The translations under genes and the position numbers were made by a program. A stretch of 64,000 bases of DNA from Daphnia pulex. Taxonomy: Eukaryota; Arthropoda; Branchiopoda; Diplostraca; Daphniidae. Under the pieces are notes generated by a model. It had not been told where the DNA came from and ran no database searches. It worked only from the letters and a program-made list of their open reading frames with translations. Positions 1 through 64,000 of this stretch are shown here, in pieces (within the stretch, counting starts at the first letter, position 1; every line of letters begins with the position of its first letter). The stretch is taken from the NCBI RefSeq assembly GCF_021134715.1, contig NC_060025.1:310001-374000 (forward strand). The letters are read 5' to 3'.

Positions 1-228
1 TCCAACTTGACTGTAAACACTTGTGTGCCAGTTCTCCTAACGGTCCTGTGACAGTTAATTTTATCAGCTGAATAACGTGTGGCAAACAGTTGGGGGTTTG
101 TGACCCTCCTTCGCAGTGCATTTCAACCTGTCACATCATCAACGAAGCAATGCATTTACTTGATTAATAATTATTGAACCACCAAATGTTGTTTTGACTA
201 ATGACGAATTTCCTCTTCTCTTTGACAG

Positions 229-3200
229 ATTCAATCTCACCTGTCACCCGGATTGGTCGTGGACAAGCATGTGAGTATATAATAACGCGTGGAATATGTC
301 TAAACGATAATATTGAAATTCCTTTTTATTGTGTGACACACAGGCGAACGGAGGCGATGAATCGGCGTGGGATTACGAAGAAATTATTCTCGAGAGAGGC
401 AGCTCTGGTTTGGGATTCAGCATCTCGGGTGGAACTGACAACCCGCACATCGGCGACGATCCAGCCATCTGTTTGACGAAGATCATCCCGGGCGGTGCGG
501 CTGCCATCGACGGCCGCATGAAGATCAACGACGTCATCTTGAAAGTGAACGATGTGTCGGTGGTGAACGTTCCCCATTCAGCTGCAGTCGAAGCGCTCAA
601 AAGGGCCGGCAACCTCGTCCGTTTGGTGAGTCACCCTCTAGAGACCTTCGTCTACGTATTTATTCGTATAACCTTTCTCTTTTTTTGGTTGTCTACAGAG
701 CGTCAGGCGACGCAGACAGCCCCGATCTCCTCGCATCGTCGAAATTGAATTGTGCAAGGGCAACAAAGGACTGGGATTCAGCATCGCGGGCGGCTCGGGA
801 AATCAACATATTCCCGGCGATAATGGAATTTACATTACCAAGATCATGGATGGCGGAGCGGCTCAAGTTGACGGGCGACTCGCTGTCGGCGACAAATTGA
901 TTCTCGTCCGGAATTTACCCGTACGTACCGTCACAAAATAAAACAATAACAGTGGCCGAACTAAAAATCAACCTTTTGTTCTATACAGTTGATGACGGAG
1001 AAAAATTTAGAAAACGTTTCGCACGAGGACGCCGTTTCGGCGCTCAAGTGCACGTCAGATCGCGTCGTATTGGTCGTGGCCAAGACGGATGCGCCTCTAG
1101 CGCCGATGCAAGTCGTCGGACAGCCCCCTACTACTCTCCTGCAACAAACGCCTCTACTCTCACAGTCGGCCGTCAATCTAACGACTCACCACTCGCATCA
1201 GCCTCCGTCTCCTAATCCAGGACTCGGTAAGTTATTCTAAAAATTTTAGTTTGGTCGAGTGTGTGTGTCTGATCGGAATACTGATTGTGGCCGACATCTT
1301 TTTATTTTGGCAGCGCCTCTTGACGTCAGCGGTGCCTACGATCCGATCGAAATTCCTGGTGCACTTCAAGTTTCGACTCCGCGGGCCGTTAGCGAAGAAG
1401 ACATTGCCAGGTAGGCGAAATGCTGTACAATGTCGTAGAAACTATTACAATATCCGAAAAAGTAAAGGCGAAATTGGGGTCAGGCGGTCAGTGTCGACGA
1501 AGAGAACGGGTAATCACGTGATGTGGCCATTTTTATTTTCCAGGCAGGGTATAGTAGAGTGTGCGTGCAGTCTCGCGTTTGTTGTTCCCACGTGCAGTGT
1601 TAGCCAGTAACGAGCAGCAGCAGCAGCAGCAGCCGCCATTATATATTTAGAAGTCGCAGCAGGAAGGGTGTGGTGTGTGTGTGTGTAAACGTGCAGCAAT
1701 CTGTTGGTGCCCCTCAGTCGGTGATGAGTCGCGTCCAGCGGCAGTTGGGATATACTAACACACACACAATTTTCTCGTTGAAATAAATAAGGGAGGGGTG
1801 TTTGTATGTATGTGTGTGTGACGTCACAGCAACGGCCACCCAATAACACGATCGGATTTTTGTGTGCGCGCCTGGCGTCGTTGCTCGGAAAAGTGTCGTG
1901 CAGCTGTCGATCGTTCGACAGACGGACGTGTTGTTAACCCTCTGAATTACTACAGTGTAGACCAAGTGCCCAATGGCCAAGAGCAACAAGAGTCTTGACG
2001 ATTCGGCCAAGAAATCGGGGAAAAAGAAGAAAACGATTCGCTCCTCCGACTTGGTTCAGTGAGAATAAAAACCCAAATTTTTTAACGTATTTTTCAAACC
2101 TTTTTTTTTCAGACCAACAACGGAAAGCGATCTGGTTACACCCTGGGCTCTTATTGTGTGTCTAGTTCATATTGGCAGCTGTTCCGTCCCCCCTCTCCCC
2201 ACCCTTCCTCCTCCTTTTTTATATTTTGTAATGGTCCATTGAATTGGCCAACGGCCTGTATGCGCTCCGATGTGCGTAATGTCTGTTATTCGTCGCACGA
2301 AAAAATCCGTACGGTGAACACCTGGGGAAGAAGAAGAGTCTGTCCTTTTATAGAGGCGCATTGACTATGCATGAGTCCAGGCATAGTCTGGATCTTATTG
2401 GGATGAGAGAAGAAGATGGCCAAGTCAGTTGGGTTGGAGACAAAGGTCCTTTTTCAGAAGGTGCGGCCCTTTTTCTCTCTCAAGATGTTTCCTCTTTGGG
2501 GCGCGGCAAACTGCGGAAGGGAGCACTTTAAGCCACGACGGATATTGGATACTACCGTGCGAGGCTTCATTTGAATATTCCCCTCCTTTTTTACTTGGCC
2601 AGGAAAAACCGTAATACAGAAAAAATATCGTTGACGTGGCATGGGATTTTCTCTTTGATCGCGTTCGTGCGTATGCGTGCTGACGTCAGACAGAAAAAAT
2701 ATTAAGCCACTTGTGTAGAGACGTGTGTGAATTATGGCGGTAGCGCTCGGCGACGGCGGTCGTCACGGGTCATTTCAAGGCGAGGGGGGTGAAGAATCCA
2801 TTCGTGTCAGCCGGAAGAAGAAAAAGAATCATTATTTTGACTGTAGAAAGAGGCTATCATATTATTTGTCGACAAGAGTTGCGCTCGTATCCGCGCAGTC
2901 GCGATATCGATCGCCTGATTCTGAGATCCATCCGCCGTCGCCGCCGTAGGAAACGCATTATAGGTTGGCGCATCTGTTTTCGTGTTAATTGGTTTGTCGT
3001 CTTCACTCGGTTCGGCGTCTCGGTCGTTTTTAGCGGGGGGTTGGCGCCTTTTTATGTGTGTGTGAGCGACAAGTTGAATTTAAGTGTGTGACGTGTTGTT
3101 TTTCTTCTCTCAGGACTCCTCGATCTGTGGTGCTATCAAAAGGAACGACCGGATTGGGTTTTAACATTGTCGGTGGTGAGGATGGCGAAGGCATTTTCAT

Positions 3201-6200
3201 CTCGTTCATCCTGGCCGGCGGTCCAGCTGACGTGAGCGGCCAACTCCGACGTGGAGATCAAATCCTTTCCGTCAATGGACACGACCTCAAACATGCCACT
3301 CACGAACAAGCGGCATTAACACTCAAGGTAGGACAACAATTCTTTTGATTTGGCTCCCGATTGGACCCAAGTGGGCATCCTTTTGTTCGTGCCCGTCATA
3401 CGGCAAGAGGAGGAGAGAGTATCAGCACAGCACACAATGATGGGCGTCGGTCCTTATCGATCGCTTCCCCTTCCTCCAACCTACTACTGGGCATATACAC
3501 TACACAGTCCCGTCCTTTTTTTTCCTTCTGCGCAGGGAGCGGGCAATACTGTCACGCTGTGCGTTCAGTACCGACCTGAAGAGTATAACCGCTTCGAAGC
3601 CAAAGTCCACGAACTCAAACAGCAGATGATGACCGGCACTCTGATGAGGACCTCACAGAAACGATCCCTCTACGTCAGGTAATCACGTCGAAATCTATCC
3701 ACCACAATGGAATAGATTTGTTTTTAATTTGATTTGTTTTGATTTAATCCAGGGCCCTTTTTGACTACGACCCCAACAAGGACGACGGACTGCCCAGTCG
3801 TGGCTTGTTTTTCCGCTACGGAGATATTCTGCACGTCACCAACGCCTCGGACGACGAATGGTGGCAAGCGCGACGCGTGTTGGCCACTGGCGAAGAGGAG
3901 GGTATTGGTATCATTCCCTCCAAGAAAAGATGGGAACGGAAGCTGAGAGCTCGTGACCGTACCGTCAAATTCCAGGGCAAAAGTCCTACTCAAGATCGGG
4001 TAAATATGCCTTGAATTTATAAATCCCCCCCTCCATCCCCCCCAAAAAATTGAAAAAACAATTTTTCCATTTTGATTTTCTCTCTATTTGGCTTTATTCG
4101 GGGCAGTCTCCTTTTATTTAGTTGTCATTTCCCAACCGACACCGCTCTTTTTTCGTTTTAGTTTTTTTCCCAATTTGACACAATTGATTGGGGAAAAAGA
4201 GGTTCAGTTCTTTTTGATATCCCTCGCCGGATGGACGGAAGCACTCAACCTATTGATTATTATCTTTCCCTTGTTGAGGATTTTTTTTTTTTTCTGAATG
4301 CACGTCTGGCTGGGTGCCGCACAGCTTTTTTTTCCTCGGTTCTCATTTTCTTTTTCGTGGGCGACGAGATCTCTATATATATTTTTATTTTTTAATTCCG
4401 TCCCTGAGAGCACTTGTGTGTATCTTATTTCCAGTAGATATACGGATTCGGGAAACTAACGCTGGCTTATCTCGGTTTCCTTTGATTCGATTTTTTCTTT
4501 TCTTTCATTTATTTTACACGCTGCCATACCCATCTAACAAAAAAGGACGGTTGAGAACCACAGACAGATATTCAAGTTTGATTTACTTTATTTATTTACA
4601 TTATGATTATCGTTTTCCGGTAAAAAAAACCCCAAAAAATTTTTAGTCTTTTTGATTCGCCGAATCGTCCCATAAATATAAACAGTTTATAATAGTCATA
4701 TGACACCAGCCATATTTGTTTTTTTCATTTTTTTGGTAGTCGTGTCGGTAGTAACTGGCATCCATGTTGATGATGATCTCTCTCTCTCCTTATTTATCTC
4801 TCGCCATACCACCAATATCTTTACCCCTATACTACATATATTTGGGGGAGGGCGGGGGACGTATTTTTGATTTCATTTTTTACCTTTGATAGTTTTATCT
4901 CACCAACAAATATATATTGTAAGTGTGTTAGAGCTTTCTTGGGCCTATCTTGTTGTGCTTGTTTCCTCCGTCTCTTCTGTCTCTTGATAACTTTCGCAAC
5001 TCTCTTGATCCTCTCTCTCCCTCCTTTCTCTCTCTTTATGACACTACCATCTGTTTTGTTGGAGAGTTGTTGTTGCGTGAGGAGGTGGCATTCCGTCAAA
5101 ATACCCTTGTGTGATGGTTGTTATCGTTGTTGTGTGTGTATCGAATCAGTCAAATTAAAAAGGACTTGAACCGACACCAATTGAGAACGAATTTTGATGA
5201 AACATTTTCCTGGCACAGTTTTTCTTTTGTTTATCATTCACGTTGATTCCGTTTCGTGTGTAGCAATCTACTTTGGAGAGGAAGAAGAAAAATTTCATCT
5301 TCAGCCGGAAATTCCCATTCGTTAAGAGCCGCGAGGATCAGTCCGAAGAAGGTTCAGATCAAGAACGTGAGTTTTGACATGCAACAATTTTATTTTAAAC
5401 CAAATTGATTTTTTTATTCAACTGTTGTTTTTATTTCAAAACAGCTTCGGCAATGACACCATCAGAAAGTGACTCCACCAGCCTTAGTAAGTTTCAATTC
5501 ATTCTAGAGCTTTCATTTGAATTCCATTAATTAATGAATTGCATCAACAGAAGAGGAAGCTGTTTTCTCCTACGAGTCGGTTCAGCAAATTGAAATGACT
5601 TACACCAGACCAATCATTATCCTTGGTCCACTCAAGGACCGCATCAACGACGACCTCATCTCCGAGTTTCCCGAAAAGTTTGGCAGTTGCGTCCCTCGTG
5701 AGTGAAACTTGAGTATACCTTGATGAGTGCCTTAACGCTAAGATTATTATGATTATCCCACGATAAGATACGACTCGGCCGAAACGGGACTACGAGGTTG
5801 ACCAGCGGGACTATCATTTCGTGGCCTCCAGGGAGCAGATGGAAGCCGACATTCAAAACCACCTCTTTATCGAGGCCGGCCAGTATAACGAGAATCTTTA
5901 CGGCACTTCTGTCGCATCCGTTCGGGAAGTAGCCGAGAAGGTATTACAAAACAAAGTTTGCGCCTTGGCCATTTGGTGATTTTTATTGGCTAATTATTAT
6001 CTCGTTCAAAGCAGGGCAAACATTGCATCCTGGATGTCAGCGGCAACGCCATCAAGCGGCTCCAAGTTGCTCAACTCTACCCCATAGCTATTTTCATAAA
6101 ACCCAAATCAGTAGAGGCCATCATGTGAGTAGTAGTCCACTTTACGACGGATGAGCTTAATAACTCACTTCCTTTTCCTTATCTATTATGTGTTTAGGGA

Positions 6201-6471
6201 GTGGAACAAGCGGATGACGGAAGATCAAGCCAGAAAAACTTATGACCGAGCCATGAAACTAGAGCAAGAATTTGGCGAGTACTTTACCGGTAAGCATATT
6301 CATTTTTTAAATTGTTTAATATTGAAATGTTGGTTGCTGAGTGTTTTGGTTTTGGTTTTTCCAGCCGTTGTTCAGGGCGACACACCGGAAGAAATCTACG
6401 CCAAAGTCAAGGAAGTGATTCGAGAGCAATCCGGTCCCACGGTTTGGGTTCCAGCCAAAGACAAACTTTGA
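229..6471 (+). CDS. dlg1: Discs large (DLG) MAGUK scaffold, 3' part of gene; PDZ1-PDZ2-PDZ3-SH3-Hook-GUK
   Basis: DLG is a membrane-associated guanylate-kinase-family scaffold at septate junctions, polarised membranes and synapses. I traced coding exons by GT-AG boundaries and phase: 229-270, 344-625 (PDZ1), 699-920 and 989-1226 (PDZ2 plus linker), 1314-1410, 3114-3327 and 3536-3678 (PDZ3), 3753-3999 (SH3), 5264-5366 and 5445-5486 (Hook, basic then acidic), 5551-5697, 5768-5940, 6015-6124, 6198-6289, 6365-6471 (guanylate-kinase-like). PDZ carboxylate loops read GLGFSI, GLGFSI and GLGFNI. SH3 opens with ALFDYD and has DEWWQA. The GUK part has the family run [12 protein letters not shown], and the protein ends VWVPAKDKL, the usual DLG terminus. 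The exons carrying L27 and the N-terminus lie left of the window. All phases join without a frameshift. The 1.3-kb intron 4000-5263 is pyrimidine-rich with no further exon I can support. Confidence 0.95.
1819..1826. promoter_or_regulatory. Full CRE palindrome in the putative internal dlg promoter
   Basis: TGACGTCA lies 147 bp upstream of the alternative ATG at 1973. This is the canonical CREB/ATF site. Its role here is inferred only from its position in the likely 5' region of the short dlg form. Confidence 0.4.
1973..2058 (+). CDS. dlg1: Alternative first coding exon of dlg (short isoform lacking PDZ1-2)
   Basis: Inside the 1.7-kb intron before the PDZ3 exon, an ATG at 1973 opens a 28-codon basic, Ser/Lys-rich reading frame (starts [10 protein letters not shown], then a KKSGKKKK stretch). 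It ends at a good donor (CA|GTGAGA) at 2058. It leaves two bases, exactly the phase needed to join the PDZ3 exon at 3114, which begins with the third base of a codon. The product would be a short PDZ3-SH3-GUK form. Sequence upstream (about 1550-1972) looks like a 5' UTR, with a CAG run at about 1613-1633, TG runs and a full CRE palindrome. The exon is inferred from phase and position only. Confidence 0.5.
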
Positions 6472-7690
6472 ATTGCCATCGTCTTCATCAAAAGAAAAAC
6501 TTGTTTTTGGACGAGACTTCTTGGGTCGTCGATTCTCCATCCTTTTTAACTTTTTAACATCAAAACGACAGATCAGAAAAAAAATCCACCATTTTTATAG
6601 CCCATCTCGCCGTCATTTCTTCTTCAGCGATGCTGATAGCACCGACCTGATGACTATACAAATTGCATGCCAATCCTTCCTTCCTTCTTTTTTTTCTTAG
6701 GATTTTTAAAAATTGTTGACTTGGACGAAATTCCTTGTTGTTCATGCATTTCTTTTTCCAATTCTGGACAATGACTCCCATTTCTTCTTTTCTGTGTATT
6801 TTTCTCTCCCCCCTGATTAAAGAAAAAAGTTAATTACTGTGAATATAGAAAACCACAAGAACAAAAACCAACAAGCAGATAAAAAGCTGGGACATTTTTC
6901 CGGTCAAAAAGAGGAAAAAGAAAGAAATTCGAGTGGATTTTTCGTTGCTGCTAACAGCTGCTGCCAAACGTTCCATCACGTTCTTATTTGTTAGACCTGT
7001 TTCAAATGTTTAAGAAAATGCGCCATGTTCTTGATAACCAATCCATTTTATTGTTGCTTCTCTCCCCCCGTCCTTCTAGAGAATGTATTTACTTGCCTCC
7101 TTTTTCTGACGAACATTTTCATCTAAACAAAAATATTTGAGACGATGTGGTTGTTCAACATGTCGGAGAATATTTGGGCCCTGTCCTATTTTTCACATCG
7201 TTTGAGGTTGTAGACCTCATCTACAACACGATGATTGAAATCAGCTATTGACAAACATTTATGAGCTCGGACGGGCCTCAGAAATGACCCAAGTTCTTTG
7301 AAAGAGAATTGCTGATGATGACAAGATCCGTTACATCCCTCCTTTCCCGTTTTCCTTTTTAAATCCTCCATGATTGTACAGTGTTCTTCATCAAGATTGT
7401 CTCCCTTTCTCTTGTTTGATCATAATAATAATGTATGAGAACGAGTTTATTGTGTACATGCGTGAGAGTGTGTTTTGAAACAATGGATAGAAGAAGAAAA
7501 TAACCATTTTAAATAGCCTCGCTGTCAGGAAAAATAAATACGGACGTGGTGTGTGCTCCCTCCCCCCGTCCTCACACAAAAGCTTTTCTCGTTCGTTCGT
7601 TGACTGTATATTGAATAGAAACGAACATGATCAAACTACAAAAGCAAACATGAAACGAAAGACCGAAAATAAATAAAATTTGCAAAGTAA
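6472..7690 (+). other. dlg1: dlg 3' UTR with poly(A) signal
   Basis: About 1.2 kb of AT-rich non-coding sequence follows the dlg stop. Overlapping AATAAATAAA signals at 7668-7677 are the likely end. The next gene converges from the right with its stop at 7729, so the two 3' UTRs abut or overlap tail to tail. Confidence 0.6.
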
Positions 7691-7728
7691 ACACACACTG
7701 GAATGACTAGGAAAAAGTTCAGTTCCGG

Positions 7729-9470
7729 TCAGTTGCGACCGATTCGAGTAATATCTAACAAGGGAGACAATTCGCCATACTCGGCCAATAAGAACTGCGG
7801 GATTCCTCGTTGAAAAGGAGCCGTGTTGGTGAAGTTTCCATCTAGTTGGATGATCCGACTTGAAAATTCAAGTTGTAACGTGTGATTGAGACAGCGAGTG
7901 TTCCTGGAACTCCCCCACAGAAGCGAAGACGCCATGGTTGCACCTAATCCATTGAGTCTCCACGTTAGAACGCGAAAAACGTCCAGGTGCTTGTTGCGTG
8001 TCAGAAACGAGCGGATTTGCTCAACGTCCCAGTCCAAATGACCTAGCTCCAGTCGACTAAGATTCGGTAAGATTGACACCAAATGTTCCAGTTGGGGCGT
8101 CATTAAAGGGGTGCGGAAAATTTGAAGGTTTTTCAGTTGACTCTTCCCAGACGTCCGGCGTAGTTCACAGACGTGTTCAAATAGTTCAAAACGCTCGAAA
8201 CTGCATTCGTAGAAAACGAGCGATTCTAGGGCTGGGCAAAAGATGAGCAATTTTTCGAACCGGGTCCATTCCATATCTTGTGCTTCAACCAGTTGTAGAC
8301 ACCTGATGGTCATCCCGTTTCGTCGTAGAAAGTCTTCAAAATGAATGTCTAGCGATCCACCGCGAAAGTTGACACTCAACAGCGTCAATTTAGGCAAGAA
8401 GCCCAAGGTTTGAACGCTGTAAGTGAATGCACTGTTGAGCGAAAGCCATTCAACTCCGGGGCACATTTGCGACAGCAATTCGAGATGTCCGGGAGTGAGG
8501 AGATCCGTTGCTCCGAAGGCGACTGTTTTCAATGCAAACTTGGGAGAGACGGCTGCGTTAACGGAGCAGTACCACAATGTATCGGCTATGCTGTCGTAGA
8601 GTAAAACGCTCAGAGAAGGCAAACCATGAAGCAGCAGAGCCGCACCCGGTGGACTGACTTCAGTCTTCAACATGATGACGGTATGAAGGCGTCGACAACA
8701 AAGTAACCAAGCAATTCCTGTAGAAACATAACAAAATATTGGCTTAAAATGGATTGGAAACAATTCAATTTGTCGTAAAATACGAACCAGTGTTGGTGAC
8801 ACCAGTGTCATTCAATACGATGCTCTCCAAATTGGGGCAGTTTTGACCCACAACTGCAATGACTGAATCATTACACTGTTTGGGCAAGGCCAACACTCTC
8901 AACCTTCTTAGATACTTGAGGATATGACAGAGAATCCCTTGAGTAATGACAGATTGGTCTGCTCTTTCCATGTACAATTCAGTGAGATTTGTGCAAAGGG
9001 GTAGTGTCAAAATGGCAGCAATTGTCACCTACAAAAAATAAAATAAAACGTGATTTACATTTTTGACTATTTTTAGTGGTTAAAACATTTACCTGTTCAA
9101 GGCAAAGGGGCATCACAAGTATCTTTAGGTTTCTTGGAATAAATGAACCGACGTAGACCAATAACTGTCGTCCAACCCTACTTTGTTCATAAACCACGTC
9201 TATGGTATTCAACATCTGAACAACGAAATCATCCACAAGATTGCTGGGTATTTTGTTGGTGATGCAATCTCTGGCTGCTTTCATGATTTCATCTGAGCTG
9301 GCACGATGAATCTTCTCTGGGGAGTCATGTAGTCTGTGTAGTGTGCAAACTGCCCAAAAAGCAGTAGCTTGAAGACTCAGCTGCTTAAGGCTTAATACAT
9401 TAAGTCCGTAATGAGGTTGAACTAAACATCCTTTCAAAACACGATGCATGAAATCTGATTCAAGTTGCAT
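7729..9470 (-). CDS. Leucine-rich-repeat protein (F-box/LRR-like C-terminal architecture)
   Basis: Three minus-strand exons join in frame: 9470-9093, 9028-8788 and 8717-7729, coding about 535 aa. I chose the ATG at 9470; the codon further upstream in the same frame is TTG. The N-terminal about 125 residues are helical and end near PRNLKILVMPLCLEQ. Leucine-rich repeats with LxxLxL spacing follow (for example LTELYMERAD, LRRLRVLALP, LPKLTLLSVN, LPNLSRLELG). The pattern resembles LRR proteins that act as substrate adaptors or binding scaffolds, but I see no clear F-box and do not recognise the orthologue. It is convergent with dlg. Confidence 0.75.
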
Positions 9471-10135
9471 TTTCAAACAAGGCAATCTGCTTAGATATAA
9501 AATGACTGCTCAACACATTCTCCCAACACAACTTATGCTGTATACTCTTACAACACAAACGAAGGCATGCCAAATTAAGTCAAATCACATCAACAACAAA
9601 GAACAAAACGTATATGTTTGTGTAGATCTGTCAGACGAAAGCGCTCCACAGCGGAAAATAAAGGAATTACATCGTTTTTTAAAAACCCGAATGCACTTTT
9701 TTCACGGAATCTGGCATCGATGTGCAAAATTTCTGACTTCTATTTAGTTTCTCGATGATCTGGGTAGGTTGCAGGTCCACTGATTCTCCAGCTCTAAAAA
9801 GATAGCGTTTTAAACTTCAGCCACAGATAAAGACCACTTTATTGTCTTCTTAATCTATGCTTCAGCCAATAGTTGGCGTTTATCAGAAAGAGTTTTTTTT
9901 TTCCAATTTTGCGTTTTCCATGCAATATAATTCTTTATAATATTGGACACATTGCCACGTAAGTTGTTTCTTTTAGTTTCAACAAGACTTTAATAATATT
10001 TAAAAAAGAAATTCTAATGTCTGGGGTTCTACCCATCCATCCATCCTTGATTCCTTTCCGTACAGTCAAAAGTGGTAATTAAACGTGGTAATCGTGGAGG
10101 AATCTTTTGGCTCCGTCAGTAGGTGGCTACCCAGC
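9471..10135. promoter_or_regulatory. Likely shared upstream region of the LRR gene and a plus-strand transcript
   Basis: No convincing ORF. The stretch separates the minus-strand LRR gene from a possible plus-strand spliced transcript starting near 10.13 kb. It is AT-rich with poly-T at about 9893-9902 and a short CCATCCATCCATCC run near 10033. No TATA box stands out in either direction. Confidence 0.3.
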
Positions 10136-11500
10136 CGCCAGATGACGCGAGTGTCTTTGAGAGGACGAAATTTTCGCCATTTTGTTCCGAAACGCCAAGT
10201 GAAAAGGTGAAAAGGTATTCCAAATTCGTTACGGAATTGCGGTGTCGATCTACATTTTCAGCATTGAAATTTAATGGTAAATTCTAGTTTGGATTTCTCA
10301 AATGTAATTAATCCTAGACCCTGTGTCCTCCTGTGTGAATTTACAGGCAATCTGGCATATTATTTCCACTTGGCCAAATAATCGATCACGTGGACTGAAA
10401 CTGCGTTCCATTTTGCCGAAATGTCGTCGGTTGTTAGCTGTACCTGTTCAAGTGCACGTCTCATCTCATGCAGAAACACTACATAGGTAGTAGAGTAATT
10501 TTGTTGATCAATTTCCCTGCAATGATGCTATAGATTTTATTAGTTGGTGTTCAGGTTGGAGATCCCGTTGCTCAACTGTTGCAGAATGTGAGAACTCAAC
10601 AAATTCTTAGCTCCATGGCTGGCATCATGGCCACAGTGGTTTTGTTGCAGCCAGCTGGTGAAAGGTGTGATCGAGTCAAGTTGAGCTGCAGCTGCTGCAT
10701 GCATTTTATTGAGCTGGTGTTATCCTGTGAAGTGTCATTGCAGGAAGACTTTTTGAAATGGTAAGTTAATTGAATGTATTGGGTGTAACTTGGGAAGTCT
10801 TGCATCTTTTCTTTTTTTTTTTAAATTCAACTGACAAGTTAACTCTGATCTTATGTAGACAATAAGTGGTGCTATTTCTGGCTTCCAACTAATAGTTTCT
10901 GTGAAAGATATCAGAGATAGCGATCAGCTTCCTTTGAGTTAACAACTTTCTTCTGCTCAAACTAGAATAAAATTTCCACTCTGTATTGCAAACTTTTTCT
11001 AACACTTCAGAATAAGATGTACAGCATTCTCTTTTCCTAGGATTTAATCTTCATTTAAAATTTCAATTGCCAATGGAATCTTGGAAAAATGTCTGATGTT
11101 GTTTGTTTTACACGATTTCTTTTGCATCTTAAGTTTGATCATGGAAAAATAATATTCCTTTTTCCCCATAGGACTTGGTGATACTTAAAGCTATGCCTAT
11201 GCTGTTCAATGTACAGTGGTTTTGCAGCTTGTTTCCAGTTGAGAGATGTCATTATGCAGCTGATACAGGATTGAAGAAAAAGAACTGAAGTAGCTGTGCT
11301 GGAGTTCTCCTGAAGTTGCTGTGCCACAGGAGTTGCAAATAGTGTTTGGTTCTTCATATAAGTTTATTTAAAGAGTAAGGAGATGATCATCCACTTCTGA
11401 CTATAATTTATGTAAAACTTCAAAGTTGTAAGAAATATACAAGTCAAGTGCTTAACATGATTTTATTATAAATTTTAAGACACAGCAAACAAAAAATTTT
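10136..11500 (+). ncRNA. Candidate spliced transcript, coding potential weak
   Basis: Good plus-strand splice sites define possible exons: one ending at about 10206 or 10214, then 10347-10486 and 10555-10760. The only ATG in the second exon (10421) gives 21 codons and stops at the exon edge. The third exon is open throughout in one frame but has no start linking to it. A segment at 10635-10690 resembles one at 14740-14800 (shared GTTGTTGCAGCC-type core and a GGTGAAAG-like word), suggesting duplication. The balance favours a non-coding RNA or gene remnant. Confidence 0.3.
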
Positions 11501-11584
11501 GAAAGGAATTGCTTTATTGTCCCACCTCCACCCACAATTCCACCACATTTTACAATCACATATACATACATACACTTAAGTTAA

Positions 11585-11792
11585 CCCGTTGGCTGCCACG
11601 CCATACAACCCGTAGGTTCTCTACTCTCTACGCGCCATGTCTGAAAGATCCATGACCAAGGTGGGACTTGCCATTGCTGACAAGTCTGGGCTGACAGGGT
11701 GACAGGAGAAGATGGAATGCACGCCATTAGGAGGCCTCTAGGAGGCCCGTGCTAAGGAGGTAGGGGAAAACAAAGGCGTGGCAGACAACGGG
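11585..11792. mobile_element. piggyBac-type MITE (208 bp) with TTAA duplication
   Basis: The element starts CCCGTTGGCTGCCACGCC and ends with its inverse, GGCGTGGCAGACAACGGG, differing at one position. It is bounded on both sides by TTAA (11581-11584 and 11793-11796). TTAA target duplications plus CCC/GGG termini are the signature of piggyBac-superfamily elements. There is no ORF, so it is non-autonomous. Confidence 0.85.
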
Positions 11793-12075
11793 TTAACTAA
11801 CACAAACAACAACAAAAATATTACCAACAACAAATGATGATCCGCGCTGACATTTTGGAGATAACGGAGATGTTTTGGTGTCCATCTTCTCTACGTCTCC
11901 TCTGCATTGCCTGAATAAAGACAAAACAATTGTTATTAAGTGAAATGCCAATAAAAGTTACATAATACAGATAGAAACAGTCAGATTTCAGTAGTCAGGT
12001 TTTTTAGCTCAAAGATTTAAAGATGCAATTTTTTAAACTTATAATCAAGCATGCAATATTGAGAATTGTAAACTG

Positions 12076-12465
12076 AACAAAGCTCACTTGCTAGTTTTTT
12101 GAAAATTTTCCGGAAGTATACCGGAAGTGACCACAGCGCCTCAACCATTGAGCTGTCGACAAATTAAACCACATATTCGTGATCTCCATGAAATTTGGGG
12201 TCGATTAGGTGTGATTTAAACGAAATCCAAAATTTGGCCAAAATCGAGAATTTTCCTGAACTATAGTTCAGGAAAATTCTCAAAACCGGAAGTACGAAAA
12301 CGTACAAAACAAAACATGAACTTTACCACAAATTTGACGAGGATCACGAATTTGTGGTTCTTTTGTGCGTGGAATGATTATTTACTGAACTACTGACAGA
12401 AATGAGAAAACCGGAAGTAAAAAAAAAATAACATAATATTACAAATCTAACAAGTGAGCTTTGTT
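12076..12465. mobile_element. MITE-like repeat, copy 1 (390 bp) with central palindrome
   Basis: Terminal inverted repeats of 15 bp (aacaaagctcacttg and its complement) bound the element. The centre is a perfect dyad, cctgaactatagttcagg, extending into AT-rich arms to about 12249-12280. CCGGAAGT words recur in both halves and orientations. A second copy, split by a retrotransposon, lies at 17845-18029 plus 22517-22722. Similarity between copies continues past the right terminus (about 12480-12620 versus 22735-22860), so this may be part of a larger repeat. No target duplication is obvious. Confidence 0.65.
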
Positions 12466-13791
12466 GGGGGAATAGTTATCGTCAATGTGCACTAAAAAAT
12501 TTCTAAACAACAGCTGCCGAAAACTTTTTAAAGAGATTTTAAAGTAACTGAAACTGACTGTTTTGACAGCTGACAATTATCGAAAAGCCATCTAGCGTTA
12601 GAAAAAAAACGTCAAGTAACAATACGTTTGCGCGCAAGTAGGGACTGATTTCGAAATTATTATAGACACAAGTAAGTGTAATATTGGAATAGATAATCTA
12701 CGAAAAAAAGTTAATTGTCGGGTACCTGGGCATAATCCCGTGGTGAGTGACTGCAGGTGTGTAACAGAGGCACGGAAGCGACGGCTGAAGTGTTCCAACT
12801 CTTCAGTGAAGCAAGACAAGTTGTATTTTTGTGTACGACGCGATGAAGCAGAAGCTGGAAAAGTTTTCGCCGGGAAGATAAGGATGGAACAGAACGTTGT
12901 TCATGGACAAAAGCCAGCGTTGGCTCAAGAATATCCGTGCCAGGACCACACGATTCCACAAAGAAACTGCGTTCTCTGTAAAAAAAAATGTTTTACATTA
13001 ATGAAAATATAAAAATGAATAAAGCATATCAATCTTTACCTTTTCTTAGAAGCACACTGAAAAGTTCATGATGACAAAACCGTGAAAATGGAATTTACAG
13101 CAACCAACAGCATTACTCCACATGTTGAGATAAATTTCCTGATGCTAAAGAAAGTGTCATGAAGTATTGCAGTAGCGTGGTGATAGGTGGTTCACTTCAC
13201 ACTCTTCATGTCACTGAAACTCTAAGGGGAAATGGGACAAGGAAATTCTCTACGTTATTTACAAATTAACACAAATTTACCTGTAAGAAATTTAACTCTA
13301 CCTATCTCTTAGCTGGGTTGCCTTCTAAACCAAAGTAAAATCAGCAGAAACAACAAACATGCTGTTGCAGGGTACACCACCAAAATTGCGAGATTCAGAA
13401 AAGATCCTATCGTCCATAAGCAAGAATACCTATGTTATGTGAAAATCTGAATTGTAATGATCTGGTAGCAGTAATGGGGAAATACCTTATCTCGGCACAT
13501 TTATGTTCGACTATATGTGCTCTTCAAACATGAGTTTTAGGCTTTGACAGCATGAGATCTAATGGATGGAAATTGATTGAGCACTAAGTCAAGTAGTCAA
13601 CTTGTTGGAATGACTGACAGTAGGCATCTAGAATTTGAAGAAATAAGTTGGTACAGTATAAAAATAAGAAAAATAGGTAAAGATAAACCTACATAAGATA
13701 CGAAGTAAAATTTGGTATTTGAAATCACAGGAATAAGTATAAATTAGCAACAATTTGTTTCGCTCATTTCGCCTCGTTTCAGTGTTTCACC
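12466..13791. other. No clear gene; repeat flank and possible spliced remnants
   Basis: The first about 150 bases resemble the flank of the second repeat copy at 22.7-22.87 kb. From 12740 to 12976 one plus-strand frame is open but lacks an early ATG and ends near a possible donor. The minus strand has a competing open frame. I see no domain in either and no supportable gene. Confidence 0.4.
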
Positions 13792-14083
13792 ATGAAAGAA
13801 CAACATCGACGACACTGGCGACATCTAGTACGAATTTTGAATAATGCACAGTTAGTCACAGACAGACATGGAGACAGTCGCTCTTTTCAGAGCCTGATTG
13901 AAGTGATTGACGAATTCGGTAAATTGGTCCACCCATTAATGTGTGAAGTTCCCTTGATGGATTTAGTCGTAATAATTTAAAAAAAAAATTGTTTTTGTTG
14001 TAGGCACCATGTTTTTGGCTGAGACACGAATTTTGATGCTGAAAGACTTGGAAACCATACTGTCGACCACGTCGAGAAGCTGA
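13792..14083 (+). CDS. Possible small two-exon protein, 68 aa, unknown
   Basis: An ATG in good context (TTTCACCATGAAA) opens exon 13792-13918, which ends at a GT donor after one base of a codon. The acceptor TTGTTGTAG leads to exon 14004-14083, which restores the frame and ends in TGA. The product is basic at the N-terminus (MKEQHRRHWRHL) and then amphipathic-helical (SLIEVIDEF, ETRILMLKDLETIL). Without splicing the frame runs on 20 codons. It sits in a repeat-rich stretch and I recognise no family, so it could be chance. Confidence 0.35.
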
Positions 14084-15342
14084 GTAACATTCTGCTTTTA
14101 CAAAGGTAAAATTAACAATTAAACTGATTGAAATATATGTGGATCATAACATTTGTAATGTTTGAATGCAGGCACCTCTTAATAAAAGGAACTTAAGCCA
14201 TCCAATATAGGACTTTCATCAAATCGTGCAGGCTGCATGGAAGTCACATTTACCTTTGCTGTGAACATCATGACCACACACTATTTGAAGGTGACAATCT
14301 TATCCAGTTATAGAGTTTACAATTAAAATGTGATTAAGCTTTGCATTCATTGGTTAGTTTTAACATTTTGGGTTTTCGTCAAGTCAGCAGCTATTTCCTT
14401 CAGGGTTGTTTTCTGTTATGGATTATTTAAGTGGGGTTTGTTGTATGCAAGAAAGGCAGATTCTGAAAGAAGTTTTGTTCATTTGTTCCACTTTAGAGTA
14501 TCCTTTAAAGTTTAAATGAATTTGTATTTAAATCAGTCATCTAGTTTCATGTAAGTTTATTAATTTAAGTTTCCATGATAGGTATAAGATAATGTTGCCA
14601 TATAATATTTGGGTTGAATGAATATTTGAAGTGATATGTAGCATATTTTTTTAAAATTTCATACAGCATTTCCAATGAAGCTGAAGATTAATTTTACTTC
14701 GTTTATAGGTTCATGTTTACGTAGCAGTGGTGTTGCTGTCCAATGTGGCGTGTTGTTGCAGCCTATGGTGGTGAAAGATATCTGCATCAAGTTGCTGTTC
14801 CTTGTGCATCCGAGGTGCTGGTTTTGTGCTACAGAAGTGACATCCAATATTGTGTTTAATTGCTATTTGTGTCTTTGCAGTTTACCTTTATATATTGAGA
14901 AGTAACAAAAAAATAGTAACACAGGGAGGTTTATGTCAAACAAATAATAAACATGTCCAGGATGGGGGAATGAGGAGGAAGTTGGGGTGGGGTATTTGGT
15001 TATGAATTACTAAAAGAAGTGAGGTATATTTTTAATGAATATGCAGTACTTGGTGATAAAATCTGTTGGTAACATATACCTTCCTGTCATCCTATACCTT
15101 CCCCACTTACACATCCATTCCTCAAACCCCATAAGCACCAGCATCAAATCCCACATCCATTCCTAAAACCCCACAATCTCCAACATCAAATTCACACAAT
15201 TGTTGTATATCTATAATAAAATTTATATTGAAATAAATAAAACGCCATTGTCTATAAATTGTGTAAATTATATAATAATTCCGGAACACATGCAAAATAA
15301 ACAATTCATTAAACAGAGCGTCCGGTTCAATACATTTTTTTT
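14084..15342. other. No supportable gene; AT-rich with a short tandem repeat
   Basis: Low-complexity AT-rich sequence. A segment near 14740-14800 resembles 10635-10690. A two-copy tandem repeat lies at 15110-15193. No ORF has domain features. Confidence 0.4.
15110..15193. repeat. Two-copy tandem repeat, unit about 42 bp
   Basis: Both units begin ACATCCATTCCT, continue through an AAACCCCA core, and end with a CATCAAATYC word. Copy 1 is 15110-15151 and copy 2 is 15153-15193, with a few substitutions. Confidence 0.6.
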
Positions 15343-15864
15343 TGTGCGAGGCTTTTTAGAAAGCAATCCGTCACCCAATTTGACAAAAAGTGATAGTTTG
15401 TTTTCACGGAAATTGCGTCAGACGGTAAAAAAAATTTCTAGTTTAAAAAATCTCATGTAAAAATTAGCATCTAGTCTACTGGTGCAAATTGCGATTCTTT
15501 AAGCTTGATTAATTTAGATGATGTGTTAAAAGCTATTGTGGGTAGCTAAAAAATTGAACTAATCCACTTTTTCTGAATATTTGGTTTTAGATCACTTTGT
15601 TGTTTTTGGATTCTTGTGATCTCTCTTCAAAATATTCTGAAAAAGCGAATCGGTTCAATTTTTTAGCTACCCACAATAGCTTTTAACACATCATCTAAAT
15701 TAATCAAGCTTAAAGAATCGCAATTTGCACCAGTAGACTAGATGCTAATTTTTACATGAGATTTTTGAACTAGAAATTTTTTTACCGTCTGACGCAATTT
15801 CTGTGAAAACAAACTATCACTTTTTGTCAAATCTGGTGGCGGATTGCTTGCTAAAACTCGCACA
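15343..15864. repeat. Long fold-back element (522 bp inverted repeat)
   Basis: The left arm from TGTGCGAG at 15343 is matched by its complement CTCGCACA ending at 15864. Arms of about 235-245 bp are near-identical, with scattered single changes such as CACGG/CACAG, over most of their length. They enclose a loop of about 45 bases at 15588-15630, which itself has an inner AGATCAC/GTGATCT stem. There is no ORF. This is typical of a fold-back or hairpin-type MITE. If transcribed it would form one long hairpin. Confidence 0.85.
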
Positions 15865-15952
15865 TGCAGTGTCGGCGTAGATCCAGGGAGATTACCTGGA
15901 AATGGAAGAGGAGAGAAGAGTGCGAGGCAAGTTTTACTGGGGAGCGATTAGT

Positions 15953-16026
15953 CATACTAGGCTTCCGGGTTAGACTCATGACCCTCAGATCATGCGCCTT
16001 CCAAGTCCCCGTTCGACCAGAGCCCT
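15953..16026 (-). other. tRNA-like remnant or SINE head (weak)
   Basis: Read on the minus strand, the segment has a tRNA-like middle, GCATGATCTGAGGGTCATG, resembling an anticodon arm, with a degenerate B-box-like word GAGTCTAACCC after it. The acceptor and T stems do not pair well, so it is not a working tRNA. It lies just outside the fold-back and could be the head of a tRNA-derived SINE. Confidence 0.2.
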
Positions 16027-16337
16027 CCCCTCCTCCTGGTTTCACAGCGGGTGAGTGACCACCGGCGGGCGTTGGTTAGTGGTTAGTTAGGGAAACGGGG
16101 CCACAGAAAAGAAGGGAGCCCAGAAATACTGTACACTTGTAATTTAATCTAACTACGCAATTTATCAGTCTTGGATTACATCATTCTCTCGTCGGTTTTC
16201 AGTTTCACGGAGTCCATGATCAGTAGTGAAGGATTACCCTGTAAGCAGAACCAACATTTAATCTGGATGACAATAATTTTCAATAAGATTGTAGCGACAA
16301 AAAGCAATACTTCAAATCAAGAGGGACTGTGTAAGAA

Positions 16338-17330
16338 GCTAATAGGGAGATTCAAGGGTAGCAGCCATTGGGTTAGCAAACTAGGGACCTTGACACCTTG
16401 TTGACTTTTTTGAAATAACATAACTTTTCATAAAGTCTGTCATGCAAATTTAGGAACCTGAAGGTTAGAACCTGTAAATAAAAAAATGTTTTAAAAATAA
16501 GTAAAAGAATAATTAAACAGTTTTAAGTATATACTCACGCAATATTTTTCTCGCCAAAATCACCATCTCGTCCAAGGAAACGCCATCACACATCGCGAAC
16601 ATCCAAAAATCTAAAGGGTAAAACTCCGTGCTATGTTGACAGCAGGGTAGTAGAAGCCGATTGGGTAGTCGAATGATGCTGGCCGCCTAAATGATGTTCA
16701 TGTAGGCCGCATCTTCTCGGTCATTACCTAATGCTTTAATCAAGAAACAAAATGTAAACAAAATTTAAATTTAGTGACATGACAATGAAGTTACACAGGT
16801 AACACCAATCAGCTTTCCTAAGCAATCCAGAAGATGGAATGAGTCAAGTTCGATGACAGAACGAATGATCCGCGTTCAACGTGTGGCCATTGCCTTATTT
16901 TGGAGGGATAACCAGATGCCCCACTTTGGTCTTATAGGCAACATCTAAATAAGAAACAAAACAATCGTTAAAATTGCTATTAGTATGACAACTTTTCTAA
17001 ATTCAATGTAAACACAACTTACAATGATGATAGCATGATCACAATATTTAACCTCTTTTTGTTGTTGTTGACAAATAGGGAGATTCAAAGGGTAGCAGCC
17101 AAAAACGGGTTAGCAAACAAGGAATCTTGTTGACTGTGAGTCCTTTTTCTTGAAAGGAAATAACTTCTCATTCAGTCAGTCATGCCAAATTAGAAACCTG
17201 TAAATAAAACAAAAATTCATATTAGACTGCAATTAATAAAGTTCAGTAACATGACAAGTGAACTTACACATGAAACCACCAATCAGTTATCAAAGATTCT
17301 CTAGAAGATGGAATGAGAGTCCATGTTGGG
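16338..17330 (-). pseudogene. Decayed, duplicated exons of an unidentified multi-exon gene
   Basis: Minus-strand exon-like blocks are bounded by recognisable splice sites. The best, 16548-16727, keeps one open frame over its last 48 codons (including EFYPLDFWMFAMCDGV and SLDEMVILARKIL) but has a TAG near its start. The next block, 16338-16475, follows a TTTATTTACAG acceptor and is duplicated at 17076-17197. The segment 16780-16870 matches 17250-17330. A related open block lies at about 25096-25240. The pattern indicates partial tandem copies of one gene that have decayed. No family recognised. Confidence 0.45.
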
Positions 17331-17870
17331 GTCGGTGATCTAGCAAGTTCAATAGAAACAGCCAATAATTAAGATTAACCCTAATGAAACATGAGAAGAA
17401 TATATGTTTTAGCATGAAATAAAGCTAGTGTTGGTTTTTACGTGTCATTTCGATGACACATTCAGTAGAATACAATGAGTATGAACAAAATAGTTGACGG
17501 TAGGGGTAGGCTACACGACTTCCACGTTTCCTCTGACTGTAAGTTGATGAAACACATTAAGGTTATCCAACATGTAAACGGAATAGAACACATCACCGAC
17601 AAGTTACAGACGAAATCACTCGAATTTACCTATGAATTTATTGGTAATTTTCAAAGAAAAGATAACTTAACTTTTGACAGCAAAACGCCATGGGCCCATA
17701 ACTGACACAACAATCAACACGCCATCTATTTGACACGTCTCAAAACTCAGTATTTGAAGGACTGGTCTTAACATACCCATAAAACTTGAAAAGCGCATTT
17801 TTGATCGCTTACACCTAGCTTGAAATCTTGAGAGCAGTACAGGGAACAAAGTTCACTTGCTAGTTTTGTG

Positions 17871-18029
17871 AAAATTTTCCGGAAGTGGACCGGAAGTAAG
17901 CAATAGCGCCTTAACCGTTGAGCTGCCGACAAAATAAACCAAATATTCGTGATCTCCATGAAATTTGGGGTCGATTAGGTGTGATTTAAACGAATTCCAA
18001 AATTTGGCCAAAATCGATAATTTTCCTGA
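17871..18029. repeat. Target-site duplication, left copy (159 bp)
   Basis: Identical base for base to 22358-22516, starting AAAATTTTCCGGAAGTGG and ending GATAATTTTCCTGA. Both copies share variants that differ from repeat copy 1 at 12 kb (for example GTGGACCGG versus GTATACCGG). They are therefore duplicates of one locus, not two independent repeats. Confidence 0.9.
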
Positions 18030-21000
18030 GACATAGAGCTGTATTTCACGACGGCGTGACAAAGACATATCATTATAAGAGAGTAGTAGATGAACGATGG
18101 GGAATATCAATTGACTAGGCGAAGGTAGACGAGAGAATGAACAATGGAAATAATATGCAGAGCGATGAAAAACGAGATATAAAACACTACGATGCAACGA
18201 TACAGAACAGGTTCATGCAATACAATACATGCCATGTAATTACATGCAAATCCATTAAGGAGCCGGAATATTGGCTTCCTGGTCATCCCCATGTCCGCGG
18301 ATGTGGCGATGAATGATGGAGACAGATCCCTGGATGGCCATCAGACGGCACTTCCTCCGGAGGCGGCGCCAAGGAGCCGGGGGGATGTTGAGGGCGACGG
18401 CCACTGCGTTGTTTGAGGGGAGCCAGGATCCCAAGGCGCCAATAACGAAGGGCAGAGTTAACCCCAGGCAGCTGTATTTCTCTATTTTTCTGGCATGGCC
18501 GGCGTCGAGGGACTCGGGAGCGTCGAAGGTGATGGTGAGATCAATTATTGTTGGTGGGTCGGTCGAGGAGATGACTATGTCCGGCCTCAGGGTTGAGCCA
18601 GGGAAGACTCTGTTGACAGACGCTGCATGGCCGGCCCTGGTGATGGTTTTCACAATTTCCGCCAGTACGAGGTCGTGTCGGCGGCCAATGGCCGGAAGAT
18701 TACTGCGGCAGTGGCTGGTTACGTGAGAGGTAGTTTCGGCATCAACCTTGCATCTCCTGCACTTGGTGTTGGGAGCAGAGCAACCAGGATTCCCGAGGAG
18801 CGGAAGCAGGCCGAGGCGGCTCTTGTGGATGAGATTCCACTCGTTGAATGAGAGGCAGGTCCGATGAGATGAGAGGCGGGCAATGTCGTTAGATGGGTCG
18901 AGTAGTAGCCCCCTTGCTACCCTGCCCTGATGCAAGGCATTTGTGAGGGAGATTGTCCAGCGTTTCCGGATGACAGAGCGGAGGCCCCTTACAGCTTTCA
19001 GCGAGAGGCAGGAGACGTCGTCGGCGATCACTTTGGTCGATTCATCGCCGGATACATCGATCCTAACTTCAAGTCTTCGTGCTGATTTCCTGGCACGGGA
19101 CCAGGTATTGGAGCCACACCTGTAGAAACGGGTGTCGTGGAGTCCGCCTTCTACCGAACCAGAGAGGTAGTTAGAGAGGGGCAGCGGATCAGGCGGCTTG
19201 CCGTTGAATCCCCTGGAGATGTTTTGGCTGAGCTGGGCTCTGGCAGTGAGGCGGACCACCGGATCGTTGCTATCGAGGAGTTGAGCGGCACGAGCGATGA
19301 TCCAGATGTCCGAGTCTTTAGCCAGTTGAGAGGCACCTAAGCCGCCAGCCCTGCGATCGGAATAGAGGAAGCCATTATGTGCAGTGTGGGGGACGTTGGC
19401 CACGAAACGGAGGAATTCGGCACAGCGAGCATCCATCTCGTCGAGAAAACCGCGAAGGACCCTCCCTGTGGCGAGATGGTGAGAGAGAGACGGCAGTAGG
19501 TGGGCTCTGTAAACCTCCAGTTTTTGCCAAGGAGCCAAGTCTGAATCGGCGACCTTAGTCAGCTTGTCGGGCAGATCACAGACGGGTCGAAATGTTAGAC
19601 GAGTGCCCATGGGGACTCCTAAGTAGCACTCGCTCTCACCTTCCTCCAAGCAGCGAAGAGAGGTGCCATGAATGTGCAGGAGAGATGAGTTGGTGGCCTT
19701 ACCCTTGGACAGGGAGAGGAAAGAGCATTTTGCGACGTTGAACCTGAGCCCAAGTTTCGCTGCCACAGCAAGCATGGCGTCAAGAGTAGGCTGAAGCTGA
19801 TCAGGAGAGGATCCGATGAGGGCGACGTCATCCGCGTAAGCAGTGGCCTTCAGCAAGGAGCCGAAGAGAGTAAAGCCATGGTTGGTAGGAGCCTTGGCGC
19901 AGCGGATGAGGGGCTCAGCGGCAAGGTTGAATATGATGGAGCTTAGCCCATCTCCCTGACGGACACCGGACGTGGGTTGAATGGTGACCAGTTCCTTGTT
20001 GACAACAAACTGGAAGATGCTGTTGGTGTAGATGTCAGTGAGGATGTCACGGAGCTCTGTCGGGATCGGAAGACTCTGAAAGAGTTGATGGAGGAAATCG
20101 TGGGGGAGCGAGCCAAAAGCGTTGGCAAGGTCAAGCCAGCAGATGGTAAGTCGGCTTTTCTTGAGCTTGGCCTGTTCGATGGCCGATTCCAGCAGCATGG
20201 TGTGTTCTTGTATTCCATGGACCCCAGGAAGGAAGCCCTTCTGCTCCAATGACAACCAGTCATTGTCGGACGCGACTGCGGTAAGGCGGGATGCAATGGA
20301 GCTCGAGAAGAGCTTGTATATGGTGGAAAGCAGAGAAATGGGCCTGAAATTGCCGTAGTCGTCAGTAGGGCCTTTCTTGTATACCGGGATGGTGCGAGCC
20401 GATTTCCAACAGGCAGGAATGCCGTAGAGCCAGACCGCAGCGTAGAGGAGCTCGAGCAGCCGCCCAAATGGGTCCAGACGGAGAATGTCTTTGTATTCGA
20501 CGCCGTCAGCTCCAGGAGAAGTATTGGAGGCCCGTTTGAGCTTGTATGCGACCTCCTGGCTCGATGGTGGAAGAGAGAGCAAGGAGAGGTCGTCATCGGA
20601 CAGAGGGGCCCAGGAGCATGCGTCGTACGCGGCTTTCGCTACCATGACGTCCGCTTCCGGAGGGCGAGGCTGCTCATAGGTGGCCTTGAGGAAGAGTGTG
20701 GCGGAGTCAATGGAGCCGGTGTAGCACTGCGATGTCTCGCCCAGAACCTTGCGTACGGCCCTCTTCGGGTATCTTTTGAAGAGAGCTTGGAGTTTGCTGG
20801 CCGCCTCCCATCGCTTGGCATTGTTCTTCTGACGGATTCGCTGTTGTTGCCTGGACTGATGCCTATTCGTGTTGGACCTTTGAGGTGACGTACGTGGAGG
20901 ACGAGGAGGTCTGGAGGCCTCACTGCTAGGTGGGTCGTCCTTTGAAGTGCGTGAGTGCCAGTCGGCAGCGAGATCAGATGCGATCGTGTCCAACTCCGTC

Positions 21001-22357
21001 CTGGAGGAGCACTCGACGATTATGGGAGCCCAGTGTTCGTAGAAGAGGTTGGCAGGAGATGAACCGTCTTCATCGTCAGGCAAGCTGCCGTCCAGATCGT
21101 CTACTCCTAGTTCAAAGGAGGGACTGGAAGCGCCGGAGTTCATGGTAGGCGAAGTCACGAGAGGAGAGTGAGGCGAAGAAGTTGGCTGGTGTGGAACGAC
21201 GACAGGGCCTTGGTGAGGATCGCATGCTGGCAGATTGATGGTAGGTGGAACAGGAGCTCGTCTTGTCGCTGGAGGCGTTGGCTGTGGCCTAACGTGTGAA
21301 GGGAGAAGAGCCGGATGTGGAGCATCAATGCCTGCCAGTGGGAAGTTATCCGTAGGAGTGATGGTGGGTGGAGCAGGGACTCGTCTGGGCCTGCCAGGTC
21401 GCATCGTGGGAGGAGAACAGCCCGGATGTGGAGAGGGGATCCAGGAATCATCCCCTGTCTTACTAGAGGATGTGTGCTCAGGCGACTCGTAGTAGTTTGG
21501 CGGAGTAGTAGAAGGAGCCGGTGTAGCAGAGGCGGTTCCCGGAGAGACGCTGCCGGCCGCTTCCACCAGGGCACCGTGCTTTTCGGCCCGTTTAGCAGCC
21601 GCGCGGATGACGGATGGGTAGCATTGCGTGGAGCAAAACTTCTTGTTTTTGTTGTGGCAGATGAAGGATTTGCTACAGGCGCTGTTGGCACAGGCTCTCT
21701 CCATGTTGGCGTGAAGGTAAGATGGTCGTGACGTGTCGTACGATCCCGCACGGTTTCTTCTTCTCTTTTACGGTTACTTCATTGGCTGGCATCAGGGGCT
21801 GGAGTGTCCAATACGCTAGCTGTGCCACGATGAAAAAGCCAGATGGAAAATTGCCGTATGGATCTGTAAGCTTTGAAAGAAAAGAAAGACAGCTGGCGCC
21901 TCGCTGGTCAGTGAGTTGTAAATGGCGTATAAATTGTCTTGCCCAGAGCTGGAAGAAATATTGAGAATATCAAGAATGTCAAATATGGGATGCTTCAGCT
22001 GCTTGCATTGGCCTTCGCAGTTGATGTTCCCAAACAATCAATTTCGACGACTCAAGTCCAGTCTTCTTATGCACGCGAAACACCGTACAGCGATACCCCG
22101 GTAGCAGCATCCATCTAGTGGCGTTGTTGGAGTTCCGAAGAAGTGAGTGCCGGCCACCTGGCGGAGGAATTTTGAAGCTCGAGCCGTATCGTGGTGTAGT
22201 AGTGCGAGATCGGTACATGCAAGATAATGAGTGATGAGTAATGAGTATTAAACTGATAGGGTGGATAAAGGCAGGCCCAGAATTTTGAATCTCGGCGGTT
22301 GCTTTTTTATTTTTATCTCTCGGCTCACACACACACACACACATTCAAGGCAGGCCC
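18030..22357 (-). mobile_element. RLE-type non-LTR retrotransposon, apparently full length (4.33 kb)
   Basis: This minus-strand element has a 5' region of about 650 bp (22357-21705), one 1149-codon ORF (21704-18255) and a 3' region of about 225 bp with no poly(A) tail at the junction (18030). The 5' end reads GGGCCTGCCTT followed by a TG run, and the same GGGCCTGCCTT recurs about 80 bp further in, so the 5' end may be a tandem or template-switch repeat. Its termini abut the two copies of a 159-bp duplication. A single ORF with reverse transcriptase, CCHC and a C-terminal restriction-like endonuclease places it in the R2/R4/NeSL/Hero group. Confidence 0.88.
18255..21704 (-). CDS. Retrotransposon polyprotein: reverse transcriptase plus restriction-like endonuclease, 1149 aa
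   Basis: The single ORF starts at ATG 21704. A Cys-rich N-terminus (Cys 5, 10, 16, 24, 28, including KKFCSTQC) resembles a small zinc-binding module, unlike the C2H2 fingers usual in R2. Residues of about 50-290 are Pro/Ser-rich. Reverse transcriptase motifs follow in order: SPGADGVEY, PVYKKG with NFRPISLLST, CWLDLANAF, SGVRQGDGLSS, AYADDVALIG (YADD at 623-626) and YLGVPMG. A CCHC motif (C982, C985, H993, C998) is spaced C-x2-C-x7-H-x4-C. The endonuclease core RPDIVIS (PD at 1041-1042), IIDLTITFD and the downstream KIEKY are intact. No stop or frameshift interrupts it, so it may be active or recently inserted. It would nick its target and prime reverse transcription there. Confidence 0.92.
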   Translation of the reverse strand: MERACANSACSKSFICHNKNKKFCSTQCYPSVIRAAAKRAEKHGALVEAAGSVSPGTASATPAPSTTPPNYYESPEHTSSSKTGDDSWIPSPHPGCSPPTMRPGRPRRVPAPPTITPTDNFPLAGIDAPHPALLPSHVRPQPTPPATRRAPVPPTINLPACDPHQGPVVVPHQPTSSPHSPLVTSPTMNSGASSPSFELGVDDLDGSLPDDEDGSSPANLFYEHWAPIIVECSSRTELDTIASDLAADWHSRTSKDDPPSSEASRPPRPPRTSPQRSNTNRHQSRQQQRIRQKNNAKRWEAASKLQALFKRYPKRAVRKVLGETSQCYTGSIDSATLFLKATYEQPRPPEADVMVAKAAYDACSWAPLSDDDLSLLSLPPSSQEVAYKLKRASNTSPGADGVEYKDILRLDPFGRLLELLYAAVWLYGIPACWKSARTIPVYKKGPTDDYGNFRPISLLSTIYKLFSSSIASRLTAVASDNDWLSLEQKGFLPGVHGIQEHTMLLESAIEQAKLKKSRLTICWLDLANAFGSLPHDFLHQLFQSLPIPTELRDILTDIYTNSIFQFVVNKELVTIQPTSGVRQGDGLSSIIFNLAAEPLIRCAKAPTNHGFTLFGSLLKATAYADDVALIGSSPDQLQPTLDAMLAVAAKLGLRFNVAKCSFLSLSKGKATNSSLLHIHGTSLRCLEEGESECYLGVPMGTRLTFRPVCDLPDKLTKVADSDLAPWQKLEVYRAHLLPSLSHHLATGRVLRGFLDEMDARCAEFLRFVANVPHTAHNGFLYSDRRAGGLGASQLAKDSDIWIIARAAQLLDSNDPVVRLTARAQLSQNISRGFNGKPPDPLPLSNYLSGSVEGGLHDTRFYRCGSNTWSRARKSARRLEVRIDVSGDESTKVIADDVSCLSLKAVRGLRSVIRKRWTISLTNALHQGRVARGLLLDPSNDIARLSSHRTCLSFNEWNLIHKSRLGLLPLLGNPGCSAPNTKCRRCKVDAETTSHVTSHCRSNLPAIGRRHDLVLAEIVKTITRAGHAASVNRVFPGSTLRPDIVISSTDPPTIIDLTITFDAPESLDAGHARKIEKYSCLGLTLPFVIGALGSWLPSNNAVAVALNIPPAPWRRLRRKCRLMAIQGSVSIIHRHIRGHGDDQEANIPAP

Positions 22358-22516
22358 AAAATTTTCCGGAAGTGGACCGGAAGTAAGCAATAGCGCCTTA
22401 ACCGTTGAGCTGCCGACAAAATAAACCAAATATTCGTGATCTCCATGAAATTTGGGGTCGATTAGGTGTGATTTAAACGAATTCCAAAATTTGGCCAAAA
22501 TCGATAATTTTCCTGA
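22358..22516. repeat. Target-site duplication, right copy (159 bp)
   Basis: Perfect copy of 17871-18029. Its right edge runs straight into the rest of the MITE-like repeat (ACTATAGTTCAGG), which shows where the uninterrupted repeat was cut. Confidence 0.9.
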
Positions 22517-22722
22517 ACTATAGTTCAGGAAAATTTTCAACACCGGAAGTACGAAAACGTACAAAAAAAATCATGAACTTTACCACAAATTTGACGAGGA
22601 TCACGAATATGTGGTTCTTTTGTGCGTCAGATGAGTATTTACTGAACTACTGACTGAAATGAGAAAACCGGAAGTTGAAAAAAAAAATCAATTTTTCAAA
22701 AATCTGACACTTGAGCTTTGTT

Positions 22723-24049
22723 GCTGATTCAATAAATGTTAGTCTTCACTAAAAATACCATATCAGCAACTGCCGATAAATGTTTTAGAGATGTGTAAAG
22801 TAAATCAAAATAACTGCAGAAAATTATGCAAAGGTAAGCCGTCTAGCGTTAGAAAGAAGAAATGTAAACAATCTCCGCTTTCGGTCACGTACACTTAAAT
22901 AAGAATAAAAACATCAGAAACATCAATGCTTACGCAATATTATTTTTACTGAATCATCACCTTCTAATCACCAAGAAAACCACACATCACCAACAGCCAA
23001 ACACTGAACTTCAAATACTTAGTTGGTTACCAAGACACCGTCATCACACATCACAAACTGTCGTCTCAAGCAAGGTTCAAAAAATAATTTTACACTCTTT
23101 ACTTGAAGCGTTTTGACTTTTCACGAGTTGTATTAACTGAAACTGCCCTGCTGACTGAACAAAACAATTAAGCTTAGAAGTATGCTTACAAGACAAAAAA
23201 CAAAACATTCGGGGTTGCCACACAAAATCCTAAATTTACATGCAAAAATTTAACAGAATTATCAGAATATTCAGAATTAATAATTGAATCAGAGTGATTG
23301 AATCTTTGAACCGGATGTGAAATAATTAACAATAAACATGAGAAAAACCTTGCTTTTGAATTCAATTCGAATCCGGAAATGTTACAATAAATCAAAATGT
23401 AAAAGTACAAACAAGAAAGCGTTACAAGGCAAAATTAGCAGAATCTGATTCGATGGCGATTATCAGAGTCCAGAGGGTCAGCAATCTTTTGAGAAACATT
23501 TGGGTGATTCCGCTCTAAAGTTTTCGTTCCTTTTCATCCGAGGTGCCGAAATGAACCCACAGCGTGAGCGATTTTTGGAAGATTGCCTTATAATTCGTTC
23601 TTGTTTTTTCTATTGCACCTAGTTTTGAAGGTTCTGGGTTTGACTCCTATTCTCTTCTCATGTCCCCCTCCATGTTATCTCCTACCATTTCCCATGACTG
23701 TCTGTCTGTGAATAACGTAACCATGCATATAATAAATAATAACCTAAAACAAACTAACCTAACTAAACAATCTAACTAAATATTACTTACTCTTACGTAC
23801 ACTAATGTCCTGTAACATTTAAAAGAAAACAAAACACCCCTGAGATACACAGACCAAGGTAAACGTGGGACAATCTTGTACGCCGTTGTTTCTCGAGCGT
23901 TGTTACTGCTGTAATAGACCGATAAATGAGAGATGGCAAAACCTGAATGGAAAACCTTTTAGTTTTTTTTTTTTTTTTTTTTTGTTGCGAAGGCAATAAA
24001 TAAATTAAAATATTCTGATAAAGCAATTACCGAAGCGTAGTACTCTTAC
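22723..24049. other. Repeat flank, one decayed exon block and low-complexity DNA
   Basis: 22735-22860 matches the flank of repeat copy 1. 22938-23050 (minus) has a donor-like GCAATATT|GTAAGC edge region and words shared with the decayed exon at 16548-16727, but it is broken. A T-run lies at 23963-23983. A B-box-like word, GGTTTGACTCC, at about 23636 hints at a SINE fragment. No gene supported. Confidence 0.4.
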
Positions 24050-25240
24050 CATCACTAAAACTAGATGTGGAAGAACCGAAGAACCCATCGCCGTCAATCA
24101 GATTTCCAGCGATCATGGAACAATTGTTACTATTGCCCATGCCGTTGGCTAAGATGGTTTTGGCTGGGCCAATACGCCAACTGTCTGACGCATAAGTCGG
24201 AAATGCGACTTTATGCGCACCCTAACGAATCTTTTACCAATTACCGGAATACTGTCCAGCAAATTGACCGAAGCAGTGTGGATTTTTCCTATGCTGAATT
24301 CTGACGACCTCGTATGGTACGACATTGGAAAATTTCGCTGCGGAATAAAGGTTTTCTTCGCTGGATCCCCAAATGAGTGAATAAGCGAGTTGATCCTGGA
24401 CGAGATATGTGAGTTGTTGAGCCGGGTTATCCGAGAGAACAGAGATACATTTCAGTCGAACGAATGATTCGATCCACGAACCAAACTACTCGTCGACTTC
24501 CAAATCTACCTATTTTCGAAATAGCAAAAAATTAAAGAGGAATTAAAATTTTCAAGCCTCAAGATAGGTAGCATTTGTAGTACCCACCAATTTCCATGGA
24601 ATAACCACAATAAGTTCCCGGCTCCGACGCAATTTGTTCAACTTGACTGACTGGGGGGAACTAGGACCATTCTCACAAAGACACGATCTCCTGTAAAACC
24701 CAACACAATCGAATAAATTTAAGCCAAAAATAGTTCTAATAGAATTTTACCTGGTCTTTTGTCCCTTCTGGCAACATAATAGAGTTCTAGTTTCGGTTCA
24801 TTGCGGTAATGTTCGAGTCCGATGCGATGCAAATGGCAGAAAAAATAATTGGCGAATCGGCGACACTAAAATTGCGAATAAATTCTTGGTCCCATAACCA
24901 TTTGGCCGTAGTGTGTTGAATTGGAGATTCATCTTAAGGATATAGGATATAGCCATCTAGATTCTAGATCTGTAAACAAGAAATGTTTTAAAAAACGTAA
25001 ATGAAAATTGAAAACAATCCCTGCTCTAGCTCGCAGCAAAACTAATTAAAATAACATCAGCAACAAGCAAATACCCAAAGAAAAATACTAACTCAATATT
25101 CTCCTTGGCAAAATCATCATCTCCTTCTTCTCGTCTTCCTGAAGAAACTGCCAATCAATCTCAAGATGAAAACTCCGTGTTGTAATTAAGAGCAGTGGTA
25201 GTAGGAGGTAGGGATGTGTGATGCTTTTTTCGACTTACAG
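24050..25240 (-). pseudogene. Broken multi-exon gene, unidentified
   Basis: Minus-strand exon blocks with correct GT-AG edges lie at about 25240-25096, 24969-24751, 24690-24588 and 24509-24050. They encode protein-like segments: LELYYVARRDKRP joins GDRVFVRMVLVPPSQ, then EQIASEPGTYCGYSMEI, then QLTYLVQDQLAYSLIWGSS and VVPYEVVRIQHRKNPHCF. Frames are broken by at least two frameshifts and several stops (for example after AGQYSGNW). The 25.1-kb block is similar to the exon at 16548-16727, so these belong to one local family. I do not recognise the parent protein. Confidence 0.5.
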
Positions 25241-25249
25241 GTAGCAATT

Positions 25250-26981
25250 GCGGTTGCCTGAATAATAACGCATAATTAGCCATTTTAATGAAAAAATAAA
25301 AGGCAGTTTTTATACATGAACTTACGTATGAGGATCATGGATAATTGGTTCTTTTTGGCAATACTTATTGAATTATTAAATCTTTAAAAAACTGGAAGTA
25401 GACAATTAAGCACACTGAAAAATCTAACACATTATGAGCTATATTGCTGACATAGGCTACTACTGTAGGACAAAAGCGAAAATTACTTCACAATTTCAGT
25501 ACAGAAATTCCAATAACACTATACAAGTTTTCTCTACGTGTTTTACTCAAATCATGCATATTCAAGTTCCAATGAGGAAGAAGTTTCAAATAAATCTTTA
25601 AAAGAGATGAAAATATTAGCTGAAGTCTAACATGACATGAATGCAGTTGAAAGGAACTATAAGAAACCTTATTAGACTTATCAGCCCAATGCTCACATTT
25701 CTTTAAAAATGCAAATTTTGCATGATCAACTTTTAACTGCATGGTCTCTAGTTCAGTAGTTTGGCTCTTCTGAAATCTGAATTCCAATGACAATTTCTCT
25801 CGGTGAAACATAGGCTACTGGTGGTGAAAATGTAAAGCAACAATACACCTTCATTGCACAATTCTTTCCCTGCCTTTTTAAAACAAATAAAAAATCCTTC
25901 GAAATGTATAAGTCTCTAAAGAAACCGCGAAATTTATAATGTTGGCCACATGACATTTTTATGTTACTTTATACCTTTTTTCATGAATAGTAAAGAATGA
26001 GAATAAAGAACACGACACAGTAAAGAATTTCGTGACACGCTTAACGCTTTCTCTGTCTAGCAGACGAATATTTGCTGAAACTACGAGTCTAACAATTAAC
26101 AAAGCATCTCCTTGCTCGGTGTGAGTGGCCACAATAAATCTCGACTCTCGAGTTCTTGCCACTTTTTCTTACATAACTAAATCATTAAAAACATACTGCG
26201 TTTACGAAAAAACGGGGAATATCTGAGATGACCGTGGGCGATGGTGCGATTGCTTTGTGGTGAACTATCTGCTCGTCATGCTCTATTTACTTCCATTCGG
26301 TTTACCAATATAGAATTCCGAATTTGTTCGTAAATTTCAGGATATTTCAAATCACCACGATTTCAACATTAGCCGTACTGAAATAACACAGCAATCTTTA
26401 CGGTCTCCATGCCAAAACGCCAATATCTTTACGTTTACGATCTTCTTCTAAATGTAGTTACGTTTACTATTTCCCTTTTTTCGCAATGCCCCAAATGTAT
26501 GTTGAGAAACAACCGCAAAGGTCGGCCCTCGGTATAGGACTGAAAACTCGATAGGTGAATTAAGAGTCAATCAAATCGAAATGTAAGAGAAACTGGATGA
26601 GCGACTAGGACGGAAATTGGACAAAAGTTTTCAGTAAAAATTGGAAATTTATTGTCTGATAAAAAGTCAAATAATTAAAGGAAATGCATAGAACTATTTT
26701 TTGTTTTAAATAAAACCCACGATGTTGTTGTGGACGAGGGACTGCGTTGATGTTGGGTAAAGGTATGGTACCGCCAACCTTTGCGCTCCACTTCGAATCT
26801 TTTTTTCATTTTTCAGTTGAAAAAGGAGTCGATTGTGATGCGCAGAGATGTTTTTACACGAATGATATCACAGGGATCGTTTGGTGACTGATGGGAGCCC
26901 TTGGATGATGACAATTTTGGATTGGGATTAGCCGAAAATTGGAAGAAAGAAAAATAAAAGAAAATAACTAATTAAATTGAA
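25250..26981. other. No supportable gene
   Basis: AT-rich sequence with several ORFs of 65-105 codons but no domain, consistent splice structure or codon bias. The last part (about 26.6-26.98 kb) is probably the 3' UTR and downstream flank of the minus-strand Spätzle-like gene. Confidence 0.4.
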
Positions 26982-27681
26982 TTAGAGGCTGAAGGCTCCA
27001 ACGAAGCAGGCGCATGAGGCCGGCAACTTGAAGGTCTCGATGGCGAATGGGAAATAGTAATCGGTGGGATCGTAGACGAGGAAACGGTGGTAGATGCTCT
27101 TCTGGAGGCACTTGGACTCGTAGCAGGTGGGGACCAAGGGGCAGGCCTTTCCGGCCGCGTCGGCCTCACATTCTTCGATGCGAGCGTGTTGATCGTATTT
27201 GATGCCGTAAGACTCGACTTTGTTGATGATGACACGCCACTTGCCTTTGGTGTTGACGGCACGCAGCGGCTGGACGTAGGAGGTGGCGCTGGGGCAGAGG
27301 TAAGTCTCGTCCACCAATTGGGTCAAAGTGTCGACCGAGTTGGCCGTTTCGGCCACGACGTTCTTGTACAAAGCCACAACGGCCTCGTAGTGCTTGTCCA
27401 GTTCGTAAACGACTTCGTAGGCCGGGTACTCGGAATCCTCCAGGCACCAGTTCTTGGTCGTGTTCTTGGAGCAGGCCGGGATCTCTGGCTCGTATTTCGG
27501 TTCGTATTTCGGCTGGTGATAGGCGGGCGGCTTGTAATTGTTGCCCATCACGGCCACAACACCTAAACTCACCAACATCTGCATGGTGATAATAATTAAT
27601 AATTAGATTGAGCTAAAGACTAAAAGATTGGCTGCTGAATGGATTGGAATAATTTACCAAAAAGTGGTAGGACAGAGACAT
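26982..27681 (-). CDS. Spätzle-like secreted cystine-knot protein (A), 206 aa
   Basis: Exon 27681-27658 supplies MSLSYHFL and joins exon 27578-26982 to give a signal peptide (MSLSYHFLMLVSLGVVAVMG). A Tyr/Pro-rich linker with YEPKYEPE repeats follows, then a C-terminal knot domain from about residue 100 with the Spätzle cysteine order: YLCP, EEC, KAC, PTC, SKC and ASCAC. The landmark WRVIINKV precedes the second cysteine. Spätzle proteins are Toll-receptor ligands in immunity and development. This one has a short prodomain and no obvious dibasic cleavage site, so a neurotrophin-like or structural role is possible. It is head-to-head with a paralogue at 28358. Confidence 0.85.
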
Positions 27682-27777
27682 GATTTCGAATTGACTTTGA
27701 CTTTACACTGTGAGACAGAAAGTCAGAAGAAGAATCGACTGCAAGGGGCGATGTGTTAAACTGATGTGACCGTCTCG

Positions 27778-27790
27778 GCTTTTATACCGG
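27778..27790 (-). promoter_or_regulatory. TATA box of Spätzle-like gene A
   Basis: On the minus strand GGTATAAAAGCC lies about 20-25 bp upstream of an arthropod initiator TCAGT (27759-27763) and about 100 bp upstream of the ATG. Roughly 450 bp then separate it from the TATA box of the divergent paralogue. Confidence 0.7.
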
Positions 27791-28235
27791 GACACTTTGT
27801 TACGCTGTGTTCCATTTTAACCAATGGCTCTACTCCCACCAGATGGTGGGATTTTTGAAAGTCTCGCCTTGAAATCATGAATGTGTTTCTCGGCTTTCTC
27901 TGTACGTTAGTTTCGTTTAAAATGAGCCAAGTTCATCCACAGGAAGCACATCACTGCACGGGGAAAACAGCAGAATCAGTCTAGCTAGTCTAGTCTATAC
28001 CGATGGTTAAAGAAGTCCAGGGAAAGTGAATTCGCCTCGGGAATAGTTGAAGACACTGTGAAAGAGTAAAACCGATATAGAATATTTTGCGAAGGCAACA
28101 AGCTGGCGAAAGTTAACAAAAATTTGTGTTTATGAGATCTTTACCTGAGACTTGGGAACCGCCCCGTCAAGATTGCGATTGGTGTTGTGACGACGACTGC
28201 GTGTAAGAGTGGCGTAGTTGGACCGAAAAGCTGAG

Positions 28236-28243
28236 TATAAAAA
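28236..28243 (+). promoter_or_regulatory. TATA box of Spätzle-like gene B
   Basis: TATAAAAA lies about 120 bp upstream of the ATG at 28358. The expected start site falls near 28265. With the minus-strand TATA at 27778-27790 it forms a divergent promoter pair. Confidence 0.7.
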
Positions 28244-28357
28244 GACCCGAACTGTTGGTGTAAGACACAGAACACCTCAGGAGCTTTCTGTGCTCACATA
28301 TCCAATTCTTGATTGTTTCGCCGAGTTTTCATCTCCTTTAAAGTAAAATCATACGAC

Positions 28358-29388
28358 ATGTCTTTGGCAGTGGTAAGTCAAATCTTTGACTGATTCGCTG
28401 CTATTTGCCTGAAACGATGAACAATGAAGAGCATTTAAAAATTATTTCGATTTACTAATTTTACAGACGATTTTGATGTTTTGCGCTGTCGGCGCTTGGG
28501 CTGAAGATTTGGTTGCCCAGGAACAGTACAGGTAACTTCTTATTTAGTTAGACCAGTATTTGCTAACTGATATTGATTCTTGACTTTAGACCAGCTTACA
28601 AACCAGCGTACCCCGAGCCCCAATACCCATCTTACAGCAAACCATCAGCTTGTAAGTTGACATTGACAATTATTAATCAAAACATGAAAATAAATTTGAT
28701 TTCAATATTCCAAAGACCCATCATACCCATCATACCCCGCTTACCCCAAGTACTGCGACCCAAAAGCCGCACCCAAATGCGCTGAAAACGCGACGGTCGG
28801 TTGGTGTTTGACCGACGAGGAATACCCCACCTACGAAGTCAAGGTATTGAATTTCAAATGAATCAATTAATTAATAAATAAAAATACCTTTTTGAATTGG
28901 GCGATGGTCAGTACGCCATCGACTACGATCCTTTAGTGTTGAAGAAATACGCCGACGTGGCCGACCAGTCAGCCAACGATTTGGTGGATGGCGTCAGCAA
29001 GGAACAAGAGGAGAAATTCGATTATTCTTTCTACAACGGCAAGCAGTTCGACCAGGGCAACTGGGTCGGTGGTGAGGGTTTCATCTGCCCCAGCGAGGTG
29101 GCCTACTCGCGTCCCCTGCGCGCCAAGAACACGGCCGGTGAGTGGCGCGTCATCGTCCAGGACATCGCCTGGCCGACTTACACCCAGACCCAGCGGACCG
29201 AGACTTGCTTGTTCCCCGAAGCCGCTTGCCGCACGTTGGCCCCTTGCCACTTGAGCAAGTGCCTCCAGAAGCACACCGTCCATCGCATGCTCTCCTTCGA
29301 CCCGTGCGATTCTTACAAGGGCATCTTCGTCGACACCTACAAGTTGCCATCGGCTTGCTCCTGCCACATTCCCGCCGTCAAGGCCTAA
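28358..29388 (+). CDS. Spätzle-like secreted cystine-knot protein (B), 248 aa
   Basis: Five exons join in frame: 28358-28372, 28467-28531, 28590-28651, 28716-28843 and 28912-29388. The N-terminus MSLAVTILMFCAVGAWA is a signal peptide. A Tyr/Pro-rich linker (YPEPQYPSYSKPS and SYPSYPAYP) precedes a GWCLTDEEYPTYEV motif, nearly the same as NWCLEDSEYPAYEV in gene A. The knot domain has FICP, WRVIVQD, ETC, AAC, APC, SKC and SACSC. Extra cysteines appear near CDPKAAPKC and FDPCD. It is a paralogue of 26982-27681, more diverged in the linker than in the cysteine framework. Likely extracellular ligand or matrix protein of the Spätzle family. Confidence 0.87.
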
Positions 29389-29950
29389 ATTCCATTGAAC
29401 CCCCATACAAGACACCACCCAAACGACCGGTAATACCAGAAACGACAAGTAACGAGAGGGACTGCTTCAAATGAAAACGGTACCGTCAACCGTCCAAACA
29501 TCCTCTTCTTCACAGTTATCGTTTGTGGTTCCTCTTCTCCTATATTCTCGTCCTGATTGCCTGCCACTAAGAGTTCTTGTGTATCAAACGAAATACAAAA
29601 AGTATTTATGAACGAAACGAAACGTTCATGTTTTTTTAATGTTTCAGAAGTTTAGGGTTTACACAGTTCTCTTTACTTACGCCAGAGGAACTGTTTATCA
29701 GATCATTAGATTAGCCAAAATCGACAATATTTTCAAAGTATTATCGATTAACAGTTTGAATATAATGCGAAATATTTTCTAATTTACAGTCAAATCAAAA
29801 TAACTGTTGCTACATTAAAATTTAATTAATAATGTTAAAGACAATGTGCTGAAAAATGAACGCCAATAGTTTACAGAGGTATACAAGTCTATATAAATGG
29901 CAGTACTAATCACTAGATTTACACTTCAGGTTGTCTACCCATACGCCAAA

Positions 29951-30352
29951 ATGACCGAACAAGTAATCAAGAGCGTTTTTTCTTTGTTGCCTTTTCTTTG
30001 GGATAAAAATGAAGTGGAAAGTCCCGAAAAAGAAAAGAACCTAATGGATTTTGGAGATCTACAGGAAGTATCCAATCCATTTCCGCACCCGACTTATTAC
30101 CATCCACGTCTACAATCCCCTGCTCCTTCTCCAAGTCATCAAGCTTTTCACTATCCATCTCCGCCCAGTGTAATACCATCAATCCCTGACTTGTTTCCGA
30201 ATATGATGGATCGTCTCGAGCAACTGGAAAACCGAATCGAGGCGTGCGAGATTGCAACTCTTGAATTTCAAACACAACTAAGTGAAATTCAGGTTGAAAT
30301 AAATGATTTTTATCAAAATCCGACTGGATCAGGAAACCCAAAGAAAGTTTAA
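29951..30352 (+). CDS. Orphan ORF, 133 aa, Pro-rich with C-terminal coiled coil
   Basis: A TATA-like CTATATAAAT at 29889-29898 precedes the ATG at 29951 (AAAATGACC) by about 60 bp. An earlier ATG at 29897 overlaps the TATA word and is unlikely to be used. The product starts MTEQVIKSVFSLLPFLWDKN, has a Pro/His/Ser-rich middle (HPTYYHPRLQSPAPSPS) and a heptad-like helix (MDRLEQLENRIEACE). No known domain. A 67-codon ORF starts immediately after its stop (30353-30556), probably 3' UTR by chance. Confidence 0.5.
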   Translation: MTEQVIKSVFSLLPFLWDKNEVESPEKEKNLMDFGDLQEVSNPFPHPTYYHPRLQSPAPSPSHQAFHYPSPPSVIPSIPDLFPNMMDRLEQLENRIEACEIATLEFQTQLSEIQVEINDFYQNPTGSGNPKKV

Positions 30353-30556
30353 ATGGACCAGAAGGAATTAAAGTCAATGCCGATTGCATACATGATGCCA
30401 TATGGTAATGAATATTTGGCCCCTCCGTGTCCAATGTCCATCGCCGCGATCAGTAACTACGAGAGAAGACGGTTGTCTGCGAACATTCACATTTTTGGAT
30501 CGAAAACCAACAAGTCCAGCAACTGTTCAGCAAAGTGTTCGCAAGTGATGAATTAA

Positions 30557-32670
30557 AACAGTGTCAAGTCTGATGAATACAAATTCGTAATTCAAATATC
30601 AAACCAATTTTTCTTCATTTCTACTTAATTTAGACCAAAAGAAGAAAGTAAGTAGTCAATCTTCAGTAAAATTTAAATAATGTGCTGCGACGCATGTTAA
30701 ATATTGATAGCAGGACAGCAAATTCTTAGTCGGAAAAGATTAATAATTGAATGCAGCGGACTGGGAATGTGGCAAGAACAGGCTGATTGAATTCAAGTTC
30801 TGAAATTCAAGTTGCCTGGATCGTGCGGATGCGTCGTTCGAGCTTTTTACCTTTAGAATTTTACTATGACTACATATTTAGCGCAATATGTAATTCATAG
30901 ATTTTTGCGACATAATTTCGACTCTGAATAACTTTTTTGAATAGCGCATGTCGATAAAATGGAAAGGCCTGAACAGCAATACTCTTCGGACGTCGGACGA
31001 TATCATAAATATCCTTAAATATTCTTTCGTTCAAATGAAGCGAAATTAAAAACAAAGAGCAATTTTAAAATTCACCTAATAATCCCTCAATATTTTTAAA
31101 CGTTACTATGCGAATTTAGGATTACGAAAATTGTCGCAATCATCAGAAGCGTCTTCCTATGAGAGGGGTTCTCGTTTCGGATATAATACGTGCACCGGAA
31201 CAGCCTTTTTTCATTTAAAGTCAACAGGGATGATGCGATTTGATTGAAAAGAAATATTCATACCTTCATGCAAGATCTTTAATGGTGACTTCCCGGTCGT
31301 TGATAATGCGGAGAACATCTTCCAAATTCAAGTGTCGGTTTTACTAAAAATTCCACAACAATACAACGTTAATTTATTTTAAATTAATTATTTTAATTCA
31401 GATTTTTTGTACCATATTTTTTGCATAACAAAGTTGCAAGTTCAGTACCAGGGGTCAATTCAAAAGCAATCCCTTCGTCAATCCCTTTAGCCAATAAGAG
31501 CAAATTAAAATAAGAGAGACAAAAAACACAAAACAGTATGTTAAGTAATTGCTTGCCTTGAAGACAATTAAAACTGGTCTGCCAATTGCAGAGCTGATGT
31601 AAATGAAATTTTTTTCATTTGAGAGGTGAGAAGGAGCAGTTTCTTCAGAACACAGAGAAAAATTTCTACGAGTAAGACAGGCTGTCTTTCTCAGATTTCA
31701 AATTATGTTGACCTTCTTGCTTGGCAGCATCCCGGAGGATAGTAGCTTTGATTTGAATTTCAATCATTTTGAATTCATTTATAGAAACTTGAGAAATAGT
31801 TAGTGTGATTCTCAAAACAGAATTAAGTTAATTCAAGGGAGAAACTTACTTCAGTTTCTGTTATGGCAGAACAGTTCCTGAACTTCCTTATTGCTTACTC
31901 GGGAAGACATTTCAGCCAGAAGTGAAGAAGAGAAGTGAAGAGCACAAATATCATCAAATTTGGAAACCTGAAATTTTGCATTATATTAATTTACTTTTTT
32001 AACTTTCTTTTTGTTGTGGTACTTCTGCTTCGTCTTACCCACTGACATTGCAATTCTTGACACACATCAACTCCATGCTTTAACCAGAGACCGAGATTTT
32101 ACTGCTTTTACTTCTTTAATAGCATCTGATAGCTCAAGACTTGTCTATATTACAAATCACAGAAGAGAAATTTAAGTTTTCACTCAATACGTGCAAATAC
32201 TAAAAACAAAGTCAGTTGAATTACATTGTCTTGGCAACACTCACAATATGGCCACCCTGATACGGCCTTAACCCTGTAAACCATGACCAAGCCTTACTGT
32301 TACTACTAATTCTAGAATGCATAATAAAAGGAGATTCCTCAAAATCGAAACCCGACATTTAACTTAATTCAATTCAACTAAAAGTGATTCGTTATTTCGT
32401 CCGTCTATCATGCAACAGCAGACTGGGTTGAAAATTCCCTAATCATTGATTAACAGTGTTGCCACTCTCTACTAAAGCACAACTCATGAGTCACGAAGCA
32501 GGGACGGCCGGACGGGGACAGACCGGGACAGTAGTAGGCCGATAGGAACCAGAAAGAAGTCAGGACATAATGTGTAAAATGAATCAGTCATATTTACTAA
32601 AATCATGGTTACGCTTTTGTATATTTTTCGAATCTTACCGATACTTGGGATTCTACACATGCACACATAA
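30557..32670. other. No supportable gene
   Basis: AT-rich sequence with only short ORFs. It ends at the duplicated polo-box exon. Nothing recognisable apart from scattered splice-like words. Confidence 0.4.
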
Positions 32671-32932
32671 TAGAGCCATTCAGTACGTTGGAGAAGATGG
32701 CAACGAAAACTTCTACACACTGGACCGCTACCCTCCATGGTTGAATAAAAAAATGCAGATGTTTGTTAAATTTCGGGAGTACATGCAACAAGATAAATTA
32801 ATCAAAGCTAATGGCTCCGTCGAGTCCGTCCTTCAAAGAGAAAACGAAAACCTTGTTAGGATATCATTACTTAGGCAGTGGTTGCAAACCTCACATGCCA
32901 TGGTAATGCATCTCGCCAACGGCATGTTACAG
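32671..32932 (+). pseudogene. Stray duplicate of a polo-box exon
   Basis: After an intron-like flank ending AG, the segment encodes AIQYVGEDGNENFYTLD, KKMQMFVKFREYMQQ and QWLQTSHAMVMHLANGM, then a CAG|GTAAATC donor. This matches the penultimate coding exon of the polo-like gene at 36500-36746 ([34 protein letters not shown]) including both splice sites, so it was copied at the DNA level. The frame is open but no other PLK exon is beside it. Confidence 0.75.
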
Positions 32933-33105
32933 GTAAATCATATTCCGAATATGATATTTACAGGTAACATGCCTTTGGCGAGATGCATTACGATGGCCTG
33001 TGAGGTTTGCAACCACTGCCGAAGGAATGGTAGCCGAAAAAGGTTTTCATTTTACCTCGGAACTTGGACGGACTCGACGGAGCCACCAGCTTTGATTAAT
33101 TTATC
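32793..33105. repeat. Near-perfect palindrome made of two inverted polo-box fragments
   Basis: The left arm 32793-32945 and right arm 32947-33105 are inverted copies around TCATATTCCGAATATGA with a one-base centre. Both arms carry the second half of the polo-box exon and share features absent from the gene at 36.5 kb, such as CCGTCGAGTCCGTC, so they are closer to each other than to that gene. The outer edge GATAAATTAATCAAAGC supplies the TAA stop of the Tyr-rich gene at 33101. RNA read from that gene into its 3' flank would fold into a hairpin. Confidence 0.85.
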
Positions 33106-34315
33106 CGTAATAGCTGGAAGGAGAGTAATAAGCGGGAGCTTGGGCGTAGTAATTCGGCTGGGCATACGAAGAGTAGTAACGGGAATCAAAATAGTAAGAC
33201 GGGGCAACCGTGGTGTAATAATTCTGAGCAGAATATTTCGGCGCCTCGGTGTAGTAAGTCGGTTCAGAGTACGAAGGGTAGTATGCTGGTGCTGCAGTTT
33301 CATGGTGGCTCACGGCTGAGTAGTGAATCGGAGTTTCAGTGTAGTAGGTCGGATCGACGTAATAAGACGGAGCAGAGGTGGTGTAGTAAGTAGGGGCAAC
33401 GTAATACTTAGGCTCTTTAGTGGTGTAGTAAGGAGCCGCTGTGATGGTGTAACTCGGGGCGGAGTAGTACTTGGGGGCCTCAGGGTAGTAGCTCGGAACG
33501 GCGTATGTCGTGGTGTAGTACTCTGACGCTTCTGTGTAGTAAACTGCCTCAGTATAGGTGTAGTGATCTGGAACGGCGGTCTCGTAGTGGCTCAGGGCTG
33601 AATAGTATTGAGGTGCCTCGGTGTAGTAAGTCGGCTCTGCGTAGTAAGTTGAGGCAGCTGTGGTGTAGTATGTTGGCGCAACATGATACTTGAAAGCTTC
33701 ATTGGTGTAGCTTTGAGCCGAGTAATATTTCGGGGACTCAGTGTAATACTCTGCAGCCTTGGTGGTGTAGTAGAAGGCAGTTGTGTAGTACTCAGCAGCT
33801 CTTGTTGTGTAGTAGGAGGCAGTGGTGTAGTATTCTGGAGCCTTGGTGGTGTAGTAAGCAGCAGTGGTGTAGTATTCTGGAGCCTTGGTTGTGTAGTACT
33901 TGGGAGCCTCAGTGTAGTAGCTGGGAGCCTTGGTGGTGTAGTAGGAGGCTGCAGTGGTGTAGTACTCCGGAGCTTTGGTGGTGTAGTAGGATGCCGTTGT
34001 ATAATACTCAGGAGCTTTTGTGGTGTAGTACTTTGGAGCCTCGGTGGCGTACTCTGCCTTCTTGGGGGCGTAAACAGGAGACGGGCCAACAGGTCCTCCC
34101 TTGGTCGATCCGGCCATCATTGATGCAACCGCCAACAGCAGCATGACGCCATAGTTGGCTAAAGAAAACATGAACAAAACCATATTAATATATGTCGTTT
34201 ACACAATTAGTGAGCAAACTTTTTTTAAACATAACTTTAAAAAAACATGTGAGAGTTGCAAACAAGAAATTAAAGTTAAAGACTAAACTGCAATTAAAGT
34301 TAAATGATTACCCAT
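33101..34315 (-). CDS. Secreted Tyr-rich repeat protein, 353 aa (cuticle/structural type)
   Basis: A four-base first coding exon (34315-34312, ATGG) joins exon 34158-33101 to give the signal peptide MANYGVMLLLAVASMMAG. The alternative is a run-on start within the intron, MVLFMFSLANYG. The rest is repeats of YYTTKAPEYYTT, diverging toward the C-terminus to YYTEAPKYYSA and SYYVDPTYYTE. Tyrosine is the dominant residue. Such low-complexity Tyr repeats are found in arthropod cuticle and egg-case matrices where dityrosine or quinone cross-links can form; the role is inference. A TATA box lies at 34417-34425. The stop codon coincides with the edge of the polo-box palindrome, so the original C-terminus may have been changed by that insertion. 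Confidence 0.8.
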
Positions 34316-34416
34316 AGTAGCGAGTTGAAAGTACTCTGATATAGATGATAACAGCGGATGACATACTGAAGTACTGCTGCTGATGTCGTGTGGAGGAGAC
34401 ACACTCCTCTTTCTCC

Positions 34417-34425
34417 CTTTTTATA
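34417..34425 (-). promoter_or_regulatory. TATA box of the Tyr-rich gene
   Basis: On the minus strand TATAAAAAG lies about 105 bp upstream of the four-base first coding exon, a normal distance for a short 5' UTR. Confidence 0.65.
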
Positions 34426-34429
34426 TGTC

Positions 34430-35035
34430 TCGAATAAAGCACACTATCCGTCTGAAGCGGGAAAAAACGGCCTTGGGCATGCTTTAGGCTAGGGCTTCAC
34501 GTGCGACGCATGAGGTAAGAGTCAAGATTTTCTAACCCTACCTCTAGGGCGTGACGTAATTGGCTGTGGGCGTCACGTTGGTTCGTTCTCGTGGACCTTT
34601 TCATTTTAGAAATTTACATCTGGCATTGTGGCTTGCGGTGGAGAACTTTATGAAATTAAATCTAATGACATAATAACTGGCCCTTTTCGCTTCTCGAATC
34701 ATCTGGTCAAATTGTTTTATTGTATATGCGATAAGATTTTGTAAGATGCTTACAGGCTTAACACGGTAAACGCGTTATTTTTAACTAGATTGGATCATAC
34801 AAAAAGCGGAAAAATGTGTATGCTTGTTAGATTGCTGAAGTATATGTGTATTTGTGTGATAAGCAAGAAAAATCTAATGATTAAAGACATATTATTGGGC
34901 GGAGATTGACAGATCAATTGCCGCTGAAATATGGAATAGACTTCTAGATTCTATTTCTATCTAAATGTTTTCAAATCATTAAAAAACAAATTTCCGTTTG
35001 ACACTAACTCAGACTAGACTATTTGAATCTTTTGT
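34430..35035. other. Intergenic, nothing recognised
   Basis: AT-rich sequence between the Tyr-rich gene promoter and the chitin-binding exons. No ORF with features. Confidence 0.4.
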
Positions 35036-35403
35036 TTAATAGGGTGTGTCCTTGCGACAGTTTGAATTGGATTGGTTTGGGATATCGCACGTTGGATAAT
35101 AATAGCTGTCGGTGCCAACAGTCCAGTACAATCCGCCAGGGCATTTCATACGAATCGGAACACCATTGGAGCATTGATGGTAATATCTGAGATTTCAAAA
35201 ATTTCGCTGTATTGTTATGAAGACAAATAATTGTATGTAAAGTTTATTTTCTCTATACATAAAAAATATGAGAAAACTTTAGGGAAATAATGAAGACTTT
35301 GAGATGAAATTACGTCAAACTTACATTCTATGAAACATGTACAGCTCATATTTACACATTTGTGCAGTTGCGATAAACTTCATACACTGCAATTGATCTT
35401 GGT
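35036..35403 (-). CDS. Peritrophin-A type chitin-binding domain (CBM14), last two exons
   Basis: Exons 35403-35325 and 35186-35036 join in frame and end in TAA. They encode LQCMKFIATAQMCKYELYM, then YYHQCSNG, KCPGGLYWTVG, YPTCD and NCRKDTPY. The spaced cysteines with aromatic residues around CPGGL are the peritrophin-A pattern that binds chitin in peritrophic matrix and cuticle. Upstream exons with a start are uncertain: an ATG with leucine-rich start (MLLLLDSHLSCGES) lies at about 35680 and ends at a GT donor, but I could not phase it through to the 35403 exon. The protein should be small and secreted. Confidence 0.6.
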
Positions 35404-36219
35404 CTAGATTTTTTTAAACAATAAATTACTCAAAACTAATTTGTTATGATTGCCAGCCTGTCTATATATCTGTTTAACTTTATTTCAACTTGAGATATGA
35501 TAGAACTGAATCCTTTCACTGCAATACCTATCGTAAGACAAAATGTTTATTAGGCAAACCTGACAGAACTTCACTAAGGCTACTTTTATATTCAAGAAAT
35601 ACAAATGGACATGTTGCTTACCAAAGTGTCCCAGAAGATGAAGTCGAGATTCCCCACATGAGAGATGTGAATCCAATAACAACAGCATGATGAAATCACT
35701 TATCACAAAATGCTATAATTACATCTTAACTACTTCACAGAAAACAAAGAAACGAAAATCGTAATATATGCACAATTGAACAGACACACACACGCAAATG
35801 ATTTATGACCAATTCTTTCTTTCTTCTTTCTCAAAGTAGAATTTTCTATTTAATAAACCCATTCGGCCATTCCTTTTCATGGTTACATTTCTACTCGAAT
35901 CGTCTGCTGTATTGATATGTTATTACGCGATGCACGATTGGAATGAATGATCGATAATTAAAAAATTACGTGTATTATTTTAATTTTGGTAACAGAATAA
36001 TTGGGGTTATCTATCATTTTGATCACGAAAAACCGTTAAAGAGAAAGTATTTGAAGTATAAGACTAGTGATAGATCTTAAATTTAACTTTTAAAAACAAC
36101 ACGAGGCAGTTTCACATTTAAAAAAATTATAAAAATTTGAAGAATAAAACATTAAGAGCTGGGAGGGCATTTGGACGAATGTCCACATTAAAAAGAAATA
36201 TGTATGTAAAAAGAAAAAA
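35404..36219. other. Intergenic, possible upstream exon of the chitin-binding gene
   Basis: Contains the possible signal-peptide exon near 35617-35680 (minus). Otherwise AT-rich, with the short 3' flank of the polo-like gene at its right end. Confidence 0.35.
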
Positions 36220-38595
36220 TCACTTGGCGCGGACTCCATGAGTCTGCGACTTGGGCGCTAAAAGAAACGAAATTTTTTCGCGCACATACTCCAACCGCTG
36301 TAGTAAATCATTTGAACAACCGTATTGGGCTAAAGATGTGAGCCGGAATGTTCGGAAATTTTTGTCTTCATCAATAACTGAGACGGCTCCCATCAAAGGA
36401 CACAGAATAATTTTGACGTGATCTCGGAAATAATTGACCTGTAGAATAGTGACAGAATTAGGTAAGTTGAAGCATTTTAATCCTCCGAAAATGATTTACC
36501 TGTAACGTGCCGTTGACGAGATGCATTACGACGGCCCGCGAGGTCATGAACCACTGTCGAAGGAATGGTAGACTAAAAAGTTCGTCACCTTTTCTCGGAA
36601 GGATGGAGCCACCAGCTTTGATCAAATTCTCTTGCATATACGACCGAAAGTAAGCCAACAGCTTCATCTTTTTCTCCAACTGAGGAGGGTAGCTGTCCAG
36701 TGAGTGGTACTTTACAATACCATCTCGTTCAACGTACTGAATGGCTCTAAAGAAAGAATAAAGATAAGTTTGTTTAAAATTCAAAACGAAAAATCCCTCC
36801 AACTTACTTTCCATCGACGTGCAATAACAGCTTAGTGTGATCCTTGAAAATGACACCGATCGTGTCGTCACTCAACTGATAACCAAAAAAGCCCTTGTCA
36901 GAACAGTCGACCCATTCGGAAACCCACACCATCGGAATGGCAGCGGGATCTTCGGCCTCATCTAAAGATGAAACAAAGTTTCTATGAAATTAGTTGATTA
37001 CTTCAGCGGATTTGGAAAAAAAATCTTACCCATGAGGAATGGAACTCTTTTGATGGGTTTCGAGGTTAACAGTTTCAAAAGTTGTTGCTCCAAGTCACGG
37101 AGCAGTTGCTGAGGCGATGGGATTGATGAAACGGCCGTAAGTGGCGCGTCGGCAGTGGCTGGTGTATTAACAGTTTCTGCCTTGACGCCTGTGATAACAC
37201 GAAGGATGAAATGTAGCAAGCAATTGCAACGGAAAACATGGTTAAATCATTATACCTTGTACTTTCATTGAATTAACATCCCGTTTTCTGTCGCCAAGAG
37301 GTGGACGGACGGCAATAAAACCCTTGTTGAGGGCATCAACAAGGGTGTTATATATAAGGCGGGGATCAAGTCGCGGTGGCATAGTCAAGCAAGACAAATC
37401 CAGGCGTGAAGGCATGTTACCCTGAGTCATGAAGTCATCCCTCAAACATTGATCCACGGTTGGTCTGTTTAGAAGGAGAATCATAAATTTAATGAAAACT
37501 AACACTATGGGTAATGCAAGTAATTATTTTTACTAACCGGCTGCTAGGATCTGGTTGAATCATTTTAAAAATTAGTTCTCTAGCTTTTGAACTCAAGTGA
37601 GAGGGATCATGAGACTCGTGCTTTAAGATTTTGCTGTATGTATCCTTCAATGACTCTATTTCAAAAGAAGGAACATGCCCAACCAATAAAGTATATCTAG
37701 GGATTGTAAGAAAGTAAATATAAATCTCAACACTGTGTGTTTAACATAAAACTTACAAAATGCAGCCCGCAGACCAGATATCCACTGCATAACCTTGTTT
37801 GCACAAAACTTCGGGTGCAATGCAGTTGGGAGTGCCACACAGAGTCCTATCAAAAGTTACGTAGAGAAAACATGTAGCATAGCTAACAAACAGTGAGCAC
37901 AAAGATGTCAATCTTACTTTTTCCTTTCACTATCAAAATCTAACTTTTTTGCTTGGCCAAAGTTTCCCATCTTCAGCTCCATGTCATCATTGAGTAAAAG
38001 ATTACCCAGATTCAATTCTCTGTGTATGATCTTGTTTTTTTGGAGATGCTTAATGCCGTGAAGAAGTTGGTTCATGAAGTACTTAGCTTCAGGTTCAGTG
38101 ATCGCCTTTCTTCTTTTGTGCAACTCCATGAGACTCTAAAAAAGTAACACAACATTGAAAAAACTAATTCGAAAAACAAATGAAATGGTAGTGCACTTAC
38201 CCTTCTTTTGCAAAGCTCCAGAACAATGAAGACAAAGTTGCTGTCCTCAAAACAGCTGTGAAATCCAACAATGTGTCTATGGACCAGCATGCGATGAATG
38301 GAAATCTCCTTTGTCAACTTATCCTTCTGGTGCTGCCTTAGCTGCTTGGAACATTGCTTGGAAATGATTTTGCAAGCGAAGATCTGGTTGTTAGCGCTGT
38401 CTGTGATTTCATAGCATTTGGCAAACTCACCCTAGTTAATCAATCAAGTTTAAAACCAATTGTTAATACAATTGCTAAGTTGCATTACTTTAACTTTTCT
38501 CTTATTACCTTTCCAAGTAACTGGCCTCTCACGTAACGTTTTTTCGTGACAGGATCAAGAAGAATATCAGGGATGGTTTTCAAAATGGAATTCAT
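36220..38595 (-). CDS. Polo-like kinase, catalytically defective (pseudokinase with intact polo boxes), 590 aa
   Basis: Ten exons join without a break: 38595-38509, 38431-38201, 38135-37918, 37846-37757, 37696-37538, 37464-37256, 37188-37030, 36961-36808, 36746-36500 and 36438-36220. The length is close to PLK1. The kinase fold is present: glycine loop LLGKGEFAKC (28-), VAIK-type Lys50, alphaC Glu71, and activation segment [14 protein letters not shown]. The catalytic HRD is HRE (E146), the following Lys is Asn148, and DFG is NFG (N164), so both the base and the metal-binding aspartate are gone. Polo boxes from about 394 to 580 are intact, with [12 protein letters not shown] and the phosphopeptide-binding DHVK (H525, K527). 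It would bind primed phosphoproteins without phosphorylating them. Start chosen at [15 protein letters not shown], in line with the PLK N-terminus. Confidence 0.92.
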
Positions 38596-39686
38596 TTTGG
38601 AGTTCAATTAAAATCGACACTGATAGAATAAAATAATAAGATAGGAATTAAAATCGTGGCAGTTAAAAACTTTCGGACCGACGGCTAGCGAACGTAGTGT
38701 CGAATCTGTGGTCACGAAACGTGTAACGTGGTGAAGAAAGAATTCCATAAACAATAGCATAGCCGCCAATCCCGCCATAAGGGCCATAGCCTACTCTACC
38801 TCTATTTCAGGAAGCCGAAAGGCGAAAGGAATGGATTATTTGTAATTTCGTTCTATTCCGTTGGCGTTGTTGTCTCAATTCGCTGCCTCTAGCGGATTAA
38901 GCGCACCTTATAACAAAATTGAATTTTTTTAAATTCTCAACTTGACTAATAAAGTAAAATGTTAAATAATAAATAATCGATGAATAATCGCTCGCATCGT
39001 GAAACAGCGAATTTACAAGAAGGACGACAGGACCGAACTTGTCATACGACATCAAAGCAATCTCAAGTTTGTTCGTTTTTATTACCAACAGTCCAACATC
39101 GCCACGCGCCAACACCGAAAATCCGACGTTAGTCGGATTTTCGATGATTATATAAACTAATTAAATATTAAATAATAATTAAATACTAATTAAATATTAT
39201 TATAAACTAATTTTATACACTTAATTAGGTATGACTTAATTAACCACTATAAATAAAACCACACGACGGCACGACCACGCGCTTTATCAAAAAGCTTCTT
39301 CTTCTTCTCTTCAAAATTACGAAATTCCTCTACTAGGTGCCGGTGCCTGCCGATGTGCGGCGATTGCCGATTGCGGCTTCGGTGTGCAGATGGCGTTCCC
39401 TACTCAAAACAAAACCGACAAGCTGTCAAGATTGTCAATATTGGAACTAAATATTTTTAATTATTTGTTTCGGGAGAAGTTAAAATAAATTTAAGGCTGA
39501 TCAAGCGGTTAATAAGCTATAATTTAATATAAATACGTTTATCGGCAATCAATAGAAAATACTACAACACTGTTTATTTTTTCAGCAGACGACTTTTATG
39601 GTCTCGCAACCCGCGTAGCATATTAAGAAAAGAAAAAAACGCGTTTTGAATTTGTTGTTCTCCGTATCACATTCGTTCAGATAAAA
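38596..39686. promoter_or_regulatory. Divergent upstream region between the polo-like and methyltransferase genes
   Basis: The polo-like gene runs left and the THUMPD-type gene runs right from here. 39150-39235 holds imperfect AT repeats of the type TAAACTAATTAAATATTA. No TATA box stands out for either gene and there is no ORF with features. Confidence 0.4.
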
Positions 39687-39743
39687 ATGGGAACAGATTT
39701 CTCAGTATGCCTGATTTCTTTTGTACGGTTGGTTTTGGTTTAG
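39687..39743 (+). promoter_or_regulatory. Upstream ORF overlapping the THUMPD start
   Basis: An ATG at 39687 (AAAAATGGG, favourable context) opens an 18-codon frame that passes over the main ATG at 39707 in another frame and stops at 39743. Overlapping uORFs usually lower translation of the main frame. Confidence 0.5.
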
Positions 39744-40789
39744 ATTATTTTGCAGTAAAGGAACTTCAAGTATTGCCATTGACAACTTTGCAACAGACAT
39801 TGGTTGGTAAAGTGTTTTTCCATAAGGAAGGTAGTTTGGATTCACTTCTGGTTCTCAAAACTGTTGAAAGACTTTTCGTTAAAGTAGTTCATGTTGAAGT
39901 AGAACCCAACATTCAAGATTCTCTCTTGGAAGATTGGCTCACTTGTAAACTATCCAATACAAGTAACTTTTTCAGTGATTGCCTGCTTACATGGAAAGAA
40001 ATCGCTAACATAAAAAGTGATTGCGCTGTAAAGTTCAGAATCAATTCCAGACTCTCTGGTGGATTCCGTAAAGCATCCAACTTCCAACGTGTGTCATCTC
40101 TGGTAGGAAGTGTTTTCATGCAACATTTAGATTCATGTGTCATCGATGTTAGAGATCCAGATCTTGAAATTTTCCTCCATCTGAATGACAGTTTCTTGAC
40201 CGTTGGACTTCAAGTTACCAAGAAACCGTTATCTGACAGGAGTTATCTGAATCATATTCTTGTGAGATCTACAGTATGTGTTGCAATGTGCATGGCAGTG
40301 GATCTGTCTAGCAAAGATGTCATCCTAGATCCCATGTGTGGAGCTGCCACAATTCTGGTTGAAGCTATCAAGAAGTTTAATTGCAAAGCTGCAGTTGGTG
40401 TTGATTGTGATCCATTGCAACTTAAACTTGCCCAAGACAATTTGAGTACCAGCCTTGCTTTTCGTCACGTGGATTTGATTTGCGGGGATTCTCGCAGCAT
40501 CATTTTTAAAGATAAGTGGTTTGATGTGGTGTTGTGCGACGTTCCTTTCGGCCGAAAGTTTGGTGAATTCAAGGAAATCCAGCGTTTGTTAACAAGTATT
40601 GTGAAATCAGTTGACATTGTTCTTAAACCTGGAGGAAGAGTTGGTATTTTGATCAGCGAAAAGTTACGACAAACACTAATCGATCTGTGTCCGGATTGCT
40701 GGACCCTGCACAATCAACACCCATTGCGACTCGGCACCTTACCAGCTGCAATCGTGACTTGGAAGAAAACACTTACTTGTCCAATATAA
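39707..40789 (+). CDS. THUMPD2/3-type tRNA or snRNA guanine-N2 methyltransferase, 360 aa
   Basis: Single-exon gene. The N-terminal about 190 residues resemble a THUMP RNA-binding region, starting FFCTVGFGLDYFAVKEL. The C-terminal Rossmann-like methyltransferase has LDPMCGAATILVEA (motif I at about 207-220), VGVDCDPLQLKLAQDN, CGDSRS and the catalytic-type DVPFGRKFG (D278), in place of the NPPY/DLPF motif. The FGxKF variant is closer to THUMPD2 than THUMPD3. The family forms N2-methylguanosine in RNA using S-adenosylmethionine with TRMT112. At 360 aa it is shorter than the vertebrate protein. Its TAA is followed by one codon and then the ATG of the next gene, in the same frame. Confidence 0.82.
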   Translation: MPDFFCTVGFGLDYFAVKELQVLPLTTLQQTLVGKVFFHKEGSLDSLLVLKTVERLFVKVVHVEVEPNIQDSLLEDWLTCKLSNTSNFFSDCLLTWKEIANIKSDCAVKFRINSRLSGGFRKASNFQRVSSLVGSVFMQHLDSCVIDVRDPDLEIFLHLNDSFLTVGLQVTKKPLSDRSYLNHILVRSTVCVAMCMAVDLSSKDVILDPMCGAATILVEAIKKFNCKAAVGVDCDPLQLKLAQDNLSTSLAFRHVDLICGDSRSIIFKDKWFDVVLCDVPFGRKFGEFKEIQRLLTSIVKSVDIVLKPGGRVGILISEKLRQTLIDLCPDCWTLHNQHPLRLGTLPAAIVTWKKTLTCPI

Positions 40790-40792
40790 GAT

Positions 40793-42760
40793 ATGGAACG
40801 TCCAAGCGGAAATCAAGGCGAGCTCTCCCTCATCGAAATAGTTGAGAGTTTTAATAAACTTGACGGACGAAGAACGCCGGAACCATCGTCTTCTGCAAGT
40901 GTAGCGATCGCTTTGGACGAAGAAAAGAACCGCCGTCAGGTATAAATTTAGAAATTGAATTTGATTCTACCACGGTTTTTTAAACTTTTCTCTTGAAACA
41001 GGAGTGTGAAAAAGTTATCCAACAGTTGTACGCGGAAATATCTGAATTAAAACAGGAGAATGCAGTCGCGAAAGCAGGCATCCAGCGTAAGGATTCCCTG
41101 CTCATGCAAGCCCAGCAACAGTGGAAGACTTTAAAAATTGATTGGGAGCAGAGACTCGAATTGGTCAAAGATGAGAAGGATCGCCTCAATACCGTAAGTT
41201 GTTATAATGGCTCGTCAAATATTCTTTCTGAAAACCCACACTAACAAAGGAAATTGGCCATCTTTCCCCCTTTTTTTATAGACGGTAACTCGATTGGAAG
41301 GACAATTACAGATTTCCATTGCCGAGGCCCGGAAGAGTTGTGCGGAACTGCAAACAGTCACGCGACAGAAAGACGAGATGCTTCATAATCTTCAAGAGGA
41401 AAACTCTCGGTTAAAAGAGAAATACGAACAAAGCCAATCTCAGCTACGCCAGGTATACGAATTCCGTCGTTAGAATGTTAAAGTTGGAGGCATACCAAAA
41501 TTCTTTTATGTTTTCCTTATAGATAATGGTGGAGTTTGACGACAACAAGAAGGAGCTCACGCGCAACGAGATGAAAATGGATGAATTGAAACGGGACAAC
41601 CACAAGTTAAAGGGTCAGATCGAAGATTTGAAAAGGGAAAAGGTGAGTGCTGGTGAGAGCGTGGTGTTGCCTTCTATGGTCTGTTGCATTATGTATGGCT
41701 GCTTTAGTGGCCGTGACGTTCACAGATTTGTTTGTGTCAACCTACTCCAAGGAACTCGGTCGACAGTAGCACGGTTTTAGAAAGAACCTGAAAACATACC
41801 GTGTTTGTGAATTGTGTACTGACAAATCTTGATTCTCATCACGTTGGCAACTTTCGTTTCCTTACCTTCTTACAGTTTTCGTCGAAATTTCCTTCCTTTT
41901 TTTTAACGTCTAGTGACAGTGTGATTGGTTCTAGGTGATCGAACCGAATGAATTAAATATTTCTCAGAATTTGCAATCTCACATGTAAAATGTATCCATC
42001 TTACATCTTTCAGAACAAGTTGATGGCCGAACTGGAATTACTGCAGCAGCAATTTGAAAGCAGCCAGGAGCAAAATGAAGCTTATTGCCGCGCTCGAATC
42101 CAAGAGGCTTCCCAGAGCGCCGAGGAGGAAGCGAATCGACGTCTACAGATTTGGCAGCATGAGGTGGATTGCAAAATGAGCCATTTAATCACTACCCTGG
42201 AACAACAGTTGGGCATCCTTAAGGCCAAGTAAGTATTGTCGTTGACTTGATTCAATTAAAAACCCCTTGACGACACGAATCGATAAAACAGGAGTATAGC
42301 TGAAGCTGAAGCCAAGGAGGCCCGCCATCAAGAAGAAGTTCAGAAATTAAAACAAGAAATTAAACATCACAAGACAGAACACCAAGATCTTACCAGGAAA
42401 ATGCGGGAACTCGCCGAGGCACAATGGAACACGATTAACAGGATAACATCTTCGGGTATTTAATCGTCAACTATTTGTCACCTTCGAAATAATCTCTTTT
42501 TGATTTTTTTAAAAATAAGACCTTCTCTTGCGTTTTAGGAACACGTCAAACAGCTTCGTCGTTTGTTTCCAGCGAAATCTCGGACGCCACTTTGCCAGTG
42601 AGTAATGGCCAAGACGAGTTTCTTCATTTCCACAGCAAGGTACTATGACCATTTTGGTTATATAACTTAATTGTCATGTTAATTGAATCCATTCTTTTCT
42701 CTTTATCAGAGACACGGCCCTAAAGATGCGAATGAGCCGTCGTCGAGGCGGAAGAAATAA
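40793..42760 (+). CDS. Coiled-coil protein, 386 aa (centrosome-type, unassigned)
   Basis: Eight exons: 40793-40939, 41002-41193, 41282-41452, 41523-41642, 42014-42228, 42292-42455, 42539-42639 and 42710-42760, all in phase. A short N-terminus (MERPSGNQGELSLIEIVESF) leads into almost continuous heptad-repeat helix from about residue 45 to 320 (for example KVIQQLYAEISELKQEN, ELELLQQQFESSQEQ and LTRKMRELAEAQW). It ends with a polar tail and a basic RRKK. The arrangement is like centrosomal or cytoskeletal coiled-coil proteins, but no orthologue is certain. The ATG sits in a good context (GATATGG) one codon after the upstream THUMPD stop. Poly(A) signal AATAAA at 42808-42813. Confidence 0.8.
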
Positions 42761-44435
42761 TTTTAACCGTGTGGAAATGATGCGTACGTCTTCATCATAG
42801 AGGTGGGAATAAAAGTAAATTTTCTGTATATTTTATATAAGTGCCAGACTTAAACATGAGAAAGGACATGTGAAAGGAGAGAGGGCTCATTGCTAAACTT
42901 TTCTGTTGGGCACACATGTAGTAGTACTCTGTTACAAAATGGGATACGAAATGGATGAAAATACATAACACATTTTAAAAGAGAGACAATTCACGTTTGG
43001 CGATGATCATGTTGTTCAGTTAAAAAAAAGTAGTGGTAGATTGAGAAAGATGTCTGTTACGTGAGAGAATTGCATAATGCATGAGCTCATACGTCGTCCA
43101 ACGTCGCGCTACTTGGCACTACAAGAATCGACTTCAAAATAAGGCTTTAAAAATCAGTTAAAAATAGAGTGTATTTATGTGGAGAGAAAATAAAAGGACA
43201 GTATTTCCGGGATAGATGGGGAGATTTTAGAGATAATTTGAAAATCTGCTGAAAACTGAATTTGAAAAAAATTGAAAAACAACAACCTAGGAATGACTAG
43301 TTCTAGGATGGACATTTGAGTCGATACACGCTATGCACCCAACGAAACGAAGCCTTAGCAAAAAGCTTGAGTATTGATACACAGTAGGGGGGTAGGGGTA
43401 ACCATGTTAAAACAGTACGAAAAAACATGGGGCAGGTCCTTCTCATTTAAAAGTGTTTTTTTTTAAGTTTGTAGTCTGTTACCATTCGTGATTCGGGCGG
43501 GGCTGTTTGGTCAACGCCAATTATTTTTCTTTTTTCGTTATTGTTAAGTATATAAAGTACATGAAACATTCGTAACTACAAGGGTTTTACATGAATAATT
43601 CGACAATAAAATTCCAAAAATGGATAGAAGGATCAATCACACATACTGGGTAAAGAATAAGAAAGCCAATGTCGCCCTCGGATGTTTTCTTCCCCAAGAT
43701 GAAAGTGAAAAATCGCAAAATGTCTGGAAAAAAAACATCATTTCATTATATAAAATATTTTTGTATCTATATTAAATTTTTTTCGGTTTTGTGTCTCGTT
43801 TTGAATAATCTAGATGGACGAAGACTTTTAAAAATTGGACAGACAAAATGTTGGAGTGAACACGCACTGAATTGGACACGTAGAATTTCGAGAGAAAAAA
43901 AAACACGATTTCATCGCTTACAAATTTGTAGAAAAGTTCATTAATGATTTTTTTTTCTCAATTAAAAGAAATATTAGCGAAAAAATTATTTCCATTTAAA
44001 AAAACGATTCAAAATTCCAAGTTTCGAAGGTTAGAACACACACATTTCACATAGGAAGGTTATACCAGAACGTTGAAAATCATCTTCATTTGTCGCCTAC
44101 GGATCACAGTCGAAAAGAGATGTTTCGATGATTGATGTCACAAAACAGCATTAAACATTAAAAGTACCAAATCACCCCTTCATTTAATTTTTTTTTCCAT
44201 TTTTTAAAATTTTGCTGTTTATCTTTAAAAGTTCCATTCTGTTGTTGTAGTTCCTTCGCTTTATAAACAAAATCAAGGTTATTCGATCAATCATCATTAA
44301 TGTTATTGCTTGATGCAGGCAGTGCAAGTCGAAAAGAGAGTGAGAGTCACATGATTGCCAATCACGATGAGGGATTGAGAGAAAAAAGGTGGGCTTCATC
44401 ATTTGTTTTAATCCTCCCGGCGGCGGGGCTCCTCC
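42761..44435. other. 3' flanks of two convergent genes
   Basis: Holds the short 3' UTR of the coiled-coil gene and, on the other strand, the likely long 3' UTR of the zinc-finger gene. AT-rich, no ORF with features. Confidence 0.4.
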
Positions 44436-46697
44436 TCACCGTTTGCTCTTGGTGACTCCTGCCGACATTTTGGTGTGCGTCTGCTGGTGTTTGGCCAGGT
44501 GAGCCTTTTGGCGGAAATTCTTGCCGCACAGTGGACAGGAAAAGGGTTTCTCTCCCGTGTGCGTTCGTATGTGCACATTGACCGAGTACTTGTCTTTGAA
44601 GCCCTTGGTGCAAATGCTGCAATAGTGAAGCAGCCGCTCCCGCCGGGTACCCGTCTCTACTCCGACCGCCTCTCCAGGTTCCAGCAATCGGCTCGAGTCA
44701 TCGTCGTTGGCCAGCTGGGCCGCCAATTCCGTCAATTTCTTCTTCTTGGACCCGCGCTTTTTGCGGGTCTTGGCAACGGGTTGGGCAACGCCACTACCGG
44801 TTGGTGGCCTTGCCGTCGCCGTCGGCGAATTTCCGGCCAGGGTCGACGGAACTCCCGTCGAGGACGCTCCCGTCGATGACGCAAAATCACCGTTGGGTGT
44901 GGCCCCCGTCGTGCACATGTGCTGCTGCTGCTTCAAAGATTCAACCACCTCTTTTTCGAAGGTCTTGATCTTGTCCAAATCCTCAATGTTGCACATCAAA
45001 AGGTCCTCGATGGTCGTCAGGCAATTCTCCTCGCCCACCGGATGGCCACCGCCACCGCTGCTGCTGCTGCCCGTCCGCCCGTCTGGTCCCTCGTACTGGT
45101 AGTCGCCGGAAAAGATGTTGCCTATCGACATGATGGTATTGCCATTTCCAGATTCCTTCAAGGTGGTGGTGGAACCTCCAACGTCGTGCCGATTGTCGTA
45201 CATGACGTTGCCACCGCCAGACCGGACCGGTGAAGTTCTCGAACTGATGTCACTCATAGGGCTGGAAGCCGCGTTGCTGTCCAGCAAGCAATGGTGTCGC
45301 TGCTGTTGCTGCTGTGGGCTGGAACAATCGCCGTAGGTGTGATTGCTGGATGACAAGGCGCTGCTGAGCGGAGTCAGCGGTGGAGTCGCCGGATCGGCCG
45401 AATGGACAGACACAGAATTCTCCATGCTGTTGCCCACCTTGACGGATTTGAAGCTGTGGACGGGCGTCGAAAGTGCTTTGCGCAGTTCCGGATGGGCCGA
45501 CGGCTTGCTGGTTTGATAACTGGGCGATAACGGAGTGGTGGTGGCCGTCGCCGAAACCGGTACGCCACCGGCCGTCGCCACTTGTTTGCCCTGGAGGGCG
45601 CTGCGCAAAAGCGAGTCGGAACCACCGCCGCCGCCAAAGTTGTTGGTGCCGCCGCCGCCGATGGGCTTGAGCGTCGAGACGGGCGGCAGAGGTGATAGCG
45701 TGGCCAGCGTGGGCATGGTGGCGAATTCCAGCGTGAATTTGACGTCGGTGGCGGTTAGAAAGGGATCGTTGCGAAAGAGCTGGCCGCTGGAATTGCCTTC
45801 GCTCTCGTCTTGCAGAACGGCGCTGGCCTTGACGACCATGGGAGAGTCGCCGTACTGGTCCGGGGAGCCGTAGTGGTCGCTGCTGAGCGTGTCGTGAGGG
45901 CCAAAGAGGAAACTGCCAGTGTGGATGTGCTGCCCAGACGACATGCCGTCACCCGAGCTGGGCAAACCCACAATCTGCAACAGGGCGTCCAAGTCCATCG
46001 GCTCGACGTTGACGTTGGACGATTGGCCTTTGCTGTTGTGCTCCTGTTCCCACGACAAGTAGTTGCTCGTCTGCTCCTGTTGTTGTTGCTGCAATTCTTG
46101 GTGGTGGTGGTGGTGATGTTGTTGGTGCTTGGGCTCGACCGTCGAATCCGCCTCCATGGATGAAGCGCACTGAGGCTGATGGTGATAGTCCTGGCCGTTG
46201 GAATTTCCTCCGCTGTTGTTGTTGTTGTTGCCACCCGTTTTGGTCCAGCCGCTGTTATCCAAATCGTCACAAAAGACGTCGTCAGTGCGGCCACCACTGG
46301 TGCTACTGCTGCCACTACTACTGTTGCCTTCCACACTGTTGGCGCTGCTGCCGAACCCTTCGTCCGGGCTGGGCGTTCCGGCTAACCACTCGAAATGCAT
46401 TCCGCCGGAATGATTATGTTGTTGCTGCTGCTGATGGAGGTGGTGATGGTGGTGATGATGAAGGTGGCTGCCCAGTTGCTGCTTACCACCGTCTCCGGTC
46501 CCACTGGCACTGCCACTCTGTTGATGCTGATGGTGTCCAGCCGCTGCCGGGCCGACTGATGAGGAATCATCTTCGACAGGGAAGAGATGTAAGCCTAAAT
46601 CCCTCAGGCGGAAGGCAGCCGGCGTGTCGGGACAGACAAAATCGAACAAATCTGTTTTGGACAGGTCGTCCATTCGCAACGCCCCGGCTAGGTCCAT
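44436..46697 (-). CDS. C2H2 zinc-finger transcription-factor-like protein, 753 aa
   Basis: Single open frame from ATG 46697. The N-terminus [20 protein letters not shown] is acidic. Long low-complexity tracts of His, Gln, Gly, Ser and Asn fill the middle. A basic stretch [20 protein letters not shown], a likely nuclear signal, precedes two adjacent C2H2 fingers at the C-terminus: [19 protein letters not shown] (about 692-713) and [19 protein letters not shown] (about 719-741), joined by the TGEKPF linker. Two fingers at the extreme C-terminus after a long disordered activation-type region suggests a sequence-specific transcriptional regulator. I could not name the orthologue. It is followed upstream by more than 17 kb without protein genes, which is typical for developmental regulators. 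Confidence 0.85.
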
Positions 46698-49277
46698 CGT
46701 GTGTCGGTTGTAGAGATCACCAACGGGCGATAAGTACCGTGTGGTTTTGCAACCGACCGACGGACCGGTTTTTTTCTCGTGCTAATCTCGGCAAAGGTAT
46801 TTTTTCACGACTCGCTTTGGCTGCTAGTCTCTCGGACGGACGAGGCCAGGCAATTTCACCTGCCGATTAACATATCCAATCTGATGCAGAAAAAGAAAAA
46901 AAACGAAACAAAAAGAGAAAGTTAAATCACAATTGCCCTAATATAACAGTATATAAGACACACGCACACACTGATGACCTGCAATCACACACACGGCAAC
47001 TAACAGTATGTAACTATTACAAGAATTCGGCCATTTGCTGTCCAGCAAAAACTGGAATGCCATGAAAGGTAAAAAATAAAACAAAAATTGAAAAACAAAG
47101 TGGCCCTGTTTCAGTTTGGGAGTGTCAACGCTCTCTATGCTATTCGCCTGCACACGCAAATTTCGTGACGGTATAACGACTAACGCCTAACGATGCGGAT
47201 TGGTTGATCGCCGATGGAACTTTTTCATCAATTGTCGATGGGGGGAAATACAAGAGGAGAAAACAGCCAACTTAGACATTAGATGGAATCGAGTGAAAAT
47301 GTCTCTACTACCACCACCACGTATTGGCCCTGGCGGGAATCAGAACGTGAGCACTCTATTATCCGAAAGTCGCTAGGAGCATTTCAACGAGATAGCTCGA
47401 CACGATGATTTTGTTTATTAAAGTTTGAATCAAAATTACTACTAAGCAGAGAAAAATGTTTATTTTTCAAAAATGGCAATGAATCAATTGGGGAAAAAAT
47501 GTCGTAGATTTACTCACTGGGACGACCAAAAAACCGATTGGCCAAGATTGGAAACAAAAAACAAAAATAAGAAAAAAAGGAAACTTTTTTTATTTTCGGG
47601 CTGTTGCAAAACTGATTCCCACGAATTGTCGGTGTGGGGCCACGCCTACATTAGCGCAGCCGAGAGAACATTTGAAAAAAAAACCCGATGCCCGAACAGC
47701 AGCAGCTAAACAAGTCGGCCGAACAACACACTTGGAAACCGATCACGAACAAGACCCGAGTGACACGGCTCGTTTCTACTACGCGAGTTATCCGTTTCAA
47801 ACCCGAAACGGTAAACTATGACCGGCCAAAAGAAAAGAAAAAAAAAATCGGGAAAAACTTTCACGCGTGACTTGTCGTGCTTTTATTTCATTAAAATTTT
47901 TATAGAAAAAGATTTCGATCTCTGCTCGACGCCTACGGCCTTCCTTCCTATAATTAGAGCATCACGCAACTCTTTCCCGGATTTGCTCTATCGTCTACGC
48001 TCTACATAAATATACAAGGCTTGAATTATGCAATAGTCATCGCCCGGTGTGTGTGTGTCTGATGTTATCACGGATCATGTTGCTCTCCCCATCCATTTCT
48101 GATTTTTAGAGGGGGGGAATAAGCTTCTTATTTGATCGACGTCAGTTTATAGAAGGACCTGCCAGAGTCTGACCTCGATCGGGATCATCCTCAGTGAGTA
48201 GTGACGGGCGGGACTGCGGGAGCGTGAGGAAATCAGCACAAGTAGATGCCAACTTTCTTCTCTATATATACATGTAATATTTTCCTTTTTCTCTCCTGAC
48301 ACTTGGCTTGGGCTCTCAGACATAAACTGAGGCGCCCCTATTTCGTTTTCTTCACAGACAGAGATATATAGAGCATTTTTGGATTTGTCTGGAAATAAAG
48401 AAGGTAAATTTTAAAAATTCGTGAGTCGCATTGATGGTTGACTGAATCCGGATAACTTCCTGGAATCTATATAGCTGAACGGAACTATGCCCTTAATCAG
48501 ATTTAGCACGTATAAGGGGATTCGATTGAAAAAATGGATGACAACTCTGATTGAAAAATAAATCTAGCGGGACTTGGACCTAATTTCGATACCCAGTGGT
48601 GGTGTGTCTTTATTTGAATTATTATCCTGTTCTGGCGCGACCCACTTTTTTAAAGAACTGAATGTAATTGTCTAGAAAATCGAGCGAGAGAGAGAAAGAA
48701 ATGCTATTTTTATTCGCTGTAGGTTGCGGCATAAATAACTACAACCCGCAAAAACCCCAAGTGAACGAAAGGGAAAATTGCGAATTCGCTGTGATTTTTT
48801 GCCATTTTTTGTTTCTTCCTTTTAATTTCACTGGATATTTTCTTAACGGTTCAATGGAAAGTCTCTTTGTGGGTTATCTTCCCACGGCGATCCTCGTATA
48901 CATAGGAGAGAGAAAAAAAAATAACGTATGGTTGTTATGCTGGACAGGTGAAAAGCGACTCTCGCCTTTGATCAAGGCAAAACTTTTGTGATTGATTGCA
49001 ACGACTCTCTTTTTTCTCCACACACACAAAAAAACTACACGCCTGAAATTTTTTTCCCAGTTTCATTTTCTTTCTCTCTAACCTTTTTTTTTTAAATTTC
49101 ACCTTATCTTTTTGCCATTCCCCGAATTTCAAAAATTTTTGTTCAAAGTTAACCGACATGTTGGCAACAAGATGTAACAAATTCTCTTTTTTTGTTGTTG
49201 TTGTAATACAATTTATAATTTGCTTTTGTGACATGCTGACGTCACCGTTAGATTGCCTTTGGGTAAAATTGTTGTAT

Positions 49278-49297
49278 GTTGTTGTTGTTGTTGTTGT
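49278..49297. repeat. GTT microsatellite
   Basis: Uninterrupted GTT units; six to seven copies. Confidence 0.8.
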
Positions 49298-50949
49298 GAC
49301 TTAATATGATATCATAAAAAGAAAGAAAAGCGGCCGAAAAGAATCAAAGAAAAAGTCACAAAAAAGGAGATGCAACAAAAACCAGAAAATGCTTTTCTCT
49401 GCTGCCACCAGTTTAGCCCTGCGCCTGCTGCCACACACACACAATAGTCGATTGTCTTGCCTCAGCAGCTCCTTTTTACGGGCTTCATTAAGATTCTGCT
49501 GGTTTCAGGTTTTCACAAGCAATAGGTCTTGAACCGGAGAGAGAGAGATTTCCTTCGCCAGGATAAAGAAATGGAATTTTCCTTTTTTCTTCTTCTTCTG
49601 ATGGGCTTTGAAAATGACCTCGTTTTTCTTCTTTTTCACTTTGATGTAACAAAATGGAAATCAAATCAAATCATCATATTCTCTAGAGTGGGAAGACACG
49701 ATTGGGCCTTGCCTAAATTCGATCAGCATCCGATTACCGACTGTAACGGTGCTTCATCCACCACCCGGTCGATATCCATCACATTTACGTGCATTTTCTG
49801 CCAACTTATCAAACTGACGGCGCTTTCTCTCGGCTCTTTTTTTGTACATCTACAAATAAAAATCTCCGATAAATCTGGTCAAATCAAATGGCGATTTCAA
49901 TTTGGGAGGGAGAAAAAAAAAGGGGCCTGGCCATCGTGACTGTGGATAGTCTCAAATCAAAAATTCAAAATGTTTCTAGCTGTCTATTCAGTTGAGCGTG
50001 CACAAGAGTTTGTGAGAGAAGAGAAAACTCAGACAAGCGAAAAAAGATACAATCAAGAACAGCGATCCCAAAAAATAAAATCAGAAAGAAGAAAAGTGAA
50101 TAACTTAACAGTTTTTCAGTCACCTACTTTAGCAAAAGAATAAAAATTTGAGGGGACTGAAACAACCTGCTCGGCAATAGATATGGTCAGTATTTCACTT
50201 GGGCGGTCCACGATTGCAACGTTAACGTACGTCGTACTCCCGAGAGAGAGAAAACCCGGCCATCCAAGGCGGACATGCGTGCCAGCTCACACTATAGAGC
50301 TATATAGGCTGTTTTTTCTTCGGTCGTATTAGATTGAAATTTGTTACGAAGAAAAACAAGAACATGGAACAACAACTCTATTCGCTGTTTTCATGTCCCT
50401 GTCATTTTGACTAAAAAATTTCGTGCAGAGCCCCACCGAAAGAAAAGAAAAACTGAAAAGATGAAAGAAGAAGAAAAATCTACGAGCCCAAAATATGAGG
50501 GAAATGAGCGAACCCAAGAGTTACTTGGCGATGGATTAAGGTTATGCAAATTGGCCAGTTCTTACCAACGTAACCATATTTTGGTTCGTTCGTCTTCCTG
50601 CTGAGACACGGAGTGAACGATGATGGCACATCCCCCCACACACACACACACGGCAAACAAATTGGGGCATCTACAGGCAGCAGAGAGAGACAATACACAT
50701 CACCCCCCTCCAAAGAAAAACGGCGACTGTAACGTGCGAACGGTGCGTGAATTTCTCATTTCAAGGGAAAAGCCCGCATCGTCATAAACCAGCCGAGCTG
50801 TTTGTGTGTGTGTACATACATGTGCATAAGACGAGAGAATCTAATTGAGGTGAAAGCTGGTCGGGACGAGTTTTTTCGGTTCTTGTTTTTCATTTTTGTT
50901 TGGACGTCGTCACCGTCGTCCAAAAAAAGATGAAATAACCAGCACGACA

Positions 50950-51180
50950 CAGTGCAATTACGCTCTTATACGTATACAGTATCTACTACCAGCGAGAACG
51001 TCAAGGTGAGTTTCTTTTTCTTGTTCGTGTGTTGCGCATTTTTCGACTGGGCCATGTTTTATAATGTGGCCCACCCCACTTGAGTCGGCCGTACTTACAA
51101 ATTTGTATAGTTAGATTGTTCAGTTGTTTTTCTTTCTTCACAGACAGCGTGATGCAACGCTCGAGATTGGCTCTACCGTA
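50950..51180 (+). ncRNA. Possible plus-strand spliced transcript
   Basis: A strong donor, TCAAG|GTGAGT at 51005/51006, follows a short segment, and a clean acceptor TTTCTTTCTTCACAG ends at 51143, giving a 138-bp intron of typical local size. The second exon has only an 11-codon ORF from ATG 51151. It could be a 5' UTR intron or a non-coding RNA; no start site is certain. Confidence 0.25.
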
Positions 51181-54100
51181 CTTGTAACATATTCACCATC
51201 GCTCATCTTTCTTTTCTTTCTGGGCTCTTATGCAACCATTTTTGGCGCGCTGGCAGCGTGTGTGCGTGCAGCAGCGGGTTTCGAGCAACGGTGAACTGCC
51301 GAGATTTTTTCTGCGGGAATCAATCTCCCGAAAGAAAAAAATCCGTTCGGTTGTATAATCACTTGACAGCCGCATAGAGAAGAAGAAGAAATAAAAAGAA
51401 GCGGTTGGCGGGAGTAAGAGTGAAAATAAGGGAGAAAATATATGTACAAAGCAACACACACACATTTTCGACACGCAGCGTTATAAGACGGACGCAAGGC
51501 ATAGCCGCCAGGCAGGAGAATAATACAATACACACGCGATAGCTTGTTTTTGGCGTGAATACATTTTTGTGCCGTTCGTTCGTTCGTTCGTTTGGCGGAT
51601 AAAGGGAGAATCTAAGATGATAAAGAAGCTATTGGCTGAGAACCAAGTCGGTCAGCCAGTCGACGACGGATACATACCCCCCCACAAAAATAAAAGCTGC
51701 TCCTCTTATCGTGGAACGTGAATCATTCCAAGTCGGGCGGGTGCATCAACACACAGCAACTTCCCCCCTCACGAAAAAAAAAAAACATTTTTTGACGGTC
51801 TGACGGACGTTGAGTGAAATGCCGTAATAATGGCCGCACTGCTACTCGGTCGCGTCATCGTCAACCACTTTTCCCCTAAACAATTTCCTTCTCTCAATTT
51901 GTTGTTGCCATCAACCAGAGCGGGATCGCCTCCGGCTAAAAAGGACTTTTTGAGACGAAATTGAAAATAAGAAGAACGGAAAAAATGCCTCACGATATCG
52001 CATTTGAGACGGGAAATAGAAAGCGTCTTTCCACCATTGCTCTGCTGTGTGGAGTGTACAGACGTGCCCCAGACACGTACAACTTTTCAACCCAGCCAAT
52101 ATGAGCGCTGTATAATAGCACAACCAGCTCCCCTACCAGAAACGAAAAAGAAAAGAAATAACTCTGTTCTATTCAAATTTCCCGCTTATTGTATCTGGTC
52201 TGACAATAGGAGCGATAGTTGTCGGCGGCCAACTCGTATCTCCACCACAGCATCTTTAAGATTGCAGACCCAAAAAATATGATATAAAGCCAATTTTTCT
52301 TATTTTAAAAAAATAAAATAAAATAAAACGAGTTCCAAAAAGACAAACGTTCATCGATCAGGCAGCAGTGACCCAACGCGTCGCCGACAACCACACATGT
52401 AATAAAATGCAAAAATAGCCCAACGGATATGGATGGCCTACGTAGAGAGACGAAGACGGAGCAGTTCGGGCCAAGCTTTTTATTTTTTAAAAATAAACCG
52501 CTGCATTTGAGATGGCCGGGGTCTTCCTAGAAATGCGAGAACTTGGCACATGCAGTCGGTTTCGGGGCTCATTTGACGAAATAGGTAAAAAAAGGAAACC
52601 GACCGAGCGTTTCGTGAGATAGGAACAAACGAGGACGCAGGACTGACTGTGCACAACTCTCGGATCCATCATCCACCGAAATGCTTGGCTGTCTGCGGCC
52701 ATGTTATTGAGGTAAGAAAAAGACGACGAGAAAAACGGTAAGAAATGTTCATTAGCGATTTGTGTGCCCATCTGATTCGCATCGGCAGGTGGGCGTTAAG
52801 AAAGTCCCTCGTGACGTGTTTCGGTCGTGAGAGACGAATGTTCCGCGGTTGTTTTTATTTAAACTTTTTTTTGTCTCGTTTCGGATTTCCCCGCCTTTTG
52901 GATTGCCTTCCGTTTCGCTAGATCCATAATCTACAATGTCTCAAAATTCCTTTTTGATTACAAATTCCCACCCTGAAGGTTGGCTGGCCTGCCGCCTGCC
53001 CAGACGGCACTTGTCGTCTGTCCTACATAACCACGAGGGGCTTTGAAAGAGAGAGAACAACCCGTCAAGGGATAGGAAAAAGGAAATGCCGAAAAAACAA
53101 TGTGGGAAAAATCTATATCAAGTGATTTGGGAAACAATCAACTGGCGGGTCGTGGTAATAAAATTACTCTCCCCGAAAAAAAACTTTCTTCCAAATCTCT
53201 CGGCTAAATATCGTCTGCGGCTGATGCGCGCGCGCCCACCGTTATTTTTCAATTTTTTTGAAATTCCCCCAAATGACCTATCTGCTATTGACTTCCGCAA
53301 CCAGGTCGGAGGGTGGTCTGACAAGAGAGAGTTTGTTTCTTATATACATGTACTTTTTCATTGTCTCGTCTCCTACTGGCTTATGCCGCAAAAATGTCTG
53401 ATCGATCGCTTTCCTCCTTTCACGGCGCATTAAAGAAATACCGTATACACGTCGATGAGCCTGAAAATAAAAAGAATAGAAGAAGAAGAAGCCCAACCGA
53501 AAGAAAAAAGCTAAAAAAGTAGGTTACGATATCACGAATGTCGGAAATCGTGTTCTGGCTGCTCCCACACCGCAGGCTCGCTAAAAATATAAATTATTTC
53601 TATCTATAACGAAAAAAGAAATGAAATAAAAACAAAAATGTGTCTATAAAAATAACTGAAGAGAAAAGCATTTTCACTTTCCAGAGTGCGTATATATACA
53701 CAACTATCTCACCGTTATAATAACAGGCTTCCAGCGCCATGTTATATAGACTTGTTTCTCTCTCTCCCATTTATTTCCTGTCTTCTCTCCATGTATAGAG
53801 AGTCTACCAGTATATGTAGGCTATATATACAGTCAGTTGGTTTTTTTTAAAAAATGGCTCCGGGTTGTCTCGTTCTCTCTAGACGATGATTACATCTATT
53901 GTGCAATTAGCAGTTTGAGGCTGTCGCAACTTTTTTTTTTGTTTTTTTCCCATCTTTTTATTATCATCACTTGCTCTTTCGAATTAATTGCTCAGGTCTT
54001 GAAAGAGATTTTGAAAAAAAGTCTTTTTTAGTTCATTTCAAATTATTCGACGGATTTAGACGAAATGAATAAAAGATACGACAAGACACCCGGTTTTTTA

Positions 54101-55616
54101 AATTTCCACTTGACAACATGGACGATGTTTGTTAGGGACTCGTTTGACGGCGATTTGGAAAACTGCAGAAAATGTTTTCTCCTTTGGAGCAATCACTCTT
54201 GATTCCTTTTGACTTTCATTCCTTTCGGTGTGTGCGGTTTTTTTCCTTTTCGATTGCGTCTTACTGATTATCTACTCTCAACTCTCAAAGTAATAGACTG
54301 ATTTCCAGGAATTGAAATCCGAGCGAGAACGCACACACAAAAAAGCCAAAAAATCTCAAATAGCAACAGGAGCATTTGAAGGAGAATATACAAACGTGCG
54401 GGACCAGCAAGCAGCCGAGCGTGAATCGAAAGAGAGAAAGAGAGACAGGTTCTCCCCCTAACTTGACCCAATTAAAACAGGAGCCAAGAAAAGAAGGTGC
54501 GGTCGCTTGGCTGGCAATTCTTTTACATATGCGATACTACTGCTGTCGGACGGCCGCGCGCGCTGGCACGTAGTCCACAATCGATGACGAGAGCACAACC
54601 CCCCCAGGAGATGGGGAGACCAAAACAGGGGGAGCCGGATTATTCAACCAAACAAAAACAGCGCCACATTTTTTTTTGTTTGAAGAAACAAAATGGGGGC
54701 GAATTGTTCAATCGCCTCAATACACGTAATAGGAAAAAAAACTAAAACAAGATGATGGAATAAGCCAACCAAAAATAAAAAAAAGAACAAAATGGGTCTG
54801 AAGAATCTCCAAAAAGAATCAAAAGGGAAAATCTAAGGCAACAATTGGCCAGAGTAGAAAAGAAAAAAGAACCAGAACAAACAAAATACGCTGAAATGTA
54901 CGCGAGAGATTTCACCGAACGCGGAGACGACCACACCCAAGTTACACATTCAAGTCGGTTCCCAACCAATGGATAGGAAAAAAAAAAAGAATAACCGCGT
55001 GACTCGCCGCTGGTTTGATGGCTGCTAGTCCAGCCAAAAGTCGGAACATATACAGCCAAAAAGGAGAGAGAACTGTACGTGATGATTATGACGTAGATTA
55101 TTATCTCTAGCTGGACTGCTCTACCCTGGGCTTAAGGTTTTTTGGGTGATTTTCTTATTTTTATGAACCGAAATTCGCGCGACCACATAAAGACCCGACC
55201 AATTCCGACCATTTTCCCCCGCGTCGCCCCTTTTTTTCTGGATCACGCCGCCGACAATGGCGTGGCGTCGTCGGCCGCCTTTTATTATTATTATTTGAAC
55301 AGAAAACCCCCCAGAGCCGATTTCATTGCTCGTCAATTTTGGGGGAATTTCTTCACATTTCGGCAAGTCATCGATTGAGCCGGTGGCAATGTGTCACCAC
55401 ACACACAAAAAGAAAAACAACCGACAAGAATTCGGAGCGGGCCGGGAGGAATGAACCTCTGAGCTGGGCATTTGGGCGCACGCGTGATGCCAAAAGGCGC
55501 AACGGGTGGCGGTGGCCGTGCGGCGATTGAATTCAAACGAGTCTCCGACGTCGTTGTATATCCAAATCAATAGAAGCCCCTTGTGTTTATTAGCCGGATG
55601 ACGGAATCGTTCCAAC

Positions 55617-55642
55617 CAACAACAACAACAACAACAACAACA
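55617..55642. repeat. CAA microsatellite
   Basis: Eight to nine CAA units in a row. Confidence 0.8.
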
Positions 55643-58600
55643 CAGCGAAATATAAAAATTCAAGAAGAAGAATAAGAAATAACAATTGAGCAGCCACAAC
55701 ACATTGGAGACACCGAGAGAAAGTTGCATGAGGCTGCGTGAAAATGGGCTGTCGGCTGATGATTCTGCCTGTTGTCTTGTGTCGTGCACACAGGTACTCC
55801 CCCCTCCCGTTAGTTTCCTTCTCTCTCTTCTCGCCTCCCGCAGAGATGACCAAACTCTTGCGCGCGCGTGAGTTTTATATTATACTACAAGTGCTGTTGT
55901 CGTCGTTGTCGCAGCTGGATCTTTCACACACACTCATCTTTTCTCTCTCTAGACTTTCATTTTTTCGTCTGTGTGTCGTTCGTTTTCTTATACATATGAA
56001 AATGGCGTCACACAATTTGGCGGATGGCCCCCGTGTCGTTTTTCTCACAACCCAGACAGCCGGGAGTCGTCCGATTTTCTTTTTGTTTCTTCTTCGTGAG
56101 TGTCGGGATGAAAATGAGATGCAGGCAACATAACCTTGTTTCCATGTGTCGTTGCTATCGCTATCCCCCCCTGTTGGCTGGCAGAGTTGGCTAGCAGTGC
56201 CTTAAATGGGCACCGGTCGGATGGGCACCCACTCTTCAAGCTGCCAGGCCAGCAACAGTACACATTGGGTACACACCGGCGCGGCTGCTAATGAAGACGT
56301 GTGAGTTGAGGAGGGGGATGGTGGCTGTTGTTGTTGGGCTTCCTGGACGCTTCTATCGTTTGCCTCGTGTAAGGACAGACGGAACGACGATCGAGTGACG
56401 ATGTTTATCACTTGTCGTCCCTGACTCGATGCAATTCCGAATTGGGCGGAATAACTCAAAGGGATAGAAGGGGGCGATAGAAAAAACTACTGCGATAGAA
56501 CAACAACTGAAAAAGGAAATTTTTTCGACGGAATTGTTGCCTCCGGTTGACAACATATTTTCGCCCCCACTGGGCAGTAGCACACACATACCAATACCCC
56601 CTCTTTTATTTTTGGGAGTGTGGAGGGGTTTCTTCAGGCTTTGATTTGCCCCCACTCGAGGGGGGACGACAATAACAAGAAGCGAGAAGAAGAAGGGATC
56701 GGAAGGGATATAAAAACAACAAGTAGTCGACCAAATCGAGAAGAAAACTCGAAACAAAAAGAAGAATAACACTCTGTGAGCTGGAACAGGGGGGCTTATA
56801 TTTTTATGTGGCTGTATAAATAAGCGCCGATATGTAGTCTACCGTAAGAGTTGGAACTAGGTCAGTGGGGTTGGCCAGGCTCTCCGACAGACAGACACTC
56901 AAGTCAACAGGAGAACCAGAAGCCAAGGGGGAAAATTCTAATCAATTCGCTAGATCCTCTCTTCCTGTTTTGTCCACAGCCCAGTGTTAAGAAAACAAAA
57001 ACAAAAAGAGAGTCAAATCTTAAAAGAAGAAGAAGCGTCCATCACGTTAGAGCTTAACGTGTCGCCTGGGAGAAAATCCGACTAAAGAAGGAGGGGGAAA
57101 GAAAAATAATAAAAACCTGCGAAATCCTCTTGGTCTCCTGCTGATTTGACAATAAGAGCCACAACCACGACGACGACAGCCCCCCGAAAAAAACTGCATA
57201 TCATTATGTGTTTATTTTCCATTCAATTTTTGTGGCTTTCGCAGAGTGGTGGTCATTTCTCTCTCTGGCTGGAAATCAAAATAATGGCAAGTCGTTTCAT
57301 TCAAACCGCTGACCGAGACTGTAGTCTACAAGCGGCTGCCAGTTCGTTCCTATCTCTGCGCTACGAGCGGGAAGTTTCCTTACGTAAGAAAAAAGACAAG
57401 AAATTTCCAATTGCATCACGACCGTACAAGGCAAAGGATCAAAGGCTCTCGCCCGTCCGCATTAAAAAAAAAAAACGGAATTGACAAAATAGAGAAATGT
57501 GTGTCCCCCCGCATCGTTCCGTCTTGTTAAATTTGGAATCACGCGCGCGTCCTTTTGTTGGCAACGTGCATCAGCATGACAAACGTCTTGCCGTCTTCTC
57601 TATCTCTCTAGCTTTTCTAACTGATTTCCAACCGTAAAATGTTTACGTCTTTTCATGTCCGTTTTAGGAAATTCAAAAAAGACTGAATTTAATTATTTGA
57701 TTATCTGATTTCGATGTGAACGCGTTTAATCGCTCGATTGGGCGCCAACAGAATTTTCTTTTCTTTTTTTCGAATAAATGTAGCGGAAGTAGCGGCAGGC
57801 AGGCAGGCAGGGGGGCCCAGCCAATGTGATTACATCCCGGATGAATGAGAGAACAATGCCGAGCTGGGCGGAAGTTGGTCAATACGCGACACACAGAAAT
57901 TGTTGCGTGTGTCTTTCGACCACCAAACGAGAGAGAGAAAGAGCACGCGTATTATATAAACATGTGGACTTTTATATTTATCCATACACACATATGGAAA
58001 ACTGTCTTGTACAGTCTCCCGCTGGTCTCTCAATGAGGTTTTTCCGCTGTTGCGGTCTATTTTCTTTTCTTTTTAAGTTTGACTTTGGTTATTTCTTATT
58101 TGGTTAATATTCTTATTGTTGAATGCCATACGGATCGCTGGCCAAGGTTGTCATTAGCTCTGACATGTCAACCGGCTTTGCCTGGCCAAACAAATGGACT
58201 TGGACTTGTTGTTTCTTAGACAAGACGCCAGACATGTTGCGTCACTCACATCTCCTTCAAAGGGGCCAGTCTTTCGTGCCGACATAATAATAAAAATGTC
58301 GCGTCGGAAGGACTCGAAAATGTGTTATTAAAGGAACATTTACGGTGACGCAATCTGACTGTCTTATCTTTCCACCTAGGAAGAAATAAATTCAGGCAAA
58401 TAAAAAAGTGTACAGTACGGCGCAGTAATATCCAACCGTATCAACGTATCAAATTTATGAAGGATATAATATTCCCGAGACGAAATAAGGTGTGCAAAAG
58501 CAGCAGCAGCGTTAGTTTATCTCAAATTTCATTTTCGAAATAAAAGAAAAGAAAAATATCCCCACGTGCGCTGCCAGCTGTTTTAAATCACTGTCAAAAC

Positions 58601-61600
58601 GGCCCAGACTTTTGTTTGTTCTCAATCTTTGTCTTGCGGCTTTAGAAATTTAGGAAATGAAAAGGAGAAAACGGCCTTCTTCTTCTGGTGGCATTTGATT
58701 TCCTATATGTCGCCCGTTTCCATGGGAAAAATCAAATTCGCCACCCACCAACACACACACGGGCGCCCCATTCATTTCGTTTTCAGCCCAAAAACAACAC
58801 ACTTGCACTGTTGTTGTGGTTGTTGCCCAGTTTATTTAAATAACCCGCTTCTTCTTTTTGATTCCCCCCCCCTGCCAGCTCGCAGTGGTTCCTCTCTCCC
58901 GTTTGATTCCCATCGGACACGACGACACACGGCACGACAATCCGATCCATCACAAGTCTCGACTCGCATCTTTTGAGATATCGAACGCAGTTTTCACTGG
59001 CCCATCGCAAAAAAGGGCTGACCGAGTCACGATCACGAGCTCCGTAGAGAACCCGCGCTCGTTGTCTAGCCGCATGATGCAACACAAGAACAGAGACGGA
59101 GGAGGAGGGCTGTCCCAGCTGGAAAAAAAGGCCTACATTTGCTTTTGTTTTACACATTTTTTGTTGAGCCATTCGTCAGCTTTCTTCTCTCCATTGGTAA
59201 AACAAAATAAAAAATATAAACCTACGCAATTTGCCTTTCATTTCTCTCGGCACACACACACGCACTTTTAGGGCTGTTTGGATCGAGAAACTTGGTCCGT
59301 GTGTGGGAGGACCGGTATGCGGCCGGGCCCATCCAAAAAAACTCTGGTGGTCGCAAAAGGTTTTCAAAAAGTCGAAGAAGAAATAAAAGGAATAATAATA
59401 ACGACAAGAATGGGGTCGATGAGCAATGGATATGATAATAGCGCCGAGCAGCAACATCCCCCCTTAAAAGTCATTACAGCTTTACCTATTTTTGAACTGG
59501 CAAATTTTCGAGTCGGAGTTGTTTGGGGTTGAGGGGAATAATTAAGGTCGGCGTCGTCGCGCAGTTCAGCAGAGTGGGGGAGAGAGACGCTCATTCAGAC
59601 ACAGAGATAGACCTATCATCATTAAAAGCGAATTTCTCATTCGCCAGCTCGCACATACACACAAGGTCTCTGACGAAGAGGACTCTCTCTTTTGCTTCGA
59701 GGGATTTTCTCTCTTTTCAGCGAAAAGAAAAAAAAGGGTGGTGTAAAAAGGTGGAGGAGAAGAGCTTCTGGCGGAGGTTTGGGTTACCTGCTGTACTCAA
59801 ATCGCAGCCACTAAAAGACGAAAATTGCACACCTACTCACAAAAATCCATCCATCATTCATTTTTTACGATTTCCCCAAAAATATAAAAAGAAGGTGTCT
59901 CTCGAGTGAATTATAGACTTAAACGCGTCTATCAAAAATTGTGTGCGGAATCAAGTTGGGGATATTTTTAATGACTCGAAAAAATAAACGGAATTTTATA
60001 GTCGGTGTGTTCTTGACCGTCCGCCGGGCCACCCCCCACCGGGAATGAAACGATTTTTTTTGGTTTTCTTAAATGGGTGCAGACAAGTGTCGAAACAATC
60101 AAAACATTTGGTGTGATTTTATTTGTCTCGGCAGGGGGTGGTGTATTAGACATTAAACGTCTAAAAGAATGGGAATTGTGGAAGTTGGACGTGGTAGAAA
60201 ATGATGACAGTTGTGTCGAGATATGCGATGCGGCGGCTTCCCTTTTTTGATTGTGCTGGCCGGCTCCTGAAGAAAAACCAGTGGCTCTCGAAGGCTACTT
60301 GATTCCCCCCATTGGTTATTTCTCTTCTGTACTTTTTGATCTCGCCATGTATATAATTGTCTATACGGCATCCAAATATGCACGACGACCATATATAACG
60401 GGATAGAGGACCGTGGGCTTTTTGGAAACAAAACAAAAGGGAAATAATAATAATGCCTCCCCTTTTTTCTTCTATCCTCAAGAGGTGAGGGCTCTAGGTG
60501 AGCAAGAAGGAGAGAGAAAGAAAGAAAAGAGAGAATCCCACTGCCAAAGACCTACTTCCAGTTGTGACCCACATAAGACCCTCCTCTCAACACAAGTGGA
60601 AAAGAAACAAGTTGCTGCCCGCCTTCTTACCCATCAGGTATCCTCCTAAAAATAAACACACGGCCACTATCCACCTGCCGTTTCCCCCTCCCTTCCAAAA
60701 TCTAAAAAAATGTCCCTTCCTCTACTTCCCGTCCGTGGGCTTAACTGGACTCGAAAGATTGGCGTCCCCAACGACCTGGGAATGGTCGATGGTTTCTCCC
60801 CTCCTTATTTCTATTCAGTTCAACCCAAAATGAAGAAATTTCCCCTGGAAAATCAAAACAAGAAAAATGAAAACCGAGTGGTGAAAAAAATTTGAAAATT
60901 GATGGCGGGAAAATATCCATCGTTTAAATTGAAACGGCCATGTTCAGAAGAAAAAACACGACCGACACGCCCTAACGGGGCAATCTCGTTGTTGTTTACG
61001 GTTCTTTTTTTCTTGTGTGAATAATCCCCAATCGAAATGGGGGTCTAAAAATAGAATTGCGGTGTCTAACCCGAGGGCAAATGAGCGAAACGAACCGCAA
61101 GTCTATTCGCGCTCGTCTACATTTTTTGTTTTTTCTCCCGTCAAATAATTGATGACGTGCCGATGCGTCTAATGACTGGGTCTGCGTGTGTGTGTCTAAC
61201 GGCGAATAGTATAGACAAGAGAAACTGTTTTCCCTTTCTAGTGCACTGGAAGAAGAAGAACAAAATGAAATGCGTGTAGGAAAAAGAAACAAAAACAAGA
61301 ACAGGACATTAACCGCAGGAAAAGAAAAAGTGTCCAAGGCGAAGAGAAAAGAACTATACTAAACCCACGTGCGTGTACAAGGCATGGCCCAAAAGGAGTT
61401 GCGCAGTTTCGCTTCGTCTAATGACTCCCGAGTCACCCCGCCGAGCTTCAAAATCTTCGCCGCCTTTATTACATGTACTACGCCGTATTATATACCCTTT
61501 TGCCATTTTTTTTTCGATTTCCTCCATTGTGTTGTTGCCTGTTGTTTACGCTGTTCATGTGGGTGGGAAATATCTCTCCCCCCCCCCAGAAACGGAAAAG

Positions 61601-64000
61601 AAAACAAGAGACAATCGACTGATGTAGAAATCGACAAGAAGAAGCGAAAAACCCCGACATTAGCAGCTTAGAGAGAGAGACCTACTTTTGTAGAATAAGA
61701 AAAAACCACGGAAAGCAAAAGTGGATGGGCAGCAGCTATAGGAAATCCCCTAGCACCCAGCAGGCAACTGCCACCTCTCGGCGGAACGGGCTGACCTCAA
61801 TAGCCGCCCGTCCGCGACGCCCCCGAACTGCCGTAATGAAAATCGACAATAAAAAATGATCCGTCGGTAGATGTCAACTCTCTTTTTTTCTCTTTTTCAC
61901 TCTCCCATACGCACTACATCAATAAACAAAATATCGTCTCTAATCTGTTGATTGTCGGCCAGAGCCCGTCTCACACATGGCCCTCCTATGTATGTAGACG
62001 ACATGCCCAAAATTGACAAGTCCGTCTCAGCGATGGCTGATGGGTGAGAAATTTTTTCCGAGAAACAGCTGCTGCTGCGTTGTTATTTTATTTCCTTTCT
62101 GGGAGGAATTCAAACGAAAGAGAAACCAAGGCATTAGAGCGTCGTGCTGACGGCGCTACCACACTAAACTGTACAAAAGGGAAAAGCACATCCATAAAAA
62201 CGGGGCAAGAGACATTGCCATTGGTTTGGCGATACTTAAAAACGACTCACAAGGAAAGAAAAAAAAACAAAATAAAACGACTGCGCAACTGTTCGTGTGT
62301 GATTGAATTGCACGCGCGACACTGACGACAACCGGTTGCGTCTAATACATCAGCGGTTGACCTACATTTTCCCCAATCAACGCCAAAAAGTTGAGCTGCA
62401 TCGCCAAAATGGCCAGAAAAAACCAAACCCCCCACTCAAAAAAACGAACGTGAAATTCAATTGGACGCCATTTTTTAAACGCCAGTCCAGTGCCAATTAT
62501 TCAGACTGGATATGTGTATGGCACGACAATTGCGTCAAGGGCAGGAAGTGTGTGTGGCCTAGGTGTTGATTGAAATCGCAACCGGAACTGGCCGTGTCCC
62601 GTACGGGAGTCAACACGGACGTGACGATCTTTAGGGTCACACATTTGGACAGCAGAAAAAAAGGAGAGGAGGAAACCCAACAACTCTCATGTGATCACGG
62701 TCAGAAGGTCGATAAATCTCTCCAACACTCCCACGCCTAGAATAACAAATTCTTGTGAACGACACCTTAAAAAGTGGTCAATCTTATACAACTGGCAAAA
62801 ATCGCCGTCCACCATTTTATTCAACTTTATGACGCCATATTCGTGCTGTTTGTGATTGGTCTTTTTTCTGAGAATTTCTTCGTGTAAAAAATGATTATCT
62901 CTCCCGTCTGAATTTTATATATCTACGATGGCACCTATTGGCTGTATAGCGCGAGAAAGCTACTCGTTTCGCAAGGTCGATGATAATAATAATTCCCTTC
63001 TTCTTCTTTCTTCTCTCCTCCCAGCATGGCTGTTATTTCACTTGATGTCGGATTGTTACTCTAATAATAACTTGTGCAATTACGTCTGTGTGTGTGTGGG
63101 TGCTGCGCCCGGCTATGCGTGTAGAGCCAATGTCTCTTTTCTTTTCTTTCGCGATTGCCTTTTTTTTCTTTTCCCATCATCAGCCAACAACTTTCTCTCT
63201 CGATTGCGTCGACCCAGTCTACTACTACTACATGTGTACATATCTCATCTAGACGTCTTTCCTAGTTACGGTTTGTTGCTGGTAGTTTTTTAAAAATAGA
63301 AAAAGAGGATAATGAAAAGAAGCTACGGTTAAAAATGAAACTTACAATTGACGGCGGACAAAATTGGTGGGCCTGTTGCGCTTCCCGCAATAATTCGCCG
63401 CTTGTCGCTTTGATTTCGTGTTTTTCCCGTGTGGATAATGTAATAAAAAACAAGTCGAGGTAAAAGGGCACGTTTCCTGGCGAGACGGTCACAATAATAA
63501 TAATATCCTTGGAAACACAACTGCGCCTTCGATTGTGTGATTTCGTAATACCGGTAATACTACTTGTGCGTGCGTTTCAGTCACTCGCGGCCAACGATAG
63601 ACGCACACACACCGTATAATCACTAGAGTTGTTGTTGTTGGGTCGATTCCCAGTCACTCGCAGGTTTTCAACTGAACAAAACGGGGAGACACACGATTGT
63701 TTTTAACCAGGAAGAATTCAAATGAGATCGCACAACGTCGAATGAATTTTTCAAAAAAATGCTTGTCTTTGTCCAACTGAACTGAAGAAAGAGAAACGGA
63801 ATTTGATGAAAAAGAGACCAGAGCGAAATCGAAAAAAAAATTGGTAAAACTTGGAAATGTGTTGGTGGTGGAGGAGCGACACAACCGTCCGATCCGCCAG
63901 GTAGACAGGGACCAACTGACGGAAACGGATCGAGTCGAGCCAGGTAGACTCTACACACACACTACTACCTTACTAACCGAGAGCGCCGTCTATATACGAG

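Follow-up and report, generated by a model that had tools for sequence, protein, structure and literature searches.

Insertions of a putative Utopia-related RLE non-LTR lineage at the palindromic centre of a dispersed repeat in Daphnia pulex, with an apparently fixed first nick and a variable second end

The window (the whole analyzed stretch of 64,000 nt, a part of contig C9 of Daphnia pulex) contains an intact 4.3-kb RLE-type non-LTR element on the minus strand (18030-22357), assigned here to family A. Comparison with related copies in the same genome makes it probable that the element belongs to a Utopia-related RLE non-LTR lineage targeting the palindromic centre of a dispersed repeat. As the 3' junctions share one base of this repeat, and the opposite ends are accompanied by duplications and losses of various lengths, the first nick is evidently fixed and the second end is variable. 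We regard the case as real, well replicated and unusual: the element is of a known kind, its target is new, and its second end behaves in an unusual way.

The ORF of the window element encodes a reverse transcriptase domain (Pfam RVT_1, E 1.1e-26), and its best solved relatives by sequence are R2 proteins (E 2.4e-50), whose C-terminal part is aligned with residues 974-1145 of the ORF in a second stretch (20.1 bits, E 0.00094). The C-terminus carries motifs that we take to be a CCHC motif and an RLE-type motif, the latter corresponding to a predicted PD..D/ExK-type endonuclease, as in other RLE-type elements. The dN/dS ratio is 0.19-0.25 between the window ORF and three other open family-A copies, two of which (L047 and L051) are nearly identical to each other. 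These data agree with the initial annotation, where the element had been described as an RLE non-LTR retrotransposon with a single ORF, intact over 4.3 kb and flanked by a perfect 159-bp target-site duplication: the two flanks are identical at 159 of 159 positions and first differ at base 160, counted back from the junction.

The window element and its closest copy, L046 (98.5% protein identity), do not share the terminal ~77 bp of the window element's 5' end (22281-22357), so one of the two copies has extra sequence there; in the window this stretch looks like filler. A ribozyme at the 5' end was considered and rejected, as Rfam produced no match at E up to 1 in L064, L068 and L047, and only three weak non-ribozyme matches in window positions 10000-23500 (E 0.69-0.87, far under the gathering scores). 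Two of these three are microRNA models placed on the palindrome itself.

Table 1. Coordinates of the element, its flanking duplications and the target repeat in the window.
Feature	Position	Strand	Details
RLE non-LTR retrotransposon, family A	18030..22357	-	3' end at 18030, 5' end at about 22280-22357
Single ORF, 1149 aa	18255..21704	-	N-terminal Cys/His cluster, RT 443-669, C-terminal CCHC and RLE-type motif (presumed)
Target-site duplication, copy adjoining the element 3' end	17871..18029		First nick after 18029
Target-site duplication, copy adjoining the element 5' end	22358..22516		Identical to 17871-18029
Intact 26-bp palindrome restored beside the element (TTTTCCTGAACTATAGTTCAGGAAAA)	22508..22533		332 exact copies in the genome
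Filler-like stretch, element 5' end	22281..22357		(CA)n and a second copy of aaggcaggccc
Uninterrupted 36-bp perfect palindrome	12246..12281		Nick-equivalent position between 12259 and 12260
Nested dyad module of the target repeat	12076..12465	+	Inverted arms of 23, 35 and 18 nt, 91, 83 and 100% complementary
Window copy of the target repeat	10034..13870	+	Sharp left edge; other copies extend further right

The searched genome comprises 133.19 Mb in 13 contigs. A DNA search with the element 3' end gave eight copies (all eight candidates were scored), and a protein search, where the best 40 of 658 candidates were scored and more diverged copies lie outside the sample, gave at least 44 matches. 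The C-terminal end is reached by 27 of these 44, the junctions of the other 17 falling outside the sample, as do two matches on C8 (at 3312 and 4394239). Junctions were read for 22 of the 27 C-terminal-complete matches (six from family A, eleven from B, one from D, two from E, one from F, and one unplaced), for two further A copies found by the DNA search only, and for family C within one stretch of its array. With an array of B copies on C12 and a duplicated pair of E copies counted once each, and family C excluded, this amounts to 21 independent loci (A 8, B 9, and one each for D, E, F and the unplaced copy). The E copies (L098-L101, at C3:3.50 and 3.64 Mb) represent one segmental duplication with flanks 97-98% identical, and one of the two lacks most of the target repeat; the locus at C3:3.64 Mb was thus withdrawn as an insertion outside the repeat.

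In 19 of the 21 independent loci (surveyed in families A, B, D, E, F and the unplaced copy) the element 3' end is at the same base of the repeat, between CCTGA and ACTATAGTTCAGG. All eight family-A copies have left flanks ending with TTTTCCTGA at the identical repeat base, and all 17 loci of families A and B are at the palindrome of the target repeat. Distal flanks of these 17 loci differ (the best pair has 91.9% identity), hence the insertions are independent. The 3' junction base common to all eight family-A copies is more than chance. The exceptions are family F (C7:3.79 Mb), whose 3' end is at CCCTGA without a recognizable repeat, and the locus at C5:1.84 Mb, with no target site. Since the 3' end is joined to ...TTTTCCTGA of the repeat in 19 of 21 loci, the primer of reverse transcription would be the 3' OH from the nick after CCTGA, which lies four bases from the dyad centre (cctga/acta.tagttcagg, with the nick at the slash) and not three, as was initially counted. 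The initial placement of this nick inside a palindrome, in a dispersed repeat and not in rDNA, is thus confirmed at 19 of 21 loci, and other copies, which had been named as a possible source of refutation, use a target that is not random; the part of the same prediction that concerned a duplication of about 159 bp fares worse, as its length varies and is sometimes short.

Elements at 16 loci are oriented one way on the palindrome and at three loci the other way, the latter all belonging to family B (C1, C4, C12). Family A has a single orientation at eight of eight loci, which suggests that its protein may read more than the symmetric core of the palindrome. The terminal 3' letters are alike in families A, B, D, E and F (RCATAGA..., then ...CATGACAACG in B, E and F). 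A common 3' structure is likely in these five families.

The uninterrupted form of the target is found in the window in the nested dyad module (12076-12465), as initially described; folded as single-stranded DNA, the module has z = -8.3, with none of 100 shuffles as good. The target had also been called MITE-like, and this finds no support, as the 390-bp module is a part of a longer repeat: homology continues beyond both its ends in all 30 loci of the comparison, which took those with the highest scores and counted the window copy among them. A conservation profile of 30 repeat copies was left out of account, since choosing them for their likeness to the module makes it biased. The repeat is over 3.8 kb long and has no discrete ends at short terminal inverted repeats, as a MITE would have. 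Its left edge is near window position 10034, where 21 of 54 matches start within four bases, and on the right side other copies run past the edge of the window copy (among the best 40 of 265 and the best 40 of 350 candidates). Inspection by eye revealed no transposase-like ORF in the window repeat copy or in the inverted pairs of this repeat. These pairs form palindromic doublets of ~4 kb (L053-L057; C9, C7), five of which were read, their arms being 93-98% identical over most of their length, with 82-83% stretches in one pair.

The genome count of the 26-bp palindrome includes the copies restored beside elements, and the reversed pattern occurs zero times. On C2, among the places listed (C1, C2 and part of C3), the palindrome occurs at 0-6 and 12.2-13.2 Mb, with none between. 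The window also contains long self-inverted repeats at 15343-15864 (about 520 bp, 88%) and 32792-33105 (about 310 bp, 85%), and, to the left of the target repeat, a 360-aa open frame (7729-8811, minus strand) with a leucine-rich look by eye.

Perfect duplications ending at the nick were found at 10 of the 19 loci, their lengths being 159 (window), 595, 105, 42 and 23 bp in family A, and 1284, 629, 371 and 17 bp in family B, with 829 bp for the whole C12 array. Hence roughly one in two of the insertions examined was accompanied by a duplication of adjacent DNA. Each duplication is specific for its locus and starts exactly at the element 5' end, and an intact palindrome is present on the right side at all ten loci. 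Five duplications (L047, C1, C5 at 8.9 Mb, C2 and C12) reach outside the 390-bp module; the weakest one is the 23-bp case, as only about 30 bp of the repeat's right half are present there. At five loci target DNA has been lost, about 54-60 and about 160 bp in family A, and about 9, 34 and 40 bp in family B. At three more loci (A on C7, B on C10 and D on C2) the element occupies one arm of a large inverted pair and has the other arm as its right flank: a left-flank stretch is inverted on the right over 1781 bp for A on C7 and 979 bp for B on C10 (99.9 and 100% identity). Judging from other pairs, DNA between the arms would be missing at these three loci, and simple insertion does not fully explain them. 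At locus E the second end allows neither a duplication nor a loss call.

In the C12 array three B copies follow one another head to tail, two of them full and the third truncated at the 5' end, and neighbouring copies are separated by 186 bp of target as a spacer. Its outer flanks have 829 bp in common, which is the duplication of the array; the inner 186-bp value is a spacer and was rejected as a duplication, and a value of 1567 bp for the middle copy was dropped as an array artefact. In the simplest order of events, the truncated copy would have come first, with the 829-bp duplication, and a second copy would then have entered at the same nick, on the 3' side of the truncated one, with 186 bp, at a place where just half of the palindrome was left. 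Comparison over 1847 bp shows no difference between the two units, so that unit was probably doubled by unequal exchange.

Families A and B have 58% amino acid identity, and each of them has 49% identity with family C over more than 900 aligned positions. Apart from A, B, D, E, F and the unplaced copy, no relative closer than family C was found; in the same genome it resides in U2 snRNA genes, in tandem units ~8.87 kb apart with genes for U1, U2, U3, U4, U5, SRP RNA, 5S rRNA and tRNA alongside. One stretch of this C8 array, inside which the family C junctions were read (L073, C8:6949801-6955900), is a part of an ~8.87-kb unit with U1, U2, U3, U4, U5, SRP, two 5S and a tRNA gene, and a Utopia-like element in U2. 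The 5' side of family C follows U2 nucleotides 1-32, and on the 3' side U2 resumes at (A)TCTGTTCTTATC, about 38/39, with no duplication. These junctions are consistent with the Utopia site given in PMC4640811, which places arthropod Utopia at U2 nucleotide 39 with 'no target site duplications'. The same paper names Daphnia pulex among Utopia hosts and says that its authors did not find the family termini there.

Unlike family C, families A and B do not have the defining U2 target, all 17 of their loci being at the palindrome, so they are not classed as Utopia and are treated as relatives with another target. Neither are they in 28S rDNA, the target of the R2 clade. Taken together, A and B look like a Utopia-related lineage with a changed target; the direction of this change is our inference from a comparison within this genome only. 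By eye, the N-termini of A and B have one Cys/His cluster and that of C has several. Pfam gave no firm name for these clusters (zf-CGNR with E 0.0098, below the cut-off, in A; none in B; four weak matches in C), and a link between the N-terminal difference and the choice of target is a suggestion only.

The element end opposite to the nick is joined at positions ranging from 1284 bp upstream of it (giving a duplication) to about 160 bp or more downstream (giving a loss). In the preferred reading, only the first nick would be set by the element's protein. Once reverse transcription is done, the cDNA end would be attached to target DNA upstream or downstream of the nick, at any place where pairing or a jump is possible, and cutting or repair of the second strand would occur there, partly through the host. 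Since no motif and no general microhomology were seen by eye at the second-cut side, the manner of 5'-end joining is what we infer from the junctions. The intact target left by a duplication would permit repeated insertion, and long flanking duplications would make unequal exchange possible, as in the C12 array.

The initial annotation had explained the window duplication by two nicks about 159 bp apart. The window copy alone fits such a fixed stagger, with two sequence-specific nicks as in R9 (126 bp), which is refuted by nine other duplication lengths (from 17 to 1284 bp) starting from the same first nick and by the losses at five loci, and is extremely improbable. An assembly artefact or a later segmental duplication was likewise rejected: the loci were read from the assembly, but ten loci with ten lengths, each private to its locus and starting exactly at the element 5' end, leave this explanation hardly any probability. 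A second end made by the host and not by the element is a substantial possibility, if short of an even chance: a replication fork would run into the nicked site, or the site would undergo resection, and the cDNA end would become linked to sister or displaced DNA. Upstream landing would then produce a duplication and downstream landing a loss, consistent with the broad length spread in both directions, the absence of a second-end motif by eye and the filler-like stretch at the window 5' junction. For an unrelated LINE, PMC2666801 records one 1228-bp duplication in 25 wild-type-cell insertions, showing that events of this size occur; the other 24 had short alterations (20 bp or less), so something in this element or site must favour long ones.

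It is rather unlikely that the protein recognizes an extruded cruciform (a four-way junction) and not a linear sequence. The 36-bp perfect palindrome without a spacer, placed within a nested dyad, and the use of both palindrome arms by family B are in line with such recognition, and PMC6895275 reports cleavage of open four-way junctions by the R2 protein, whose RLE is similar to archaeal Holliday junction resolvases. On the other hand, family A is found in one orientation at eight of eight loci, an insertion in the C12 array apparently reused a half-site, and the relative in U2 has a site other than the palindrome. Still more doubtful is a LINE that finds its target by DNA shape, its RLE opening the extruded palindrome near the tip, with branch migration or unwinding leading to a second-strand cut over more than 1 kb. 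According to PMC6895275, the second-strand cut of R2 is made on an open four-way junction of cDNA and target DNA, and this model is extended to 9- and 13-bp duplications by local melting between the cuts. In the present case the opening would have to span as much as 1.3 kb, which makes host replication or repair a serious alternative.

The preferred reading, a fixed first nick at the palindrome followed by a second end of varying position, gives these insertions a wider meaning. One first nick is used by the well-sampled families A (eight loci) and B (nine loci) and by the single D and E loci, while the second ends of A and B vary widely in one genome that offers hundreds of intact sites for comparison. 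Second-strand processing, the least understood half of LINE integration, thus becomes open to study by natural variation, and the contrast between the U2 gene and the palindrome in relatives is a well-anchored case for how a LINE protein sets its target. If the shape-recognition reading were true, the target would be restored with each duplication, so that the element would not use up its sites. As to the new targeting strategy proposed initially, a palindromic repeat instead of rDNA is borne out as the target; transposons are already listed among known non-LTR targets in PMC4640811, so the choice of a transposon-like repeat is in itself no novelty. The titles and abstract openings searched, with much subscription literature lying outside this search, contained no report of a palindrome target or such a spread of duplications for an RLE element.

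Among known systems, Tx1L of Xenopus, which is specific for the transposon-like repeat Tx1D, resembles the window element in being a non-LTR element with such a target, but it is of the APE type, belongs to another clade and makes a short duplication. ZfL2-2 is also of the APE type and is not site-specific. The work on ZfL2-2 in DT40 cells (PMC2666801) offers a likeness in the 1228-bp duplication in wild-type cells and the long losses in Ku70-less cells, and a difference in that a long duplication is seen in only one of 25 wild-type insertions.

R9 of bdelloid rotifers shares with the window element the RLE type and a duplication above 100 bp. Its duplication has a single length of 126 bp (as cited in PMC6895275) and its target is rDNA, while the lengths found here range from 17 to 1284 bp. 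Utopia of the NeSL clade, as described in PMC4640811, is similar in its single ORF with an N-terminal Cys/His cluster, RT, C-terminal CCHC and RLE, in its precise 3' and variable 5' boundaries, and in the tandem insertions reported for the Nasonia family. The family C element in U2 differs from A in its N-terminal Cys/His arrangement, as seen by eye. The main differences from Utopia are the target, a palindrome here and U2 there, and the long duplications here, against none in arthropod Utopia according to PMC4640811.
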